Below are positions 1-64,000 of a stretch of 64,000 nt of DNA, piece after piece. Within the stretch, counting starts at the first letter, position 1. Each line of letters starts with the position of its first letter. The position numbers and the translations under genes are program-made. The notes below the pieces were generated by a model. The model had not been told where the DNA came from, ran no database searches, and was given only the letters and a program-made list of their open reading frames with translations. Source of the stretch: Blastococcus sp. DSM 46786 (GTDB taxonomy: Bacteria > Actinomycetota > Actinomycetes > Mycobacteriales > Geodermatophilaceae). The DNA is taken from positions 62,001 through 126,000 of the forward strand of contig NZ_FOAO01000006.1 in the NCBI RefSeq assembly GCF_900109665.1, in the 5' to 3' direction.

Positions 1-108
1 GTGCCCGGCTGGTCACCGGCGGGGCGCTGCTCCGAGGTGCTGGAGAGCGCCGGCGTCGAGGTCCCCGCGGCCGCACGGGTCGACGGCACCCCGCCGCCGC
101 GCGGCTAG
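1..108 (+). CDS. 3' end of an unidentified gene (partial)
   Basis: Frame 1 is open from the window edge to a TAG at 106-108, and nearly every third codon position is G or C, as in the real genes of this window. The visible 35 residues end in a Pro/Arg-rich tail. The leading GTG could be internal, so the true start is probably outside the window. The tail is too short to assign a family. It is followed by about 180 bp without a gene before dcd. Confidence 0.4.
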   Translation: MPGWSPAGRCSEVLESAGVEVPAAARVDGTPPPRG

Positions 109-286
109 TACTGCGGCCGTCAACGTTCGCCCGCCCGGCGGCTGCCTTCCCGAGACCGCCGCGGATGGCGACGGAGTGCGCAGATGGCCAGTTTTCGGCA
201 CGGGAATGGCGCGTCTGCGCACACTGTCCTGACGCGAAGCGCTACCCGGCCCAGCTTGGACCAGTCGAAGGTTGCGTGACGCGGTA

Positions 287-871
287 CTAGGGGCGCCGGG
301 TCTCCGCCCGGGTGAAGTTGCGGAACGAGCGCGACGGGGTGGGTCCGCGCTGGTCCTGGTAGCGGGAGCCGTAGACCGCCGAACCGTACGGGTGCTCGGC
401 CGCGCTGGTCAGCCGGAACAGGCAGAGCTGCCCGATCTTCATGCCCGGCCACAGGGTGATCGGCAGGTTCGCCACGTTGGACAGCTCCAGCGTGATGTGC
501 CCGGAGAAGCCGGGGTCGACGAAGCCCGCCGTCGAGTGGGTGAGCAATCCGAGACGTCCCAGACTCGATTTTCCCTCGAGCCTGGCTGCGAGGTCGTCGG
601 GGATGCTGACGACCTCGAGCGTGGAGCCCAGCACGAACTCTCCCGGGTGCAGCACGAACGGCTCGTCGCCCTCGGGCTCGACGAGGGTGGTGAGGTCGTC
701 CTGCTGCTTCGCCGGATCGATGTGGGTGTACCGCGCGTTGTTGAAGACGCGGAAGAACCGGTCCAGCCGGACGTCGATGCTGGACGGCTGCACCAGCCCC
801 GGGTCGTAGGGTTCGATGCCGAGGCGTCCCCCGGCGATCGCGGCCGTGATGTCGCGGTCGCTCAGCAGCAT
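287..871 (-). CDS. dcd: dCTP deaminase
   Basis: Predicted 194-residue dCTP deaminase, converting dCTP to dUTP for thymidylate synthesis; several actinobacterial homologues also hydrolyse dUTP, so a bifunctional enzyme is possible. The N-terminus MLLSDRDI, the segment [19 protein letters not shown] and the following [16 protein letters not shown] are the family signatures around the nucleotide site and catalytic glutamate region. Length matches the usual 190 or so residues. A TAGACT hexamer lies 7 nt upstream of the ATG with no Shine-Dalgarno, which suggests a leaderless message and supports this start. The gene stands alone. Confidence 0.95.
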
Positions 872-878
872 GGCGCGG

Positions 879-884
879 AGTCTA
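879..884 (-). promoter_or_regulatory. -10 hexamer TAGACT of dcd (leaderless)
   Basis: On the reverse strand TAGACT fits TANNNT and is separated from the dcd ATG by 7 nt, so transcription would begin at or next to the start codon. No ribosome-binding site is seen. The -35 is not evident. Inference from spacing only. Confidence 0.5.
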
Positions 885-1017
885 GGGAACGCCGTCCCCC
901 CTCCGTCCGGGTGAAGGCCGCCGTCCGGCCCTCAAGCAGCAGCCGGCCGGCGCCGTAGCCGCCCCGGAGAGCCCCGCCGTGACCGGCCGGGCCACGCGGC
1001 GCGCCGGAGGACACGGG

Positions 1018-3687
1018 ATGACGAGCAAGCGGGTGCTGGGCGCCGTGCTGACCGGGGCGGTCGTGGCCGGTTACGCGGGTGCGGCGGCCTGGTCGGCCTG
1101 GGCCGCGCCGACCATCGAGGAGGCGACCGGCTTCGGGCCGGGCGACGGGCTGACCCGTTACGCCCTCACCGCGCAGGCGGGCGTCGCGGGCGACCTGCTC
1201 GGCGCCCTCGAGGCGGTGCCGGGCGTCGCCAGCGCCCAGTGGGTCGGGGGCGGTCGCGCCCTCGTCGCCGTCGGCGGCGTGACGCCGGAGCGGCTGCGCG
1301 CCGTGCCCGGGGTGGCCGACGTCGAGCTCTCCCCGTCGGTCCCGGTGCTGGGCACCGTCACCGACCCGTTCTTCCCCCAGTACGGCTGGAACCTGGAGAA
1401 CACCGGCAGCAACGCCTACCTGCAGACGGCCGTCGCCGACGCCGACGTGGACGCCACCGCGGGCTGGGACAGCGGTACCGGCGCCGGCCGCGTCGTCGCC
1501 GTCGTCGACACCGGCTTCGACTCCGACCACCCCGACCTGGCCGGTTCGCTGTGGACCAACCCGGACGAGCCGTGCGGCACGGCCGACACCGACGGCAACG
1601 GCCTGGCCGGCGACTGCCACGGGTGGAACTTCTACGCGGACAACGCGGACGTCGACAACGGCGCCATGGGAACCCACGGCACCAGCGTCGCCGGCGTGAT
1701 CGGTGCCCGGGCCGGCAACGGCGCGGGCTCGGCCGGCGTCGCACCGGACGTGCGGATCATGCCGCTGGTCGCCGGCGGCGGGGAGACCGTCGACGTGTAC
1801 CTGTGCGCCCTCGCCATCCGGTACGCCGTCGACCACGGGGCGGACGTCGTCAACGCCTCGTGGGGCGGGCCGTTCAGCGGCCCGGCGCTCGACGAGCTGC
1901 GCTCGGCCATCGCCTACGCCGAGGCGCACGACGTGCTGGTGGTCGCGGCGGCGGGCAACGACTCGGCCGACCGCGACACCACGCCGATGTACCCGGCGAG
2001 CCTGACCGAGGCCAACGTGGTCACCGTCGGCAGCTCGACGGCGGCCGACACGCTCGCCGGCCACTCGGCCTACGGCGCCGCCTCGGTCGACCTGTTCGCC
2101 CCCGGCTACAAGGTGGCCACGACCTCGAACGACGGTGGCCTGCGCCTGGTCGACGGCACCTCCGTCGCCGCGCCGCACGTCGCCGCCGCGGTGGCCCTGT
2201 ACCGGGCCGCGCTGCCCGGGGCCTCCGCCGCCGAGCTGAAGGCCGCGCTGCTGGCCGACGTGGATTCCGTGCCCGCGTTCGTCGGCCGGTCGGTGACCGG
2301 CGGGCGGCTCACGCTGAGCCGGGTCGGGAACGCCCTCGCGGGCGCCCCCCGCTACGCGTTCACCTCCATGACCGCCCCGCCGGGCACCGTCACGCCGGCG
2401 ATCGGGGTGAGCGGCTCCGCCGGGCCCGGCCGGTACTCGGTCGCCATCGGCCTCGGCATGGAGCACGCGGGCGAGATCTGGGCGCTCTCGCAGAAGCCGG
2501 TGACCCTGCACGGGGTGACCGTCCCCACCGACGACGCCGGTGACGCCGTCTTCGACCTCGGCGCCCTGGACGACTTCGACGGCATCGGGCTCTCCCCCGC
2601 CGTGGAGCTCGGCGACGGGCGCTACGTCCTGGCCGTGCAGCTGTACCGCGACGGGGAGCCGCTGGGCCGCACCCACGCTGCCCCGCTGCTCGTGTCGGCG
2701 ACGGGCACGACGCCGGACGCGCCGGCGCCGGATCCCGCACCCGACGGCAGCACGCCGGACGGCACGACCCCCGACGGCACGACGCCCGGGGGCAGCAGCC
2801 CCGGCGGCACCGCTCCGGGCGGCACCACACCTCCGCCGACGACCGGCTCCCCCGGCCTCCCGGGGACGACGCCAGGCACCACCCCGGACGGCGGCAGCAC
2901 CCCCGACGGCACCACGCCGGACGGCACGGCCCCCGAGGGGGGTACCCCCGAGGAGGTCGCGCCCGAGGGCAGCACCCCCGACGGCACCGCCCCCGAGGAC
3001 AGCACCCCCGACGGCACGAGCCCCGGCGGCACCAGCCCGGGGAGCACCACGCCCGGTGGGACCACCCCGGACGGCACCACCCCGGGGAGCACCACGCCCG
3101 ACGGCGGCACACCCGGGACGACCACGTACCCCGAGGTCGGCGTCTTCCGCATCACGTCGCTCAGCCCGAACCTGGTGGGCACCGACGGCGGCACGCTCGT
3201 GACGATCACCGGCCGCGCCCTGCCCGCCGACCCCACCGTGCGCATCGGGGCGACCACCACCGCGGCCGTCGTGCACGGCGACAGCGGCAGCGTCGTCTTC
3301 CGGGTGCCGGCACGGGTCGCGGGGGTCTACGACGTCTCGGTCTACGCGCCCGACGGCCGGTCGACCGTGCTGAGCAACGCGCTCACCTACGCCGAGGAGG
3401 TCGCCCCCGCACCGGAGGCGCCGTCCGGGACGGCCCCGGACGGCACCTCGCCCGAGGGCACCACCCCGGACGGCACGGCTCCGGAGCCGACCACGCCGGG
3501 TGGGAGCACCACTCCCGGCGCGCCCGCTCCGGGCGGCACCACGCCCGGCGGGCCGGCTCCGGACAGCGGGCCGGTGGTCCGCGAGGGTCCGGCCGGCGAA
3601 CGGCTCGTGCGCTCGGACCGGTTCCGCGCCCTGAGCTCGATCTGGTCGGTGGACTGCGCCTCCTCCTGCACCGGCGTCGCCCTCTGA
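1018..3687 (+). CDS. Secreted S8 subtilisin-like serine protease with Pro/Thr/Gly linkers and TIG domain
   Basis: 889-residue exported subtilase. GGAGG sits 7 nt before the ATG at 1018, so I prefer it over the in-frame GTG at 979. Residues 1-30 are a signal peptide. The catalytic triad is visible: Asp164 (VVDTGFD), His220 (HGTSVAG) and Ser382 (GTSVAAPHV), with an oxyanion Asn in AAAGNDS. Residues about 570-700 are tandem PDGTT/PGGTT-like repeats, then an IPT/TIG immunoglobulin-like domain (about 705-790), a second Pro/Thr-rich linker, and a conserved-looking tail containing WSVDCASSC. The repeats look like a cell-wall-spanning or flexible stalk. Substrate is unknown. A strong hairpin terminator follows. 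Confidence 0.9.
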   Translation: MTSKRVLGAVLTGAVVAGYAGAAAWSAWAAPTIEEATGFGPGDGLTRYALTAQAGVAGDLLGALEAVPGVASAQWVGGGRALVAVGGVTPERLRAVPGVADVELSPSVPVLGTVTDPFFPQYGWNLENTGSNAYLQTAVADADVDATAGWDSGTGAGRVVAVVDTGFDSDHPDLAGSLWTNPDEPCGTADTDGNGLAGDCHGWNFYADNADVDNGAMGTHGTSVAGVIGARAGNGAGSAGVAPDVRIMPLVAGGGETVDVYLCALAIRYAVDHGADVVNASWGGPFSGPALDELRSAIAYAEAHDVLVVAAAGNDSADRDTTPMYPASLTEANVVTVGSSTAADTLAGHSAYGAASVDLFAPGYKVATTSNDGGLRLVDGTSVAAPHVAAAVALYRAALPGASAAELKAALLADVDSVPAFVGRSVTGGRLTLSRVGNALAGAPRYAFTSMTAPPGTVTPAIGVSGSAGPGRYSVAIGLGMEHAGEIWALSQKPVTLHGVTVPTDDAGDAVFDLGALDDFDGIGLSPAVELGDGRYVLAVQLYRDGEPLGRTHAAPLLVSATGTTPDAPAPDPAPDGSTPDGTTPDGTTPGGSSPGGTAPGGTTPPPTTGSPGLPGTTPGTTPDGGSTPDGTTPDGTAPEGGTPEEVAPEGSTPDGTAPEDSTPDGTSPGGTSPGSTTPGGTTPDGTTPGSTTPDGGTPGTTTYPEVGVFRITSLSPNLVGTDGGTLVTITGRALPADPTVRIGATTTAAVVHGDSGSVVFRVPARVAGVYDVSVYAPDGRSTVLSNALTYAEEVAPAPEAPSGTAPDGTSPEGTTPDGTAPEPTTPGGSTTPGAPAPGGTTPGGPAPDSGPVVREGPAGERLVRSDRFRALSSIWSVDCASSCTGVAL
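2743..3120 (+). repeat. In-frame degenerate repeat encoding PDGT/PGGT units
   Basis: Within the subtilase gene, about 380 bp consist of short in-frame units encoding TPDGT, TPGGT, APEGST and close variants. A shorter block of the same type recurs near 3430-3570 after the TIG domain. Such coding repeats are prone to length change by slippage or recombination. Confidence 0.8.
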
Positions 3688-3720
3688 CGGCCGCCGCGCC
3701 GCACCGGCGTCCCTGAGCCA

Positions 3721-3759
3721 CCGCGCCCCGTCCGACTTCCCCATGCGGACGGGGCGCGG
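3721..3759 (+). terminator. Rho-independent-type hairpin after the subtilase gene
   Basis: A perfect 14-bp stem (3721-3734 with 3746-3759) and an 11-nt loop begin 34 nt after the subtilase stop. There is no strong T tract, as is usual in high-GC actinobacteria. Confidence 0.8.
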
Positions 3760-3760
3760 T

Positions 3761-3934
3761 GTCGTCTCGCTCGTACCGGCCGGGGGTGCGCCGGCCGAGG
3801 AACCGGACGCAGCCGGTCGGAGTGCGACGGAGGTGTCGCTGAACACCGGCCACGAGGACGTCACCGGGCTCTCGCAGATGGCGGAGGAGCTCCGGTCGGA
3901 GGCGACCGGCTTCCTGGCGGAGATGCGGCGCTGA
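3761..3934 (+). pseudogene. Possible remnant of a chemoreceptor C-terminus
   Basis: A short open frame ends in TGLSQMAEELRSEATGFLAE, which resembles the C-terminal helix of methyl-accepting chemotaxis proteins. The only ATG in frame lies in the loop of the preceding terminator, there is no ribosome-binding site, and the signalling hairpin domain is absent. I read it as a decayed 3' fragment; a chance resemblance is possible. Confidence 0.3.
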
Positions 3935-3984
3935 GGAGGCCGCTGTCGCGGCGGCGGGGCGACGAGGTAGTCTCGGCGCCGTCC

Positions 3985-4058
3985 GCGGGTGTAGTTCAAT
4001 GGTAGAACATCAGCTTCCCAAGCTGACAGTGCGAGTTCGATTCTCGTCACCCGCTCCA
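3985..4058 (+). tRNA. tRNA-Gly (anticodon CCC)
   Basis: A full cloverleaf is visible: the acceptor stem GCGGGTG pairs with CACCCGC, followed by T and an encoded CCA. The D arm contains AGTTCAATGGTAGAAC. The anticodon stem TCAGC/GCTGA closes the loop TTCCCAA, giving anticodon CCC, and the T arm contains GTTCGATTC. It reads GGG codons. A terminator hairpin follows immediately. Confidence 0.95.
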
Positions 4059-4061
4059 CTC

Positions 4062-4094
4062 CCGAGGCCCCGGTCGCAGCGACCGGGGCCTCGG
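4062..4094 (+). terminator. Terminator hairpin after tRNA-Gly
   Basis: Perfect 14-bp GC-rich stem (4062-4075 with 4081-4094) and a 5-nt loop, starting 3 nt after the tRNA CCA end. Confidence 0.85.
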
Positions 4095-4223
4095 TGCGTT
4101 GCGGCCTTCCACCGGCCGATCACGGAACGGAACCGGGCCCTTGGTCCCTGGGGGACGAACGGATGGTGCCGCACCATGGCCACAGCGCTTCCCCCCGGCG
4201 GGTCGCGCTCCTACGGTCAGGCC

Positions 4224-4256
4224 GTGTCCCCGCCCGACCGCCGGCACCACCGGTGA
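4224..4256 (+). CDS. Possible 10-codon leaderless upstream ORF coupled to the histidine kinase
   Basis: TACGGT at 4212-4217 resembles a -10 hexamer and is followed 6 nt later by GTG. The frame encodes VSPPDRRHHR and stops at a TGA (4254-4256) that overlaps the GTG start of the kinase by GTGA. The kinase has no evident Shine-Dalgarno, so translation of the minigene could deliver ribosomes to it. This is inference; an alternative is that transcription starts here and the kinase is translated from a weak site. Confidence 0.35.
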   Translation: MSPPDRRHHR

Positions 4257-5881
4257 GCGACGACGCCGCGGCGCTCACGGCTGCGCTGCGTGCCGCTGCC
4301 TCCGGCGGGCAGCTGGAGGCGACCCTCCGGGAGATCGTCGAGGCGGCCGTCCGGCACGTGGGCGCGAGCTACGGCGCCCTGGGCGTGCTCACCCCCGACG
4401 GGCGCGCCCTGGACCGGTTCGTCACGGTGGGCATGGACCAGGAGGACCACGAGCGCATCGGCCGGCCGCCCGCGGGCGCCGGCATCCTGGGCCTCCTGGT
4501 CCAGGACCCGACGCCGCTGCGGCTGGCCGACCTGGGGCGGCACCCGGCGTCCGTCGGCATCCCGCTCGGGCACCCGCCGATGCGGTCCTTCCTGGGCGTG
4601 CCGGTCCGGGTCCGCGACTCCGTGTTCGGCAACCTCTACCTCACCGAGAAGCGCACCGGCACGGCGTTCACCGACGCCGACCTCGAGGTGGCCCAGGGGT
4701 TGGCGGCGGTGGCGGGGCTGGCCATCGAGAACGCCCGCCTGCTGGAGCACGCGGAGCAGCGCCGGGCGTGGTCGCAGGCCGGTACCGACATCGCCACGGC
4801 GCTGCTGTCGGGCCGCCCGACCGGCGAGGTGCTGCGCGCCGCGGCGGCCGGCGTCGCCGAACTGGCCGGCGCCGACGCCGTCGGCATCCTCGCGCCCCTG
4901 CCCGGGGACGAGGGGACGCTGACCGTCACCGCCGCCGTCGGTCCGGAGGCCGCCGACTCCGAGGGCGTGCGCATCCCGCTGACCGGCACCCGCCTGGGGG
5001 AGGCGCACCGCTCCGGCACCCCGGTGCTGGTCGACGACGTCGCCATCCCGCAGAAGCCGGGCACCGTCCACGCCGCGGTGATCGGGGAATTCACCGACCG
5101 GTACGGCCCGGCCCTGTTCCTGCCGCTGGGCGGCCCCTCGCCGCCGACCACCCTGGTCGCGCTGCGCCTGCGGAGCCGACCACCCTTCGACCCAGCGGTG
5201 CTCGAGCCGGCCGCGGCCTTCGCCACCCACGCGACCGTCGCCATGCGCCTGGTCCGCAGCCAGCAGCGGGAGCAGCGGCTGCAGGTGCAGGCCGATCGCG
5301 ACCGCATCGCCCGCGACCTGCACGACCATGTGGTGCAGCGGATCTTCGCCACCGCCCTGGCGCTGGACCGGCTGGGCCGCTCCCTGGGAGAGACCGCTCC
5401 CGACGTCGCCGGCCGGATCGCGGGGCACGTGGACGAGCTCGACGGGACGATCGCCCGGATCCGCGCGTCGATCTTCGAGCTGCACGGTGCGCAGGACTCC
5501 TCGTCGGACGCCGTCCGGCGACGGCTGGCCGAGGTGGTGCGGTCGGTGACCGACGGGCACGGCGTGCGCCCCGACCTGCGCGTGCGCAGCGAGGTCGAGG
5601 ACCTGCCGCCGGACCTGGCCGGCGACGTGGTCGCCGTGGTCCGCGAGCTGGTCACCAACGTGGTGCGCCACGCCGGCGCCACCCGCGTGACGGTGGCGGT
5701 GGCCCTGGGCGACGAGGTCGGCGTCGTCGTCACCGACGACGGGGGTGGGCTGCCGGCGGTCACCGTGCGCAGCGGGCTGGCCAACCTCGCCGATCGCGCC
5801 GAGCGCCGCGGCGGGCGCCTGGCGATCTCCACCGGGACGTCGGGGACCGAGATCCGGTGGACCGTGCCGCTGCCGGCCTGA
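4253..5881 (+). CDS. GAF-GAF sensor histidine kinase (DevS/NarX-like)
   Basis: 542-residue cytoplasmic histidine kinase of the NarL/DevS group. Two GAF domains (about 15-160 and 175-330) precede a HisKA_3 dimerisation helix with the phospho-acceptor His357 in ARDLHDHVVQ. A HATPase_c domain ends the protein, with N box RELVTNVVRHA and G1 box DDGGGLP. No membrane segment is seen, so it senses an internal signal; whether a GAF domain binds haem as in DevS cannot be told. GTG 4253 is chosen because the first GAF starts directly after it. The NarL-type regulator that follows is convergent, 15 bp away, and is the likely partner. Confidence 0.88.
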   Translation: MSDDAAALTAALRAAASGGQLEATLREIVEAAVRHVGASYGALGVLTPDGRALDRFVTVGMDQEDHERIGRPPAGAGILGLLVQDPTPLRLADLGRHPASVGIPLGHPPMRSFLGVPVRVRDSVFGNLYLTEKRTGTAFTDADLEVAQGLAAVAGLAIENARLLEHAEQRRAWSQAGTDIATALLSGRPTGEVLRAAAAGVAELAGADAVGILAPLPGDEGTLTVTAAVGPEAADSEGVRIPLTGTRLGEAHRSGTPVLVDDVAIPQKPGTVHAAVIGEFTDRYGPALFLPLGGPSPPTTLVALRLRSRPPFDPAVLEPAAAFATHATVAMRLVRSQQREQRLQVQADRDRIARDLHDHVVQRIFATALALDRLGRSLGETAPDVAGRIAGHVDELDGTIARIRASIFELHGAQDSSSDAVRRRLAEVVRSVTDGHGVRPDLRVRSEVEDLPPDLAGDVVAVVRELVTNVVRHAGATRVTVAVALGDEVGVVVTDDGGGLPAVTVRSGLANLADRAERRGGRLAISTGTSGTEIRWTVPLPA

Positions 5882-5896
5882 CCGGCACCGTCGTCC

Positions 5897-6541
5897 TCAG
5901 CGGCGGACGTCGCGCAACTCGGTGGCCAGGATCGCGGCCTGGGTGCGGCGCTCCAGCCCCAGCTTGGCCAGCAGGTGGCTGGTGTAGTTCTTCACCGTCT
6001 TCTCGGCCAGCCCCATCCGCTCGCCGATCTGGCGGTTGGTCAGCCCCTCCCCGATGAGCGCCAGGACGGTGCGCTCCTGGTCGGTCAGCACCGCCAGCCG
6101 GTCACCACCGGACCTCGGTCGGGGCGGGGGTCCGGGCTCGGCCAGGGTGCCGCCGCCCGCCACGGTGCGCACCGCCTGCACCAGCGCCGAGCCGCGCACC
6201 TGCTTGAGGACGAAGCCCGCCGCCCCGGCCCGGACCGCCTCGTCGCGGGCCGCCCGGTCGGCGTAGCTGGTCAGCACCAGGCACCGCAGGCCCGGGAGGC
6301 GCGCGGTCAGGTCGCGGCAGAGCCCGGCACCGTCGCCGTCGGGCAGCCGCATGTCCAGCACGGCGACGTCGGGACGGACGGCGGGCGCGCGGGCCAACGC
6401 CTCCGCGCACGAGCCGGCCTCTCCCACCACGGAGATGACCGGGTCGTCCTCGAGGACGTCGGCCACGCCGCGGCGCACCACCTCGTGGTCGTCGACGAGG
6501 AAGACCCGCACGGTCGGTGGCCGGCCCGCTGCACGCTCCAC
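5897..6541 (-). CDS. NarL/DevR-family response regulator
   Basis: 214 residues. The receiver domain (about 10-125) shows the acidic pair in FLVDDHEVV, the phospho-acceptor Asp in [12 protein letters not shown], the switch Thr/Ser in VLTSYAD and the Lys in FVLKQ. A C-terminal LuxR/GerE helix-turn-helix (about 150-210) contains [26 protein letters not shown] lies 6 nt before the GTG start, so the message is probably leaderless. It is convergent with the histidine kinase, its probable partner; target genes are unknown. The proline-rich linker at about 130-145 is a little long. Confidence 0.9.
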
Positions 6542-6604
6542 GTGCCAACGCTAGACCCGTGACCCCCTCCAGGGCACCGCCCCGAGCGTGCGGGGGGCCC
6601 TTCC

Positions 6605-7633
6605 CTACGCCGGGAGCAGCAGCGCGGCGTACAGGGTCAGCCCCGGCCCGAACGCCATGGCCACGATCGGGCCGTCGACGTCGGCAAGCTCCTGCAGCAC
6701 CAGCAGCACGGTCGCCGACGAGCAGTTGCCGTGCTCGGCCAGCACCCGGCGCGAGGCCCCGACCTGCTCCTCGCGCAACCCCAGCTCGTCGCGGACGACG
6801 TCGATGATGCGCGGGCCCCCGGGGTGGACGGCCCAGCCGGCGACGTCCTCGGTGCGCAGGCCGGCCCCGGCGAGCAGTTCCCCGACGACGTCGCCCACGT
6901 GTCGCGACAGGACGTCGGGCACGCGCGGCGACAGCCCCATGCGGAAGCCGAGGTCGGTGACGTCCCAGGTCATGTGGTCGGCGGTGGAGGCGTCGGTGCG
7001 CGCCACGACCCCGGCCAGCCGGCGCCCGCGCCCGGCGCCGGGTTCGACGACCACGGCCGCGGCGGCGTCGGAGAAGAGCGCGTGCGCGACGACCTGCTCG
7101 AGGTCGGCCTGGGCCGGCTGCACGTGCAGGCTGGTCAGCTCGCAGCAGAGCAGCACCGCGGGCCGGGACCGGGCGGTGACGAAGTCGGCGACGGCCGCGA
7201 GCCCGGGGATGGCCGCGTAGCAACCCATGTGCCCCACCAGCAGCCGCTGCAGCCCCGGCGGCATGCCGAGGTCGCTGGCCAGCCGGATGTCCAGCCCGGG
7301 GGTGGCGTAGCCGGTGCAGGTGGCGACGGCGAACAGCCCCACGTCGCCGGGAGCGAGCCCGGCGGAGTCCAGGGCGCCGGCCACGGCCTGCTTGCCCAGC
7401 GGCAGCGCCTCCTGGATGTACCGGGCCATCCGCGCGCCGGTGCCCCAGCCGCTGAGGTCCTCGTCCATCGGGTTGGCCACCGCGTGCCGACGGCGGACCC
7501 CGGCGCCCAGGAAGATCCGCCGGGCGGCGCGCACCCCCGCGTAGTGGGTCGAGAAGAACCCGTCCCAGGCGGCTTCCTGGTCCAGCGTGCTGGGCAGCGC
7601 GGCCCCCGCCCCGGTGAGGACGGCGGCGGTCAC
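6605..7633 (-). CDS. Type III polyketide synthase (chalcone-synthase fold)
   Basis: 342-residue homodimeric-type ketosynthase that would extend an acyl-CoA starter with malonyl-CoA and cyclise the product. The catalytic triad is visible: Cys138 (VGHMGCYAA), His270 (WAVHPGG) and Asn303 (HGNCSSAT). Length is slightly short for the family (350-390). It starts at GTG 7633, 73 bp downstream of a methyltransferase gene on the same strand. Type III synthases paired with a methyltransferase make methylated alkylresorcinols, alkylpyrones or quinones in other actinobacteria (SrsA/SrsB type); that product class is inference here. No hydroxylase is adjacent. Confidence 0.9.
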   Translation of the reverse strand: MTAAVLTGAGAALPSTLDQEAAWDGFFSTHYAGVRAARRIFLGAGVRRRHAVANPMDEDLSGWGTGARMARYIQEALPLGKQAVAGALDSAGLAPGDVGLFAVATCTGYATPGLDIRLASDLGMPPGLQRLLVGHMGCYAAIPGLAAVADFVTARSRPAVLLCCELTSLHVQPAQADLEQVVAHALFSDAAAAVVVEPGAGRGRRLAGVVARTDASTADHMTWDVTDLGFRMGLSPRVPDVLSRHVGDVVGELLAGAGLRTEDVAGWAVHPGGPRIIDVVRDELGLREEQVGASRRVLAEHGNCSSATVLLVLQELADVDGPIVAMAFGPGLTLYAALLLPA

Positions 7634-7706
7634 GACCGCGGCTCCACGGCCGCCCTGATCGGGATCATGCTGCCGACGGTACGTGCGCCGCCGTCGCGTC
7701 GCCCGG

Positions 7707-8411
7707 TCACCGCTTCCGGCCGTAACCGGCGAAGACGACGGCCGTGGACCGGATCGGTTTCATGCGCACCGAGTCGCGGCGGCCCAGCCGCCAGGCGATC
7801 GCGTCGCGCACCGACGGGCGCAGGCCGACCAGGCGGAGGTCGAGGCCCAGCCGGTCGGCGGCGGTGAGCAACCGGTCGCGGTCGACGAAGAGCGCCGGGT
7901 CGTGGATGCCCGGAGGGGGGCCGCCGGGGAGCCGCTCGGCCACGGTGACCATGAGGAAGCGGCCGATGCGGGTGGCGGCCAGCGCGTCGACGACCAGGAC
8001 GCCGCCCGGCCGCAGCAGCCGGACGCACTCGGCGAGCACCGCGACGTCGTCCGCCACGTGCTCGAGGATCTCGCCGGCGACGACGACGTCCGCGCAGCCG
8101 TCGGTCAGCGGGACGGCGAGCACCGAACCGCGCACCGGCAGCACCCCGTGCGCGCGGGCGGTCCGCAACCCCTCCGTGCCGAGGTCGACGCCGACGTGCC
8201 GGTAACCGAGTCGGGCGGCGTGCGGGGCCATCAGCCCCCCGCCGCAGGCCAGGTCGACCAGCAGCCCGCTCCCGCTCGCCGGCGGGATGTGCTCGGCCCG
8301 GGAGGCGGCCAGCCAGTGCAGGGCGGCGAAACCGCCCGCGGGCTGCCACCACTGGTCGGCGAGGTCGTCGTACTGGGCGGGGTCGTTGCGCGGCAGAACG
8401 GTGTCTCGCAC
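7707..8411 (-). CDS. SAM-dependent class I methyltransferase (UbiG-like)
   Basis: 234 residues. Motif I is VDLACGGGLMAPHAARLG, the acidic residue after strand 2 lies in HVGVDLG, and the post-III region is LLRPGGVLVVDAL. The N-terminus AQYDDLADQWW resembles UbiG-like O-methyltransferases acting on quinones or phenols. It starts 6 bp after the DUF3140 stop codon and precedes the type III polyketide synthase, so methylation of the polyketide or of a phenolic derivative is the likely role. GTG start. Confidence 0.85.
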   Translation of the reverse strand: MRDTVLPRNDPAQYDDLADQWWQPAGGFAALHWLAASRAEHIPPASGSGLLVDLACGGGLMAPHAARLGYRHVGVDLGTEGLRTARAHGVLPVRGSVLAVPLTDGCADVVVAGEILEHVADDVAVLAECVRLLRPGGVLVVDALAATRIGRFLMVTVAERLPGGPPPGIHDPALFVDRDRLLTAADRLGLDLRLVGLRPSVRDAIAWRLGRRDSVRMKPIRSTAVVFAGYGRKR

Positions 8412-8417
8412 GGAGGC

Positions 8418-8759
8418 CTAGCCCTTCTTCAGCGGATCGTGCCCCCAGTTCATCAGGCTGTAGCGCCACCGGGAGGTCTCGACGTCCTCCTGGGCCGGCT
8501 GCTGGGCGAGGTGGCGCGCCACGTAGCCGTGCACCTTGCGCATGTGGGCGAGGTCGTCGTCGTCCAGGTCGCCCTTCTTCGTGCGCAGCAGCTCGACGAT
8601 GCGCCGCCCCGAGGCGTGGCCGGTGGACGCACCGTCACCGTCCTTCTGCCCGACGGACTGCGACTCCTCGGTCTCCAGCCACTTCTCCAGCTCGCCCGCG
8701 GTCATGTTCACCGCCTCGCCGAACTCCCGCCGGATCGTGTCGGGGTCGTCGCTCGCCAT
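8418..8759 (-). CDS. DUF3140 domain protein
   Basis: 113-residue soluble acidic protein with the DUF3140 pattern: an N-terminal FGEAVNMTAGELEKWLET helix, central GRRIVELLRTKK and C-terminal WRYSLMNWGHDP. Function is unknown; the family is widespread in actinobacteria and archaea. GGAGGAAG lies 4 nt before the ATG at 8759, which settles the start. It is divergent from ribokinase and is the first gene of a run with the methyltransferase and polyketide synthase, although its functional link to them is unclear. Confidence 0.85.
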   Translation of the reverse strand: MASDDPDTIRREFGEAVNMTAGELEKWLETEESQSVGQKDGDGASTGHASGRRIVELLRTKKGDLDDDDLAHMRKVHGYVARHLAQQPAQEDVETSRWRYSLMNWGHDPLKKG

Positions 8760-8864
8760 GCTTCCTCCGCTCGGTCGGTCGCCCTCCCCGGTACCGCCGC
8801 ACCGGCCGGGGGAAACGGGGCGTCTGGTACTGCTGGTACCCCTGTCCCGTCCCCGGAGGTCCCC

Positions 8865-9788
8865 GTGTCCGTCACCGTCGTCGGCAGCCTCAACGAGGAC
8901 GTGCTCGTGTCCGTCGACCGGCTGCCCGGCCGGGGGGAGACGGTCGTGGCCCGCGACTCGGCGCTCGCCCCGGGCGGGAAGGGGGCCAACCAGGCCGCCG
9001 CCGCCGGCGTCCTCGGGGGCGGCGTGCACATGGTGGGCCGGGTCGGCGACGACCCCGCCGGTGACCGGCAGCTGGCCGCACTGGCCTCCTCCCGGGTCAA
9101 CGTCAGCCGCGTGCTGCGCACGATCGGCACGCCCACCGGCACCGCGACCATCCCCGTGGAGGCGGGCAGCGGCGAGAACCTGATCGTCGTCGTGCCCGGT
9201 GCCAACGCCGAGCTCGCGCCCGAGGACGTCGACGTGCCGTCGGTGCGCTCGGCCCGGGTGCTGCTGCTCCAGCTCGAGGTGCCGCTGCCGGCGGTGGAGG
9301 CGGCGGCCCGGGCCGCGTCCGGCACCGTCGTCCTCACGCCGGCGCCGCCCGCCCCGCTGCCCGACGTGCTGCTGCAGCGGGTGGACGTGCTCGTCCCCAA
9401 CGAGCACGAGCTGGCGCTGCTGGCCGGCGCCGAACCCGGCGACCGCTCACCCGCCGAGCTGGTGCAGCTCGCCCGCCGGGTGACGACGGGCGCGGTCGTG
9501 GTCACCCTCGGCGCGCGCGGCGCCCTGGTCGTCCCCGCGGAGGGCCCGGCCCTGCTGCAGGCGCCGCCGCCGGTCACCGCCGTCGACACGACGGGCGCCG
9601 GGGACTGCTTCTGCGGTGCGCTGGGGCAGGCGCTGGCCGGTGGCGCCGTCCTCGCCGACGCCGTCCGCCAGGCCGTCGCCGCGGCGGCGGCCTCCACCAC
9701 CGGTCCGGGAGCGCGCGGCGCGCTGCCCGACGAGGAGGCCGTGCGCGCCCTCCTCCCCCGGGTGCCCCCGGCCGGCCCGGTGGGCTGA
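8865..9788 (+). CDS. rbsK: Ribokinase (PfkB family)
   Basis: 307-residue PfkB-type sugar kinase. The N-terminal motif GGKGANQAAAAG binds substrate, and the C-terminal DTTGAGDCFCGAL holds the catalytic Asp and anion hole. The start VVGSLNEDVLVSVDRLPGRG is typical of ribokinase, which phosphorylates ribose to ribose-5-phosphate. GGAGG 5 nt before GTG 8865 marks the start. No ribose transporter is adjacent, so another pentose or nucleoside sugar is possible. Confidence 0.87.
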   Translation: MSVTVVGSLNEDVLVSVDRLPGRGETVVARDSALAPGGKGANQAAAAGVLGGGVHMVGRVGDDPAGDRQLAALASSRVNVSRVLRTIGTPTGTATIPVEAGSGENLIVVVPGANAELAPEDVDVPSVRSARVLLLQLEVPLPAVEAAARAASGTVVLTPAPPAPLPDVLLQRVDVLVPNEHELALLAGAEPGDRSPAELVQLARRVTTGAVVVTLGARGALVVPAEGPALLQAPPPVTAVDTTGAGDCFCGALGQALAGGAVLADAVRQAVAAAAASTTGPGARGALPDEEAVRALLPRVPPAGPVG

Positions 9789-9852
9789 CCCCCGGTTTCC
9801 CCGGCGGCCGACCGGGCACAGGCTCCCCGACCGAACCGAGGAGGAACCCGCG

Positions 9853-10008
9853 ATGAGCGAATCCCACCGCACGCCCCGCAGCGCCGAACGCGCCGAGGGC
9901 GACCCGGCCGGCGAGCAGCCCGGCAGCGGCCGCACGCCGCACCCCGAGGAGCCGGCCGAGGGCCGTGCCGACACCGCCGGCGGTGGCGCCGACACCCCCG
10001 ACACCTGA
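9853..10008 (+). CDS. Small disordered acidic protein
   Basis: 51 residues, rich in Glu, Pro, Gly, Ala and Asp, without Cys, Trp, Tyr or Phe and probably unfolded. AGGAGG lies about 9 nt before the ATG. It starts 64 bp after ribokinase and may share its transcript. It resembles in composition the small proteins at 11.6 kb and 14.3-14.7 kb. Function unknown. Confidence 0.6.
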   Translation: MSESHRTPRSAERAEGDPAGEQPGSGRTPHPEEPAEGRADTAGGGADTPDT

Positions 10009-10099
10009 CCCCCGGCGCCGCGCCGTGGTGACCGACGTCTCAGCCCTGTCCGGTCGCGCACCGGTTTCCCACCGCCACGGCACGGGCACGCACCGGCGC

Positions 10100-10234
10100 A
10101 TGGAGGACAACCTGGACCACACCCGGACCACCCACGAGTCGACCGACGGAGCGCGGGCCGACTCCTCCACGGAGACCGCGGCGCGGGCCGTGGCCCGGCT
10201 GCTGGCCAACCCGCGCCGCACCCGCCGGGCCTGA
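10100..10234 (+). CDS. Possible small basic-tailed protein
   Basis: 44 residues: an acidic, polar N-terminal half followed by TAARAVARLLANPRRTRRA. Codon usage fits a gene, but no Shine-Dalgarno precedes ATG 10100; a GTG at 10025 would lengthen it by 25 residues. The tail somewhat resembles the Arg-rich small protein at 26.7 kb. Function unknown; may not be expressed. Confidence 0.35.
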   Translation: MEDNLDHTRTTHESTDGARADSSTETAARAVARLLANPRRTRRA

Positions 10235-10380
10235 GCCGACGCCGCAGTCACGCTGCGTCGTCACACGTTCACCTCCGCTCCCCGGCGCCCCGCGGAGCCC
10301 GGGCGCCCCTCGTCACCCAGAGCGATCAGCCCCGGCGTGCCGCGAACTGCTCCGTCACGTCCTGGTGCACCATCGCTGAC

Positions 10381-11007
10381 GTGACCGCCGCCATGCCCCT
10401 GTCCGACGCCGACGACGCCACGGCACCGGTTCGCCGCAGCCGCGCCGAGCGGCAGGCGATCGTGCTGGACACCGCCGAGCGGCTCTTCGCCGGGCGCAGC
10501 TCCCGCAGCGTCGGCATGGACGAGCTGGTCCGCGAGACCGGCCTGGGCAAGATGACGGTCTACCGGCTGTTCAAGAGCAAGGACGACCTCGTCGGGGCCT
10601 ACCTCAGCCGCAAGGCGGCCACCGTGCTCGCGTTCATCGACGCGGAGCTGGACCGGCTCGAGGGCGACCCGCGGGCCGCGCTGCTGTCCGTCGTCGACGC
10701 CGTCGAGCGCGACGTCACCCGCACCGGGTTCCGCGGCTGCCCGTTCACCAACGTCAGCAGCGAGTACGACGACCCGCAGCACCCCGCCCGCAGCGCCGCC
10801 GCCGACTACAAGTTCGAGCTGCACGCCCGGCTGGAGCGGCTGGCCGACGAGATCGTGCCGGGCGACGGCGAGGACCTCGCCGCGCAGGTCCACCTGATCA
10901 TCGACGGCATGTACCTCTCCGGCGGCCTGCTGGGCCCCGACGGCCCCGCCGCCCACGGCCGGCAGCTGGCCGAGCGGCTGATCGAGATCGCGGCCGCCCG
11001 CGGCTGA
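10381..11007 (+). CDS. TetR-family transcriptional regulator
   Basis: 208 residues. The N-terminal TetR domain (about 20-75) contains AERLFAGRSSRSVGMDELVRE and the recognition helix GLGKMTVYRLFKSKDDLV. The C-terminal ligand domain includes TRTGFRGCPFTNVSSEY, which resembles regulators related to QacR/LmrA-type sensors. GTG 10381 is used; ATG 10393 is an alternative. It precedes the 141-residue hypothetical gene by 15 bp and may be cotranscribed. Whether it binds the palindromes upstream of fadE5 1.2 kb away is open. Confidence 0.87.
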   Translation: MTAAMPLSDADDATAPVRRSRAERQAIVLDTAERLFAGRSSRSVGMDELVRETGLGKMTVYRLFKSKDDLVGAYLSRKAATVLAFIDAELDRLEGDPRAALLSVVDAVERDVTRTGFRGCPFTNVSSEYDDPQHPARSAAADYKFELHARLERLADEIVPGDGEDLAAQVHLIIDGMYLSGGLLGPDGPAAHGRQLAERLIEIAAARG

Positions 11008-11022
11008 CCGCAGGATGGGCCG

Positions 11023-11448
11023 GTGACCGACGACCGCACGCGGCCCGACCTCGACGACCAGACCGTGGAGGCGCTCGGCAAGCTGTCCGAGGCCCTGGAG
11101 ACCGTCGACCAGGCCCGTGGCTTCCTCTACGCCTTCCACCAGCTGACCGGCAAGGCCGACCGGCTCCTGCAGGAGTCCGTCGAACTGTTCCGCGAGGCCG
11201 GGGCCACGCCGCTGGCCGCCGACCTCGAGCGCGACCTGGTCGGGCGCAACGTCATCGCCGACCGGTGGACGTTCCAGGTCGTCGAGGACTTCGACGAGAA
11301 CTACTGGGCCACCTTCCGCGCCTACGACGCCCGTGCCCGGGACGAGCTCGCCGGGGGCGACCGGCACGTGTTCGAGGCCCGGATGAAGCAGCGCGAGCGC
11401 ACCGCCGGCCACCCCGCGCACGAGGCCGGTCCCGCGCTGGCCGAGTGA
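11023..11448 (+). CDS. Conserved hypothetical protein
   Basis: 141 residues, soluble and mostly helical, with charged heptad-like stretches (ALGKLSEALETVDQARGFLY, then KADRLLQESVELFREAG). The region FDENYWATFRAYDARARDEL looks conserved. I do not recognise a domain. It starts at GTG 11023, 15 bp after the TetR gene, with a CAGGAT hexamer 6 nt before the start that could support a separate leaderless transcript. Confidence 0.7.
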   Translation: MTDDRTRPDLDDQTVEALGKLSEALETVDQARGFLYAFHQLTGKADRLLQESVELFREAGATPLAADLERDLVGRNVIADRWTFQVVEDFDENYWATFRAYDARARDELAGGDRHVFEARMKQRERTAGHPAHEAGPALAE

Positions 11449-11583
11449 GCGCCACCGGCGCAGCCGCCCGGAGGTGGGCCGGTCGCGGGGGCCGGAGGCT
11501 CCCCGACCGGGACACGGGCAGCGGCTCCGCCCGCCGGGGACGGCAACTGGCCGCGGTGTCGCCCGGCGGGCGACAATGCTGCG

Positions 11584-11754
11584 ATGACCATGCCGGACGA
11601 GAACAACGCGGGCTCCGACCGCGAGGCCCAGCCGCTCGGCGCGCAGCAGGCGCCCGGCGAGGACCGCGACTCCCTGGGCGCCACGGAGGGCCCGGCCGAC
11701 GGCATCGCCGGCCCGGCCTACCCGCCCGCCGACACCGAACCGGACGCCCGGTGA
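11584..11754 (+). CDS. Small acidic disordered protein coupled to lapA-like gene
   Basis: 56 residues rich in Asp, Glu, Gly, Ala and Pro, beginning MTMPDENNAGSDREAQ and ending in YPPADTEPDAR. Its TGA overlaps the GTG of the LapA-domain gene (GTGA), implying translational coupling. Low complexity suggests a disordered partner or stress-related peptide. No domain recognised. Confidence 0.6.
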   Translation: MTMPDENNAGSDREAQPLGAQQAPGEDRDSLGATEGPADGIAGPAYPPADTEPDAR

Positions 11755-12137
11755 CCGGCCCCGGACGCGAGCCTGCCGGCGCGCAGCGCGACCCGCTGAG
11801 CGTCGGCCTGGGCTCCCAGGCCTCGGGCGACCAGGCCTCGGGCGACCCCGCCGTCGAACCGGACCGCACCGCCGAGCGGCCGGCCGAACCGGCCCCGGCC
11901 CGCGAACGGCACACCGGGAAGGCCATCGGCCGGTCGCTGGCGCTGGCGCTGCTGATCTTCGTCACCGTGGTACTGGTGCTGTTCGTCGTCTTCAACGGCC
12001 AGTCGGTGCAGATCAGCCTCGTCTTCACCGACGTCGAGGGCCCGCTTGTCGTCGCCCTGCTGGTCGCCGCGGCGCTCGGCGGCCTGCTGGTGTGGCTGGC
12101 CGGTGCGGTCACCCGCGCACGGCGGCGCAAGCGCTGA
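11751..12137 (+). CDS. LapA-domain (DUF1049) membrane protein
   Basis: 128 residues. About 55 disordered, acidic-to-neutral residues are followed by two hydrophobic helices (LALALLIFVTVVLVLFVVF and VVALLVAAALGGLLVWLAGA) and an RRRKR tail. The segment NGQSVQISLVFTD between the helices fits the lipopolysaccharide assembly protein A domain, common in actinobacteria where its function is not established. The GTG overlaps the stop of the preceding small gene by 4 nt. Confidence 0.75.
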   Translation: MTGPGREPAGAQRDPLSVGLGSQASGDQASGDPAVEPDRTAERPAEPAPARERHTGKAIGRSLALALLIFVTVVLVLFVVFNGQSVQISLVFTDVEGPLVVALLVAAALGGLLVWLAGAVTRARRRKR

Positions 12138-12151
12138 CCCCTCCGGGTCAG
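12134..12151 (+). terminator. Short hairpin over the lapA-like stop codon
   Basis: CTGACCC and GGGTCAG pair around a CTCC loop; the left arm contains the TGA stop codon. It may end the short transcript before the fadE5 promoter region. Confidence 0.45.
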
Positions 12152-12185
12152 GCTCCCGGCGCAGGCGTGTCCGGCGACCCGGTGC

Positions 12186-12230
12186 TTGCCGTTACTACTC
12201 GCGAGTAATAGTTTTTGTTACTCGCGAGTA
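12186..12230 (+). promoter_or_regulatory. fadE5 promoter with two TACTCGCGAGTA operator palindromes
   Basis: The perfect 12-bp palindrome TACTCGCGAGTA occurs twice, at 12196-12207 and 12219-12230, with centres 23 bp apart. A TTGCCG at 12186-12191 and TAATAG at 12206-12211 could form a weak promoter overlapped by the first copy. Paired palindromes 45-80 bp upstream of a beta-oxidation gene are expected for a TetR-type repressor responding to acyl-CoA; the identity of the regulator is inference. Confidence 0.7.
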
Positions 12231-12274
12231 GGACGACGCCGTCCGCCGGCACGGAGCACGGGAGCCTGAGCGCA

Positions 12275-14113
12275 ATGACGCACTACACCGCCAACCTGCG
12301 GGACCTCGAGTTCAATCTCTTCGAGTTCCTGGACACCAAGGACAAGTTCGGCACGGGTCCGTTCGAGCAGATGGACGCCGGCACCGCGCGCGGGATCCTG
12401 GCCGAGGTCCGCAAGCTCGCCGAGGGCCCGGTCGCTGCGTCCTTCGTCGACGCCGATCGCAACCCGCCGGTCTTCGACCCGGCGACGAACTCGGTGACCA
12501 TCCCGGAGTCGTTCAAGAAGTCGTACAAGGCCGTCGAGGACGGCGAGTGGTCCCGCCTCGACCTGCCCGAGCACCTCGGCGGCTTCGGCGCACCGCACGC
12601 CCTGACCTGGGGCGCTTTCGAGATGATCCTCGGCGCCAATCCCGCCGTGTTCATGTACGGCTCGGGCGCGGCCTTCGCGGCCATCCTCGACGAGCTGGGC
12701 ACGCCGGACCAGAAGCGCCTGGCCGAACTCATGCTCGAGCACCGCTGGGGCGCCACGATGGTGCTCACCGAGCCCGACGCGGGCTCCGACGTCGGTGCCG
12801 GCACCACCAGGGCCGTGCAGCAGCCCGACGGTTCCTGGCACATCCACGGCGTGAAGCGGTTCATCACGTCGGCCGAGCACGACATGAGCGACAACATCAT
12901 CCACCTGGTCCTGGCCCGCCCCGAGGGCGCGAAGGCGGGCACCAAGGGTCTGTCGCTGTTCGTCGTCCCCAAGTTCCACGTCGACCTCGCGACCGGTGAG
13001 CTGGGCGAGCGCAACGGCGCCTACGTCACCAACGTCGAGAAGAAGATGGGCCTCAAGGTCTCCACGACCTGCGAGCTCACCTTCGGTGACGGCCCGGTGC
13101 CGGCGCAGGGCTGGCTGGTCGGCGAGGTCCACGACGGCATCGCCCAGATGTTCAAGGTCATCGAGCACGCCCGGATGTTCGTCGGCGCGAAAGCGATCGC
13201 GACCCTCTCGGCCGGTTACCAGGTCGCACTGGACTACGCGAAGACCCGTATCCAGGGCGCCGACCTGACGGCGACCAGCAAGGACGCCCCCCGGGTGGCC
13301 ATCACCCACCACCCGGACGTCCGCCGCTCGCTGATGCGGCAGAAGTCCTACGCCGAGGGCATGCGGGCGCTGTACCTCTACACTGCGGGCTTCCGCGACC
13401 GTGTCACCGAGGCCGAGGCCACCGGTGACAGCGAGGCGGCCCGGCTCGCCGAGCGGGTCAACGACCTGCTGCTGCCGATCGTGAAGGGCTTCGGCTCCGA
13501 GCGGGCCACGGAGCTGCTCACGTCCGAGTCGCTGCAGACCCTGGGCGGTTCGGGCTTCCTGCAGGACTACCCGATCGAGCAGTACATCCGGGACTCCAAG
13601 ATCGACACCCTCTACGAGGGCACGACGGCGATCCAGGGCCAGGACTTCTTCTTCCGGAAGATCGTCAGGGACGGCGGCGTCGCGCTGACCTGGCTGGCCG
13701 AGCAGATCCAGGCCACGGTCGACGGCGACGCCGGCAACGGCCGGCTCAAGGAGGAGCGGGCACTGCTCGGCACCGCCCTGCAGGACGTCCAGGGCATGCT
13801 CACCGCGATGTTCGACCACCTGACCGCCGCCCAGGAGGACATGTCCTCGCTGTACAAGGTCGCGCAGAACACCAGCCGGCTGCTGCTGGCCACCGGCGAC
13901 CTGGTCACCGCGTGGCTGCTCATCCGCCAGTCCGAGGTGGCCCTGGCCGCCCTCGCCGGCGAGGTCAGCGAGAAGGACAAGCACTTCTACGAGGGCAAGT
14001 TCGCCGCCACCCGCTTCTTCGCCACCCAGGTGCTGCCGAAGCTCGCGGCGGAGCGGGCGATCGTCGAGGCCACCGACAACGCCCTCATGGAGGTCGCGGA
14101 GGACTGCTTCTGA
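12275..14113 (+). CDS. fadE5: Acyl-CoA dehydrogenase, FadE5-like
   Basis: 612-residue FAD-dependent acyl-CoA dehydrogenase, first step of beta-oxidation. I recognise it as the FadE5 type of mycobacteria (about 611 residues, broad chain length): [38 protein letters not shown] and [18 protein letters not shown] all fit. The catalytic base is Glu448 in LYEGTTAIQ. It has the N-terminal, middle and C-terminal ACAD domains plus the extra C-terminal extension of this subgroup. Two operator palindromes upstream imply repression in the absence of fatty acyl substrates. No other beta-oxidation gene is adjacent. Three hairpins follow. Confidence 0.95.
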
Positions 14114-14139
14114 TGTCGCCCTCCGGGCTCCGACCGCGG

Positions 14140-14158
14140 CCAGGGGGCGTCCCCCTGG
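14140..14158 (+). terminator. Terminator hairpin after fadE5
   Basis: CCAGGGGG pairs with CCCCCTGG around a CGT loop, 27 nt after the fadE5 stop. A second, bulged stem-loop of the CCGGTCG/CGACCGG type follows near 14189-14220. Confidence 0.7.
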
Positions 14159-14237
14159 TGCGCTGAGACTGAGCCGCTGCCCGTGTCCCGGTCGGGGACC
14201 CTCCGGGCCCCGCGACCGGTCCACCCCGCACGACGAG

Positions 14238-14269
14238 CGAGGCCGCCTTCCCGCTGGGAGGCGGCCTCG
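14238..14269 (+). terminator. Second strong hairpin downstream of fadE5
   Basis: Perfect 11-bp stem (14238-14248 with 14259-14269), loop of 10 nt, followed by TCGTTTGG. It separates fadE5 from the small acidic genes. Confidence 0.75.
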
Positions 14270-14331
14270 GTCGTTTGGGGCAGACGACGACGGGCATGGG
14301 CGAGAGGACAGCCGACGGACAGGAGGCCGGC

Positions 14332-14583
14332 ATGACCGATCCCCAGGGCAGCGACCGCATCCAGCAGGACATCCCGACCGCGTCGGGCACGGGGGCCAAC
14401 AGCGACCTGGCCTCCTCCTTCGACGACGTGCCGCTCACCGCCGAGGAAGGCGTCGAGCGGGACGCCGAGCAGGGGGACGACCTCCCGGCCCGCGCGGACG
14501 GCGACGTCGCCCGCGCCACTCGCGCCGGCGCCACCGGCGAGGTCTCGGGCCCGACCGACCGATCAGGAGACGACGGCCGATGA
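14332..14583 (+). CDS. Small acidic hypothetical protein
   Basis: 83 residues, strongly acidic and probably disordered, beginning MTDPQGSDRIQQDIPTASG and containing SSFDDVPLTAEEGVERDAE. AGGAGG lies 5 nt before the ATG, a strong start signal. Its stop overlaps the next ATG (ATGA), so the two small genes are translated together. No domain recognised. Confidence 0.65.
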   Translation: MTDPQGSDRIQQDIPTASGTGANSDLASSFDDVPLTAEEGVERDAEQGDDLPARADGDVARATRAGATGEVSGPTDRSGDDGR

Positions 14584-14732
14584 GCGAGTCTCAGCCGACG
14601 GGGTACCGCGAGTCCCCCGACACCACCGGCGACGCCGCCGCTCCGGCGGACGCCGACGACGTCACGCTGACCACCGACGACGAGGCCCAGCGGGACGACT
14701 CGGTCGCCCGCCCCGGCAACGAGGCCGACTGA
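14580..14732 (+). CDS. Small acidic hypothetical protein, coupled to the preceding gene
   Basis: 50 residues, very rich in Asp, Ala, Thr and Glu (ADADDVTLTTDDEAQRDD). The ATG overlaps the TGA of the 83-residue gene. The pair resembles the acidic pair formed by the gene at 11584 and its coupled neighbour. Function unknown. Confidence 0.6.
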   Translation: MSESQPTGYRESPDTTGDAAAPADADDVTLTTDDEAQRDDSVARPGNEAD

Positions 14733-14855
14733 GGGAACCCGCGGCCGCGGGTCGCGGGCTCCCCCGGTCGGTGTGCCGCCGCACCACCAGGTCGGGGCGG
14801 GCTGTGTGGGCGGCAACCGTGGGGCACATCGCACCGGCGGCCTAGCGTTCCCACC

Positions 14856-15611
14856 ATGGCGGTCAACGGTCCCCTGGTCGGGCGGCGGGCACTCATCACC
14901 GGTGGTGCGTCGGGGATCGGCCGCGCCTGCGCCGTCCGGCTGGCGGCCGACGGTGCCGACGTCGTGGTCGTCGACCGGGACGCCGAGGCTGCGCGGTCCG
15001 TGGCCGCGGAGGTGGGCGGCACCGCGGTCACGGCCGACCTGTCCGACCTCGCCGCCGTCGACCGCCTCGACCTGGCCGTGGACGTGCTGGTCAACAACGC
15101 CGGCCTGCAGCACGTCGCCCCGGTCCACGAGTTCCCGGTCGACCGCTTCTCCCACATCCTGCGGCTCATGGTGGAGGCGCCGTTCCGGCTCGTCCGCGGC
15201 GCACTGCCGCACATGTACGACCGGGGCTGGGGCCGGGTCGTCAACATCAGCTCGGTCCACGGGTTGCGCGCCTCCCCCTACAAGGCCGCCTACGTGACGG
15301 CCAAGCACGGCCTGGAGGGGCTGTCCAAGGTCGTCTCCCTGGAGGGCGCCGCCCGGGGCGTCACGTCCAACTGCGTGAACCCCGCCTACGTGCGGACGCC
15401 GCTGGTGGAGGGGCAGATCGCCGCGCAGGCGGAGGCGCACGGCCTGTCGGAGGACCAGGTCGTGGAGCAGGTCATGCTGGCGCCGGCGGCGGTCAAGCGG
15501 CTCATCGAGCCGGCGGAGGTGGCCGACGCGGTCGCCTGGCTGTGCTCGCCCGCCGCGGCCTCGGTCACCGGCACCTCGCTGGTGATGGACGGCGGGTGGA
15601 CCGCACGGTGA
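14856..15611 (+). CDS. SDR-family 3-hydroxybutyrate dehydrogenase
   Basis: 251 residues, classical short-chain dehydrogenase. The cofactor motif is TGGASGIG (about 15-22), the NNAG motif lies at 80-83, and the catalytic residues are Ser132/133 (ISSVHG), Tyr146 and Lys150 (YVTAK). GLQHVAPVHEFP, VNPAYVRTPLVE and the C-terminal MDGGWTAR match 3-hydroxybutyrate dehydrogenases, which oxidise (R)-3-hydroxybutyrate to acetoacetate. TAGCGT 7 nt before the ATG suggests a leaderless transcript. Its stop overlaps the GTG of the PucR-type regulator, so that protein may control this gene. Confidence 0.88.
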   Translation: MAVNGPLVGRRALITGGASGIGRACAVRLAADGADVVVVDRDAEAARSVAAEVGGTAVTADLSDLAAVDRLDLAVDVLVNNAGLQHVAPVHEFPVDRFSHILRLMVEAPFRLVRGALPHMYDRGWGRVVNISSVHGLRASPYKAAYVTAKHGLEGLSKVVSLEGAARGVTSNCVNPAYVRTPLVEGQIAAQAEAHGLSEDQVVEQVMLAPAAVKRLIEPAEVADAVAWLCSPAAASVTGTSLVMDGGWTAR

Positions 15612-17569
15612 CCGCGCGACCGGCCAGAATGCCGGTCGTGCCCCCGTCCCCGCCCGTCCCCGACCGCGACGGTCCGCGCCCGGCCGTGGGGCGGGCGGCG
15701 GAGTACTTCGAACTGCTGCTGGGCGACGCCGCGGCGATCGAGTACGAACGCCCCCTGGTCCGGGCGCGGGCGGCGGGGGCCGACGCCGACGAGCTGGCCG
15801 AGCTCGACCGGGTCAAGCTGCTGGCGCTGGAGGTACGCGAGGCGTTCGCCGCCCGGCGCCGGCGGGAGTCCGAGCTCACCGCCCTCTTCGACACCGCGAA
15901 CGACCTCGCGGCGCTGCGCGGGGTCGACTCGGTGCTCACCGCCATCGTCCGGCGGGCCCGCCAGCTGCTGGGCAGCGACGTCTCCTACCTGACGCTGAAC
16001 GACCCCGCACGGGGCGACACCTACATGCGGGTCACCGACGGCTCGGTCTCGGCCCGGTTCCAGGGGCTTCGGCTGCCGATGGGCGCGGGGCTGGGCGGGC
16101 TCGTCGCCCAGACCGCCGCCCCCTACGCCACGGCCGACTACTTCGCCGACCCGAGGTTCCGGCACACGACCGAGATCAACGACGGCGTACACGACGAGGG
16201 GCTCGTCGCGATCCTCGGGGTGCCTCTCGTCCGCGGCGCCCAGGTCATCGGCGTGCTGTTCGCCGCCGACCGCACCGAGCGCACCTTCGACCGGTCGCAG
16301 GTGTCCCTGCTGGGGTCGCTGGCCGCCCACGCCGCCATCGCCCTCGACAACGCCCGGCTGCTCGAGGAGACCCGGTCGGCGCTGGACGAGCTCTCGGCGG
16401 CCACCCGCCGGCTGCGCGCCCACACGGCATCGGTGGAGCGGGCGGCCGGCGCCCACGACCGGTTCATCGACGTCGTCCTGCGCGGCGGCGGGGTGGAGGA
16501 CGTCGCCGCGGCGGTCACCGAGGCCCTCGGGGGCAGCATCACCGTGCTCGACGAGGAGGGCCGGGCCGTCTCGCCCGGTGCCGGTGCGGCCACCGAGCTG
16601 CCACCCGACCCCGCCGGCGCGCTGACCCTGGCCCGCGCCACCGGCCGGACGGTGCAGGACGGCAGCTGGTGGACCGCCGCCGTGACGGTGGGCAGCGAGC
16701 TGCTGGGCGGGCTGGTGCTCCACCGCGAGGAGGAGCTCGCCGACTCCGACCAGCGGATCCTGGAGCGTGCAGCGCTCGTCACCGCGCTGCTGCTGCTGAT
16801 CCGGCGGACGGCGGGCGAGGCGGAGAACCGGGTGCGCGGGGAGCTGCTCGAGGCGCTCCTGAGCCCAGGTCTCCGGGATCCCGACGGGCTCCGGGAGCGC
16901 GCCCGCCGGCTCGGCGCGGACCTGGACCGCCCGCACGCCGTCGTCGTCGCCCGGGTCGATGCCCGGTCCCGCCCGCGGGCCCTGGCCACCGCGGCCCACC
17001 TGGCGGCGACCCGCGGCGGGCTGGCCGGCCTGCACGGGGGCTGCGTCGTCCTCTGCCTGCCCGGCCTGGAGCCCGGCCCCGCGTCGGCCACCGTGCGTCG
17101 CGAGCTCGGTGCCGCCGGCGCCGGTGCGGTCACCGTCGGCGGCGCCGGACCGGCCGTCGGCCCGGATGCCGTGGCCGCCGCCCACGCGGAGGCGGCCCGC
17201 TGCGCGACCACCCTGGTGGCGCTCGGCCGCGAGGGGGACGCGGCGAGCGCCGACGAGCTGGGGTTCTTCGGCCTGCTGGTCGGCGAGGGGCGCGACGTGC
17301 CCGCCTTCGTGCGGGCGACGCTGGGCCCCGTCCTCGAGTACGACGCGAGGCGGGGCACGGACCTGGAGGGGACGCTGGAGGCGTTCTTCGCGGCGGGCAG
17401 CTCACCGGCCCGGGCGGCGGAGAGCCTGCAGGTGCACGTCAACACCGTCACCCAGCGCCTGGACCGGATCGGCCGGCTGCTCGGTCGCGAGTGGTCCTCC
17501 CCGGCCCGCGCCCTGGAGGTCCAGCTGGCGCTCCGCCTGCACCGGCTGACCCGCGTCGACCCCGGCTGA
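15608..17569 (+). CDS. GAF-domain PucR-family transcriptional regulator
   Basis: About 650 residues. A charged helical N-terminus (AEYFELLLGDAAAIEYERP) leads into a GAF domain (about 85-240) containing TYMRVTDGSVSARFQGLRLP and ILGVPLVRGAQVIGVLFAAD. A central CdaR/PucR-like region follows, and a C-terminal helix-turn-helix with AESLQVHVNTVTQRLDRIGR. The chosen GTG 15608 overlaps the upstream stop codon (GTGA). ATG 15629 and GTG 15638 (preceded 7 nt by CAGAAT) are alternatives. Context suggests it senses a 3-hydroxybutyrate- or ketone-related signal; that is inference. Confidence 0.82.
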   Translation: MTARPARMPVVPPSPPVPDRDGPRPAVGRAAEYFELLLGDAAAIEYERPLVRARAAGADADELAELDRVKLLALEVREAFAARRRRESELTALFDTANDLAALRGVDSVLTAIVRRARQLLGSDVSYLTLNDPARGDTYMRVTDGSVSARFQGLRLPMGAGLGGLVAQTAAPYATADYFADPRFRHTTEINDGVHDEGLVAILGVPLVRGAQVIGVLFAADRTERTFDRSQVSLLGSLAAHAAIALDNARLLEETRSALDELSAATRRLRAHTASVERAAGAHDRFIDVVLRGGGVEDVAAAVTEALGGSITVLDEEGRAVSPGAGAATELPPDPAGALTLARATGRTVQDGSWWTAAVTVGSELLGGLVLHREEELADSDQRILERAALVTALLLLIRRTAGEAENRVRGELLEALLSPGLRDPDGLRERARRLGADLDRPHAVVVARVDARSRPRALATAAHLAATRGGLAGLHGGCVVLCLPGLEPGPASATVRRELGAAGAGAVTVGGAGPAVGPDAVAAAHAEAARCATTLVALGREGDAASADELGFFGLLVGEGRDVPAFVRATLGPVLEYDARRGTDLEGTLEAFFAAGSSPARAAESLQVHVNTVTQRLDRIGRLLGREWSSPARALEVQLALRLHRLTRVDPG

Positions 17570-17626
17570 GCGAGGACGCCGCCGCGCGCCGCCGGCCCGC
17601 CGGGGGCGGCCTCCTACCCTGGGCGC

Positions 17627-18535
17627 GTGCAGCCGCCCCTCACCCAGCCGCCGGTCCTGCCGGTCGAGGAGTGGCAGGGGCGGGCCGCCGCGCACGAGGC
17701 ACGCGTGGACCGCTGGGCCGCGCCGCACCGCGAGCGCCGCCTCCGCGGGGAGGCGCACCCGGTCCTGGACTTCCTGTTCACCTACTACTCCGAGACCCCG
17801 GGCCGGCTGCGCCGCTGGCACCCCGGCGCGGACGTCGCCCTCGCCATTCCCGCGCCGTACGAGGGCCGGCGCTGGTACGCCACCGACGGCGCGACCGTGC
17901 GACTCGACACCGGTGCCTTCCTGGCCGACCGCGGGGACACCGTCCGCTTCGTCCGCCGGCTGCTCGTGGCCACCGCCGCCCGCCCGGCGTTCACCGGGTG
18001 CTTCGGCCTGCACGAGTGGGCGATGGTCTACCGCGACACCGGAACCCGGCACCCGATCCCCCTCCGCCTCGGGCAAGAGGGCACCGACGCCATCGTCGAT
18101 GCCCACCCGGTGCGGTGCAGCCACTACGACGCGTTCCGGTTCTTCACCCCGGCCGCCGCGCCGCGGAACCGGCTGCAGCCCACCCGCGAGAGCCAGCCGC
18201 AGCTGGAGCAACCGGGCTGCCTGCACGCCGGCATGGACCTCTACAAGTGGGCCTACAAGCTCAGCCCCGCCACCCCGGGTGAGCTGGTCGTCGACTGCTT
18301 CGAGCTGGCCGTGGCGATCCGCGAGCTGGACATGCGGGCCTCGCCGTACGACCTGCGCGACCACGGCTACGCCCCCGTGGCGATCGAGACGCCCGAGGGC
18401 AAGGCCGAGTACGTGGCCGGGCAGCGGGAGTTCGCCGTCCGGGGTGCGGAGCTGCGGCAGCGCCTCGTCGACGTCTGCGACCGCCTCCTCGCCGGCAGCC
18501 CACCGCCGCCGTCCCCGCGATCCGGGATCAGGTGA
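17627..18535 (+). CDS. Actinobacterial protein usually annotated as 3-methyladenine DNA glycosylase
   Basis: 302 residues. Features of this actinobacterial family are VDRWAAPHRERRLRGEAHPV, LDFLFTYYSETPGRLRRWHPG, GCFGLHEWAMVYR and HAGMDLYKWAYKLSP. Databases commonly label the family 3-methyladenine DNA glycosylase, but I see no helix-hairpin-helix or AAG active-site motif that proves it, so the label is weak. The abundance of His, Tyr and Trp suggests an enzyme. TACCCT 6 nt before GTG 17627 suggests a leaderless start. Confidence 0.75.
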   Translation: MQPPLTQPPVLPVEEWQGRAAAHEARVDRWAAPHRERRLRGEAHPVLDFLFTYYSETPGRLRRWHPGADVALAIPAPYEGRRWYATDGATVRLDTGAFLADRGDTVRFVRRLLVATAARPAFTGCFGLHEWAMVYRDTGTRHPIPLRLGQEGTDAIVDAHPVRCSHYDAFRFFTPAAAPRNRLQPTRESQPQLEQPGCLHAGMDLYKWAYKLSPATPGELVVDCFELAVAIRELDMRASPYDLRDHGYAPVAIETPEGKAEYVAGQREFAVRGAELRQRLVDVCDRLLAGSPPPPSPRSGIR

Positions 18536-18542
18536 CCTGATC
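18526..18542. terminator. Hairpin with a stop codon as its loop
   Basis: GATCAGG and CCTGATC form a 7-bp stem whose 3-nt loop is the TGA stop of the preceding gene. It lies between convergent genes and may limit read-through in both directions. Confidence 0.4.
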
Positions 18543-18567
18543 ATCGCGGGCGGGCCGGGGTCGTCGA

Positions 18568-19716
18568 TCAGACCCCGTCGTGCGGGCGGTTGCCGCCCAC
18601 CCCGGCACCGATCTCGTCCCGGAGCCGCTCCACCGCCCGGCCCGGCGGCGGGTTCTCGGCCGGGCGACGGCGGCCGCGACGGCGCTCGCCCAGCCGGTCC
18701 ACCAGCCCGGCGATGCCGCCGGGCACGAAGAGGACGACGAGGATGAACAACGTGCCGAGGATGAACAGCGGCTCGGACAGCGGCACCCGGAGCCAGGCGG
18801 GCAGGTCCTGCACCGCCGGCGAGGACGCCAGGTCGGTCAGCCGGCTGTCCAGGTAGGTGTAGAGCACGCCACCGAGCACCGCACCCCACCGGCTGCCGGC
18901 GCCGCCGAGCACGACCATGACCAGCAGCCCGATGGTGAAGTCGGCGGTGGTCACGCGGGGCGTGGAGCCACCCAGCAGCAGCAGGTGCACGATGCCGCCC
19001 AGGGTGGCCAGCAGCCCGGCCAGCACGAACACGAGCAGCTTGAAGCGGTAGGGCCGCAGCCCCAGCACCTCCACCCGCCGCTCGTTCTCCCGGATCGCCT
19101 GCCAGACCCGCCCCGCCCGGGAGCGGGTCACCCAGGTCACCACCGCGTACACCAGCACCAGGTAGGCCAGCGCCAGCCAGTACTTGTTCACGGTGTTGAA
19201 GACGCCGACGAACGCGTCGGGGATCGGGGTGCGGTCGACCGCCAGCCCCTCCTCGCCGCCGGTGAGCCCGCCGGGGTCCTGCAGCACGATGATCGAGCCG
19301 ACCTGGGCGGTGGCGAGGGTGACCATGGAGAAGGCGATGCCGGAGACGCGCAGCGCCACGCTGCCGATCACCAGCGGGAGCACGATGCCCAGCACCGTCG
19401 TCGCCGCGATCGCCGCACCCAGCCCCCAGCCGAGCTCGGTCAGCAGCAGGTTGGCCCCGTACGTGCCCGCCGCGAAGTAGAGGGCGTGCCCGAACGAGAG
19501 CAGCCCGGTGAAGCCGAACAGCAGGTCGAAGGAGAGGGCGACGCCGCCGAACACCAGGCACAGCGCCAGGAGCTGCAACGTGCCCGGGCTGTTGAGCACC
19601 CCGTCGAAGAGCCCCGGCAGGTTCAGGGTCGAGTAGGGCAGCAGCGCCAGGACGACCAGCACCACCAGCGGAGCCAGCCGCCGCACGTTCCTCCGGTTCA
19701 CGGCCCTGTCCTTCAC
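18568..19716 (-). CDS. livM: Branched-chain amino-acid-type ABC transporter permease (LivM)
   Basis: 382-residue inner-membrane permease with about ten hydrophobic helices and the LivM loop LVIGSVALRVSGIAFSMVTL plus RYPYRFK-like segment GLRPYRFKLLVF. The C-terminal 40 residues are basic and Pro-rich. It overlaps livH by 4 nt and is the last gene of a livK-G-F-H-M run. The natural ligand may be leucine, isoleucine and valine, but HAAT-family systems also carry other amino acids, amides and urea. Confidence 0.9.
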   Translation of the reverse strand: MKDRAVNRRNVRRLAPLVVLVVLALLPYSTLNLPGLFDGVLNSPGTLQLLALCLVFGGVALSFDLLFGFTGLLSFGHALYFAAGTYGANLLLTELGWGLGAAIAATTVLGIVLPLVIGSVALRVSGIAFSMVTLATAQVGSIIVLQDPGGLTGGEEGLAVDRTPIPDAFVGVFNTVNKYWLALAYLVLVYAVVTWVTRSRAGRVWQAIRENERRVEVLGLRPYRFKLLVFVLAGLLATLGGIVHLLLLGGSTPRVTTADFTIGLLVMVVLGGAGSRWGAVLGGVLYTYLDSRLTDLASSPAVQDLPAWLRVPLSEPLFILGTLFILVVLFVPGGIAGLVDRLGERRRGRRRPAENPPPGRAVERLRDEIGAGVGGNRPHDGV

Positions 19717-20597
19717 GCCAACCTCGCACTCAGGCCGCTGGGCCGGGCCAGGAGCACCACCGCCAGCAGCAGCACCACCGACAGGTCACCCACCCCGCTC
19801 GCGGCGTAGTAGTTCGCGAACTGCTGCACCAGACCGACCAGCACCGCGGCGGCGGCCGTACCGGTGATCGAGCTCATGCCGCCGATGACCACGACGATGA
19901 AGGCGAAGATCAGCAGGGAGGTGCCCTGCCCCGGGGAGATGGAGCCCAGGTAGATGCCGCCCAGCGCCCCGGCCAGGGCCGCGAAGGCACCGCCGATCGC
20001 GAAGACCAGGGTGAACGCCTTCCGGACGTCGATGCCCAGCGCCGTCACCATGGTCCGGTTCTCCACGCCGGCCCGGATGATCAGGCCGACGCGGGTGAAG
20101 CGGAGGAAGGCGAGCACCGACACCAGCACGACCACCGCGCTGACGATGAGCAGGAACCGGTCGTTGGGCACGTTGGCGCCCAGCACCGACGTGGTGCCCT
20201 GCGCCCACTCCGGACGCGGGAACGGCCGGGGGTCGGAGCCCCAGACAGCCCGCACGAGGGCGACCAGGGCGAGGCTGAGGCCCACCGTGACGAGGACCTG
20301 CTCGATGTGCCGCTGGTACAGCGGCCGGATGAGCAGCAGTTCGATCAGGGCCGCGACCAGCGTGCCGACGCCGACGCCGAACGCCACGGCGAGGACGAAG
20401 CCCCAGCCGGTGGACCCGGCACCGGGGAGGTTGCCGGCGGCCCACCACGTCCCGTAGGCCCCGATGGTGAGGAAGGCGCCGTGGGCGAAGTTCAGCACGT
20501 CCATGAGGCCGAAGATCAGCGACAGCCCGGAGGCCACCAGGAAGTACAGCGCCGCGAGCCCGAGGCCGGTGATCGACAGCAGCACGAAGGTGGTCAC
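19713..20597 (-). CDS. livH: Branched-chain amino-acid-type ABC transporter permease (LivH)
   Basis: 294 residues with about eight membrane helices. The N-terminus GLALYFLVASGLSLIFGLMD-like segment (GLAALYFLVASGLSLIFGLM) and the coupling-loop region GIDVRKAFTLVFAIGGAFAA are typical LivH signatures. It overlaps the genes on both sides by 4 nt (livF upstream, livM downstream), so all are one transcript on the reverse strand. Confidence 0.92.
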   Translation of the reverse strand: MTTFVLLSITGLGLAALYFLVASGLSLIFGLMDVLNFAHGAFLTIGAYGTWWAAGNLPGAGSTGWGFVLAVAFGVGVGTLVAALIELLLIRPLYQRHIEQVLVTVGLSLALVALVRAVWGSDPRPFPRPEWAQGTTSVLGANVPNDRFLLIVSAVVVLVSVLAFLRFTRVGLIIRAGVENRTMVTALGIDVRKAFTLVFAIGGAFAALAGALGGIYLGSISPGQGTSLLIFAFIVVVIGGMSSITGTAAAAVLVGLVQQFANYYAASGVGDLSVVLLLAVVLLARPSGLSARLA

Positions 20598-21343
20598 CGG
20601 TGGTCACCTCCCCCGCTGGCGGCCACGCCGAGGAGCTCGCGGGTCCGGTCGGCGTCGGTCAGCAGGTCGTCGGCCGGCCCCGACCAGGCGACCCGCCCCT
20701 GGTCGATGACGACGGCGTCCTGCGCCATCCGCTGGACGACGGTCAGGTTCTGCTCGACGAGCAGGATCGTCACCTCCTCGGCCGCGCGGGCCAGCACGTC
20801 GGCGACCTCGGCCACCAGCAGCGGCGCCAGCCCCTTGGTCGGCTCGTCGATGAGCAGCAGCTGGTTGTCGTTGAGCAGCAGGCGCGCGATGGCGACCATC
20901 TGCTGCTGGCCCCCGGAGAGCGTGCCGGCGAGCTGCCGGCTGCGCTTCTGCAGCTCGGGGAACAGCTCGTAGACCCGGTCGTGGTGGTGGTCGGAGCCGC
21001 GCCGCTCGGCCAGCGCCAGGTTCTCCGCCACCGTCAGGCCGGCAAAGACCTCCCGGTCCTCCGGTGCGTAGCCGATCCCGCGGCGGACGATCTCGTGGGT
21101 CCGCCGGCCGTCGACCCGCTCCGTCCGGCCGTCACCGCCGGTGAGCTCGATGACCCCGGTGGACGGCACGAGCCCGAGCACGGCTTTGACCGTCGTCGTC
21201 TTGCCGGCGCCGTTGCGCCCGAGCAGGGCCGTCACCCCGCCGCGGCGGACGGTGAGGTCCACGCCCTGGAGGATGTGGCTGCCCGACAGCCGGACGTGCA
21301 CGTCCGACATCCGCAGCAGCGGCGCGCCGCCCTGTCCGCTCAC
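20594..21343 (-). CDS. livF: ABC transporter ATP-binding protein (LivF)
   Basis: 249-residue ATPase. Walker A is GRNGAGKTTTVKA, the signature is LSGGQQQMVAIAR, Walker B is LLLIDEPTKGLAP, and the switch His lies in LLVEQNLTVV (LivF-type Gln/Asn environment). The phrase RGIGYAPEDREVFAGLTVAENL is diagnostic for LivF. It energises LivHM together with LivG. Starts overlap the end of livG by 4 nt. Confidence 0.92.
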   Translation of the reverse strand: MSGQGGAPLLRMSDVHVRLSGSHILQGVDLTVRRGGVTALLGRNGAGKTTTVKAVLGLVPSTGVIELTGGDGRTERVDGRRTHEIVRRGIGYAPEDREVFAGLTVAENLALAERRGSDHHHDRVYELFPELQKRSRQLAGTLSGGQQQMVAIARLLLNDNQLLLIDEPTKGLAPLLVAEVADVLARAAEEVTILLVEQNLTVVQRMAQDAVVIDQGRVAWSGPADDLLTDADRTRELLGVAASGGGDHR

Positions 21344-22137
21344 AGCGCCTCCCCGAGGTACGCCTGCTGCACGGCCGGGTCGCCGGTCACGCGCTCGGGG
21401 GTGTCCAGGGCCAGCAGCTTGCCGTGGTGCATGACCGCGACCCGGTCGGCCAGCCCGAGCAGGACGTCCATGTGGTGCTCGACCATCAGCACCGTCTTGC
21501 CCTCCTCGCGGTGCACCGAGGCGATCACCTCGGTCAGCCCGGCGACGTCCTCGATGCTCACCCCGGCCATCGGCTCGTCCAGCAGGACGACGGCGGGGTC
21601 GGTGGCCAGCAGGATCGCCAGCTCGAGCTTGCGCTTGTCCCCGTGGGACAGCGCCCCGGCCAGGTCGTCGCCGCGACCGGCCAGCCCGACCCGGGCCAGC
21701 GAGTGCGAGGCGATCTCCTGCGCCGCGTCCCCCGGCCGCACCAGCTGCCAGGGGCGCATGCTCCCGCCCAGCCGGGCCTGCGCGGCCAGCCGGACGTTCT
21801 CGCGGACGCTCAGGCCGGCGAAGACCGACGACGCCTGGAACGTGCGCCCCAGGCCCCGCCGGGCCCGCGCCGACGGCGAGGCCCCGGTGATGTCCGCCCC
21901 GGAGAGGGTCACGCTGCCGCCGGTCGCGGGGAGCAGCCCGGAGAGCAGGTTGAACAGCGACGTCTTGCCCGCGCCGTTGGGGCCGATGACCGCGACGAAC
22001 TCCCCGGGGGCGACGTCGAAGGTGACGTCGTCGACGATGACCGCCCCGCCGATGGCGCAGCTGAGCCCGCGCACCTGCAGCACCGGCGCACCCTCCGCAG
22101 GGTGGGTGGCCGGTGCCGTCGTGGCACTGGTGGACAA
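21340..22137 (-). CDS. livG: ABC transporter ATP-binding protein (LivG)
   Basis: 265 residues. Walker A is GPNGAGKTSLFN, the signature is the LivG-type LSHGDKRKLELA, Walker B is VVLLDEPMAGV, and the switch His is in MVEHHMDVL. I choose the TTG at 22137 because GGAGGA lies 4 nt upstream and no ATG or GTG fits before the first strand; a later GTG at APVLQV would trim the protein by about 17 residues. It overlaps livF by 4 nt and begins 17 bp after livK. Confidence 0.9.
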   Translation of the reverse strand: MSTSATTAPATHPAEGAPVLQVRGLSCAIGGAVIVDDVTFDVAPGEFVAVIGPNGAGKTSLFNLLSGLLPATGGSVTLSGADITGASPSARARRGLGRTFQASSVFAGLSVRENVRLAAQARLGGSMRPWQLVRPGDAAQEIASHSLARVGLAGRGDDLAGALSHGDKRKLELAILLATDPAVVLLDEPMAGVSIEDVAGLTEVIASVHREEGKTVLMVEHHMDVLLGLADRVAVMHHGKLLALDTPERVTGDPAVQQAYLGEAL

Positions 22138-22154
22138 CGGGTCCTCCGGGCCGG

Positions 22155-23381
22155 TCAGGCGGTGGCGACCGGAGGAGCGGTGTCCTCCGGGGCCAGCGTG
22201 TCGACCAGCACCGGGACGAACTCGCCGCCCTGCTGCTCGAGGCGGGCCTGGAACATCGGCTGCAGGAGGGCGTGGTCCTCCGCGCGGATGGTCATCTCGC
22301 CCTTGACCCCGTCGAAGCTCCAGCCCTCGAGGGCCGAGATCATGCCGGCGACGTCGTCGGGGCTCTCCTCGACCGCGCGCACGATCATCTGCGCGGCGTT
22401 GCAGCCGTCGGGGGTGAAGATGTCGACCTCGCCGCCGGCGGCCTCGACGCCCTCGGCCACGGCCTGGCTCATCTCGTTGTCGACCGCCTCGGCGAAGAAG
22501 TGCGACAGGAAGTTGAGGTCGGCGACCTGCTCGCCGTAGGTGGGGTAGGAGGCGCGCATGTCCAGGCCGGTGACGACGTTCGTCGCGTCGAACACGCCCT
22601 GCTGGCCCATGGCCTGCCACATGGCGGGCGCCGTCTCCCCGGCCCACGCGACGAAGGTCAGGTCGGCGCCGGCGTCCCGCGCCTGCGCGGCGAACGGGGT
22701 GAGGTCGGTGGCGCTCGCGGGCACGAGCAGCGGTGTGACGGTGGCGCCGGCCTCGTCGCCCAGGACGGCGGTCACCGCGGCGACGTTGGCCTGCCCGAAG
22801 GCGCTGTCCTGGGCGAAGACGAGCACCTCCTTGCCTGCGGCCTCGCCGATGAAGGACTGCGCCGTGCGCACGTCCTGGTAGGTCTGCCGCCCGGAGCGGA
22901 AGGTGTTGCCGTTGATCCCGGTCAGGGCGTCGGTCGCCGCCGGGCCGGAGATGAACAGGACGTCGTTCTGCTCCGCCAGCGGCGCGACCTGGACGGCGAC
23001 GCCGGAGGACGCCGAGCCGGCCAGGATCTGCACCCCCTGGCCGATGAGGTCGGTGGCCTCCGCGACGGCCTTGGCCGGGTCGCCGGCGTCGTCGCGCTGG
23101 ATCACCTCGACCGGCCGGCCGCCGACCTCGCCGGTGCCGTCGGTCAGGTGGTCCAGGCACGCCTCGAAGCCCTGGAGGTACTGCGCCCCGTACGAGGCCA
23201 GCGGTCCGGACGTCGACGTGATGAGGCCGACCTGGACCGGGGCGCCCTCCTCGCCACCACCGCCTCCGCTGCCCGCCCCGCCGCCGGGGGCACCGGGGCT
23301 GCCGCACGCGGCGGTGAGCGCGAGGACACCGGCGGCCGCCGCGGTGCTGGCGGTCCGGGACCGGGAACGAGTGCGGGACAT
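22155..23381 (-). CDS. livK: ABC transporter substrate-binding lipoprotein (LivK-like)
   Basis: 408 residues. The signal sequence ends in ALTAACGSPG, a lipobox-like site, followed by a Gly-rich tether. The periplasmic-binding fold type I begins VQVGLITSTSGPLASYG, with LAGSASSGVAVQVAPLAEQ and FISGPAATDALTG in the ligand cleft. GGAGGAG lies 7 nt before ATG 23381; an upstream in-frame ATG at 23447 would precede the signal sequence and is unlikely. It is first in the operon, as expected for the most abundant component. Ligand not determined by sequence. Confidence 0.9.
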   Translation of the reverse strand: MSRTRSRSRTASTAAAAGVLALTAACGSPGAPGGGAGSGGGGGEEGAPVQVGLITSTSGPLASYGAQYLQGFEACLDHLTDGTGEVGGRPVEVIQRDDAGDPAKAVAEATDLIGQGVQILAGSASSGVAVQVAPLAEQNDVLFISGPAATDALTGINGNTFRSGRQTYQDVRTAQSFIGEAAGKEVLVFAQDSAFGQANVAAVTAVLGDEAGATVTPLLVPASATDLTPFAAQARDAGADLTFVAWAGETAPAMWQAMGQQGVFDATNVVTGLDMRASYPTYGEQVADLNFLSHFFAEAVDNEMSQAVAEGVEAAGGEVDIFTPDGCNAAQMIVRAVEESPDDVAGMISALEGWSFDGVKGEMTIRAEDHALLQPMFQARLEQQGGEFVPVLVDTLAPEDTAPPVATA

Positions 23382-23394
23382 GGTGATCTCCTCC

Positions 23395-23428
23395 GGTGTG
23401 CGGGTGCACGAGTGGTCTGCACCACACC
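23395..23428. promoter_or_regulatory. Nested inverted repeat in the livK leader
   Basis: GGTGTG (23395-23400) and GTGCA (23404-23408) pair with the continuous TGCACCACACC (23418-23428), leaving a 3-nt bulge and a 9-nt loop. It lies 14 bp upstream of the livK start, close to the ribosome-binding site, so it could be an operator or a translational hairpin. Confidence 0.4.
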
Positions 23429-23563
23429 GTAGGGACGAGCTGATCATGTGCCCATGTGGACCGGCCCCATACCGATGGGCGCCGCTGTGGGGTTCCGCAC
23501 CACCCGTGCCGGACGCGGCTCCGGGGAGCGCACCCGCCCGGGCGACGCCGTACCGTCGCAGCC

Positions 23564-24397
23564 GTGACCTCTCCGCACACCGACCGCTGGATCCGCCTGG
23601 ACGGCACCACGAACATGCGCGACCTCGGCGGGCTGCCCACCGTCGACGGCGGGCGGACGGCGACCGGCCGCATCCTGCGCAGCGACAACCTGCAGACGCT
23701 CAGCGACGCCGACGTCCGGCGCCTGGTCGGCGAGCTCGGGCTGCGCCAGGTCGTCGACCTGCGCACCACCGCGGAGATCCTGCTCGAGGGCCGGGGCCCG
23801 CTGCGCGGCGTCCGGGAGGTCACCCACCGGCACTTCACCCTGCTGCCCGAGCGGGGGCACCACACCGACGTCTTCGCGGTGGAGGAGGAGGACCCGCAGC
23901 TGGAGCTCGGGGCCGGGTGGACCGAATCGCTGCTGCCCCGGCAGGTCGCGGCCCACGACGAGGGCGAGCCCCCGGCGGTGCGGTCCTACCTGGGCTACCT
24001 CGGCCAGCGCTCGGAGAACGTCGTCGGCGCCCTGCGGGCGCTCACCCGGGCCCCCGAAGGCGCGTCCGTGGTCCACTGCGCCGCCGGCAAGGACCGCACC
24101 GGCGTGGTCTGCGCCCTGGCGCTCGCCGTCGCCGGGGTGCCGCACGAGGAGATCGTCGCCGACTACGCGCTCACCGCGGAGATCATCGACGCGCTGGTGG
24201 CGAAGCTGGCCGCCTCCCCCACGTACGCCGAGGACATGGTCGCCCGCGACGTCGCCAGCCACACCCCGCGTGCCGAGACGATGGACCGCCTGCTGGTGCT
24301 GCTGGACGAGCGGTTCGACGGCCCGGTCGGCTGGCTGGACGCGCACGGCTTCGGCGCCGACGAGCAGGCGGCGCTGCGGGCGCGGCTGCGGAGCTGA
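23564..24397 (+). CDS. Tyrosine phosphatase, PtpB-like
   Basis: 277 residues of the Y_phosphatase3 family. The P-loop is HCAAGKDRTGVV with the nucleophilic Cys and Arg of HCX5R; the Lys and Asp within it match mycobacterial PtpB and related lipid/tyrosine phosphatases. The N-terminus TTNMRDLGGLPTVDGG and RSDNLQTLSDADV are also characteristic. TACCGT lies 7 nt before GTG 23564, suggesting a leaderless message. The gene is convergent with the GGDEF gene 4 bp away. Substrate in this organism is unknown. Confidence 0.9.
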   Translation: MTSPHTDRWIRLDGTTNMRDLGGLPTVDGGRTATGRILRSDNLQTLSDADVRRLVGELGLRQVVDLRTTAEILLEGRGPLRGVREVTHRHFTLLPERGHHTDVFAVEEEDPQLELGAGWTESLLPRQVAAHDEGEPPAVRSYLGYLGQRSENVVGALRALTRAPEGASVVHCAAGKDRTGVVCALALAVAGVPHEEIVADYALTAEIIDALVAKLAASPTYAEDMVARDVASHTPRAETMDRLLVLLDERFDGPVGWLDAHGFGADEQAALRARLRS

Positions 24398-24401
24398 CGG
24401 G

Positions 24402-26498
24402 TCAGCGGGCCGCGCGGGCCGAGCGGCCCCGTCGCTGCTTCTCGAGGTACATCGCCGCGTCCGCCTCGCGGAGCAGCGCGTCCGCGTCGCGCTCCTGGGC
24501 CGGACCCAGCACGGCCGCCCCGACGCTGGTGCCGACCCGCACCGGGGTGCCCTCGAGGCGGAACGGCTCGTCGAAGCAGGCCGCGATCCGGTCGGCGAGG
24601 GTGCGCGCGTGGTCGGCGTCGGCCAGGTCCGGGAGGACGATGGCGAACTCGTCGCCGCTGAGCCGGCCCACCGTGTCCCCGGGTCGGACGGCGGCACGCA
24701 GCCGCGCCGATACCTGGCGCAGGAGCTCGTCGCCGGCCGCGTGACCCAGCGAGTCGTTGACGTCCTTGAACCGGTCGAGGTCGCAGAAGAGCACCCCGAG
24801 CCCACCGTCGGGGCCGGCCTCGGCGAGCGACGCCTCCAGCCGCTCCAGGAACAGCACCCGGTTGGGCAGGCCGGTCAGCGCGTCGTGCGTGGCCTGGTGC
24901 CGCACGGTCTCGAGGAGCCGGGCCTTCTGCAGCGCCGTGGCGGCCTGGTCGCCGACGCCGCGCAGCCGCGCCAGCACGTCCCCGCCGAGCTCCTCGGGTG
25001 CCTCCCCGGGCTGCCAGCCGACCGTCACCACCCCCAGGAACGCCGAACCGGCGAGCAGGGGGACGGCCACCACGCGCGCGCTCCCGACCCCCCGCAGGAG
25101 CGCGCGGAGGGTGGGGCTGCTCGTGGCGTCATCGAAGATCAGCGGTTCCCGGTCGGTCAGCAGCCCCATCACCTCCGGGGTCTCCTCCGGGCGGAGCGCG
25201 GTCCGGCGCATCACCGCCGCCTGCTCGTCGGACAGGCCGGCGGTCGCGGACGCCCGCAGCACCCCCGCGCCGGGATCCCACAGCAGCAGGCTGGCGCGGG
25301 CGCACCCGACGACGCGCAGGAGCGCTGCGGCGACCAGCCGGGCCACCTCGGCCGGATCCGCCGCGGCGGCCAGCTCGTGGGACAGCTCCAGCAGGGCACC
25401 TGCCCGGTCCGCCTCCGTCCGGGCGTCCTCCAGGGCGATGATCAGGTCCAGCGCGGCAGCCGCGTGCCCGGCGTAGGCGGCCAGCATCGCGTGCTCGTCG
25501 GCCATCTCGCCGTCGCCAGACGGGTAGATCGCAGCCAGCTTGCCGTGCCGCCGGCGGGCCGATGCGACGTCGACCACCACGGCGGTGCGCCCCAGGTCGT
25601 CCCCCGACAGGATGCGCTCGGCCAGGTCCGGCAGCCGGGCCCCGGGGATGCCGGCGCCGTGCACCAGCGGTGGCCCGCCGTCCGGTGCGGCGACGACGAG
25701 CAGGTGGGCCGGGGCGAGGACGGCCTCGCCCGCGCGGGCCACGATGCGGTGCAGGACCGTGTCGAGGTCCTCGCCGGCGACGAGGTCGCCGGCGGCCGAC
25801 TGGAGCGTGCGCAGCTGACCCCGGAGTGCCGCGAGCTCGGGGTCGGCCTCCGCCGCGTCGCGCCGCCGGCGGCGGCGCAACCGCGACCGACGCTCCCAGG
25901 TGAGGCGGTAGACGCAGGTACCGGTGCCCTCGACGCAGCACTCGGTGTGCGTGAGGACACCGGGGGGCAGGCCGAAGATGGCCGGGATCATCACCGCCAG
26001 CCCGCGCGCGTACGCGCAGTCCAGCGCCGAGTGGGCGTAGCCGTCGGCCAGGTGCAGGGCGACCGTGGCCGACGTCGCGGTGGTCTCGCGGACCTCCATG
26101 CGGGAGACGGTGGTGAACTTGGCCGCCGCCCGCGGCAGCTGGCGGAACACCTGGCGGGGCGTGCCCAGGGCGCGCAGGACCAGGAGCAGGGAGTGCCCCA
26201 GGCCGCTGCGGATCGCGGCCGTGCCCACGTGGAACATCGTGTCGGGGTCGCCCAGCACCTCGGTCGCCGCCGCGAACAGCCGGATCCGGGTGTCGTAGCT
26301 CCACCAGCGGGCCTGGTCCTCGACCTGGTCGGCGACCTCACCCAGGCCCGCCCGGTCGAGCACCGCCGCGACGGCGTCGTCACCACCGTGGCGCCGGACG
26401 TAGGTGAGCACCCCGGCCATCGTGATGCCCGGGGTCTCCCGCGCCTCGGCCGGTCGCGCGGCGGCCGTGCCGTCGCTGCCCGGTGCTCCTGTGCCCAC
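24402..26498 (-). CDS. GAF-GGDEF diguanylate cyclase with V4R-like N-terminal domain
   Basis: 698 residues. The N-terminal 180 residues form a helical sensor ending in THTECCVEGTGTCVYRLTW, which resembles V4R/haem-NO-type small-molecule domains. Two GAF-like domains follow (about 205-350 and 360-520). The C-terminal GGDEF domain contains HDALTGLPNR and FCDLDRFKDVNDSLGH and has a signature loop SGDEF instead of GGDEF; Ser at the first position is tolerated in many active cyclases. It would make c-di-GMP from two GTP. No EAL domain. GTG 26498 is assumed; a later ATG (MAGVLTY) is possible. Confidence 0.82.
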   Translation of the reverse strand: MGTGAPGSDGTAAARPAEARETPGITMAGVLTYVRRHGGDDAVAAVLDRAGLGEVADQVEDQARWWSYDTRIRLFAAATEVLGDPDTMFHVGTAAIRSGLGHSLLLVLRALGTPRQVFRQLPRAAAKFTTVSRMEVRETTATSATVALHLADGYAHSALDCAYARGLAVMIPAIFGLPPGVLTHTECCVEGTGTCVYRLTWERRSRLRRRRRRDAAEADPELAALRGQLRTLQSAAGDLVAGEDLDTVLHRIVARAGEAVLAPAHLLVVAAPDGGPPLVHGAGIPGARLPDLAERILSGDDLGRTAVVVDVASARRRHGKLAAIYPSGDGEMADEHAMLAAYAGHAAAALDLIIALEDARTEADRAGALLELSHELAAAADPAEVARLVAAALLRVVGCARASLLLWDPGAGVLRASATAGLSDEQAAVMRRTALRPEETPEVMGLLTDREPLIFDDATSSPTLRALLRGVGSARVVAVPLLAGSAFLGVVTVGWQPGEAPEELGGDVLARLRGVGDQAATALQKARLLETVRHQATHDALTGLPNRVLFLERLEASLAEAGPDGGLGVLFCDLDRFKDVNDSLGHAAGDELLRQVSARLRAAVRPGDTVGRLSGDEFAIVLPDLADADHARTLADRIAACFDEPFRLEGTPVRVGTSVGAAVLGPAQERDADALLREADAAMYLEKQRRGRSARAAR

Positions 26499-26589
26499 GG
26501 ATCGGTGATCGGCGGACCCGCACGCCTGCTTGAGCGGAACCGACCGGTTCGGGTGAGCCGGCTCGCGGGCGCCCGCCCCGGACGCACGC

Positions 26590-26618
26590 GACCCCGGTCC
26601 CTGAGGGGAACCGGGGTC
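26590..26618 (-). terminator. Hairpin downstream of the 49-residue gene
   Basis: GACCCCGGT (26590-26598) pairs with ACCGGGGTC (26610-26618), and an inner CCC pairs with GGG. It begins 34 bp after the stop of the small reverse-strand gene, supporting that this gene is transcribed. Confidence 0.65.
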
Positions 26619-26651
26619 GGTCTTCCGGGCCGCGCGGGGCGCGGTCGGGGG

Positions 26652-26801
26652 TCAGCGGCCGAGGAAGTGGCTGCCGTTGGCCATCGTCAGGAGCTCGTCG
26701 CGCATCGCCGGGCTGCTGCTGCGGGCCAGCGCCTTGTCCAGGGCCCGCCGGGTACGCGCCACCTGCCGACGCCGCCGCCAGCTGGTCGTCACGCTGCTCA
26801 T
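26652..26801 (-). CDS. Small Arg-rich protein
   Basis: 49 residues: WRRRRQVARTRRALDKALA followed by SPAMRDELLTMANGSHFLGR. The basic helix and conserved-looking end suggest a nucleic-acid- or membrane-binding peptide; similar tiny proteins occur across actinobacteria but I cannot name a function. GAGG lies 11 nt before the ATG, a rather distant site. A terminator hairpin follows 34 bp downstream. Confidence 0.6.
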   Translation of the reverse strand: MSSVTTSWRRRRQVARTRRALDKALARSSSPAMRDELLTMANGSHFLGR

Positions 26802-26884
26802 CGCTACTGCCTCTTTCGTCGGAGTGTCACGCCTGCAGCCGTAGTAACGCAGGCGATCACCACTCTAATCCGACGAAACGTCGG

Positions 26885-26999
26885 TTGACATGAGTCATGG
26901 CCGAAGGTTCATCATCCCTTCGGGTGAGAGTCGTCACGTGCACCGGACCTCCGGACACGACGACGGCGCCCACCCCCGTGGGGTGGGCGCCGTCGTCGT
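26885..26999 (+). ncRNA. Possible short transcript: perfect -35 hexamer to strong terminator
   Basis: TTGACA at 26885-26890 matches the consensus -35 on the forward strand; a -10 at the right spacing is weak (TTCATC, 26908-26913). About 45 nt further on a 20-bp terminator stem begins. Between them are small stems such as CCGAAGG/CCTTCGG (26901-26923). No coding gene follows on this strand. This could be a small RNA antisense to nothing, or chance. Confidence 0.2.
26957..26999. terminator. 20-bp terminator hairpin after the SRPBCC gene
   Basis: Perfect stem 26957-26976 with 26980-26999 and a 3-nt loop, ending 8 bp from the stop of the reverse-strand SRPBCC gene. Symmetric, so it would act on both strands. 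Confidence 0.85.
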
Positions 27000-27007
27000 C
27001 CCCGCGC

Positions 27008-27469
27008 TCAGCTGGGGCGCTGCACGTCACCGCGCCAGGCACCGGTCTCGGTGCCCCGGCTCTCGATGAACTCCTTGAACTTCTTCGCGTCGGCCTTGAT
27101 CTGCCGGTCGTCGAAGCCGAGCGCCGCGCCGGCCTTCTCGACCAGGCCCCCGGGCTCCCAGTCGATCTGGATCATCACGCGGGTCTTCGCGTCGTCCAGG
27201 CGGTGGAAGGTCACCACACCGGCGTGCTCGGCCTCGCCGCTGGTGCTGGTCCAGGCCACCCGCTCCTCGGGGTGCTGCTCGGTGATCTCCGCATCGAACT
27301 CGCGCTTGACGCCGTCGATGTTGGTGACCCAGTGGGTGTGGGTCTCGTCGATCTGCGTGATCTTCTCGACCCCGCCCATGAACTTCGGGAACGTCTCGAA
27401 CTGCGTCCACTGGTCGTAGGCGACGCGGATCGGGACGTCGACGTCGACGGACTCCTGCACGCTGGCCAC
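27008..27469 (-). CDS. SRPBCC (polyketide cyclase/dehydrase) family protein
   Basis: 153 residues with a START/SRPBCC fold: VQESVDVDVPIRVAYDQWTQ opens the first strand, FPKFMGGVEKITQID follows, and the C-terminal helix is GFDDRQIKADAKKFKEFIES. Members bind hydrophobic ligands or act as cyclases; this short subgroup is common in actinobacteria without known role. GTG 27469 is preferred over 27511 because AGGAG lies 9 nt upstream and the fold starts right after it. Confidence 0.85.
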   Translation of the reverse strand: MASVQESVDVDVPIRVAYDQWTQFETFPKFMGGVEKITQIDETHTHWVTNIDGVKREFDAEITEQHPEERVAWTSTSGEAEHAGVVTFHRLDDAKTRVMIQIDWEPGGLVEKAGAALGFDDRQIKADAKKFKEFIESRGTETGAWRGDVQRPS

Positions 27470-27550
27470 GTTCTCAGCTCCTCGTATCGCTGGGTTCGGT
27501 CGTGGGCCCACCTACCCCTGCGCCGAGGGGCCGACACGTGCAGCCGCCGG

Positions 27551-28711
27551 TCAGCGCAGCGCGGCCGCGATGCCGCCCCGCACCGGCCGGTCGGCCACGA
27601 GCAGCATCTGGGCCAGGTGGTAGGCGTCGGGCTGCCCCGCCCACGTGCCCTCGGCGACCTCCCCCGACGGCGTGAGCTCGTGGTGCCAGCTCCCCGTGAC
27701 GGGGTCGGCGAACCGCTCCTCGCCGTGCGCGCGCCAGCGGTCGGCGAGCTGCCGGTACCGCGCCTCCCCGGTGACCCGGGCCAGCACGACGGCGGCCGCG
27801 ACCGCCTCGCAGATGACCCAGTGCATGCGCGCGCCGACGACCGGCCGGTCGTCCCAGTCGAGGGTGTACGGGAAGCCGTCGGCCCCGTCGGCGGCCCAGC
27901 CCCGCGTCGCCGCGGCGTCGAAGAGCGCCACCGCGTCGTCGAGCAGCCAGGCCGGCGGGTCGGGCAGGGCCGCGCGCAGGTGCAGGGCGAGCCGGCCCCA
28001 CTCGAACTGGTGCCCGACCGTGACGCCGTAGGGCTGGAACGGGTCGGCCGGGCGGTCGCGGTTGTGGTCGGGCAGCGCCTCCCAGGCGGAGGTGAAGTGC
28101 TCGGGCAGCCGCCAGTCGCGCGCGCGGGCGAAGCCGTGCACGACGCGCTCCGTGCTGCGCAGCGCCTGCCCCCGCAGCCGGTCGGCCAGCGCCGCGTCGT
28201 CCACCGCGTCGGCGGCGGCGAGCACCGCCTCCACGCCGTGCATGTTCGCGTTGGCGCCGCGGTACCCCGACAACCTCGTCCAGCCGGCGTCCCACTCGTC
28301 GACCGCGAGCCCCGCGTCGGCGTCCCAGAACCGGCCCTGCCAGACGGCGAGCGCCTCCTCGAGCAGCGCCCGACCGCCGTCGACGCCGGCGGTGGTGGCC
28401 GTGGCGCCGGCCAGGACGACGAACGCGTGGACGTAGGCCGCCTTCGTCCCGTCGTCGCCCGCCGCGCACCAGCCGCCGTGGCGGGTGTCGCGCAGCGGCC
28501 CACCGCGCAGCGCGGCCACCCCGTGACGGGCCAGTTCGTCCGCGCCGGGCCGGCGCAGCAGGGTGGCCAGCCCGAACACGTGGGTCATCCGCGCGACGAT
28601 CCACGTCTCCTGCGGTCGCGGCAGCACCGTCCCGTCCGAGCCGAGGTACCCGAACCCGTCGGGCAGCCGGGATCGGGCAGCGAATTCCAAGAGCCCGTGG
28701 AGGTCGGTCAC
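27551..28711 (-). CDS. AGE-family (N-acylglucosamine 2-epimerase/YihS-like) sugar isomerase
   Basis: 386 residues, (alpha/alpha)6-barrel family. Features are ETWIVARMTHVFGLATL, GYRGANANMHGVEAVLAAAD, VTVGHQFEWGRLALHLR and the C-terminal MHWVICEAVAAAVVLARVTG and WAGQPDAYHLAQ. The paired histidines in GH-x-FEW and near QPDAYH correspond to catalytic His residues of YihS and mannose isomerases. It would interconvert aldose and ketose sugars (mannose-fructose or sulfoquinovose type); exact substrate is open. Divergent from the lipoprotein gene. Confidence 0.87.
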   Translation of the reverse strand: MTDLHGLLEFAARSRLPDGFGYLGSDGTVLPRPQETWIVARMTHVFGLATLLRRPGADELARHGVAALRGGPLRDTRHGGWCAAGDDGTKAAYVHAFVVLAGATATTAGVDGGRALLEEALAVWQGRFWDADAGLAVDEWDAGWTRLSGYRGANANMHGVEAVLAAADAVDDAALADRLRGQALRSTERVVHGFARARDWRLPEHFTSAWEALPDHNRDRPADPFQPYGVTVGHQFEWGRLALHLRAALPDPPAWLLDDAVALFDAAATRGWAADGADGFPYTLDWDDRPVVGARMHWVICEAVAAAVVLARVTGEARYRQLADRWRAHGEERFADPVTGSWHHELTPSGEVAEGTWAGQPDAYHLAQMLLVADRPVRGGIAAALR

Positions 28712-28826
28712 GTCGCCTGGCCTACCACGTCGCGCATGTCAGGTCGATGACGAAGCAGCCGGGCCGTGCGGTGGTCGGCCGACGGACGGGGAACTCACAG
28801 GGGCAAGGAGTCGGAAGGGGACGATC

Positions 28827-29393
28827 ATGGCAAGCAGTCGCACGCACACCTCCGGGGGCCGCGCCGCGGTGGTCGCCCTCGCCGCCGCCACGGGGCTGAT
28901 GCTCACCGGCTGCGGTGAGGACGAACCGGCGGCGGAGGGTTCCGCCGAGAACGTGCTCGGGGACGTCGCCGAGGACGAGGCACCCGAGGAGGAACCGGAG
29001 ATCCCGTTCGACGAGATCCCCGGCGACGAACTCGTGGAGCCCGCCTTCGACGGTCTCTACGATGACGAGTTCCTGGCCGACATCGACTCCTACCTGGAGC
29101 GCCCGGTCGTGCTCTCCGGTGAGGTCGCCGACCTGCTGACCGATGGGGTCTTCGCCATGACCGCGGCCGACGACCCGGGGATCGCACCGATCCTCGTGGT
29201 GACCAGCGATGCGGTTCCGGAGATCGCGGACGGCGTCCCGGTCACGGTGACCGGCACCCTCGAGGACGCCCTCGAGATGGGCGCCGTCGAGCAGATGCCG
29301 GACTTCGAACTCGACGATCCGCTGTTCGAGCAGTACGCGGGCGCTCCGTTCGTCTTCGCCGAGACCGTCGAGGTCTCCCCGGCCGCCGGCTGA
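28827..29393 (+). CDS. Acidic lipoprotein of unknown function
   Basis: 188 residues. The signal peptide ends in a clear lipobox LMLTGCGED, so the protein should be anchored to the outer face of the membrane. After an acidic linker comes a compact domain (about 60-185) with SYLERPVVLSGEVADLLTDG and GVPVTVTGTLEDAL, suggesting an OB-like beta fold. GGAAGGGG lies 6 nt before the ATG. A 32-nt palindromic terminator follows by 1 bp. No relation to neighbours is evident. Confidence 0.75.
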   Translation: MASSRTHTSGGRAAVVALAAATGLMLTGCGEDEPAAEGSAENVLGDVAEDEAPEEEPEIPFDEIPGDELVEPAFDGLYDDEFLADIDSYLERPVVLSGEVADLLTDGVFAMTAADDPGIAPILVVTSDAVPEIADGVPVTVTGTLEDALEMGAVEQMPDFELDDPLFEQYAGAPFVFAETVEVSPAAG

Positions 29394-29394
29394 C

Positions 29395-29426
29395 CCGCCC
29401 GCTGGACGGATCCGTCCAGCGGGCGG
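29395..29426. terminator. 32-nt perfect palindrome after the lipoprotein gene
   Basis: Two 16-nt arms meeting at GGATCC form a perfect hairpin starting 1 nt after the stop codon. It lies between convergent transcription units (lipoprotein gene and bkd operon). Confidence 0.8.
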
Positions 29427-29540
29427 CGCGGCGCGCGCTCCCGTCGGCACCCGCTGGACCGGCCGTGGCTCCGGCCCGCAGGATCAGCCCGGGGACGCCG
29501 CACGGGCTGCGTCCGCAGCCGTCAGCCTGCCGCCCCCCGA

Positions 29541-31070
29541 TCAGAACGCCAGCGCCGCCCCCGGATCGTGAAGCATCGCGCCGACATCGGCCAGGAACCG
29601 CGAGCCCAGCTCGCCGTCGACGATCCGGTGGTCGAAGCTCAGCGCCAGCTGGGTCACCTGCCGCGGCCGCACCGTGCCCTTGTGCACCCACGGCATCTCG
29701 CGCACGGCACCGAAGGCCAGGATCGCCGACTCCCCCGGGTTGAGGATGGGCGTGCCGGTGTCGACGCCGAAGACGCCCACGTTGGTGATGGTCAGCGTGC
29801 CGCCGGCCATGTCCTCCGGCGCGGTGCGGCCGGCCCGCGAGGTCTCGGTCAGCTCGGCCAGGGCGCCCGCCAGCTCGGCCAGGGTGAGCCGCCCGGCGTC
29901 CTTGATGTTGGGGACGATCAGCCCGCGCGGCGTGGCCGCGGCGATGCCGAGGTTGACCTGCCCGTGGACGACGATCTCCTGCGCCGCCTCGTCCCAGGAG
30001 CTGTTCACCACCGGGTGCCGTCGCGCGGCCAGGAGCACCGCCTTGGCCACGAACAGCAGCGGGCTGACCTTCACCCCGGCGAGCTCCGGCCGGGCGGCGA
30101 GCCGGGTGCGCAGTTTCATCATGCGGGTGACGTCGACGGCGAGGAACTCGGTGACGTGCGGCGCGGTGAAGGCGCTGGCCACCATCGCGGCCGCGGTGGC
30201 CTTGCGGACACCCTTGACCGGGATGCGCTGCTCGCCGGCGGTGGCCGCCACAGGGGCCTGGGCGGCAGCGGAGCCGTCGGAGCGCGCGGCGACCGCGGCA
30301 TCGACGTCGGCCCGGGTGATGCACCCGTCGGTGCCCGTTCCCGAGACGGTGGTGAGGTCCACGCCGAGGTCCTTGGCGTACTTGCGGACCGGCGGCTTGG
30401 CCAGCGGGCGGGGGCCCCGCCGGCCGGGCGCGGAGCCCCGCCCCGGTGCGGCGTCCTCCCGGCGCGCCGCGGCCTCGGCCTGCCGGCCGACCTCCAGCCC
30501 GCCGTGGCGCACCGGCTTGCTGCGCATGTCGGGGGCGGTCGCCAGCAGCGGCGGGCCGTCGTCGGAGGGCAGCGAAGGCCGGTCGGTCCCGCCCGAGCCG
30601 TAGTCCGCACCGGGCAGCGCGGTCGCGCGGGCGGCCGCCGCGGCACCCGAGCGGCGCGGCCGGCGGCGGGCCTCGGTGGTGCGCGGGCCGTAGCCCACCA
30701 GGACGGCGGTCCGGCCGCCCGGGGCGGCTCCGCCGATCAGCCCCGCGGCCGGCTCCTCGCCGGCGGCGGCCCCCTCGTCGACCGGCTCCGCCGCCGGGGC
30801 TGCACCGCCGGTGCCTCCCCCACCCGCCCCGCCGGTGTCGATGGTGATGATCGGCGCGCCGACGTCGACCATCGTCCCCGCCTCGTGCAGCAGCTCGACG
30901 ACGGTGCCGGCCCACGGCGAGGGCAGCTCGACGGCGGCCTTGGCCGTCTCCACCTCGCACAGCGGCTGGTTGACCGTGACGGTGTCGCCGACGGCCACCA
31001 TCCACTGGAGGATCTCGCCCTCGGTGAGCCCCTCCCCGACGTCGGGCAGCTTGAACTGTCGCTGGGTCAT
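29541..31070 (-). CDS. bkdC: Branched-chain 2-oxoacid dehydrogenase E2 (dihydrolipoamide acyltransferase)
   Basis: 509 residues. The lipoyl domain (1-80) carries Lys44 in VETAKAAVELP. A long Ala/Gly/Pro and Arg-rich linker (about 80-210) includes TAVLVGYGPRT, a motif seen in actinobacterial E2 proteins. The peripheral-subunit-binding domain follows (VRKYAKDLGVDLTTVSGTG, about 215-255). The C-terminal catalytic domain has SFDHRIVDGELG, with the catalytic His and Asp. It transfers the acyl group from E1 to CoA. It starts 3 bp after bkdB ends; E3 is not in the window. Confidence 0.93.
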   Translation of the reverse strand: MTQRQFKLPDVGEGLTEGEILQWMVAVGDTVTVNQPLCEVETAKAAVELPSPWAGTVVELLHEAGTMVDVGAPIITIDTGGAGGGGTGGAAPAAEPVDEGAAAGEEPAAGLIGGAAPGGRTAVLVGYGPRTTEARRRPRRSGAAAAARATALPGADYGSGGTDRPSLPSDDGPPLLATAPDMRSKPVRHGGLEVGRQAEAAARREDAAPGRGSAPGRRGPRPLAKPPVRKYAKDLGVDLTTVSGTGTDGCITRADVDAAVAARSDGSAAAQAPVAATAGEQRIPVKGVRKATAAAMVASAFTAPHVTEFLAVDVTRMMKLRTRLAARPELAGVKVSPLLFVAKAVLLAARRHPVVNSSWDEAAQEIVVHGQVNLGIAAATPRGLIVPNIKDAGRLTLAELAGALAELTETSRAGRTAPEDMAGGTLTITNVGVFGVDTGTPILNPGESAILAFGAVREMPWVHKGTVRPRQVTQLALSFDHRIVDGELGSRFLADVGAMLHDPGAALAF

Positions 31071-31073
31071 GGT

Positions 31074-32054
31074 TCAGAGCTCCATCGCGCGGTCGACGGC
31101 GTCCAGCACCCGGTCGAGATCGGGGAGGTACTCCTCCTCGAGCTTCGACGGCGGGTAGGGCGTGTCGAAGCCCCCGACCCGCAGCACCGGCGCCTCCAGG
31201 GAGTGGAAGCAGGCCTCGGTCACGCGGGCGGCGATCTCCGCGCCCAGCCCGAGCGTCACCGGCGCCTCGTGGACGACGACGCAGCGGCCGGTGCGGCGCA
31301 CCGACTCGAACACCGGCTCCAGGTCCAGCGGCGAGACCGTGCGCAGGTCGACGACCTCCAGGGAGCGCCCCTCCCCGGCGACCGCCTCGGCGGCCTGCAG
31401 CGCCGTCTTCACCATGGGGCCGTAGGCCAGCACGGTGACGTCGTCCCCGCCGCGGACGACCCGGGAGGCGAAGAGCGGGTCGGGCGTGGCGTCGGTGTCG
31501 ACCTCCGCCTTCTCCCAGTACCGCCGCTTGGGCTCGAGGAAGACGATCGGGTCGGGGTGGGCGATCGCCTGCTGGATGCCCCAGTAGGCGTCGACCGGGT
31601 TGCTGACGGCGACCACCTTGAGCCCGGCGGTGTGCGCGAAGTAGGCCTCGGGGCTCTCGCTGTGGTGCTCGACGGCCCCGATACCGCCGCCGAAGGGGAT
31701 GCGGATGACGATCGGCATCGGCAGCCGACCCTTGGACCGGGCGTGCATCTTGGCCACCTGGGTGACGATCTGGTTGTAGGCGGGGAAGACGAACCCGTCG
31801 AACTGGATCTCGCAGACCGGCCGGTAGCCGCGCATCGCCAGCCCCACGGCGGTGCCCAGGATCCCGGCCTCGGCCAGCGGCGTGTCGACGACGCGGGCCT
31901 CCCCGAAGTCCTTCTGCAGGCCGTCGGTGATGCGGAAGACACCGCCGAGCTTGCCGATGTCCTCGCCCATGAGCACGACCTTGGCGTCGTCCTCCATCGC
32001 CTTGCGCAGGCCGAGGTTGAGGGCCTTGCCGATGGTCAGGGTGTCGGTGCTCAT
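31074..32054 (-). CDS. bkdB: Branched-chain 2-oxoacid dehydrogenase E1 beta
   Basis: 326 residues. GEDIGKLGGVFRITDGLQKDF, DTPLAEAGILGTAVGLAMRG, RIPFGGGIGAVEHHSES and FLEPKRRYW are E1-beta signatures; the His pair in EHHSE contacts the reaction centre. The ATG at 32054 overlaps the bkdA stop (ATGA), fixing the start. With BkdA it forms the alpha2beta2 thiamine-diphosphate decarboxylase. Confidence 0.95.
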   Translation of the reverse strand: MSTDTLTIGKALNLGLRKAMEDDAKVVLMGEDIGKLGGVFRITDGLQKDFGEARVVDTPLAEAGILGTAVGLAMRGYRPVCEIQFDGFVFPAYNQIVTQVAKMHARSKGRLPMPIVIRIPFGGGIGAVEHHSESPEAYFAHTAGLKVVAVSNPVDAYWGIQQAIAHPDPIVFLEPKRRYWEKAEVDTDATPDPLFASRVVRGGDDVTVLAYGPMVKTALQAAEAVAGEGRSLEVVDLRTVSPLDLEPVFESVRRTGRCVVVHEAPVTLGLGAEIAARVTEACFHSLEAPVLRVGGFDTPYPPSKLEEEYLPDLDRVLDAVDRAMEL

Positions 32055-33190
32055 TCGCCGGCCTCCTCGAAGCTCGCGCGGTAGGCGACGAACTCGTCGC
32101 GCTGGGCGGCCAGCCACGGGGTCTGCTCCGCGTAGACGGTGTCGAACATCGACGCCGGGTCCGGGTCGGGCATGTCGACGGTGCCGCTGCGGATCCGCTC
32201 GGCGAGCTCGTCGGCCTCGCGCTCGACCGCGTCGAAGAACGCCGCGTCGGCCTTGTCCTGCCGGGAGAGGTGCGCCTTCAGCCGGGCGATGGGGTCGCGC
32301 AGCTTCCACTCCTCCAGCTCGCTGGCCAGCCGGTAGCGGGTGGGGTCGTCGGAGGTGGTGTGCGCCCCCATGCGGTAGGTGAACGCCTCGATGAAGGTCG
32401 GGCCCTGGCCCTCGCGCGCGGCCTGCAGCGCCTGGCGCGTCACGGCCAGGACGGCGAGGACGTCGTTGCCGTCGACGCGGACGCCGGGGAACCCGAAGCC
32501 GGCCGCCCGCTGGTACAGCGGGACCCGCGACTGCCGCTCGAGCGGGACGCTGATCGCGTACTGGTTGTTCTGGCAGAAGAAGACGACGGGGGCGGAGAAA
32601 CTCGCCGCCCAGATCATCGCCTCGTTGACCTCGCCCTGGCTGGTGGCGCCGTCACCGAGGAACGCCAGCGTCGCGTTCTCGGCGCCGTCGCGCTGCAGGC
32701 CCATGGCGTAGCCGGTGGCGTGCAGGGTCTGCGCGCCGATGACCACGGTGTAGAGGTTGAAACCGGTGGCCACCGGGTCCCAGCCGCCGTTGTCCACGCC
32801 GCGGAACAGACTGATGACGTGCAGCGGGTCGACCCCGCGGGTCCAGGCGACGCCGTGCTCGCGGTAGGTCGGGAACGCCATGTCCGAAGCGGCCATCGCG
32901 CGGCCGGCGCCGACCTGCGCCGCCTCCTGGCCCAGCAGCGAGGCCCAGATGCCGAGCTCGCCCTGCCGCTGCAGGGCGGTCGCCTCGACGTCCCACCGGC
33001 GGACCAGGACCAGGTCGCGGTAGAGGTCGCGCAGCTCCTCGTCGGAGATCTCCAGCGCGTAGTCGGGGTGCTCGACCCGCTCGCCCTCGGGCGTGAGCAG
33101 CTGGACCAGCTGGGACCGCTGCGGCAGGTGGGGGGCGTCGGCCCCCGGGACGGGGTCGACCATCTCGGTGGTCTCTGGCAACGCTGTCAC
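32051..33190 (-). CDS. bkdA: Branched-chain 2-oxoacid dehydrogenase E1 alpha
   Basis: 379 residues. The thiamine-diphosphate motif is GDGATSQGEVNEAM ending in FFCQNNQYAIS. YREHGVAWTRGVD and MGAHTTSDDPTRYR, the phosphorylation-loop region of the eukaryotic enzyme, are present. It decarboxylates the keto acids of valine, leucine and isoleucine. GAGGAG lies 9 nt before GTG 33190. First gene of bkdABC and divergent from an Lrp/AsnC regulator, which probably controls it. Confidence 0.95.
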   Translation of the reverse strand: MTALPETTEMVDPVPGADAPHLPQRSQLVQLLTPEGERVEHPDYALEISDEELRDLYRDLVLVRRWDVEATALQRQGELGIWASLLGQEAAQVGAGRAMAASDMAFPTYREHGVAWTRGVDPLHVISLFRGVDNGGWDPVATGFNLYTVVIGAQTLHATGYAMGLQRDGAENATLAFLGDGATSQGEVNEAMIWAASFSAPVVFFCQNNQYAISVPLERQSRVPLYQRAAGFGFPGVRVDGNDVLAVLAVTRQALQAAREGQGPTFIEAFTYRMGAHTTSDDPTRYRLASELEEWKLRDPIARLKAHLSRQDKADAAFFDAVEREADELAERIRSGTVDMPDPDPASMFDTVYAEQTPWLAAQRDEFVAYRASFEEAGE

Positions 33191-33334
33191 CGGTCGCGCT
33201 CCTCGCCGTCGGCCACCGACGCCGGGGTCACCGGCGATGCGGTGGTGCTGGACGTTCCGACCCGCCGGGTGTGGCGGCCCTCACACATCCTGGCACGGCC
33301 GCCCCGCCGCTCGCCACCCCCGCGGCACGACGAT

Positions 33335-33406
33335 CTGCGCAGGGCTCCCTCGGGAGATTGCGCAGAAAGGTGCCCACGCGCGGTCCGGAGCTGCCAGACT
33401 GCGCAG
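33335..33406. promoter_or_regulatory. Three TGCGCA sites between bkdA and the Lrp regulator
   Basis: CTGCGCAG occurs at 33335-33342 and 33399-33406, and TTGCGCAG at 33358-33365. Centres are 23 and 41 bp apart. Repeated short palindromes on one stretch of a divergent promoter fit the multimeric binding of Lrp/AsnC proteins. The third copy lies directly before the regulator's start codon, consistent with autoregulation. Inference. Confidence 0.55.
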
Positions 33407-33407
33407 C

Positions 33408-33887
33408 GTGCCGGAGATCGACGCCACGGATGCGCGACTGCTGCTGGCCCTCACCGAGGACCCGCGGGCCAGCGTGATGGCGCTCTCGCAGCGGCTGGGC
33501 CTCGCCCGCAACACCGTGCAGAGCCGGCTCGCCCGGCTCGAGAGCAACGGCGTCCTCGGCCCGCTGGACCAGCGGGTCCGCCCGGAGGCCCTGGGCCACC
33601 GGCTGGCTGCCTACATGTCGGTGCAGGTGGCGCAGCGCGGGCTGGCCGAGGTCAGCGATGCGCTCGCCGGGCTCCCCGAGGTCCTCGAGGTGACCGGCCT
33701 GTCGGGGGCCACCGACCTGCTCGTCCACGTGGTGGCCACCGACGCCGACCACCTGTGGCGCATCACCGAGGCGGTGCTGGCCATCCCGGGCGTCCAGCGG
33801 GTGGACACCGCCCTGGCGATGCGCCGGTTCGTCGAGCGGCGCGTGGGCCCGCTGCTGCACCGCGCCGCCGGGCCGCCTCCCGGCTGA
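33408..33887 (+). CDS. Lrp/AsnC-family regulator of the bkd operon
   Basis: 159 residues. The N-terminal winged helix has DATDARLLLALTEDPRASVM and recognition helix GLARNTVQSRLARLESNGVL. The C-terminal RAM domain includes VTGLSGATDLLVHVVATD, expected to bind amino acids or keto acids. Its position, divergent from bkdABC, is that of BkdR-type activators in other bacteria. GTG 33408 is the start; three TGCGCA palindromes lie upstream. Confidence 0.9.
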   Translation: MPEIDATDARLLLALTEDPRASVMALSQRLGLARNTVQSRLARLESNGVLGPLDQRVRPEALGHRLAAYMSVQVAQRGLAEVSDALAGLPEVLEVTGLSGATDLLVHVVATDADHLWRITEAVLAIPGVQRVDTALAMRRFVERRVGPLLHRAAGPPPG

Positions 33888-33961
33888 CCCACCCGTTCCA
33901 GGCCCGGCGCGTCACCCCGGAGGGCGAGGTGGGCCCGCGGGGGCCCGATCTAGGGTGCGCC

Positions 33962-35896
33962 GTGCCCATCCGCCGGCCGCGCCGCGCCGCGTCGCTGCTC
34001 GTCGTCGCCCTCGTCGCCGTGCTGGGCCTCGCGGGGTGCGCCCCGGAGGTCGTCGACGGCACCATCGAGCCCTTCACCAGCACCGGTGGCGACCTGGTGG
34101 GCCGGGAGCCCTGCCCGGCGAGCGAGTTCGAGTGCATCACCCTCACCGTGCCGGCGGACCACCGTGCGGCCGCGTCACCCGCCTGGGAGGTCACCTTCGC
34201 GCTGCGCCCGGCCGACGTCGAGGCCCGCGGGGTCCTGGTGACGGCGACCGGCGGCCCCGGCTCCAGCGGCATCGCGCTGGCCGACCGCTACACCTCGGCC
34301 ATGGACCCGGAGATCACCGACCACTACGACCTGGTCTTCTTCGACCAGCGGGGCATCGGCCGGTCGGAGCCGTTCGTCTGCGACCGCGCGCTCTCCTCCT
34401 TCGAGGAGGTGCTCGACGCCTCGTCCGACGCCGGCGAGCGGGACGGCTACGCCGCGGCGGCCGAGCGGTTCGCGGGGAACTGCTTCGCCGAGGCCGGCGT
34501 CGCGCCCTCCGACGCACCCCTGTTCGCCACCGCGCAGGCCGCGGAGGACCTCGAGGTGTTCCGCCGCTGGTACGGCGCGGAGCGGCTGGTGCTCTACGGA
34601 GAGAGCTACGGCACCCAGTTCCAGCAGGCCTACGCCGCGGCCCACCCCGACCGCGTCGAGAGCCTCGTGCTCGACGGCGTCGTCGACCTGCAGACCCCCC
34701 TGCGGTCCTTCGCCGCCGAGAGCGCGCGGGCCTACAGCGACGTGCTGGCCGCCACCCTGGCCGGCTGCGACGCCGAGCCCGTGTGCGCCGAGGACGGCCC
34801 GGGCGCGTCGGCGGCCGCCTACGACGCGCTGGCCGCCGAGCTCCGCGCCGCACCCCGGCCCTACGACCACCCCCTGGCCGACGGCGGCACCGAGGAGCGC
34901 GAGCTCACCCTCGAGGAGCTCGAGGGCGCGGCGATGGCCTCGCTGAGCAGCCCGCACGCCCGCCGCCAGCTGCAGCGGGCGCTCAACGCCGCGGCCGGCG
35001 GCGACGAGCTGCCGCTGGCCCGGCTGGCCGCGGCCACCGCGGGCGCCGATCCCGAGACCGGGGAGGTGGCCGTCGACCCCTCCTTCTCCCCCGCGTTGTT
35101 CTACGCGGTGGAGTGCCAGGACTACCCGACCGTGCCCGACGGCAGCACCGGCCGGGCGGAGCTCGACCGCTGGCTGGACTCCGCCGCCGCCGACGGCGTC
35201 GCCGGGGTACGGCTGGACGACGTCTACTACGGCGACCTGCCCTGCCTGTTCTGGCCGCGCGGGGAGGAGCCGGTGCGCCCGCCCGCGGCGATCGCCGACC
35301 CGCCGTACCCGCTGCTGCTGCTGACCGCCGACACCGACCCGAACACCCCGGCCGGCAACGCGCAGCGGGTGCTCGAGCGGGCGCCCACCGACGCCGCGCT
35401 CCTCGTCCTCACCGACGGCCCGCACGTCCTCTACGGCTGGGGCTACGCCTGCGTCGACCGGGCGGTCACCCGGCTGGTCACCACCGGCCGGCTGCCCGCC
35501 CGGCCCGTCACCACCTGCACCGACAGCCTGGCCGAGGCCTACGTCCCGCTGCCGCCGGCGTCCGCCGCCGGCTATGACGACCCGTGGGAGACCGTCGACC
35601 TCCTGCTGGCCGAGCTCCTCGGTCCCTCCTTCGAGGCCTGGCCCGGCACGGACGCCCTCGACCTCGGCTGCCCGGCCGGCGGGAACGCCGGGTACCGGAT
35701 CACCATGGCGGGCGCGGTGCGCATCGCGCTGGACGGCTGCGCCTGGACGCCGGGGGCGCCGGTCGACGGCGTGGCCACGGTCGCCGACGGCGGGACCGGC
35801 GAGGTCACCCTCGACGTGACGCTACCCTTCGCCGAACTCACCCTCTCGGGCGACGGCAACCTCGGTGGGACCTTCCGCGGGGAGCGCGTGCGCTGA
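33962..35896 (+). CDS. Secreted alpha/beta-hydrolase lipoprotein (tripeptidyl aminopeptidase-like)
   Basis: 644 residues. The signal peptide ends in VLGLAGCAPE, a lipobox. The alpha/beta-hydrolase core has the nucleophile in YGESYGTQF, an HGxP-like oxyanion region in TGGPGSSG, the acid in LTADTDPNTP and the catalytic His in DGPHVLYGWG. The TAP C-terminal domain follows; the last 120 residues form an extra beta-rich domain (about 520-644). TAGGGT 5 nt before GTG 33962 suggests a leaderless message. It probably releases amino acids or short peptides outside the cell. Confidence 0.88.
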   Translation: MPIRRPRRAASLLVVALVAVLGLAGCAPEVVDGTIEPFTSTGGDLVGREPCPASEFECITLTVPADHRAAASPAWEVTFALRPADVEARGVLVTATGGPGSSGIALADRYTSAMDPEITDHYDLVFFDQRGIGRSEPFVCDRALSSFEEVLDASSDAGERDGYAAAAERFAGNCFAEAGVAPSDAPLFATAQAAEDLEVFRRWYGAERLVLYGESYGTQFQQAYAAAHPDRVESLVLDGVVDLQTPLRSFAAESARAYSDVLAATLAGCDAEPVCAEDGPGASAAAYDALAAELRAAPRPYDHPLADGGTEERELTLEELEGAAMASLSSPHARRQLQRALNAAAGGDELPLARLAAATAGADPETGEVAVDPSFSPALFYAVECQDYPTVPDGSTGRAELDRWLDSAAADGVAGVRLDDVYYGDLPCLFWPRGEEPVRPPAAIADPPYPLLLLTADTDPNTPAGNAQRVLERAPTDAALLVLTDGPHVLYGWGYACVDRAVTRLVTTGRLPARPVTTCTDSLAEAYVPLPPASAAGYDDPWETVDLLLAELLGPSFEAWPGTDALDLGCPAGGNAGYRITMAGAVRIALDGCAWTPGAPVDGVATVADGGTGEVTLDVTLPFAELTLSGDGNLGGTFRGERVR

Positions 35897-35943
35897 GCCT
35901 GCGGTCGGGTGTGCCGTGGCAGCCGGCGGGTAGGGCACCGCCC

Positions 35944-36462
35944 ATGGCGAAGCGGACCCCACTGGGGCGTACGGGCAAGGGCAAGCGCGGGATCAGCACC
36001 CTCGGGTGGGCCCTGCGGGGCGCGGCCGCCGGCGCGGCGGGCACCACCGCGCTCAACGCCGTCACCTACCTGGACATGGTGGTGCGCGGCCGCGGCAGCA
36101 GCTCCACCCCCGAGCAGACCGTCGAGAAGCTCGCCGAGGCGGCGCACGTGCCCATCCCCGGGGACGAGCAGACGCGGCAGAACCGCGTGCAGGGGCTGGG
36201 GCCGATGACGGGCCTGGTGGCCGGCGTCGGGGTGGGCGTGGTGGGCGGCCTGGCCCGGGCGTCCGGCTTGGTCTCGGCGAAGCCGGTCGGGATCCTGCTG
36301 ACCGGGCTGGGTGCGATGGTGGCGGGGAACGGGCCGATGACGGTCCTGGGCATCACCGACCCCCGCAGCTGGTCGGCGTCGTCCTGGCTCAGCGACCTGG
36401 TGCCGCACCTGGCCTACGGCGTGGTCGTCAAGAACACGATCGACGCCTTCGACCGCCCCTGA
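35944..36462 (+). CDS. Conserved membrane protein of unknown function
   Basis: 172 residues with a basic N-terminus and three or four hydrophobic helices (about 22-42, 90-112, 115-135, 150-165). GAAAGAAGTTALNAVTYLDM and TPEQTVEKLAEAA look conserved. Actinobacteria often carry such proteins without assigned function. It starts at ATG 35944, 47 bp after the hydrolase gene. No Shine-Dalgarno is evident. Confidence 0.65.
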   Translation: MAKRTPLGRTGKGKRGISTLGWALRGAAAGAAGTTALNAVTYLDMVVRGRGSSSTPEQTVEKLAEAAHVPIPGDEQTRQNRVQGLGPMTGLVAGVGVGVVGGLARASGLVSAKPVGILLTGLGAMVAGNGPMTVLGITDPRSWSASSWLSDLVPHLAYGVVVKNTIDAFDRP

Positions 36463-36485
36463 CCGCTGCGGGGCAGGATGCCCCC

Positions 36486-37109
36486 GTGCACGAAATCACC
36501 AGCGAGGACGAGCTGCGGGAGCTGCTCGGTGAACCGGCGCCGGCGGCCCTGGCCAAGGAGCGCACGGCGCTGCACGACCTGGACCGCGAGTGGCTGGCGG
36601 CGTCCCCGTTCTGCCTGATCGCGACCAGCGCGGCGGACGGCACGTGCGACGTCTCGCCGAAGGGTGATCCGCCTGGGTTCACCCTCGTGCTCGACGACCG
36701 GACCGTCGCGATCCCCGAGCGGGCCGGCAACCGCCGGGCCGACGGCTACCGCAACGTCCTGGCCAACCCGCACGTCGGCCTGATCCACCTGATCCCCGGA
36801 CGGACCGACACGCTGCGCATCAACGGCCGCGCCCGCCTGGTCCGGGATGCGGCCCTGCTCGACCGCATGGTGGTGCGGGGGCACCGCCCCCTGCTGGCGC
36901 TGGTGGTGGAGATCGAGCAGGTCTTCCACCACTGCGGTAAGGCGTTCCTGCGCTCGGGGCTGTGGGACCCGGCCGGCTGGGACCCCGACGCCGTGCCCCC
37001 GCGGTCCCGCATCGCGCACGCGCTGGAGCGCAGGGAGGAGCCGCTCGAGGAGCTCGAGCGCTACTACTCCTCCGCCACATACTCGGCCGCGCTCTACCCG
37101 ACGGCCTGA
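36486..37109 (+). CDS. Pyridoxamine-5'-phosphate-oxidase-like flavoprotein (MSMEG_1061 type)
   Basis: 207 residues with a split-barrel flavin-binding fold. FCLIATSAADGTCDVSPKGDPPG, RRADGYRNVLANPHVGLIHL and GRTDTLRINGRARLVRD are features of the MSMEG_1061 group of PPOX-type FMN proteins. The C-terminal VEIEQVFHHCGKAFLRSGLW segment is also typical. It probably reduces an unknown small molecule. GTG 36486 follows a CAGGAT hexamer by 6 nt and lies 23 bp after the membrane-protein gene. Confidence 0.82.
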   Translation: MHEITSEDELRELLGEPAPAALAKERTALHDLDREWLAASPFCLIATSAADGTCDVSPKGDPPGFTLVLDDRTVAIPERAGNRRADGYRNVLANPHVGLIHLIPGRTDTLRINGRARLVRDAALLDRMVVRGHRPLLALVVEIEQVFHHCGKAFLRSGLWDPAGWDPDAVPPRSRIAHALERREEPLEELERYYSSATYSAALYPTA

Positions 37110-37305
37110 CCTTCCGCCCGCCCGACGGCTCGCGACGACCAGGTGGCGCCACCGTGCCCGCACCGACTGCCGGGCGTTGGCCCGCAGGAGGACATCCAGG
37201 CGAGACGGATGTCCTACTGAGGGACAACGCCTCGTCCACGCCTCCCCGTACCGACGTCGCCGCGCGGCTCGGGGTGACCGCCGGGGAGGGCGGGCGGGAG
37301 CTGCG

Positions 37306-38628
37306 TCAGCGCCAGCCGTGCTCGTCGACGCCGCCGGGCACCGGGGCGGCCGGGTCGTAGGCGGTGCGGGTGAACACGAACGTGTCCAGGTCCAGGTGGT
37401 CGGCGGCGATGCGCAGCGTCTCCCCGGCGAAGTAGCCGTCCAGCCCGCGCCAGGTGCCGTCGTCCGCCCTGGTGAAGCGGCTGGCCCGCCCCGGGCGCCC
37501 GGGGAGCGGGCCGAGGTGCAGCAGCCCGCCGCTGACCGAGCGCAGCACGTAGGGCGCAGGCCCCCAGAACCAGACGCCGAGGCTCTCCAGCGGCACCGGC
37601 GAGGGCGCGGGCACCCACGGCTCGGCGATCCGCGGCTCGGCGCCGCGGAGATCGGCCAGCAGCCCGAAGACCAGCGGGTCCAGACCGCTGGTCGTGTTGG
37701 CCAGCGACACCGCGCCCGTCTGCTCCTCGCGGTCGACGAAGACGCCGGCGAGGAAGCCGGGCATCGAGCCGCCGTGGCCGACCAGCGTCCGCCCGTCGAC
37801 CCGCAGCACCTGCAGGCCCAGCCCGTAGGCCGACCAGCCGGGCGCCGACGGGTCCACCCCGGCCGGCACCGTCATCTCCTCCAGCGTCGCCGGGTCGAGC
37901 ACGTCGGCGGTGTCGCCGAGCAGGAACGCGGCGAACCGCCCGAGGTCGGCCAGCGAGGCCCACAGCTGCCCGGCTGCGGCCATCACGCCGGCGTGGTGCT
38001 CGGGCTCGGGCAGCACGACGTCGGCCCACGGGTGCACCGCCCGGCCCTCGACGGCCGGCGCGACCGGCCGCGGCGTGGTGCGGGCCATGCCGAGCGGCGC
38101 CAGCACCTCGGCGGCGACGGCGTCGTCCCACGAGCGGCCGCGCAGCCGGGCGACGAGCTCGCCGAGCAGGCCGAAGCCGAGATTGGAGTAGTGGAACCGC
38201 CGCGCGGCGCCGAGGACGACGTCGGTCTCCGCCAGGCCCAGGTCGTCCAGCGAGCCGCCCGGCGTGCGCTCCCACCAGCCGCCGGGGCTCTCCGCGGAGG
38301 CGCCGGCGAGGTGGGAGAGCAGCTGCCCGACCGTGCGGTCGCCGAACGGCGTCCCGGGCAGGTGGCGCTCCAGCGGGTCGTCGAGCCGCAGCAGCCCCTC
38401 GTCGCGCAGCCGCATGACGACGACCGCCGTCACGGTCTTGCTGATCGAGCCGAGCCGGTACTGGACGTCGGTGTGCGGCCCGGGCACCTCCCCGCGGCCG
38501 GCCGACCACGCCAGCCCGCCGTCGCGGACGACGCCGGCGACGAGGCCGGGCGCCCGTCCGTCGCGCTGCACCCGCGCCGTGCGGGCCAGCAGGAGGCGGG
38601 CGGTCGAGGGCAGCACGGGCTCGGGCAT
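37306..38628 (-). CDS. Serine hydrolase of the beta-lactamase/class C family
   Basis: 440 residues. The nucleophile motif is SISK (SIS-K within YRLGSISKTVTAVVV), the second motif YSN in FHYSNLGFG, and the third is HGGS in LVGHGGSMPG. No signal peptide is seen, so it is likely cytoplasmic, an esterase or peptidase rather than a true beta-lactamase. The last 130 residues form an extra beta domain. TACGGT lies 7 nt before ATG 38628, suggesting a leaderless start, and upstream DUF3817 is on the same strand. Confidence 0.87.
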   Translation of the reverse strand: MPEPVLPSTARLLLARTARVQRDGRAPGLVAGVVRDGGLAWSAGRGEVPGPHTDVQYRLGSISKTVTAVVVMRLRDEGLLRLDDPLERHLPGTPFGDRTVGQLLSHLAGASAESPGGWWERTPGGSLDDLGLAETDVVLGAARRFHYSNLGFGLLGELVARLRGRSWDDAVAAEVLAPLGMARTTPRPVAPAVEGRAVHPWADVVLPEPEHHAGVMAAAGQLWASLADLGRFAAFLLGDTADVLDPATLEEMTVPAGVDPSAPGWSAYGLGLQVLRVDGRTLVGHGGSMPGFLAGVFVDREEQTGAVSLANTTSGLDPLVFGLLADLRGAEPRIAEPWVPAPSPVPLESLGVWFWGPAPYVLRSVSGGLLHLGPLPGRPGRASRFTRADDGTWRGLDGYFAGETLRIAADHLDLDTFVFTRTAYDPAAPVPGGVDEHGWR

Positions 38629-38678
38629 GACGGCGACCGTAGCGACCGCCCCCGCCCAGCGGATCAGGCGGCCAGCGC

Positions 38679-38987
38679 CTAGCGTGCGGGCAGCGCACCG
38701 GTGCGGGTGGCCCGCCGCTCGAACCAGACGGTGGCCAGCGGCGGCACGGAGGCGGCCAGTGCGAGCAGCGTCGTGGGCAGCGACCAGCGCAGCACCCGCG
38801 CGGCGACGAGGGCGACCAGGACGTAGGCGACGAAGACGCCGCCGTGGATGGGCCCGAACACCTGGACGCCCACCTCGGAGGTCTGCAGCACCCACTTCAC
38901 GAACATCCCGGCCAGCAGGCCGACCCAGGTGATCGCCTCGGCGACGGCGACGAGGCGGAAGGCGGTGGTGACGGTGCGCGGGCTCAA
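38679..38987 (-). CDS. DUF3817 integral membrane protein
   Basis: 102 residues with three or four helices. The family signature is AFRLVAVAEAITWVGLLAGM, with GPIHGGVFVAYV and the basic end FERRATRTG. Such proteins are widespread in actinobacteria with no established function. A TTG start at 38987 is used because GAGGA lies about 9 nt upstream and the family begins this way. It precedes the serine hydrolase by 50 bp. Confidence 0.82.
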   Translation of the reverse strand: MSPRTVTTAFRLVAVAEAITWVGLLAGMFVKWVLQTSEVGVQVFGPIHGGVFVAYVLVALVAARVLRWSLPTTLLALAASVPPLATVWFERRATRTGALPAR

Positions 38988-39101
38988 CGGGCGTCCTCGG
39001 GTCCGGGGGCGGGGTCCGGGACGTCAACGACCGGGCCGCCGGCGGCGTCCCCGCGCACGGTGTGACGTTCGCGGCAGTCGGCGCGGTGGCAGGGTCCCCC
39101 C

Positions 39102-39647
39102 GTGCGCGGTCTGGCCCGGCGGGAGTTCTGCCTCGTGCTGCTGCGCCGGATGGCCGACGTCCGGCCCGACCTGACCGCGCAGGCGCTGCCCCGGCTCGGC
39201 GCCACCCGGGGCGAGGCGCACGCAGCGCACACCCGCTGGCAGGCGCTGCAGCACTCCCGGCGGGCCCCGCGCGGGCTGGCCCTGCGGACGGCGGTCCTCG
39301 GCCCGCCCGAGGAGCTGGAGGACCGGCGCGTCGGCGACCTGGACATCCAGGTGCGGCGCTGGCCGCTGCCGCTGTGGCCGCACCAGTGGTGGGAGGTCGT
39401 CAGCGGGCCCGGGGGCGCCGTGCTGCACGAGCACCTCGCCCGGGCGCCGGGCTCACCGGTGCCGGCGGCCGGCCCGAACCGGCTGCTGGTGTGGCAGCAC
39501 GTGCTCGACGACGTCGCCGGGCTCCCGGGCGCGCGCGGCGTCGGGACCGGCGTGCCCACCCGCTCGGAGGTGCTGCTGCCGGGCGGGGTGCGCGCGGTGT
39601 TCGTCTGGGGGCTGCTCCAGCAGGTCGGCGGGCCGGGCGCGGGCTGA
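39102..39647 (+). CDS. Conserved hypothetical protein
   Basis: 181 residues, rich in Trp, Arg and Leu ([18 protein letters not shown]). No transmembrane helix, signal peptide or known motif. I do not recognise a family. The GTG at 39102 has CAGGGT 6 nt upstream, so the message may be leaderless. It is convergent with the NlpC/P60 gene, 10 bp between stops. Confidence 0.6.
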
Positions 39648-39657
39648 GCCCCAGGCG

Positions 39658-40737
39658 TCAGCCCGCGACGCGCCGGGCCCCGGCGTAGCCGCCCATCGAA
39701 TCGATGCTCGCCACCTTGACCACGTCGCCCGACGTCGGCGCGTGCACCATCTGGCCGTTGCCGATGTAGATGCCCACGTGGCTGATCGGGCTGTAGAAGA
39801 ACACCAGGTCACCGGGGCGCAGCTCGGCGCGGGAGACCGCCCGGCCGACGCCCGCCTGGTTCCGGCTGGCCCGGGGCAGCGAGATCCCCGCCGCCCGGTA
39901 GGCGTAGGAGGTGAGGCCGGAGCAGTCGAAGGCGTTGGGCCCGGTGGCCGCCCACACGTAGGGCTTGCCGCGCTGGGCCATGGCAGCGTCCACGGCCTTC
40001 TGCGCGGCGGCGCTGTCGGCCACCACCGGGGCGGCGGGCGCCGGTGCCGGCGCCTCGCGGTCCCCGCGGCTGGCGCGCTGCGGCTCGCCGCCGCGCTCCT
40101 CGGCGTGGTGGGCCTCGGCCACGGCCTGGCGCTCGGCGGCGCCGAGCCGGTCGAACTGGGCGCGGAACTCGTCGACCTGCGCCTGCAGCTCGGCCTGCTG
40201 CGCGGCGATGGAGTCGTAGGTGGCCCGCGCCTGGGCCGCGGCCTCCTGCGCGGTGGCCTGGGCCTGCGCGGCGGCCACGTTCGCCTCGGCAGCCCTGGCC
40301 AGCACCACGCCCTGGTGCCCGGAGATCGTCTCCAGCGTGCTCACGCGGCTCACGAACTCGTCGGCCGAGTCGCTGGTGAGCAGCGCCTGGAAGGAGCCCA
40401 GGCCCTCGCCGGTCCAGGCGCTGCGGGCGATGCCGCGCACCTGCTCCTGGGCGCGGGCGAGGTCGGCGGTGGCCTGCTGCAGCTGGGCGGCCGCGGCCTC
40501 CGCGGCGGCCTGCTGGGCCGTCAGGGTGTCGCGCGCCTCGTTGAACTGCTCGGTGACGATCTCGAGCTGGTGGCCGCGCTCGGCGACCAGCCGGGCGGCC
40601 TCGCCCGACGTGGCGGGCGAGCCGGGATCCGCGGACGCGGGGACCGTGGCGAGCAGGATGCCGACGGTGCCGGCCAGGGCCAGCCCCACCCGGCCGGCGG
40701 TGCGGCGGCGGGCGGGCGTGCGCAGGGGGGTCGCCAT
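39658..40737 (-). CDS. Secreted NlpC/P60 peptidoglycan endopeptidase (RipA-like)
   Basis: 359 residues. A signal peptide ends about SADPGSP. Residues 45-215 are a long Ala/Gln/Glu coiled coil (as in the regulatory N-domain of RipA and PcsB). The NlpC/P60 domain (about 245-358) has the catalytic Cys in FDCSGLTSYAYRAAG and His in ISHVGIYIGNGQMVHAP, with RPGDLVFF between. It should cut stem-peptide bonds during wall growth or division. ATG 40737 is preferred over the longer frame because the signal peptide starts here. Confidence 0.92.
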   Translation of the reverse strand: MATPLRTPARRRTAGRVGLALAGTVGILLATVPASADPGSPATSGEAARLVAERGHQLEIVTEQFNEARDTLTAQQAAAEAAAAQLQQATADLARAQEQVRGIARSAWTGEGLGSFQALLTSDSADEFVSRVSTLETISGHQGVVLARAAEANVAAAQAQATAQEAAAQARATYDSIAAQQAELQAQVDEFRAQFDRLGAAERQAVAEAHHAEERGGEPQRASRGDREAPAPAPAAPVVADSAAAQKAVDAAMAQRGKPYVWAATGPNAFDCSGLTSYAYRAAGISLPRASRNQAGVGRAVSRAELRPGDLVFFYSPISHVGIYIGNGQMVHAPTSGDVVKVASIDSMGGYAGARRVAG

Positions 40738-40805
40738 GGTGCGGCGGCTCTCCGATCTCGTCCACGGCCGTCTTCCGGGCCCGGCCGGGCGCACGCTCGC
40801 ACGTC

Positions 40806-40825
40806 GGGACGGAAGGGTCCGTCCC
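40806..40825 (-). promoter_or_regulatory. Leader hairpin upstream of the NlpC/P60 gene
   Basis: GGGACGGA and TCCGTCCC form an 8-bp stem with a 4-nt loop, about 70 nt before the ATG. It lies inside the predicted leader, where it could act as an attenuator or RNA-stability element. Confidence 0.35.
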
Positions 40826-40943
40826 AGATCGGTGCCGCGGTGGTCCCGGCCCGGTGACCGCGCCTGTGGCGGGTGCCCGGCTCGCTCGACGGCGCCCGGC
40901 GGAGGTCACTCGGCAGTGACGGAAAGCCCCGACGGACACACTC

Positions 40944-40973
40944 ACCGTAGGCGGCGTGACCCGGTCGTGACAA
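40944..40973 (-). promoter_or_regulatory. Promoter of the NlpC/P60 gene
   Basis: On the reverse strand TTGTCA (40968-40973) and TACGGT (40944-40949) are spaced 18 bp, a good housekeeping-sigma promoter for this GC content. It implies a leader of about 200 nt before the start codon. Confidence 0.55.
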
Positions 40974-41123
40974 TGCCCGGAACAACATTCGTGTAGTTCT
41001 CCCTGCGCGTCCCGTCACAGCCGTCCCAGCCACCAGCGCGTTCGCCCCGGAGAGGCGTCGGGAGCCCCGCCGGGACCGGTTTCGGTGCGGCCCCGCGCGA
41101 CCACTACCGGAGGATGGATCGCC

Positions 41124-42029
41124 GTGAGCCCCGCCCGTGATCCGCAGCGCGTGAGCCGGTCCTCCCGGGTGGCCGCCGTGCTGCGCGGCCTCCCCCCGGG
41201 GGTGCGGGCCCGCCTCCGGGGACGCGACCTCATGCTGATCGCCGCCGGGCTGACCTTCTACGCGGGCATCGCCGTCGTCCCGCTGCTCGTGCTGTCGTTC
41301 GGGCTGACCGCCTGGATCACCTCGCCCGAGCGGGTGCGCGAGCTCGGCGAGCGGGTCGGCGACCTGCTGCCCTCCGAGCTGGGTGCGCCGGCGGCGGTCG
41401 ACCGGTTGGTCGAGGCCGGCGCCGGCCTGGACCCGCTGGGGGCGCTGCTGGCCCTGCTGCCCATGTCGCTCTACGGCGAGGGCCTCCGGCGCGCCCTGCT
41501 GCGGTTCTCCGAGCGGCACGAGGGCCACACCGCCTGGCGCGGCCGGCTCGCCGCCCTGCCGCTGCTGCTCCTCGCGCCGGTGCTGCTGTACCCGCTGCTG
41601 CTCGCCGCGGCGCAGATGGCCGACCTCGCCGACCGCGGGGGCGTCGCGGCCACGATCGGCCAGGTGGCCCTCGGCTACTACGCGGTGCTGGCGGCGCTGA
41701 CGCTGCCGCTGGCCTGGGGGTTCCGGGTCGTCGGCGGAGGCCGGGCGCGGTGGCGGTCGCTGCTGGTGGGGGCGCTGTTCACCGCCGCCTGCCTGTCCGG
41801 CTTCCTGCAGGGTTTCGTGCTGTTCCTGGCGCTGCCGCTGGATCTCGGCGCACCGTTCGGCGACCTGGACGTCGTCGGGGGCGTGGTCGCGCTGGCCTTG
41901 TGGCTGTTCCTGCTCCACCTGGTCGCGCTGCTGGGCTGGCTGACCACCCAGACGCTGGACGAACTGGCCGGCGACCGGTCAGCGCCGCGGCGGCGGGTAG
42001 GGGAACCGGTCGAACCAGGCGTCGGCTGA
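41124..42029 (+). CDS. YihY/BrkB-family membrane protein
   Basis: 301 residues with six hydrophobic helices. LMLIAAGLTFYAGIAVVPLL is the family's first conserved segment; LPMSLYGEGLRRALLRF and the C-terminal VALALWLFLLHLVALLGWL follow. It is an inner-membrane protein of unknown molecular function. GGAGG lies 10 nt before GTG 41124. Its last 51 bp overlap the convergent penicillin-binding-protein gene, so both reading frames use the same DNA. Confidence 0.85.
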   Translation: MSPARDPQRVSRSSRVAAVLRGLPPGVRARLRGRDLMLIAAGLTFYAGIAVVPLLVLSFGLTAWITSPERVRELGERVGDLLPSELGAPAAVDRLVEAGAGLDPLGALLALLPMSLYGEGLRRALLRFSERHEGHTAWRGRLAALPLLLLAPVLLYPLLLAAAQMADLADRGGVAATIGQVALGYYAVLAALTLPLAWGFRVVGGGRARWRSLLVGALFTAACLSGFLQGFVLFLALPLDLGAPFGDLDVVGGVVALALWLFLLHLVALLGWLTTQTLDELAGDRSAPRRRVGEPVEPGVG

Positions 42030-44387
42030 CACCGGTTCGTCGGGTGCCTGCGGACCACCGGGCCGGGCGCCCGGGTCCTGCGGCACCGGCGGGGCCGGAG
42101 GCACGGTCGCCGGGTCCGGCACCGGCGCAGGAGGCGGCTCGGGTGCCGGTGGCGGTGGCGGCGGGGGCGGCACGTAGCGGGAGCCGTTGCTGACCAGGAT
42201 GGCGATGACCTGGCCCGGCACGGCACGGCCGCCCGCGGGCGGGCTGGTGCCCACGAGCGCGCCGGGGGCGAGGTCGCTGTCCACCCGGAAGACGCGGTGG
42301 AGGAAACCGGCGTCGCCGAGCACGTCCTGGCACCGGAGCGGGTCGTCGCAGGACGGCACCCGGATCGTGTTGCCCCGCACCACCGTGGGGTCCGCGGGCG
42401 GGAAGTCGCTGCTGCCGCGCGCCGTGAGGATCGGCGCCATCGCGTCGTGCCAGATGGTGGCGCCCTTGCCGCCGCCGAAGCCGCCGACGTCCTCGGCCTC
42501 CTTGGGGTTGAACACCATCACGCTGGCCGCGATCTCCGGCGTGTACCCGACGAACGCCACGGAGACGTTCTGCTGGGTGGTGCCGGTCTTCCCGGCGATC
42601 TGGTGGCCCGGCACGTACGCCCGCCGGCCGGTCTGGCCCCCGTAACCGGGCTCGACGTCCTTGCGGAGCATCTGGTTGAGCGTGTCCGCGACCCCGGGCG
42701 GGATGGCCTCGGGGGTGCAGCGGTCCCCGCCGACCAGCGGCTCGCCGTCCGGGCCCAGCACGGGTTCCCCCTCGCGGTCGAGCAGCGCGGTGACCGGGAC
42801 GACGTCGCACCGGGTGCCCGAGGCCGCGAGCGTCGAGTAGGCGCTGGCCAGGCCCAGCGGGCTGGTGGCCTCGGGGCCGAAGGCGAACGAGCCGTTGTTC
42901 TGGTCGATCGTGCGCTGCGCCAGGCCGGAGGGGCCGTAGGCGTAGAGGCCCATGCGCTCGGCCATGCGCACCGGCTCCTCGACGCTGCCGAGGGCGTCCT
43001 CGAGGGCGAGGAAGTAGGTGTTGGAGGACTGGTAGAGCGCCGTCGTCAGGTCCAGCGAGGCCCGGTAGCTGCCGGAGTTGCGGACGTCGTAGGGGCCATC
43101 GCCCTCCCGGTAGACCCGGGAGATGTACGGGCTGGGCGCGGTGAGCGTGTACTCGGTCGAGTAGCCGCGGGCCAGCGCCGCGGCGGCCACGAACACCTTG
43201 TAGGTCGACCCGGCGCCCCGGCTCGGCAGCGCGTTGAGGTTGACCGACTCCTGCCGCAGGTCGCCCTCGTCGTGGCCGTAGATGCGGTTGACGCTCATGG
43301 CCAGCAGGTGGCCGGTGCCCGGCTCCACCGCGGTGAAGGTGGCGGCCAGCGAGCTCTCCAGCGGCTGGTTCGCCAGCACGGCGGCGTCCCCGGCGCGCTG
43401 CAGGTCGGCGTCCAGCGTGGTCTGGACGACGTAGCCGTTGCGCTCGAGGTCGTCCTGGGTGAGCCCGAGCTCCTCGATGAGGTACTGCTGGACGAAGTCG
43501 CAGACGTAGGCCCCCACGGACGCCTCGACGCAGCCGCGGCGCGGCGCCGGCACCGGGGCGAGGCCGAGCGGGGCGGCCGAGGCCTCCGCCTGCTGCTCGG
43601 GGCTGATGTAGCCCTGCTCGGCCATGCGGGCCAGCACCAGGTTGCGCCGGATCGTGGCGCCCTCGGGGTCGGTGAAGGGGTCGTGGTCCTTCGGGCTCTG
43701 CACCAGCCCGGCCAGCAGCGCCGCCTGCGGCAGGGTCAGCTCGGCGGCGTCGACGCCGAAGAACGCGCGGGCCGCGGGCTGCACCCCGTAGGCGTTCTGG
43801 CCGAAGTAGACGATGTTGAGGTAGCGGGTGAGCAGCTCGTCCTTGGTGTAGGTCGACTCCATCGCCAGCGCCAGCCGGGCCTCGCGCAGCTTGCGGCCGA
43901 ACGTCTTCTCGGTGGCGGCGTCCCGCTCGGCCTGGGTGCGCGCGGACTGCAGCAGGGTCTGCTTGACCAGCTGCTGGGTCAGGGTGGAGCCGCCCTCCTC
44001 CACCTCGCCGGCGGCGATGTTGGTGACCAGGGCCCGCGCGGTGCCCTGCACGTCCAGCCCGCCGTGGTCGTAGAAGCGCGCGTCCTCGACGGCGACCAGG
44101 GCCTGGCGCATGACCTCGGCGATCCGGTCGAACTCCACCGGCTCGCGGTTCTCCCGGTAGAAGGAGGTGATCACCTCGCCGTTGGCGGCGAGCACCACGG
44201 TGTTGCGGGCGGGGACCTCGACGGAGAACTCCTCGGGCGGGTCGCCGAGCAGGGCCGAGGAGCCGCGCGCGGCCAGGGCCGGACCGCCGACCCAGGGCAG
44301 CAGGAGACCGGCCACGAGGGCACCGGCGAGCAGGACGGCGCACGCGAGCCTGAGCAGTGTGCGACCCGTCCCCGTGCGCGACTCCAT
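41979..44387 (-). CDS. Class A penicillin-binding protein with C-terminal PASTA domain
   Basis: 802 residues. One N-terminal membrane helix is followed by a GT51 transglycosylase (catalytic Glu101 in VEDARFYDHGG; EGGSTLTQQLVKQ) and a transpeptidase with Ser394 in STYK, SSN at 454-456 and KTG at 600-602. One PASTA domain (about 680-745) with SPPAGGRAVPGQV precedes a Pro-rich tail ending in FPYPPPRR. It polymerises and cross-links peptidoglycan, like PonA2 of mycobacteria. GGAGGAGGG lies 3-4 nt before ATG 44387. Its 3' end overlaps the convergent YihY gene by 51 bp. Confidence 0.95.
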   Translation of the reverse strand: MESRTGTGRTLLRLACAVLLAGALVAGLLLPWVGGPALAARGSSALLGDPPEEFSVEVPARNTVVLAANGEVITSFYRENREPVEFDRIAEVMRQALVAVEDARFYDHGGLDVQGTARALVTNIAAGEVEEGGSTLTQQLVKQTLLQSARTQAERDAATEKTFGRKLREARLALAMESTYTKDELLTRYLNIVYFGQNAYGVQPAARAFFGVDAAELTLPQAALLAGLVQSPKDHDPFTDPEGATIRRNLVLARMAEQGYISPEQQAEASAAPLGLAPVPAPRRGCVEASVGAYVCDFVQQYLIEELGLTQDDLERNGYVVQTTLDADLQRAGDAAVLANQPLESSLAATFTAVEPGTGHLLAMSVNRIYGHDEGDLRQESVNLNALPSRGAGSTYKVFVAAAALARGYSTEYTLTAPSPYISRVYREGDGPYDVRNSGSYRASLDLTTALYQSSNTYFLALEDALGSVEEPVRMAERMGLYAYGPSGLAQRTIDQNNGSFAFGPEATSPLGLASAYSTLAASGTRCDVVPVTALLDREGEPVLGPDGEPLVGGDRCTPEAIPPGVADTLNQMLRKDVEPGYGGQTGRRAYVPGHQIAGKTGTTQQNVSVAFVGYTPEIAASVMVFNPKEAEDVGGFGGGKGATIWHDAMAPILTARGSSDFPPADPTVVRGNTIRVPSCDDPLRCQDVLGDAGFLHRVFRVDSDLAPGALVGTSPPAGGRAVPGQVIAILVSNGSRYVPPPPPPPPAPEPPPAPVPDPATVPPAPPVPQDPGARPGGPQAPDEPVSADAWFDRFPYPPPRR

Positions 44388-44570
44388 GACCCTCCTCCGC
44401 GTGAACGCCCAGCTCAACAGGGATGATCACGATCCACAACCACCCGCGCGGGCCGTGACGCAACCGGAACCGTCTCGTCCGCCTCCCGGTCCCCGCCCGC
44501 CACACGCGGCTCTCCCTGCCGCCGGGCGGCCCGGCTCGTCGGCGCAGCGTCCACGGCGTTGGATGAGGGC

Positions 44571-45581
44571 ATGCCTGACTCGATGCTGGCCGGCCGGCTG
44601 AACGTGCGCACCCGTGAGTTCGTCGTGAAGGAGGTGCCGAAGCCCGCACCCGGCCCCGGCGAGGTCCTGATCCAGGTGGCCGCCGCGGGCATCTGCCTCT
44701 CCGACGTCCACCTGATCGAGGGGCAGCTGTCGCCGCTGTTCCTCGCCGGCGACGAGGTGACGCTCGGCCACGAGGTGGCCGGCACCGTCGCCGAGCTCGG
44801 CGACGGCGTGACCGGCTGGGCCGAGGGGCGGCGGGTGCTGCTGCAGGCCGGGGAGGAGAAGGACGGCTGGATCCACACCCGCGGCGTCGACTACGACGGC
44901 GGCTGGGCGCAGTACGCGCTCGCCACCGCGGAGACGGTCGTGCCGATCCCCGACGACCTGCCGTTCGAGCAGGCCTGCATCGTGCCCGACGCGGTGTCGA
45001 CGCCCTGGGCCTCGATCGTGCGGACGGCGCAGGTGCGGGCGGCCCAGCCGGTGGGTGTGTGGGGCATCGGCGGGCTGGGCGCCCACGCGGTCCAGCTGCT
45101 GCGGCTGGCCGGTGCGGCGCCGATCGTCGCCGTCGACCCGGTGCCGGCCGCCCGGCAGCGGGCGCTGGACTTCGGCGCGGACCTCGCGCTGGACCCGTCC
45201 GAGGACCTCGCCACCCGCGTCCGCGAGCTCACCGGCGGCGCCGGGCTGGCGTTCGCCTTCGACTTCGCCGGCGTCGCGCCCGTGCGCGAGCAGGCCGTGC
45301 GCTGCCTGGAGCGGGACGGCGCCCTGGTGCTGGTGGGCCTCACCGACCAGCCGCTGGAGATCCGTAACGGCACCCAGTTCAGCTACTTCGGGCAGCGGAT
45401 CCTCGGCCACTACGGCTCGGAGCCCGGCCACGTCGAGGAGCTCGTCGCGCTGGTCCGCCACCGCCGGCTCGACCTGTCCCGGTCGATCTCGGGGACCCTG
45501 CCGCTCACCGAGGCGGCCGACGGCGTCGAGCGGCTGGCCCGCAAGGAGGGCGACCCCATCCGCCTGGTCATCACGCCCTGA
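44571..45581 (+). CDS. Zinc-type alcohol dehydrogenase lacking the structural zinc site
   Basis: 336-residue MDR enzyme. Catalytic zinc ligands Cys (AAAGICLSDVHL) and His (TLGHEVAG) are present, and the cofactor loop is GVWGIGGLGAHAVQLL with VAVDP after strand 2. The four-cysteine structural zinc lobe is missing, replaced by QAGEEKDGWIHTRGVDY. Such enzymes oxidise or reduce alcohols and aldehydes; substrate unknown. ATG 44571 is chosen over a TTG 12 bp upstream. Confidence 0.87.
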   Translation: MPDSMLAGRLNVRTREFVVKEVPKPAPGPGEVLIQVAAAGICLSDVHLIEGQLSPLFLAGDEVTLGHEVAGTVAELGDGVTGWAEGRRVLLQAGEEKDGWIHTRGVDYDGGWAQYALATAETVVPIPDDLPFEQACIVPDAVSTPWASIVRTAQVRAAQPVGVWGIGGLGAHAVQLLRLAGAAPIVAVDPVPAARQRALDFGADLALDPSEDLATRVRELTGGAGLAFAFDFAGVAPVREQAVRCLERDGALVLVGLTDQPLEIRNGTQFSYFGQRILGHYGSEPGHVEELVALVRHRRLDLSRSISGTLPLTEAADGVERLARKEGDPIRLVITP

Positions 45582-45604
45582 CCGAGGCAACGGGATGACC
45601 TCGG
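45582..45604. terminator. Weak hairpin between convergent ADH and acVLRF1 genes
   Basis: CCGAGG (45582-45587) pairs with CCTCGG (45599-45604) across an 11-nt loop, immediately after the dehydrogenase stop. Confidence 0.35.
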
Positions 45605-45670
45605 GGGGGCCAGCCGCTCCACCGCACGTTCAGCCGGGTCATGGCGCGGCCCGACGTCCGGCGGTGCGGC

Positions 45671-46333
45671 TCAACCCGGGGATGGCTCGCGGATGAGCAC
45701 CTGCACCGCGCGGAACTGCTTCGGCGTCTCCAGCAGCACCGCCTTCGTCGGCTCCCCCACGTCCAGGGCGGGGTCGCGGCGCAGGGCCGTCAGCGGGCGC
45801 AGCCGGGAGTCTGCCAGCACGTCGTCGGCCAGCCCCCGGTCGCCCCCGGTGAACAGCGCGGCCACCCCGTCGGCGTGCGGCAGCAGCACCCGGACGGCGG
45901 TCTCCACCGCGTGCCCGACGACGGCGTCGGTCTGGTTGGCCCGCCGGCGGGCGAACCGCTGCTGCGACCAGCCACCGGCCGCCGTCCGGCCCTGCACCTG
46001 GCGGGCGTCGACCTTGGAGACGACCAGCTGATCGCCGTCGAAGACGCCGACCGCCCACCGGCCGCGCCGCACGAGCAGCACGGCGGCCCGCCGGTCCCGC
46101 TGCGCGGCCGCGGTGAAGCCGGCCAGCAGCGGCGGTTCGGGCGTCCAGCCGAACGGGGCCCGCAGCGTGACGGCGGTGGTGTCCGCGCAAACGATGCGCA
46201 GCCCGTCATCGGCCGGCTCGACCGCGGTGAACGCGCCGTGCCGGGTGGCGACGCCGTCCAGCCACCGGCCCAGCCGCTCGGGGGCCACCCCGAGCCGGCG
46301 CCCGCCGCCGGCGGCCGGCCGGGCGCGGGTCAC
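45671..46333 (-). CDS. acVLRF1-family peptidyl-tRNA hydrolase (Vms1-like release factor)
   Basis: 220 residues. The diagnostic segment GGWSQQRFARRRANQ (120-134) matches the GGxSxQRF loop with catalytic Gln of Vms1/ANKZF1-like eRF1 domains, as described for the actinobacterial acVLRF1 group. It should release nascent chains from stalled or split ribosomes. GTG 46333 gives the family N-terminus ARPAAGGGRRLGVAPERL; upstream frames are Arg-rich and not conserved. The gene is alone, convergent with the dehydrogenase. Confidence 0.9.
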   Translation of the reverse strand: MTRARPAAGGGRRLGVAPERLGRWLDGVATRHGAFTAVEPADDGLRIVCADTTAVTLRAPFGWTPEPPLLAGFTAAAQRDRRAAVLLVRRGRWAVGVFDGDQLVVSKVDARQVQGRTAAGGWSQQRFARRRANQTDAVVGHAVETAVRVLLPHADGVAALFTGGDRGLADDVLADSRLRPLTALRRDPALDVGEPTKAVLLETPKQFRAVQVLIREPSPG

Positions 46334-46537
46334 CCGGGGTCGGCGACGGCTGCGGCGACCGGGGGCACGAGGACCGACCCTACGGTCCGGAGACGGGACG
46401 CGCACGCCGCCATGGCCTGAGGTCAGTCCATTGGTCAGCCGGCTGTTACGGTTCCGCGGCAGGCGACCGGACGCGGAGGTGGCGGTGGGCGAGGGCGGAC
46501 CCGCGGTCGCGCACCTTCCGCCCCGGAGCGGGGACCG

Positions 46538-47665
46538 GTGAGCAGCCGACGCGATGCGACGGCGTCGGCGACCGGCGCCGGCATCTACTCCCTCTCCCTG
46601 AGCACCGCCAGCGTCGCCCTCCCCCTGCTGGCGATCGAGGCCGGCTACTCGGCTTTCGAGATCGGCGCCCTCACGGCCGCCTCGGCCCTGTCCCAGATGC
46701 TGGTCCGGCTGGGGCTCGGCTGGGCGATGCGCCGATGGCCGGACTGGATGCTGATCGCCGCGGCGGGGGTCCTGCTCGCCGTCAGCAGCCTCACCGTCGC
46801 CGTGTCCGCGGCCCTGGTCCCCTTCGCGGTTGCGCAACTGCTGCAGGGAGCCTCCCGCGCGCTGTTCTGGACCGGCAGCCAGACCCACGTCGTCCGGGGG
46901 ACCGGGCGCGCCGCCGGCGCGCTCGCCCGGGTGAACCTCGCCGCCTCCCTCGGCCTGCTGGTCGGGCCCCTGATCGCGGGCGTGCTCTCCGAGGGCAGCG
47001 CGGCGCTGGCGCTGCTCGTCGCCGCGGCGGTCGCCCTGCTCGGCCTGGTCCCCAACGCGCTGCTGGACCGGCTGCCGCCCTTCGTGCCCCCGGCCGACCG
47101 GCCACCGGGCCGGCTCTGGCGGCGGCCGGGGGTCGACGTGGCCTGCTGGGCCGGGATGACGGCCGGAGCGTGGCGGGCGCTGCTCACGTCCTACGTGCCC
47201 CTGGCCCTGGACCAGGCGCGCCAGTCGGCGACCACGATCGGGGCGCTCGTCGCGGCGGCCAACGGCGCATCCCTCGTGGGCACGGCCGTGGCCGGCCGCG
47301 TCCGCGGGCGCTGGACGACACCGGTGCTCGGCGCGGGCATCCTGCTGACCGGCGTGGCCACGGCGCTGGCCGCCGCCGTGGCGGAGAGCGTCGCGCTCTC
47401 CGCCCTGGTGCTCGTGGTCAGCGGCATCGCCGCCGGCGCCGTCCAGGTGCTCGGCCCGGCCATCGCCGCCGAGGCGGTGCACCCGGAGGAGCGCGGGGAG
47501 GCCATCGCGGTCTCCGGCACCTTCCGGGCCGCCGCCCTGTTCGCCGCGCCGCTCGCCGTCGCCGGCATGGTGGTGGCCGTGCCGCTGACGCCGGCCATGG
47601 CCGTGGTCGGCGTGGGGATGGTCCTCCCGGCCCTGGCCCTGCGCCGGCGTGGCACCGCCGGCTGA
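46538..47665 (+). CDS. MFS transporter
   Basis: 375 residues with about twelve hydrophobic helices in two halves joined at residues 180-200. ARVNLAASLGLLVGPLIAGVL is the helix-5-like motif of antiporter-type MFS proteins, and RLGLGWAMRRWPDWM resembles the loop 2-3 motif. It marks the left end of the catabolic island and may import or export an aromatic acid. GTG 46538. An ATTGGTC box lies 100 bp upstream (46430-46436). Confidence 0.8.
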   Translation: MSSRRDATASATGAGIYSLSLSTASVALPLLAIEAGYSAFEIGALTAASALSQMLVRLGLGWAMRRWPDWMLIAAAGVLLAVSSLTVAVSAALVPFAVAQLLQGASRALFWTGSQTHVVRGTGRAAGALARVNLAASLGLLVGPLIAGVLSEGSAALALLVAAAVALLGLVPNALLDRLPPFVPPADRPPGRLWRRPGVDVACWAGMTAGAWRALLTSYVPLALDQARQSATTIGALVAAANGASLVGTAVAGRVRGRWTTPVLGAGILLTGVATALAAAVAESVALSALVLVVSGIAAGAVQVLGPAIAAEAVHPEERGEAIAVSGTFRAAALFAAPLAVAGMVVAVPLTPAMAVVGVGMVLPALALRRRGTAG

Positions 47666-47677
47666 CCCGGATCAGCC
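47660..47677. terminator. Hairpin whose arms hold two convergent stop codons
   Basis: GGCTGA (47660-47665) and TCAGCC (47672-47677) pair around CCCGGA. The left TGA ends the MFS gene and the right TCA is the reverse-strand stop of the aldolase gene. Confidence 0.4.
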
Positions 47678-48364
47678 CCGGTCGAGCCGGCGCACGAGGT
47701 ATTCCCAGGCGCCCTGCAGCAGCGGGTCGGGATAGCAGTGCTCGCGCTTGGCGAGGGACTCCTGCGGGGCGGACCAGGTCGCCCACCCGCCGGCGGCCAT
47801 GGCGGCCAGCTGCATCCGGCAGGCCCGGTCGAGCAGGTAGGCGGTGACGGTCGCCGTCTGCACGTCCGGCGCGGCGACGACGATGCCGTGGTTCACCAGC
47901 AGGCAGGCGTTGCGGTCGCCCAGCGCGGCGGCCACGGCCCGGCCCAGCTCGGCGGTCAGCACCAGGTCGCCGGTCGCGGTGAACCGGGCGATGTCGGGCG
48001 GGACGAACAGGTTCGCCTCGTGCGAGATCGGCCGCAGCGGAACCCCGAGCGCACCCAGCGCCACCGCCGCCGGCGAGTGCGTGTGGATCACGCTGCCGAC
48101 GTCGGGCCGCGCCCGCACGACCTCGGTGTGGATGGGGTACTCGGCGTGCCGGCGACCGGTGCCCTCGAGCACCTCGCCGTCCCAGGACACGAGGAGGACG
48201 TCGTCGGGCCCGACCTCCTCGAACCCGAGCCCCGACGCCTTCATCCACACGCCGCGCCCCCCGGGGTCGCGGGCGGAGACGTGGCCCCAGATGAGGTCTC
48301 CCTGGTCCGCGTCACCGAGGACGCGGCATCCCAGCGAGACCAGGCGGCGCAGGTCCTCGGTCAT
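47672..48364 (-). CDS. Class II aldolase/adducin-family protein
   Basis: 230 residues. Zinc ligands are the HTH in VIHTHSPAAVAL plus a later His in LLVNHGIVVAAPD; the catalytic Glu lies in AEYPIHTEVVRARPDVGS. The family includes fuculose-phosphate aldolases, decarboxylases and dehydratases, and similar proteins occur in phthalate and sugar-acid pathways. I choose ATG 48364 with an AAGGGCGAG leader; the in-frame ATG at 48403 lies inside an operator palindrome. Divergent from the flavoprotein gene. Confidence 0.85.
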   Translation of the reverse strand: MTEDLRRLVSLGCRVLGDADQGDLIWGHVSARDPGGRGVWMKASGLGFEEVGPDDVLLVSWDGEVLEGTGRRHAEYPIHTEVVRARPDVGSVIHTHSPAAVALGALGVPLRPISHEANLFVPPDIARFTATGDLVLTAELGRAVAAALGDRNACLLVNHGIVVAAPDVQTATVTAYLLDRACRMQLAAMAAGGWATWSAPQESLAKREHCYPDPLLQGAWEYLVRRLDRG

Positions 48365-48394
48365 CTCTCGCCCTTCGGGGGTGTGTCGTGGCAC

Positions 48395-48409
48395 AATGGT
48401 CATACCATT
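48395..48409. promoter_or_regulatory. FadR/GntR-type operator AATGGTCATACCATT
   Basis: Perfect inverted repeat AATGGT-CAT-ACCATT in the 68-bp space between the divergent aldolase and flavoprotein genes. The core TGGTnnnACCA matches the operator form of FCD-class GntR regulators. A second core copy lies at 54440-54450. The regulator is not in the window. Confidence 0.6.
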
Positions 48410-48432
48410 CCACGCCGATCATCGGAGACATC

Positions 48433-49695
48433 ATGCCGCCCGAGGAGCGAGAGGCCGGCACGCTCGTCGTCGGCGCCAGCCAGGCCGGCGTCCAGCTGGT
48501 CGCCTCGCTGCGCCAGCTGGGCGACACCGCGCCCATCACGCTGGTCGGCGCCGAGGCCCACCCGCCCTACCAGCGCCCCCCGCTGTCGAAGGAGTTCCTC
48601 GCGGGGACGGCGGCACCGGAGACGCTGGCCTTCCGCACCACGTCCTTCTACGCCGACCACGACATCGAGCTGATCTGCGGCGAGCGGGTCGTGGACGTCG
48701 CCCTCCCCTCCGGCGGCCGGCCCGGCCTCGCCCGGACGTCGAGCGGCCGGGAGCTGCCGTTCGGCCGGCTCGCCCTCACCGTCGGCGCCCGTCCCCGGCG
48801 GATCGACGTCCCCGGCGCCGACCTCGACGGGATCCTCTACCTCCGCGACCTCGACGACGCCGTCTCGCTGCGCGACCGGCTCGCCGACGCGTCGCGCGTC
48901 GTCGTCGTGGGCGGCGGGTTCATCGGCCTGGAGGCCGCGGCGGCCGCCCGGGCCCAGGGCAAGGAGGTCGTCGTCGTGGAGGCGGCCGACCGGCTGGTCG
49001 GCCGCGCCGTGGCGCCGGTCGTCTCGGACTTCCTCCGGGCCGCGCACGAGCGCCGCGGCAGCTCCGTGCTGCTGTCCGTGGACGTCGTCGGGTTCAGCGG
49101 CGCCGGCGGCCACGTCGACGGCGTCCTGCTCGCCGACGGCCGCAGCCTGCCTGCCGACCTGGTCATGGTGGGCATCGGCGTCGTCCCGCGCACGGAGCTG
49201 GCCGAGCAGCTCGGCCTCGAGTGCGACGGCGGCATCGTCGTGGATGCACACGCGCGCACCAGTGCGCCGTCCGTGGTCGCCGCCGGGGACTGCACCGTCC
49301 TGCCCCACCCGATGACCGGCGAGGGCCGGGTGCGCCTGGAGTCGGTGCCCAGTGCCGTCGCGCAGGCCACGCTCGCCGCCGCGACGCTGGCCGGCAGGGA
49401 GGCCGTCACCCGCAGCGTGCCGTGGTTCTGGTCGAACCAGGGCGATCTGAAGCTGCAGATCGCCGGCCTCTCGACCGGGTTCGACCGGCACGTCGTCCGG
49501 GGGGACCCCGACACGGAGAGCTTCTCGGTCCTCTACTACCGGAGCGGCACCCTGCTGGCCGTCGACGCGGTCAACGCTCCCGCCGACTACCTCGCCGTGC
49601 GCAAGGCGCTGACCCAGGGGATCGCGCTGCCGGCCGAGCTGGCCGCCGACGCCGGCACGCCGCTGAAGGCGCTCCTCGCCGCGCCGGCCGCCTGA
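48433..49695 (+). CDS. FAD-dependent NAD(P)H-ferredoxin reductase-like protein
   Basis: 420 residues. Two dinucleotide-binding motifs are visible: LVVGASQAGVQLVASLRQLG near the N-terminus and VVVVGGGFIGLEAAAAARAQ in the middle. PYQRPPLSKEFLAG is the signature of putidaredoxin/rubredoxin-reductase types, and a reductase C-terminal domain (WFWSNQGDLKLQIAG) is present. It would pass electrons to a ferredoxin serving a Rieske oxygenase or P450; neither is in view. GGAGA lies 5 nt before ATG 48433. Confidence 0.9.
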   Translation: MPPEEREAGTLVVGASQAGVQLVASLRQLGDTAPITLVGAEAHPPYQRPPLSKEFLAGTAAPETLAFRTTSFYADHDIELICGERVVDVALPSGGRPGLARTSSGRELPFGRLALTVGARPRRIDVPGADLDGILYLRDLDDAVSLRDRLADASRVVVVGGGFIGLEAAAAARAQGKEVVVVEAADRLVGRAVAPVVSDFLRAAHERRGSSVLLSVDVVGFSGAGGHVDGVLLADGRSLPADLVMVGIGVVPRTELAEQLGLECDGGIVVDAHARTSAPSVVAAGDCTVLPHPMTGEGRVRLESVPSAVAQATLAAATLAGREAVTRSVPWFWSNQGDLKLQIAGLSTGFDRHVVRGDPDTESFSVLYYRSGTLLAVDAVNAPADYLAVRKALTQGIALPAELAADAGTPLKALLAAPAA

Positions 49696-49700
49696 TCCGT

Positions 49701-49742
49701 CCCCTGGGTGGCGAGCCGGCGCGCCGGCTCGCCACCCAGGGG
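49701..49742. terminator. 42-nt perfect palindrome between convergent genes
   Basis: Two 21-nt perfectly complementary arms meet at GCGC, 5 nt after the flavoprotein stop and 5 nt before the reverse-strand gene's stop. A strong bidirectional terminator. Confidence 0.9.
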
Positions 49743-49747
49743 CGGGA

Positions 49748-50569
49748 CTACCGCAGGTCCGCGAGGTCCTCGCGGGTCAGCTCGGTCACCAGCGGCCGCA
49801 GGGCCCGGACCAGCGGCACGTCCACCCCCGCGTCCTCGGCCATGGCCAGCGCGACCTCCAGGTCCTTCGCCGGCCAGCGCAGCCGGTGCAGGCCCCAGTC
49901 GGCGAGCACCTGGTTGGCCCCGGTGCCGGCGCCCAGGACGCTGCGCAGGCGGCCCGGGGGGACGCCGAGGGAGCGGGCCAGCCGCAGCACCTCGACGTCG
50001 GCCCGCAACGCCGTCCACATGAGCACGTTGTTGGCGCTCTTGGCCACCTGACCGGTCCCCGGGCCGCCGATGTGGCAGACGTCGGTCGCGAACGCGGCGA
50101 AGGCCTGCGCGCACCGGTCCAGCACTGCGGCGTCCCCGCCGCACATGAGGGTCAGGCTGCCCTGCTCGGCCGCCCGCTCGCCGCCGACCAGGGCGACGTC
50201 GACGACCGCCACGTCGCGCTCGGCGGCCACCGCGGCCATCCGCACGCAGGTGTCGGGCCGCACCGACGAGCAGATCGCGACGACGGTCCCGGGACGGGCC
50301 ACGTCGCGGATGCCACCCTCGCCGGCGATCGCCTCCTCGACCTGCGCGTCGTCCACGACGACCAGCAGGACCAGGTCGGCCTCCCGCGCCACGTCGGCGG
50401 CCGAGCCGCGGAACTGCGCGCCGGCCGCCCGCACCCGCTCGTCGGCCCCCGGCGCCGGATCGGTCGCGAGCACCGGCCAGCCGCGTTCGACCAGCCAGCG
50501 GCCCATCTCCGCACCCATGCGGCCCCAGCCCACGACGCCGACCGTGCCGATCTCCCCCACGGCGCCCAT
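49748..50569 (-). CDS. 3-hydroxyisobutyrate-dehydrogenase-family oxidoreductase
   Basis: 273 residues. The Rossmann motif is VGVVGWGRMGAEMGRWLVE. The substrate-binding stretch is DVALVGGERAAEQGSLTLMCGG, and the catalytic Lys lies in GGPGTGQVAKSANNVLM. The family oxidises beta-hydroxyacids or reduces tartronate semialdehyde. The ATG overlaps the preceding stop by one base (TGATG). Last gene of the five-gene reverse operon; it may process a hydroxyacid produced by that pathway. Confidence 0.88.
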   Translation of the reverse strand: MGAVGEIGTVGVVGWGRMGAEMGRWLVERGWPVLATDPAPGADERVRAAGAQFRGSAADVAREADLVLLVVVDDAQVEEAIAGEGGIRDVARPGTVVAICSSVRPDTCVRMAAVAAERDVAVVDVALVGGERAAEQGSLTLMCGGDAAVLDRCAQAFAAFATDVCHIGGPGTGQVAKSANNVLMWTALRADVEVLRLARSLGVPPGRLRSVLGAGTGANQVLADWGLHRLRWPAKDLEVALAMAEDAGVDVPLVRALRPLVTELTREDLADLR

Positions 50570-51558
50570 CAGATGACGAACGTCTCGGTGGACTCGGGGG
50601 CGAACAGCTCCGCCGGCTCGTACTGCCGCCGGGACAGCCCCTGCTCGTGGTGGTACCGGAGGAAGGTGCTCAGCACGTGCTCGTTGCCCTGCAGCCCGTA
50701 GGACCAGTAGTCCTCCCCCATCAGCGCCCGCGCCTCCTCGAGCCCCGGGATGAGCCAGGGCAGCATGAAGCGCAGCGCCGAGGCGTCGTAGAGCTCGGCC
50801 GCCGCCTTCCGCTTGGCCAGGTGCAGCGCCTTGGTGAGGGTCTGGGCCACCCACGGGTGCCGCTCGTAGACATCCCGGCGGACCACGACGACGTGCATGA
50901 TCGGGAAGATCCCGGTCTCGGCGAAGTACTGCTTCTCCGCAGCCACCGGGTCGGCGAACAGGCGCCGCACGTTCCCGCCGGGGACGAAGGACGACGGCAC
51001 CCGCGGGCCCTGGAAGGCGTCGATCTCGCCGTCGGCCAGCATCCGCGCCAGCGTCTGGTGCGGGCCGATCGGCGAGATCCGGATGCGGTCGCCCAGGTCG
51101 ACCGCGGCCTTCTCGATGCGGCCGGGGGTCTCCTGCCCACCGGTGCGGTACTCGACCGAGTCGATCGGCACCCCGTACCGGTCGGCCAGCAGGCCGCGGA
51201 TCCAGACGTTGGCCGTCAACTGCCACTCCGGCGTCCCCACGACCTTGCCCCGGAGGTCCTCGGGCTTCTCGATGCCGGACTCCGCGTTGATGAAGATGCC
51301 GGCGTGCCGGAACTGCCGGGAGGTGTAGACCGGCAGCGCGACGAAGCCGGGGTCCTCGGCGTCCAGCGACTTGACGTACGAGGACAGCGACATCTCCGCG
51401 ACGTCGAACTCGCGGTACCGCATCATCCGGAAGAAGGTCTCCTCCACCGGCAGGCGCAGGAAGGTCAGGTCGATGCCGTCGGGGCGCACGGTGCCCTCCT
51501 CGAGGGCGCGGGTGCGGTCGTAGTCGCCGCAGGCGAAGGTCAGGTGCAGTCGGGACAC
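50569..51558 (-). CDS. 4,5-dihydroxyphthalate decarboxylase-like protein (copy 1)
   Basis: 329 residues related to Pht5-type 4,5-dihydroxyphthalate decarboxylases, which share the fold of periplasmic binding proteins: LTFACGDYDRTRALEEGTV, FRMMRYREFDVAEMSLSSY, LRGKVVGTPEWQLTANVWIR and EKQYFAETGIFPIMHVVVVR. No signal peptide, so it is intracellular and not a transporter component. It would remove CO2 from an aromatic diacid; substrate is inferred. GTG 51558, 4 bp after ligJ. Confidence 0.82.
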   Translation of the reverse strand: MSRLHLTFACGDYDRTRALEEGTVRPDGIDLTFLRLPVEETFFRMMRYREFDVAEMSLSSYVKSLDAEDPGFVALPVYTSRQFRHAGIFINAESGIEKPEDLRGKVVGTPEWQLTANVWIRGLLADRYGVPIDSVEYRTGGQETPGRIEKAAVDLGDRIRISPIGPHQTLARMLADGEIDAFQGPRVPSSFVPGGNVRRLFADPVAAEKQYFAETGIFPIMHVVVVRRDVYERHPWVAQTLTKALHLAKRKAAAELYDASALRFMLPWLIPGLEEARALMGEDYWSYGLQGNEHVLSTFLRYHHEQGLSRRQYEPAELFAPESTETFVI

Positions 51559-51562
51559 GGGC

Positions 51563-52573
51563 TCAGTTCCCTCTCAGACGGGCGTCGAGCCGGGGGTACA
51601 CCCGGCGGGCGTTGTCCTCGAAGACCGCCTGCTTCTCGGCGTCGCCCAGCCCGGCGGCGTCCAGGTAGCGCTTCGTGTCGTCCCACTCGACGCCCGTCTC
51701 GGGGTCGGCCCCGCGGACCGCGCCGAGCATCTCCGAGGCGAAGAGGATGTTCTCGGCCGGGATGACGCGGGTGAGCAGGTCGATGCCGGGCTGGTGGTAG
51801 ACGCAGGTGTCGAAGAAGACGTTGCGCAGCAGCTCGGCGGGGTCCTGCCAGCCGTTGCGCATCGCCAGCCCGCGGTAGCGGCCCCAGTGGTACGGCACCG
51901 CGCCGCCGCCGTGCGGGATGACCAGCCGCAGCGTCGGGAACCGTTCGAACAGGTTCCCTTCGAGCAGTTGCTGGAACACCGTCGTATCGGCGTTGAGGTA
52001 GTGGGCCCCGAGCGCGTGGAACACCGGGTTGCACGAGCTGGAGACGTGCACCATCGCCGGCACGTCCAGCTCGACCAGCGCCTCGTAGACCGGGAACCAG
52101 TACGGGTCGGTGAGCGGAGCGGAGGTCCAGTACCCGCCCGACGGGTCGGGGTTGAGGTTCGCCCCGACGAAACCGCGCTCCCCGACGCAGCGGCGCAGCT
52201 CGGCGACGACGCCGTCCAGCGGACCGCCGGGGGTCTGCGGGAGCTGGCACACCGGGGCGAAGTGCTGCGGGTAGAGGCCGGCCACCCGGGCGACGAGGTC
52301 GTTGCTGGCCCGCGCCCACGCCACCGCCGCCGCCGGGTCGGCGACGTGGTGCTCCATGCCCGATGCCTTGGGGCTGAAGACCATGACGTCGCCGCCGCGC
52401 TCGCGGAGGATCCGGAGCTGGTTTCCCTCGACGCTCTCGCGCAGCTCGTCGTCGCTGATGGCCGCCGGCTCCGGGGCGGCGCCCCCGCCGTCCAACGCGT
52501 CGAGCTGGGCGTTCCGGAAGCGCTGCAGCTGCGCCGGGGCGGTCGTGTAGTGACCGTGGATGTCGATGATCAC
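51563..52573 (-). CDS. ligJ: 4-oxalomesaconate hydratase, LigJ-like amidohydrolase
   Basis: 336 residues, recognisably LigJ of the protocatechuate 4,5-cleavage pathway: [14 protein letters not shown] (metal-binding His pair), [53 protein letters not shown] and [14 protein letters not shown]. LigJ hydrates 4-oxalomesaconate to 4-carboxy-4-hydroxy-2-oxoadipate. GTG 52573 overlaps the ligK-like stop by 4 nt. Its presence is the best evidence that this operon handles an aromatic-ring-derived C7 acid. Confidence 0.88.
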
Positions 52574-53274
52574 CGCGGCGGCTCCTGCTCGACGTAGGTC
52601 AGCCCCTTGGCGGCCAGCGGTTCGCGCATGCCGTTCATGTCCAGGCCGAGCTGGCCGGCCCGGTAGCGCTCGCGGATGCCGGCCTCGCGCTGCTCGCGTG
52701 CCCGGGCCGCCGCCAGCACGTCGGCGGCGCGCTCCCGCGGGACGACGACGACGCCGTCGTCGTCGGCGACCACCACGTCCCCCGGCTCGATCCACTGGCC
52801 GGCGCAGACCACGCCGACGTTGACGCTGCCCAGGGTCTCCTTGATGCAGCCGAAGGCGGAGACGTGCCGGGACCACGCCGGGAACCGCATGGCGGTCAGA
52901 TCCGCCACGTCGCGCACCCCGGCGTCCACGACCACCCCGCGGACCCCGCGGGTCGCGAGGGCGGTGGCCAGCAGGTCACCGATGTAGGCGGCCTGGGAGG
53001 GCGTGGTCGGCGCGATGACCAGGACGTCGCCCTCGGTGCACTGCTCCACGGCGACGTGCACCATCCAGTTGTCACCCGGCGGCAGGCTGACCGTCACCGC
53101 GGTGCCGGCGATGCGGGCTCCGGGGTGAACCGGCCGCAGCGCGGGGTCGAGCAGGTGCGTGCGGCCCTGCGCCTCGTGGACCGTCGCCACGCCGCAGTCG
53201 GCCAGCCCGTCGACGACCGCGCGGTCCGCCCGTGCGATGCCCGTCACGACGACGGTGCCGCGCTGGGCCCCCAT
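52570..53274 (-). CDS. ligK: 4-carboxy-4-hydroxy-2-oxoadipate aldolase, LigK/RraA-family
   Basis: 234 residues. The RraA-like core has [13 protein letters not shown] (metal and Arg site) and [16 protein letters not shown]. The C-terminus [25 protein letters not shown] matches LigK/GalC/ProA-type aldolases, which split 4-carboxy-4-hydroxy-2-oxoadipate into pyruvate and oxaloacetate. ATG 53274 overlaps the upstream stop by one base (TGATG), fixing the start. Directly before ligJ, its substrate-producing enzyme. Confidence 0.87.
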
Positions 53275-54389
53275 CAGGCGTCGCCCCACGGCTTGAGCGA
53301 GATGTGCAGCGCGTCCTCACCGGTCTCGCCGGCCAGCGCGCGGATGGCGTGGTCGACGTCCTCCAGGCCGAAGCTGTGCGTGGCCAGCCGCTCCAGCGGG
53401 AAGCGGTGCGACGCCAGCTGCTCGAGCGCGAGCTCGACCGACCGGTAGCTGTGCCCGCGGGCGCTGGCCAGCGTGATGCACTTCTCGGTCATTTTCTTCA
53501 GCGGGAAGTCGGGGAACGCAGCCTCTTCGCCCTGGGTGACCATGACGCCCTCGCGGCGCTTGAGCGCGTCGATGCCGAGCAGCACCGGAGCGGTACCGGC
53601 GCCGGAGGTGCAGTCGAGGACGACGTCGACGCCCTGTCCACCGGTGAGCTCCAGGACGGTGGCCAGCGCGTCCTCCTGGAGGACGTCGACGACCGCGTCC
53701 GCGCCGAGGTCCTTCGCCAGCTGCAGGCGGGTGGCATCGCGGGTGGTGCCGGTGACGACGATCAGCGAGGCGCCGGCCTGCTTGGAGGCCACCACCTGGG
53801 ACAGGCCCTGCTGGCCGGGGCCCTGGATGAGGACGGTCGTCGCGTAGCCGACGCCGCCGGCGTTGAGCGCCCACTCGATGCCGTTGGAGAGCGGGGTGAC
53901 CAGGCCGGCGAGCTCGGCGGTGACGCCGTCGGGGACCTTGTGGGTGACCGCGTTCCAGGGCAGGTACATGTACTGGCTGAACCCGCCCCACAGCCGGCCG
54001 GGGTTCTCCGACGACGTGTAGCCGTAGCGGCGGGCGTCGGGGTTGGTGCGCCAGTCGGTGAGCTCGCAGTGCCGGTACTCGCCGAGCCGGCACCACTCGC
54101 AGTGCATGCAGCCGACGTAGTGCTCGACGAAGATCCGGTCGCCCTCGCGGAGCCCGTGGATCTCCTGCCACGTCGCGCCGGCCTTCGCCACGATGCCGAC
54201 GTTCTCGTGACCCATGATCACCGGCGCGTCGATCGTGGGCTTGCGGTACAGCTTGACGTCGGTGCCGCAGATGCCCGCGACCTCGATCTTGAGCAGCGCG
54301 GCGTCGTCCGCGATCTCGGGCATCGGGAACTCCCGGAGCTCCGTCGTCCCGGGCCCTGTCCGGACCGCTGCCAGCACCTGCTCCGCCAT
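53274..54389 (-). CDS. Zinc-dependent alcohol dehydrogenase (full structural zinc site)
   Basis: 371 residues. The catalytic Cys and His are in [11 protein letters not shown] and MGHENVG; the structural zinc lobe is complete ([15 protein letters not shown]). The NAD(P) loop is [14 protein letters not shown]. It oxidises an alcohol of the pathway, as in vanillyl/benzyl alcohol dehydrogenases, though the substrate is unknown. GAGGAG lies 6 nt before ATG 54389. First gene of the reverse operon; the TGGTCTGACCA operator lies 50 bp upstream. Confidence 0.88.
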
Positions 54390-54438
54390 GTTCGCTCCTC
54401 GCCTCGGTGTGTCCTGCAGCACCCTAATCGACGGTCTA

Positions 54439-54465
54439 TTGGTCTGACCATGGCCGTGCTAGCGT
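54439..54465 (+). promoter_or_regulatory. Promoter with TGGTCTGACCA operator
   Basis: TGGT-CTG-ACCA (54440-54450) is the same TGGTnnnACCA core as at 48395. It overlaps a possible -35 TTGGTC (54439-54444). TAGCGT (54460-54465) fits a -10 and lies 8 nt before the ATG of the second decarboxylase-like gene, so repression of this leaderless gene is plausible. It also sits 50 bp from the divergent dehydrogenase operon. Confidence 0.6.
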
Positions 54466-54473
54466 CCGCCGCC

Positions 54474-55421
54474 ATGGCTGACCTGCACCTGCGCACCGTC
54501 ACGCGCGCCCAGGGGAACAACCGCGCACTCATCGACGGGACCGTCACGCCGGAGGGCGCGGCGTTCGACTTCGAGGAGGTCCCGGTCCTGGTGCAGGGCT
54601 TCCGCCGGATGGTGCGGGACCTGGAGTTCGACGTCTGCGAGATGGCGCTCACGACGTACCTGGTCGCCAGGGCGCACGGCGTCCGGTTCACGGCGGTGCC
54701 GGCGTTCCTCGTCCGCGGGTTCCACCACGGCGCGATCACGGTGGACACCCGGCACGGCATCTCGCAGCCGAAGGATCTCGAGGGCAGGAAGGTCGGTGTC
54801 AACCGTGGCTACACGGTGACCACCGGAGTCTGGGCTCGATCGGTCCTGGCCGACGAGCACTGCGTCGACCTGGACTCGATCACCTGGATGCTCTCCGGCG
54901 ACGAGCACGTCGCCGCCTACCGGCCGCCGGCCAACGTCGTCCCCGTCGACGCCGGTCGGACCCTGGACGAGATGCTGGCCAGCGGGGAACTCTCCGCCGT
55001 GGTCGGGGTCGAGATCGACTCCCCCGACGCGCGCCCGCTGCTCCCCGACCCGCAAGCGGCTGCCTACGCGGCGCTGCGGCGGGGGCTGTGGCCGATCAAC
55101 CACCTGGTGGTGATCCGCGACGAGCTGCTCGAGCAGCACCCCGACCTCGGCCGGCGGGTGTTCGACGCCTTCGCCGAGTCCAAGCGGCGCTACGTGCAGC
55201 AGTTGCGGGCCGGGACACTGCCGCAGGAGACCGCTACCGACCGCATGCACCGCACCGTCATGGAGACCACCGGCTGGGACGACCCGCTCCCCTACGGCAT
55301 CGAGCCCAACCGGACGGTGCTGGAGGAGCTGCTGCGGACGGCGGTGGACCAGAAGATCCTCGACCGCGCACCGCGGCTCGAGGACATCTTCACCGCCGAC
55401 ACCCGCGACGTCGTGGGCTGA
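54474..55421 (+). CDS. 4,5-dihydroxyphthalate decarboxylase-like protein (copy 2)
   Basis: 315 residues of the same family as the protein at 50569: LRTVTRAQGNNRALIDGTV, VRDLEFDVCEMALTTYLVAR, LEGRKVGVNRGYTVTTGVWA and RRGLWPINHLVVIRDELLE. The two copies are clearly diverged. No signal peptide. A decarboxylase for an aromatic dicarboxylate is the family expectation. ATG 54474 is preferred because TAGCGT sits 8 nt upstream (leaderless); ATG 54450 lies in the operator. Confidence 0.83.
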   Translation: MADLHLRTVTRAQGNNRALIDGTVTPEGAAFDFEEVPVLVQGFRRMVRDLEFDVCEMALTTYLVARAHGVRFTAVPAFLVRGFHHGAITVDTRHGISQPKDLEGRKVGVNRGYTVTTGVWARSVLADEHCVDLDSITWMLSGDEHVAAYRPPANVVPVDAGRTLDEMLASGELSAVVGVEIDSPDARPLLPDPQAAAYAALRRGLWPINHLVVIRDELLEQHPDLGRRVFDAFAESKRRYVQQLRAGTLPQETATDRMHRTVMETTGWDDPLPYGIEPNRTVLEELLRTAVDQKILDRAPRLEDIFTADTRDVVG

Positions 55422-55432
55422 GGGCGGCGGCC

Positions 55433-55888
55433 ATGCGGATCGCGATCGCGGCCGACCACAACGGGGTGGCGCTGAAGGCCCGGCTGGTCGAGGCGTTGCG
55501 GGCCGGCGGCCACGAGGTCGACGACCGCGGTGCGGCGTCGCACGAGGAGGTCGTCGACTACCCGCCGCTGTGCGAGGACGTCTGCCGCCGGGTGGTGGAC
55601 GGCCGGGCCGACGCCGGCGTCGTCGTCGGCGGCAGCGGGCAGGGCGAGGCCATCGCCTGCAACAAGATCGCCGGCATCCGCGCGGGGCTGTGCCCCGACG
55701 TCTGGCACGCGGAGATATCCCGCGGCAACAACGACGCCAATGTCCTGGTCCTCGGGGCCAAGGTCGTCGCGCCCGGCACCGCCGAGGTCGTGCTGCGCAC
55801 CTGGCTGGCGACGCCCTTCAAGGGAGACGTGCACGCCCGCCGCGTGGCGATGATCGCGGCGCTCGAGCGGGGCGAGTCGCTGCGCTGA
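55433..55888 (+). CDS. rpiB: RpiB/LacAB-family sugar-phosphate isomerase
   Basis: 151 residues. The family core is VVGGSGQGEAIACNK, with Glu72 in the position used as base by the mycobacterial RpiB instead of Cys, and HAEISRGNNDANVLVLGA, with active-site His and Arg. RpiB converts ribulose-5-phosphate and ribose-5-phosphate. It lies 11 bp after the decarboxylase-like gene, inside an aromatic-type operon, so it might isomerise a pathway intermediate; that is inference. ATG 55433. Confidence 0.88.
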   Translation: MRIAIAADHNGVALKARLVEALRAGGHEVDDRGAASHEEVVDYPPLCEDVCRRVVDGRADAGVVVGGSGQGEAIACNKIAGIRAGLCPDVWHAEISRGNNDANVLVLGAKVVAPGTAEVVLRTWLATPFKGDVHARRVAMIAALERGESLR

Positions 55889-55900
55889 GCGGCTCGCCCC
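55869..55900. terminator. 13-bp hairpin over the rpiB end
   Basis: GGGGCGAGTCGCT pairs with AGCGGCTCGCCCC (one T-G wobble) around a 6-nt loop; the stop codon lies at the start of the right arm. It lies between convergent rpiB and the 60-residue gene. Confidence 0.65.
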
Positions 55901-55907
55901 CGGCGGA

Positions 55908-56090
55908 TCAGCGGCCGAGCACGGGCAGCCGGGTCGTCGCCGGACGCAGGCGGCGCAGGAACGCGGCGGCGCTGGTGGACCAGGAGCCGTCCCCACCGCG
56001 GTAGTGGCGCAGGCGCGGCTCGCCGCTGCCGATCATCTCCGCGCTGGCACCCTCGCTGACGAACCAGGGGGCGGGCATTCCGGTGGTCAT
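55908..56090 (-). CDS. Small protein of unknown function
   Basis: 60 residues with compact composition, not disordered: PAPWFVSEGASAEMIGSGEP, then LRHYRGGDGSWSTSAAAFLR. GAGGAG lies about 7 nt before ATG 56090, a strong start. It is divergent from the bicupin operon across a 252-bp control region. I know no family. It could be a short accessory protein or a redox/peptide-type product. Confidence 0.65.
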   Translation of the reverse strand: MTTGMPAPWFVSEGASAEMIGSGEPRLRHYRGGDGSWSTSAAAFLRRLRPATTRLPVLGR

Positions 56091-56342
56091 GGCAGAACTC
56101 CTCGTGATCTCGAGCGGGCTCGACCGCACGGTGGTGCGACCGGCCTCCCGTGTTCGCGCCCCGGGTAGGGGCACTCGACCATTCAACACGTCGCTGAGCT
56201 GCGGAAATGCGCTCCCGGATGTGACGTCCCGCGCACTGCGGCACCAGGGACGGTGGGTTTCATCACGCTGTGGTCTTGCACACGGTGATCCGCCCCTGAC
56301 AGGATTGCCGGACTAATGGTCTGTTCTTTACTCCAGAGGTCG

Positions 56343-57437
56343 ATGCCCGCGATGAGCACCAAGACGACCACGTCGGTCACCCACTACCACGTGCAGAAGA
56401 GCCGGCGGAAGAAGTTCGTCGAGGACTGGCGGCAGAACTGGCGGACGATCGTCCGGGTCGAGGACGCCCCCCTCGTCCCGACCGAGCGCGGCTCGCGCGT
56501 CGGCGTCTACGTCGGCGCCGACGGTGACCGGCAGACCCGCACCATGGACGCCCTGGTGCACGAGATCGACCCAGGGGTCACCACGACCGTGCACCGCCAC
56601 TCGTGGGACGCGATGGTCCTGGTCGTCGGCGGCACCGGCTGGTTCGAGATCGACGGCGAGCGCATCGAGGTCGGCCCCGGGGACTCGCTGCACCTCCCCA
56701 CCTGGGCCTGGCACCGAGCCGGAGTCGACGAGGACCCGGCGGCGGGCGACATGAGCCCGCTGCGCTACATGACCTTCTCCAGCGAGCCGATGCTCGAGAC
56801 GATGGGCATGTCGGTTCTCGAGGACGCCGGTCACGCCGAGTTCGCCACGCTCCCGCCCCGGCCGCCGGTCGCCGAGGGCGCCCCGGGCGACGACCCCTAC
56901 GCCCGCCGGCTGCGCCGCGTCGCCCGCCAGCAGCAGGAGCGCCGCTCCGGGCGGCTGCACACCAGCTGGGACGACCTGGAGCTGCTGAACACCCCCCGCG
57001 GCACCCGGACGACCTTCCTGCTCGACAAGGCCATCGGCTACCAGGCCTCGGGCATCACGATGGCGATGTTCGAGATCGGGCCGGGCCGTCGTCAGTCGAT
57101 GCACCGGCACCCGGGCGAGGCCTGGCTGTACGTGCTCGACGGCACCGGCCACTCCTACGAGGGCACCGAGCCCGAGGGTGGCCGGGACTACCCCTGGAAG
57201 AAGGGCGACCTGATCGTGGTCGACCACTTCCTGTGGCACCAGCACTTCAACGACGACCCCGACAACACGGCGAAGGTCGTCCGCATCCACATGTTCGACA
57301 GCCTGCTGGAGACGATGCGGGTGCTCGCCGATCCGCTGGTGCTCTTCGAGGAGCCGCCGGACCACATCCGCGACCAGCAGGCCGGTGACGTGAGCACCAT
57401 CGAGTGGCCGGCGCTCCAGCGGCCCACCTGGCCGTAA
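56343..57437 (+). CDS. Bicupin dioxygenase-like protein
   Basis: 364 residues with two cupin domains. Cupin 1 (about 75-140) has VHRHSWDAMVLVVGGTG and LPTWAWHRAG. Cupin 2 (about 230-315) has the fuller metal site MHRHPGEAWLYVLDGTG and VDHFLWHQHFND (HxH, Glu, His). Overall shape resembles gentisate and 1-hydroxy-2-naphthoate dioxygenases, so an iron-dependent ring-cleaving or C-C-cleaving role is possible. AGAGG lies 3 nt before ATG 56343; ATG 56352 is an alternative start. First gene of the six-gene operon. Confidence 0.8.
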   Translation: MPAMSTKTTTSVTHYHVQKSRRKKFVEDWRQNWRTIVRVEDAPLVPTERGSRVGVYVGADGDRQTRTMDALVHEIDPGVTTTVHRHSWDAMVLVVGGTGWFEIDGERIEVGPGDSLHLPTWAWHRAGVDEDPAAGDMSPLRYMTFSSEPMLETMGMSVLEDAGHAEFATLPPRPPVAEGAPGDDPYARRLRRVARQQQERRSGRLHTSWDDLELLNTPRGTRTTFLLDKAIGYQASGITMAMFEIGPGRRQSMHRHPGEAWLYVLDGTGHSYEGTEPEGGRDYPWKKGDLIVVDHFLWHQHFNDDPDNTAKVVRIHMFDSLLETMRVLADPLVLFEEPPDHIRDQQAGDVSTIEWPALQRPTWP

Positions 57438-57440
57438 GGG

Positions 57441-58352
57441 ATGACGCTGAGCGCGGTCGGGCCGGCAGCGAACCACCCCCCGGGCATCGTCGGGGTCCAC
57501 GTGCTGCCGGCCGACCACCACGACGGCCCCTGGGACAGCATCATCACGCCACCGGAGGTGAAGGAGCGCCTGCTCGGCACCGCGCTGCTGGTGCTCCGCC
57601 ACGGCTGGGTGCTGGGACAGCTGGGCGGCGCCCCGCACGGGCTGGTCCTGCTGTCCGGCCCGCCCGGCACCGGCAAGACGACGCTGTGCCAGGGCCTGGC
57701 GCAGAAGGTCGCGCTGGCCCTGGCGCCGCGAGGCGCGACGACGTTCGTCGAGGTCGACCCGCACGCCTTCCCGAGCGACATGCTCGGCGAGGGACCGCGC
57801 GCCGTGCAGCGGCTGTTCTCCGACACGCTGCCCGAACTGGCGGCCCGTCGTCCGCACACCATCGTGCTCGTCGACGAGATCGAGGCGCTCGCCGTCCGGC
57901 GCAGCACCGCCAGCTTCGAGACCAACCCGGTGGACGTGCACCGGGCGACCGACGCCCTGCTCTCCGGACTGGACATGCTGCGCACGACCTGCCCGCAGGT
58001 GCTCGTCCTCGGGACGACGAACTTCGCGGCCGCCGTCGACGAGGCGTTCCTGGACCGGGCGGACCTCGTCCTGCGCCTCGGGCTGCCGGACCGCCCGACG
58101 GTCGAGCGGATCCTGCGTGAGTCCCTGGCCGAGGCCGCCGGGATCTTCCCCGGCCTGCTGGGCGTGGCGTTCGACGAGGCGCTGATCGCTGAGCTCGCCG
58201 AACGCTGCACCGGTCTCGACGGACGACGGGTGCGCAAGCTCGTGCTCTCGGCCATGGGTTCGCACCCCGAGGTCGCGCTGGACCCCGGGCTGATGACCGC
58301 CGACCACCTGCGGGCAGCGGTCGACGCCGAGCTCCCGGCTCGCGCGCGGTGA
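57441..58352 (+). CDS. TRIP13/Pch2-like AAA+ ATPase
   Basis: 303 residues. Walker A is SGPPGTGKTTLCQGLAQK (72-89), Walker B IVLVDEIEAL (141-150), sensor 1 LGTTNF (190-195), the arginine finger lies in DRADL (Arg206) and sensor 2 is GLDGRRVRKL (258-267). The phrases GKTTLC-x-LAQK, VDE-x-E-x-L, a DALLSGLDML helix and GL-x-GR-x-RKL match TRIP13/Pch2, the remodeller of HORMA proteins, rather than MoxR or CbbQ. No HORMA protein is seen here. It starts 3 bp after the bicupin and overlaps the next gene by 4 nt, so it probably acts on an enzyme of this operon. Confidence 0.85.
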   Translation: MTLSAVGPAANHPPGIVGVHVLPADHHDGPWDSIITPPEVKERLLGTALLVLRHGWVLGQLGGAPHGLVLLSGPPGTGKTTLCQGLAQKVALALAPRGATTFVEVDPHAFPSDMLGEGPRAVQRLFSDTLPELAARRPHTIVLVDEIEALAVRRSTASFETNPVDVHRATDALLSGLDMLRTTCPQVLVLGTTNFAAAVDEAFLDRADLVLRLGLPDRPTVERILRESLAEAAGIFPGLLGVAFDEALIAELAERCTGLDGRRVRKLVLSAMGSHPEVALDPGLMTADHLRAAVDAELPARAR

Positions 58353-60118
58353 GGGTGGAGCAGCCGTCGGGGCTGCCCGCCGAGCGCCCCGCCGCGGCCT
58401 GGGGCAGCGACCTGGTCGTGGACCTGCTCGCGGCCCTGGACGTCCCCTACGTGCCCCTCAACCCGGGGTCGTCGTTCCGCGGGCTGCACGACTCGCTGGT
58501 CAACCACGGCGGCAACCGCGACCCGCAGCTGCTGCTGTGCCTGCACGAGGAGGTGGCGGTCTCCCTCGCGCACGGCTGGGCCAAGGCCACCGGCCGGCTC
58601 GGCGTGGCCGCGGTGCACGACCTGGTCGGCCTCCAGCACGCCTCGATGGCGGTCTACGACGCCTTCTGCGACCGGACGCCGCTGCTGCTGCTCGGCGGCA
58701 GCGGACCCGCCGACCCGGCGCAGCGCCGACCGGTCGACTGGATCCACTCGGCGACCACGCAGGCGCAGCTGGTGCGGGACTACACGGTCTGGGACGCCGA
58801 GCCCGTGACGCCGGCCGCGTTCGTCGCCGACGTCACCCGCGCTCGGCAGCGGGCCCTGTCGGCACCGCAGGGCCCGGCGTACGTCAGCCTGGACGCCGGG
58901 GTGCAGGAGACCGCGCTCGACCGGCCGGTCCCGCTCCCCGACCTCCTCCGGCACGCCCCCGCGCCGCCGCTGGCGGCCCACCCCGATGCCGTGGAGCGGG
59001 CCGTCGAGGTGCTGGTGGAGGCCCGCTTCCCGGTGGTGGTCGCCGGCCGGGTCGGGCTCGACCCGCGGGCCACCGCGGCGGTCGGCGAGGTCGTCGAGCT
59101 GCTCGGGGCGGCCTACCGGGACGACCGGAACGTCGTCGTGCTGCCCACCCGGCACGGGCAGAACGCCACCGGGGACACCCGGCTGCTCGAGGACGCCGAC
59201 GTCGTCCTGGCGATCGACGTCGTGGACCTGCCGGCGCTGCTGCGCCGCGAGGACCGGGGCCCCCGGGGCTCGGCCGGCAGGGCCGGACGCCCCGGCCCGC
59301 TGGTGGTCGACCTCTCGCACGGCGACCTGGGCCGGCCCTCGTGGACCAACGCCTTCGGCGCCCCCCTGGCCCGCGACGTGCAGCTGCTCGCCGACCCGTT
59401 GACCGGGCTGGCGCAGCTGGTCGCGGCGCTGCACGGCCGGGTGGACCCTGCGGCCGCCGCCCGCCGCCGGGAGCAGGTCGCCGACCGGGTGCGCCGGCTG
59501 CGCGAGCGCCGGGCGGCCGAGCTGGTGCACCGGTGGGACGACCGCCCGATCTCGCCGGCCCGGCTCGTCGCCGAGACCTGGACCGCCGTCCAGGACGTCG
59601 ACCACCTGCTGTGCCTGCGCAACACCCGCACCTGGCCCGAGGGCGTCTGGGAGCTGCCCGGCGCCGGCAGCTACCTGGGCCACTCGGGAGGCGGCGGGGT
59701 GGGGTACGGCCCGGGCGCGCTGGTCGGCGGGGCCCTCGCCGCCCGCGACCGGGGACAGCTCGGCGTCGGCATCATCGGGGACGGCGACCTCCTCATGGCC
59801 TCGTCGGCGCTGTGGACCGCCGCGCACTACCGCATCCCCGCCCTCGTGGTGGTCAACGACAACTCGAGCTTCTACAACGACGAGCCGCACCAGGCCGAGG
59901 TGGCCCGGCACCGCGGACGCCCCGAGCAGAACAGCTGGATCGGCATGCGCATCAGCGACCCCGCCGTCGACATCGCCGGCCTGGCCCGCTCCTACGGCTG
60001 CTGGGCGGAAGGCCCGGTGGACGACCCGGAGGACCTCGCCGGTGCGCTGGGCCGCGGCCGCGACGCCGCCCTCGGCGGTGCGGTCGCCGTCGTGCACGTC
60101 CGGACGGCGCCGCGATGA
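58349..60118 (+). CDS. Thiamine-diphosphate-dependent enzyme, acetolactate-synthase fold (copy 1)
   Basis: 589 residues. The N-terminal pyrimidine domain has VPLNPGSSFRGLHDSLVNHGG and the activating Glu in CLHEEVAVSLAHGWAKATG. A central domain follows, then the C-terminal diphosphate domain with GDGDLLMASSALWTAAHYR and NDNSSFYNDE, the GDG...N cofactor motif. Related proteins decarboxylate or ligate 2-oxoacids; the product here is unknown. GTG 58349 overlaps the AAA+ stop (GTGA). Paralogous to the enzyme at 62219. Confidence 0.88.
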   Translation: MRVEQPSGLPAERPAAAWGSDLVVDLLAALDVPYVPLNPGSSFRGLHDSLVNHGGNRDPQLLLCLHEEVAVSLAHGWAKATGRLGVAAVHDLVGLQHASMAVYDAFCDRTPLLLLGGSGPADPAQRRPVDWIHSATTQAQLVRDYTVWDAEPVTPAAFVADVTRARQRALSAPQGPAYVSLDAGVQETALDRPVPLPDLLRHAPAPPLAAHPDAVERAVEVLVEARFPVVVAGRVGLDPRATAAVGEVVELLGAAYRDDRNVVVLPTRHGQNATGDTRLLEDADVVLAIDVVDLPALLRREDRGPRGSAGRAGRPGPLVVDLSHGDLGRPSWTNAFGAPLARDVQLLADPLTGLAQLVAALHGRVDPAAAARRREQVADRVRRLRERRAAELVHRWDDRPISPARLVAETWTAVQDVDHLLCLRNTRTWPEGVWELPGAGSYLGHSGGGGVGYGPGALVGGALAARDRGQLGVGIIGDGDLLMASSALWTAAHYRIPALVVVNDNSSFYNDEPHQAEVARHRGRPEQNSWIGMRISDPAVDIAGLARSYGCWAEGPVDDPEDLAGALGRGRDAALGGAVAVVHVRTAPR

Positions 60119-61563
60119 CCGGGCCGGCCGGCCACCGCCGCATGATGGTCGGCGGCCAGTGGCGGGACGCCGCCGACGGGGCGGTCCTGGAGGCCGAGAA
60201 CCCGGCCACCGAGGAGGTCATCGGCACCTTCCCCGCCGGCACGGCCGCCGACGTCGATGCCGCGGTGGCCGCCGCGGCGGAGGCGGCGCCCGCCTGGCAG
60301 GCGCTGGGCTGGGCGGAGCGGGCTCGGCTGCTCCGGGAACTGGCCGGGGCCCTGCGCGAGGAGCGCGAGCTGCTCGCCCGCCTGGACACCAGCGACGGCG
60401 GTTCGCCCGTCACCGCCATGCGGGCCGACGTCGACGGTGCCGTCAAGGAGCTCGAGTACTTCGCGGGGATCGCCTCGCAGACCCGCGGCAGCACGGCGCC
60501 GCCGGACTCCGGCTCGCTCTCCTACACGCTGCGCCAGCCCTACGGCGTGGTCGGCCGGATCGTCCCCTACAACCACCCGCTGAAGTTCGCCGCGGGCAAG
60601 TGCGCCGCGCCCCTCGCCGCCGGCAACACCGTCGTCCTGAAGCCCGGCGAGCAGACCTCGTTGTCGGCCCTCGAGCTGGCCCGCATCACCGGGGCGATCC
60701 TGCCGCCGGGCGTGCTGAACGTGGTCACCGGCGCCGGGGACGTGGTCGGCAACCGGCTGGTCGCGCACCCCGACGTCCCCCGGATCGCGTTCACCGGCTC
60801 GGTGCCCACCGGCCGCGCGGTGCTGCACGCCGCGGCCGACGAGATCAAGCACGTGTCCCTGGAGCTGGGCGGGAAGAACCCGGTGCTGGTCTTCCCGGAC
60901 GCCGACCCGGAGCGGGCCGCGCGGGCCGCGGTGGCGGGGATGAACATCGTCCGCTCGACCGGGCAGAGCTGCGGCTCGGGCACGCGGCTGTTCGTGCACG
61001 ACGACGTGCGCGGCCCCTTCCTGGACGCCCTCCACCGCCGCCTCGACGAGCTGCGGATCGGCGACCCGCACGACGAGGAGACGGAGGTCGGCCCGCTGTC
61101 CTTCCGCGCCCACTACGAACGGGTGACCGGCCTCGTGGAGACGGCGCGCCGGGAGGGGGCCACGGTCGCCTACGGGGGTGACCGGCCTGCCGGGCTGGAC
61201 CGGGGGTACTACCTGCGGCCGACCGTCCTCACCGATCTCGACGACGGGATGACCGTCGTCCGGGAGGAGATCTTCGGCCCGGTCATGGCGGTGCTCGGCT
61301 GGCGCGACGTCGACGACGTCGTCCGGCGGGCCAACGCGCTGCCGCTGGGGCTCACCGCCAACATCTGGACCAACGACGTGAGCACCGCGGTGCGTACCGC
61401 CGCCGCCGTCGAGGCCGGCTACGTGTACGTCAACGGCACCGGGCGCCGGCCCACCGGCATGCCCTTCGGCGGGTGGAAGCGCAGCGGCCTGGGCCAGGAG
61501 AACGGGCCGGAGGAGCTGGTCTCCTACACGCGGGAGAAGGCCGTCACCGTGACGCTGCTGTGA
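60115..61563 (+). CDS. NAD(P)-dependent aldehyde dehydrogenase
   Basis: 482 residues. Catalytic Cys lies in STGQSCGSGTRL and Glu in VSLELGGKNPVLV. RIVPYNHPLKFAAGKCAAPL, AFTGSVPTGRAVL and EEIFGPVMAVLGW are the usual ALDH motifs. The ATG overlaps the upstream stop (ATGA). Between two thiamine-diphosphate enzymes, it would oxidise the aldehyde released by decarboxylation, as in benzoylformate-type pathways; that is inference. Confidence 0.92.
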   Translation: MTGPAGHRRMMVGGQWRDAADGAVLEAENPATEEVIGTFPAGTAADVDAAVAAAAEAAPAWQALGWAERARLLRELAGALREERELLARLDTSDGGSPVTAMRADVDGAVKELEYFAGIASQTRGSTAPPDSGSLSYTLRQPYGVVGRIVPYNHPLKFAAGKCAAPLAAGNTVVLKPGEQTSLSALELARITGAILPPGVLNVVTGAGDVVGNRLVAHPDVPRIAFTGSVPTGRAVLHAAADEIKHVSLELGGKNPVLVFPDADPERAARAAVAGMNIVRSTGQSCGSGTRLFVHDDVRGPFLDALHRRLDELRIGDPHDEETEVGPLSFRAHYERVTGLVETARREGATVAYGGDRPAGLDRGYYLRPTVLTDLDDGMTVVREEIFGPVMAVLGWRDVDDVVRRANALPLGLTANIWTNDVSTAVRTAAAVEAGYVYVNGTGRRPTGMPFGGWKRSGLGQENGPEELVSYTREKAVTVTLL

Positions 61564-62222
61564 GCGCGGCGGCCGACCCCGGCCTCTTCCGCGGGGAGGA
61601 GCGGCTGGACCCGGAGCGCACCGTGCTCTGCGTCTTCGACCTGCTCGAGCACTACCGCGCCGCGGCCGAGGCCGCCGGGGTGGTCCCGACGGTGCGGCGG
61701 CTGGCCGACGGGTGCCGCGAGCGCGGCGTCGTCGTCGCCTGGGCCCGCGCCGACCACCGCGCCGACGGGCTGGACCTGGCCCGCTCCCTGTCGGACCTGG
61801 ACGGCGCCCACCGCGCCTTCGGCCCCGGCCACCCGCGCCCCCAGCGCCCGCCCGCCGGCTCCGGGGACGCGGCGTACCGCACGCTGGCCGAGCTCGGGCA
61901 GCGCCCGGAGGACGTCGACGTCCCCAAGCACCGCTGGTCCGCGCTCGAGGGCACCTGCCTGCTCCCGACGATGCGGGCACGGGGCGCCGACACCCTGCTG
62001 CTGGTGGGCGGCTCCACGCACGTCGGGATCGCCGCCACCGCCTACGCCGCCCGCGATCTGGATCTCCAGGTCGTCGTCGTCCGCGACGGCCTGACCGGCC
62101 GGGAGCCGCAGCGCTCCTTCTTCGCCGACGAGGTGTTCCCCCGGATCTGCCGGGTGCGCAGCACCGACGAGGTGCTGGCCGCCCTCGACCGCCCATCCCC
62201 GACCACAGGAGCCCCCGCATGA
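61560..62222 (+). CDS. Isochorismatase-fold hydrolase with Gly in place of the catalytic Cys
   Basis: 220 residues. Asp27 (VFDLLEHYRA) and Lys123 (VPKHRWSALEGT) of the family triad are present, but the nucleophile site reads GGSTHVGIAATAYA, with Gly156 where cysteine hydrolases have Cys. True isochorismatases (EntB, PhzD) have the same GxxxHIG-type loop and use the Asp alone on a vinyl ether. So amidase activity is unlikely and vinyl-ether or related hydrolysis is possible. GTG 61560 overlaps the ALDH stop, and its own stop overlaps the next ATG. Confidence 0.82.
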   Translation: MSAAADPGLFRGEERLDPERTVLCVFDLLEHYRAAAEAAGVVPTVRRLADGCRERGVVVAWARADHRADGLDLARSLSDLDGAHRAFGPGHPRPQRPPAGSGDAAYRTLAELGQRPEDVDVPKHRWSALEGTCLLPTMRARGADTLLLVGGSTHVGIAATAYAARDLDLQVVVVRDGLTGREPQRSFFADEVFPRICRVRSTDEVLAALDRPSPTTGAPA

Positions 62223-64000
62223 CCGACCGGCCCGACGCCAGTGGCAAGGACCCTGCTTCCTACGAGAGGGAGCACGACCGCGGCGGCAACTTCGCCCCCT
62301 ACGACAAGCCCGAGTGGGGCTCCGACGTCATGGTCGACGTCCTCCGGGGGCTCGGCCTGCGCTACGTCGCGCTGAACCCGGGCTCGTCGTTCCGTGGGTT
62401 GCACGACTCGCTGGTCAACTACGGCGGTGATGCGATCGAGATGATCGAGTGCCCGCACGAGAAGATCGCCGTCGCCCTGGCGCACGGCTACGCCAAGGCC
62501 ACCGGCGAGCCCATGGCGGTGCTCCTGCACGACCTGGTCGGCCTGCTGCAGGGCACGATGGGCGTCTACTACAGCTACATCGACCGCACCCCGGTGATCG
62601 TCCTCGGCGGCTCCGGCCCGGCCGAGCACGACCGGCGGCGGCCCAACATCGACTGGATCCACTCGGCGAACGTGCAGGGCGAGGCGGTGCGCGCCTACAC
62701 CAAGTGGGACCACGAGCCGCGCAGCCTGCCGTCGGTGCAGACCGTGCTGGCGCGGGCCCACCGGATCGCGATGGAGGAGCCCCGCGGGCCGGTCTACATC
62801 GCCCTCGACGCGGGCCTGCAGGAGTCGCCGGTTCTCGAGCCGGTGCCGCTGGACGACCTGCCCCGGCTGGCCGCCGTCCCCTCCCGGCTGGCGCCGGAAC
62901 CGCAGGCCCTGCGGCGGCTGGCCGAGATGCTGTGCGCCGCGCAGCGCCCGGTGATCGTCCCCTCGTACGCCGGACGCGACCCGCAGAGCTTCTCCACGCT
63001 CGTCGACCTGGCCGAGACGGTCGGCATCGGCGTCGTCGAGACGCACTGGCGGCTGAACTTCCCGAACCGGCACCCGTTGAACGTCACCGGCAGCACTGCG
63101 CTCGAGGACGCCGACTGCGTGCTGTTCGTCGACGTCAAGGACATGGGCAAGCCGACCCAGAAGCTGGACTCGGTCACCCGGAGCATCCAGTCGAAACTCG
63201 CCCCGGGCACGACCGTGCTCGACATCGGCTTCAACGACGTCGGCATCTCCTCCTGGAGCGAGGACTACGCCGAACTGCTGCCGACCGACCTGCAGATCAC
63301 CGCGGACACCGCGGTGGCCCTGCCGCTGCTGCTCGAGGAGTGCCGCCGCCTCGTCGCCGCGGACGACGACGCGCGCGCCGCCCTCCGCCAGGCCTGGCGC
63401 GAGGACCTCACCGCCCGGCACGACGAGGTGTGGGCCGGCTGGCGGGCCACGGCCGCCGAGAAGCGGGACGAGGTCCCCGTGTCCACGTCCCGGCTGGCCG
63501 AGGAGGTCTGGGCGGTCGTCCAGGAGCACGACTGGGTGCTCACCGCCGGCACGGCCGCGGAGTGGGCGCTGCGCACCTGGGACTTCGACGCCCCGCACCG
63601 GCACCCGGGCAAGCAGCTGGGCACCGCGACGCAGATCGGCATCTCCCTCGGCGTCGCGCTGGCGCACAAGGGCACCGACCGGCTCGTGGTCGACCTGCAG
63701 CCCGACGGCGACCTGATGTTCGACGCCGGCGCCCTCTGGGTGGCCAGCCGGTACGAGCTGCCGCTGCTGGTGGTCATGTTCAACAACCGCGCGTACTACA
63801 ACGACTGGGAGCACCAGGAGCGGCTGGCCCGCCAGCGCGGCACCCCGGTCTCCCGCGCGCACATCGGCATGGCCATCGACACACCTGCGCCGGACTTCGC
63901 CGCGCTGGCCAGGTCCTTCGGCTGGTGGGCCGAGGGGCCGATCGAGGACCCCGACGACATCCGGGACGCCGTCCGCCGCGCCGCCGAGCACGTGCTCGCC
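62219..64000 (+). CDS. Thiamine-diphosphate-dependent enzyme (copy 2, 3' end outside the window)
   Basis: 594 codons are visible without a stop. The pyrimidine domain has ALNPGSSFRGLHDSLVNYGG and the Glu in CPHEKIAVALAHGYAKATG; the cofactor motif is PDGDLMFDAGALWVASRYE with FNNRAYYNDWEH. It is clearly paralogous to the enzyme at 58349 (shared LNPGSSFRGLHDSLVN and VDWIHSA/IDWIHSA segments) but diverged. ATG 62219 overlaps the upstream stop (ATGA). The pair may form a hetero-oligomer or act on successive 2-oxoacids. Only a short C-terminus is likely missing. Confidence 0.88.
   Translation, partial: MTDRPDASGKDPASYEREHDRGGNFAPYDKPEWGSDVMVDVLRGLGLRYVALNPGSSFRGLHDSLVNYGGDAIEMIECPHEKIAVALAHGYAKATGEPMAVLLHDLVGLLQGTMGVYYSYIDRTPVIVLGGSGPAEHDRRRPNIDWIHSANVQGEAVRAYTKWDHEPRSLPSVQTVLARAHRIAMEEPRGPVYIALDAGLQESPVLEPVPLDDLPRLAAVPSRLAPEPQALRRLAEMLCAAQRPVIVPSYAGRDPQSFSTLVDLAETVGIGVVETHWRLNFPNRHPLNVTGSTALEDADCVLFVDVKDMGKPTQKLDSVTRSIQSKLAPGTTVLDIGFNDVGISSWSEDYAELLPTDLQITADTAVALPLLLEECRRLVAADDDARAALRQAWREDLTARHDEVWAGWRATAAEKRDEVPVSTSRLAEEVWAVVQEHDWVLTAGTAAEWALRTWDFDAPHRHPGKQLGTATQIGISLGVALAHKGTDRLVVDLQPDGDLMFDAGALWVASRYELPLLVVMFNNRAYYNDWEHQERLARQRGTPVSRAHIGMAIDTPAPDFAALARSFGWWAEGPIEDPDDIRDAVRRAAEHVLA

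Follow-up and report, generated by a model that had tools for sequence, protein, structure and literature searches.

A TRIP13/Cap6-family AAA+ ATPase encoded with a bicupin: a candidate remodelling chaperone for a dioxygenase-like enzyme

The locus and its genes

The window, by which we mean the whole 64,000-nucleotide stretch of Blastococcus sp. DSM 46786 DNA analysed here, encodes a 303-residue AAA+ ATPase of the TRIP13/Cap6 family at 57441..58352 on the forward strand (an ATG-to-TGA frame, with the family assigned by sequence, fold and phylogeny). All motifs that a sequence-only reading had quoted for this protein were found: GPPGTGKTTLC from residue 73, VDEIEAL from residue 144, DRAD at residues 205–208 and GLDGRRVRK at residues 258–266. 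On the same strand, Walker A (GPPGTGKT, residues 73–80) lies at 57657..57680, Walker B (VLVDE, residues 142–146) at 57864..57878, DRAD at 58053..58064 and the GLDGRRVRK sensor 2 region at 58212..58238. The pore loop 1 region (residues 108–120, HAFPSDMLGEGPR, 57762..57800, forward strand) was placed by alignment to Pch2 and differs in all aligned CBASS rows. Across the 57 rows of alignment A4, residues G73, G76, T77, G78, K79, D145, N194, R206 and K266 are invariant, and the Walker A, Walker B, sensor 1 and arginine residues of the ATPase are intact; R206, within DRAD, is by analogy presumably the arginine finger.

The nearest homologue in our genome collection scan, from Blastococcus capsensis, is 90% identical. 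The other matches in the window's genome at E 0.001 or better are four AAA+ frames at 28–34% identity.

The gene sits tightly between its neighbours, as first described. A 3-bp gap (57438..57440) separates it from the stop of a bicupin gene (56316..57437, +), the likely client, and its own stop overlaps by 4 bp the gene of a ThDP-dependent enzyme (enzyme 1; 58349..60118, +, Pfam), which opens with GTG at 58349 and is not a conserved neighbour. Pfam further identifies an RpiB-like sugar isomerase upstream on the same strand (55433..55888, +) and, downstream, an aldehyde dehydrogenase (60115..61563, +) and an isochorismatase-family hydrolase (61560..62222, +); a second ThDP-type enzyme, named by its resemblance to enzyme 1, runs off the window (62219..64000, +). 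On the opposite strand, positions 49748–54422 hold a protein of the NAD-binding hydroxyacid dehydrogenase type, an NMT1/phosphonate-binding-like protein, an Amidohydro_2 protein and an RraA-like aldolase, with an alcohol-dehydrogenase-like frame recognized by eye at 53274–54422 (−); to us this cluster recalls aromatic acid catabolism.

Assignment to the TRIP13/Pch2 family

The ATPase belongs to the TRIP13/Pch2 (Cap6) family, a well-supported assignment on which sequence (Pfam, PADLOC and PDB comparisons), fold and phylogeny agree with what had been proposed from the sequence-only reading. It scores 77.2 bits against Pfam AAA (PF00004, cut-off 21.2) and 291.9 bits against the PADLOC TRIP13 model PDLC00915. 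Its top PDB sequence matches are Pch2/TRIP13 chains, with Pch2 at E 6.5e-30, and a family profile gives 181.6 bits for TRIP13 and 148.3 bits for Cdc48. The AlphaFold2 model (mean pLDDT 89.3) has a TRIP13-like fold over the chain and matches E. coli Trip13 best (6p8v_A; VIA Z 26.1, rmsd 2.7, 270 aligned residues), with Z 24.5 for human TRIP13 (6f0x_B) and 23.1 for PCH-2 (4xgu_E), compared to 22.5 for the best chain outside the family. The 16 best chains in Foldseek are all TRIP13, PCH-2 or Trip13. Counting against the assignment, the Rhizobiales Trip13 (6pb3) reaches only Z 21.4, level with unrelated AAA+ chains.

Placement with the MoxR/CbbQ proteins, the outcome that the sequence-only reading had named as evidence against its proposal, is not seen by Pfam, family profile or structure comparison. 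The MoxR-class domain PF07726 (AAA_3) reaches 18.2 bits, below its cut-off of 27 and compared to 77.2 for PF00004, and no VWA partner was found among the seven window genes scanned with Pfam. Eukaryotic TRIP13/Pch2 proteins are the best PDB sequence matches and give VIA Z values of 22.3–24.5, but the window ATPase lacks the residues before about 105–125 of the eukaryotic chains, and thus the eukaryotic N-terminal domain. The eukaryotic proteins also have a HORMA client, TRIP13 working through local unfolding of its client, whereas no HORMA client was found for the window ATPase.

CBASS relatives and the search for HORMA and CD-NTase partners

Outside its own clade, the nearest relatives of the ATPase are the Cap6 ATPases of type III CBASS loci (38–46% identity). 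A plasmid protein search returned, among the 40 matches listed, 12 records at 39.7–46% identity and 87–96% coverage; nine of these 12 records at ≥39.7% identity were read (H4, H5 and H11 being left out), and all nine are CBASS loci with an ATPase, two small proteins and a CBASS cyclase. A profile built from the second small protein hits bacterial HORMA proteins of known structure (E 1.3e-75).

Profiles built from these related loci for HORMA (A1) and CD-NTase (A2), which could miss distant forms, each matched all three CBASS genomes; the 21 genomes with a cupin-type ATPase, the window's included, gave no match (24 genomes searched in all). The sequence-only reading had reported no HORMA protein or nucleotidyltransferase around the gene, and the models extend this to the window's whole genome. 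The make-up of a type III CBASS, a CD-NTase accompanied by HORMA and effector, was not found: no CD-NTase or HORMA was detected among the window genes (Pfam) or in the genome (A1, A2).

Compared with Cap6/Trip13 of type III CBASS (E. coli 6p8v and plasmid loci L100–L108), the window ATPase has the same AAA+ fold and length, is 38–43% identical over nine aligned rows, contains a segment of the ASFETNPVDVHRATDA type common to both, and is encoded, as they are, next to its likely client. It differs in having a cupin neighbour and no HORMA or CD-NTase found by these searches, in its pore loop 1, and in that a His-rich tail occurs in one cupin-type subclade.

A haloarchaeal plasmid relative of the ATPase (H13; L109:4908-8107) has two weak HORMA-like neighbours at 21–23% identity, and this locus is perhaps a distant archaeal relative of CBASS.

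Conservation of the bicupin pairing

The conserved partner gene of the ATPase is the bicupin and not the ThDP enzyme, a conclusion that is well supported. The genome collection scan gave 74 loci; one of them, L079, was a weak match (33% over 84 residues) and was excluded from the counts. Of the remaining 73 homologous loci, 71 have a bicupin upstream in the same orientation; the 73 come from three phyla but form one clade and are not independent, as the scan reaches close relatives only. A ThDP1-like gene was recorded in at least 17 of the 73, a lower bound because some loci are cut by contig ends. The expectation that homologues would be conserved next to both cupin and ThDP genes thus held for the first and failed for the second.

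Of the two exceptions, one contig (L076) starts inside the ATPase gene, and one locus (L072) has no bicupin in its 11.3 kb. In the latter, ABC transporter genes and a ThDP2-like enzyme come before the ATPase (L072:5963-6844, +). In 35 of the 71 pairs a candidate start codon of the ATPase shares 4 bp with the bicupin stop; in 33 more it lies within 40 bp, and in three it is farther away. Two bicupins (L016, L024) are split over two frames and two (L051, L067) are cut by contig ends.

Two overlapping genome draws, less biased than the scan, broaden this picture. In Actinomycetes, 10 of 394 genomes carry the ATPase at E 1e-20 or better: five with an adjacent bicupin, three as CBASS loci, one (G344) with two single-cupin genes just upstream and one (G328) with a single-cupin gene upstream. 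In Actinomycetota, it occurs in three of 396 genomes, namely the window's, G183, where the bicupin adjoins the ATPase but the two genes are convergent and so do not form one operon, and G742, a CBASS locus. Over both draws, 12 distinct genomes have the ATPase, eight beside cupin genes and four in CBASS loci.

Searched with the bicupin, the 394 genomes gave nine matches in seven genomes; the five at 74–100% identity all have the ATPase adjacent, and the remaining four, at 46–50% identity in G344 and G329, have no ATPase nearby, which counts against the proposed partnership. The 396 genomes gave three matches, two with the ATPase adjacent and the third a sister bicupin in G032 (58% identity) with no ATPase in the 13 kb read; that this genome is also not among the three of 396 with an ATPase match is a further point against.

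Two arrangements may be recorded here. At L128:8740-9875 (−), two adjacent single-cupin genes precede a divergent ATPase, as though a bicupin had been split in two. At L148:5893-7066 (−), a sister bicupin stands without the ATPase; its locus also contains another cupin-like frame, a ThDP2-like enzyme and ABC transporter genes.

Phylogeny and parallel divergence

In a tree of 91 ATPase rows, the 71 bicupin-type rows, the window's included, form one group (support 99/99). L072 and L137 join this group at 90/78, and neither the CBASS rows nor the two split-cupin rows belong to it. The tree was drawn at the midpoint, and the very long branches of the outgroup and archaeal rows leave the root, and with it the order in which cupin and HORMA partnerships arose, unsure. 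On the best tree the CBASS rows need two changes, and 48% of bootstrap trees separate them from all other rows by a single branch.

The bicupin tree holds 32 of the 71 linked bicupins, the window's, L137 and five without an ATPase. A single branch, modestly supported (81/58), sets apart its 33 rows with upstream pairing; including L137 raises the support to 93/98. Next to these rows stands the G032 bicupin, which has no ATPase.

Over 67 loci, the distances between ATPases are correlated with those between bicupins (Mantel r 0.649, against at most 0.177 in 2000 permutations). For 59 of the 67, at least one locus occurs both among the three closest ATPases and among the three closest bicupins. 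The test covered 67 pairs out of a possible 74, made up of L137 and 66 of the 73 loci, with L016, L024, L051, L065, L067, L072 and L076 left out. Such parallel divergence would be expected whether the two genes were inherited together or transferred as a unit.

Pore loop 1 and His-rich tails

Pore loop 1 separates the two partnerships. The pattern P-x-[DE]-[MLF]-L-G is present in every one of the 44 cupin-type rows that alignment A4 contains, two split-cupin rows included, and in none of its 12 CBASS rows; so clean a split would make substrate choice testable.

A His-rich C-terminal extension with 5–14 His is present in 13 of 73 ATPase homologues, by record title from six Acidobacteriota, six Betaproteobacteria and one Acidimicrobiia (the C-terminal tail of L073 lies beyond its contig end). 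No comparable tail was seen in nine aligned CBASS rows. Such tails are common in metallochaperones, and their presence here is suggestive of a metallochaperone role. Against this, the 11 of these 13 His-tailed ATPases that were in the tree form one clade (96/87), limiting the tail to one subclade, and the window's own ATPase has none.

The bicupin as likely client

The bicupin frame opens with an ATG at 56316, but translation probably starts at the ATG at 56352, near which most bicupin homologues begin. From there the protein would open with a Thr-rich N-terminal tail (MSTKTTTSVT, residues 13–22 of the longer frame, 56352..56381, +), in which T17 and T19 are invariant in 34 rows. Each cupin domain contributes conserved residues that are likely metal ligands by alignment: HRH in cupin 1 (H93, H95; 56592..56600, +) and HRHPGE in cupin 2 (H263, H265, E268; 57102..57119, +). 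In 34 chosen bicupins, H95, H133, H263, H265, E268, H308 and H310 are invariant and H93 is conserved in 33; the conserved His and Glu of both cupins are likely to bind metal.

The bicupin model (mean pLDDT 83.9, falling to 61 over residues 11–20, where the model is unsure) gives VIA Z 25.4 with salicylate 1,2-dioxygenase (2phd), 25.1 with gentisate 1,2-dioxygenase (3bu7) and 22.1 with MncA (2vqa). The bicupin fold is common to all of them, but identity in the structural alignments is 16–18%, and the protein falls short of the curated gentisate family cut-off (TIGR02272, 48.6 bits vs 442.1).

The pattern T-x-T-x-x-[TSA]-H-[YW], drawn up after the sequences had been inspected, occurs in 69 of the 74 bicupin tails read; the five without it are the L024 fragment and four ATPase-less bicupins of L129–L131. 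We rejected a tail motif common to HORMA clients and bicupins, as residue order is no more alike than composition explains: in shuffles of eight tails, 47 to 585 of 1000 scored as high. The median bicupin tail score was reached by 31 of 842 background N-termini, whose starts are uncertain. Both kinds of tail are short and Thr-rich, and this likeness of composition is a hint.

The genes around the pair, which include ABC and TctA transporters, a Rieske oxygenase, an amidohydrolase, a class II aldolase and ThDP enzymes (scanned as cluster representatives outside the window), vary too much between loci to name a substrate of the bicupin. Iron supply was also considered: a solute-binding protein stands beside many pairs, and one representative of it matched ferric-binding proteins in the PDB weakly (E 4e-9 to 3e-7), too little to name a transporter cargo.

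A remodelling role for the ATPase and its alternatives

We propose that the ATPase is a dedicated remodelling chaperone of the dioxygenase-like bicupin, most likely aiding metal uptake or renewal by partial unfolding, and give this reading a probability of roughly 55%. From the sequence alone it had been suggested that the ATPase may activate or disassemble an enzyme of the operon. The client of an ATPase from the TRIP13/Cap6 lineage would then be a cupin protein instead of a HORMA protein. Judging from its fold, the ATPase would assemble into a ring and engage the bicupin encoded just upstream, perhaps gripping it by the conserved Thr-rich N-terminal tail, and would spend ATP on a partial opening of the cupin barrels. 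Most likely this would admit the correct metal, or release a wrong or spent one, making the ATPase an activase or a metal-loading chaperone. The fullest form of the idea, an ATP-driven metal-loading chaperone in which a TRIP13-fold unfoldase, His-tailed in one lineage, opens a bicupin holding a folding-trapped metal for loading or replacement, is more tentative, and we would not put it at even odds.

We know of no earlier dedicated activase of a cupin enzyme, and of no earlier TRIP13-family ATPase encoded with a cupin client; each would be a first. A search of the open-licence literature found no report joining a TRIP13-like ATPase and a cupin. In the literature surveyed, TRIP13-family ATPases act mainly on HORMA proteins, in meiosis, the spindle checkpoint and CBASS; Pch2 is also reported in complex with Orc1 (PMC7442955), and a paper on conflict systems pairs TRIP13 with HORMA without using the word cupin (PMC7159879). 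A second conserved clientele would show that the TRIP13 remodeller is not tied to HORMA.

Precedents for the separate steps come from several systems. The MncA bicupin takes up its metal during folding and then holds it, with no exchange of nickel for copper in 24 h (PMC11742986), and an MncA-like enzyme with a metal trapped at folding would gain from a machine able to open it. TRIP13 unfolds Mad2 locally and requires the Mad2 N-terminus, although whether unfolding starts there is disputed (PMC5717197); ClpX activates ALAS by a limited unfolding that gates cofactor binding, aided by an unstructured N-terminal extension (PMC7077987); and NorQD drives metal insertion into nitric oxide reductase (PMC13036017). 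From these precedents together we infer that the ATPase may grip and open the bicupin for metal. NorQ/NorD resemble the proposed role as an AAA+-assisted metal insertion into an enzyme (PMC13036017), but they are of the MoxR class of AAA+ proteins, and the seven scanned window genes include no VWA partner. If the metal idea is true, it would offer an explanation of how cells correct a bicupin that has trapped the wrong metal at folding.

The main rival to a metal purpose, which we consider rather unlikely but well ahead of the other alternatives, keeps the ATPase as an activase or assembly factor of the bicupin that strips a bound inhibitor or product, or builds or dismantles oligomers. The pairing, pore-loop and co-divergence data fit it equally, and it has a precedent among AAA+ proteins in the Rubisco activases CbbX and CbbQO, which remodel a metabolic enzyme. 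These share the proposed logic, while being other AAA+ proteins with another client. The His-rich tails in 13 of 73 homologues and the ligands conserved in both cupins point instead to metal, without deciding the matter. We regard it as improbable that the ATPase lowers bicupin levels as a form of pathway control, unfolding the protein or passing it to a protease: TRIP13-type ATPases do unfold specific clients (PMC5717197), but no protease gene is present among the window operon genes scanned; the neighbours at the other loci were covered through cluster representatives.

Slightly less probable again is service to another operon enzyme, with the ThDP enzyme and the aldehyde dehydrogenase as candidates. 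The 4-bp overlap with the ThDP gene in the window would suit it, and the contrast between a ThDP1-like gene at 17 or more of 73 loci and a bicupin at 71 argues the other way. Least probable of all, in our judgement, is a displaced defence ATPase acting on a HORMA protein that is encoded elsewhere or too distant to recognize. Its nearest outside relatives are indeed the Cap6 proteins of CBASS, and a HORMA model made from related CBASS loci could miss distant forms; even so, the HORMA and CD-NTase models matched none of the 21 genomes and the cupin pairing extends over three phyla.

Annotation hazard and a possible neighbouring reactivase

The PADLOC model PDLC00915 gives the window ATPase 291.9 bits though no CBASS partner was found in its genome, an annotation hazard. 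That a TRIP13 model for finding defence systems scores so highly on a protein outside any detected defence locus is a warning. As a census tool the same model was rejected: at E 0.001 it had a match in every one of 296 Actinomycetota genomes and in all 14 controls, with only G000 and G183 below 1e-80 and the next at 1.1e-23. It picks up other AAA+ proteins, and protein searches were therefore used for the census.

At L020:13042-14910 (−), a EutA-like protein is encoded (Pfam E 2.6e-110), a member of the ethanolamine ammonia-lyase reactivating factor family. A EutA-like cluster lies near the pair in 11 of 74 loci, and the EutA-like protein is possibly another reactivase.
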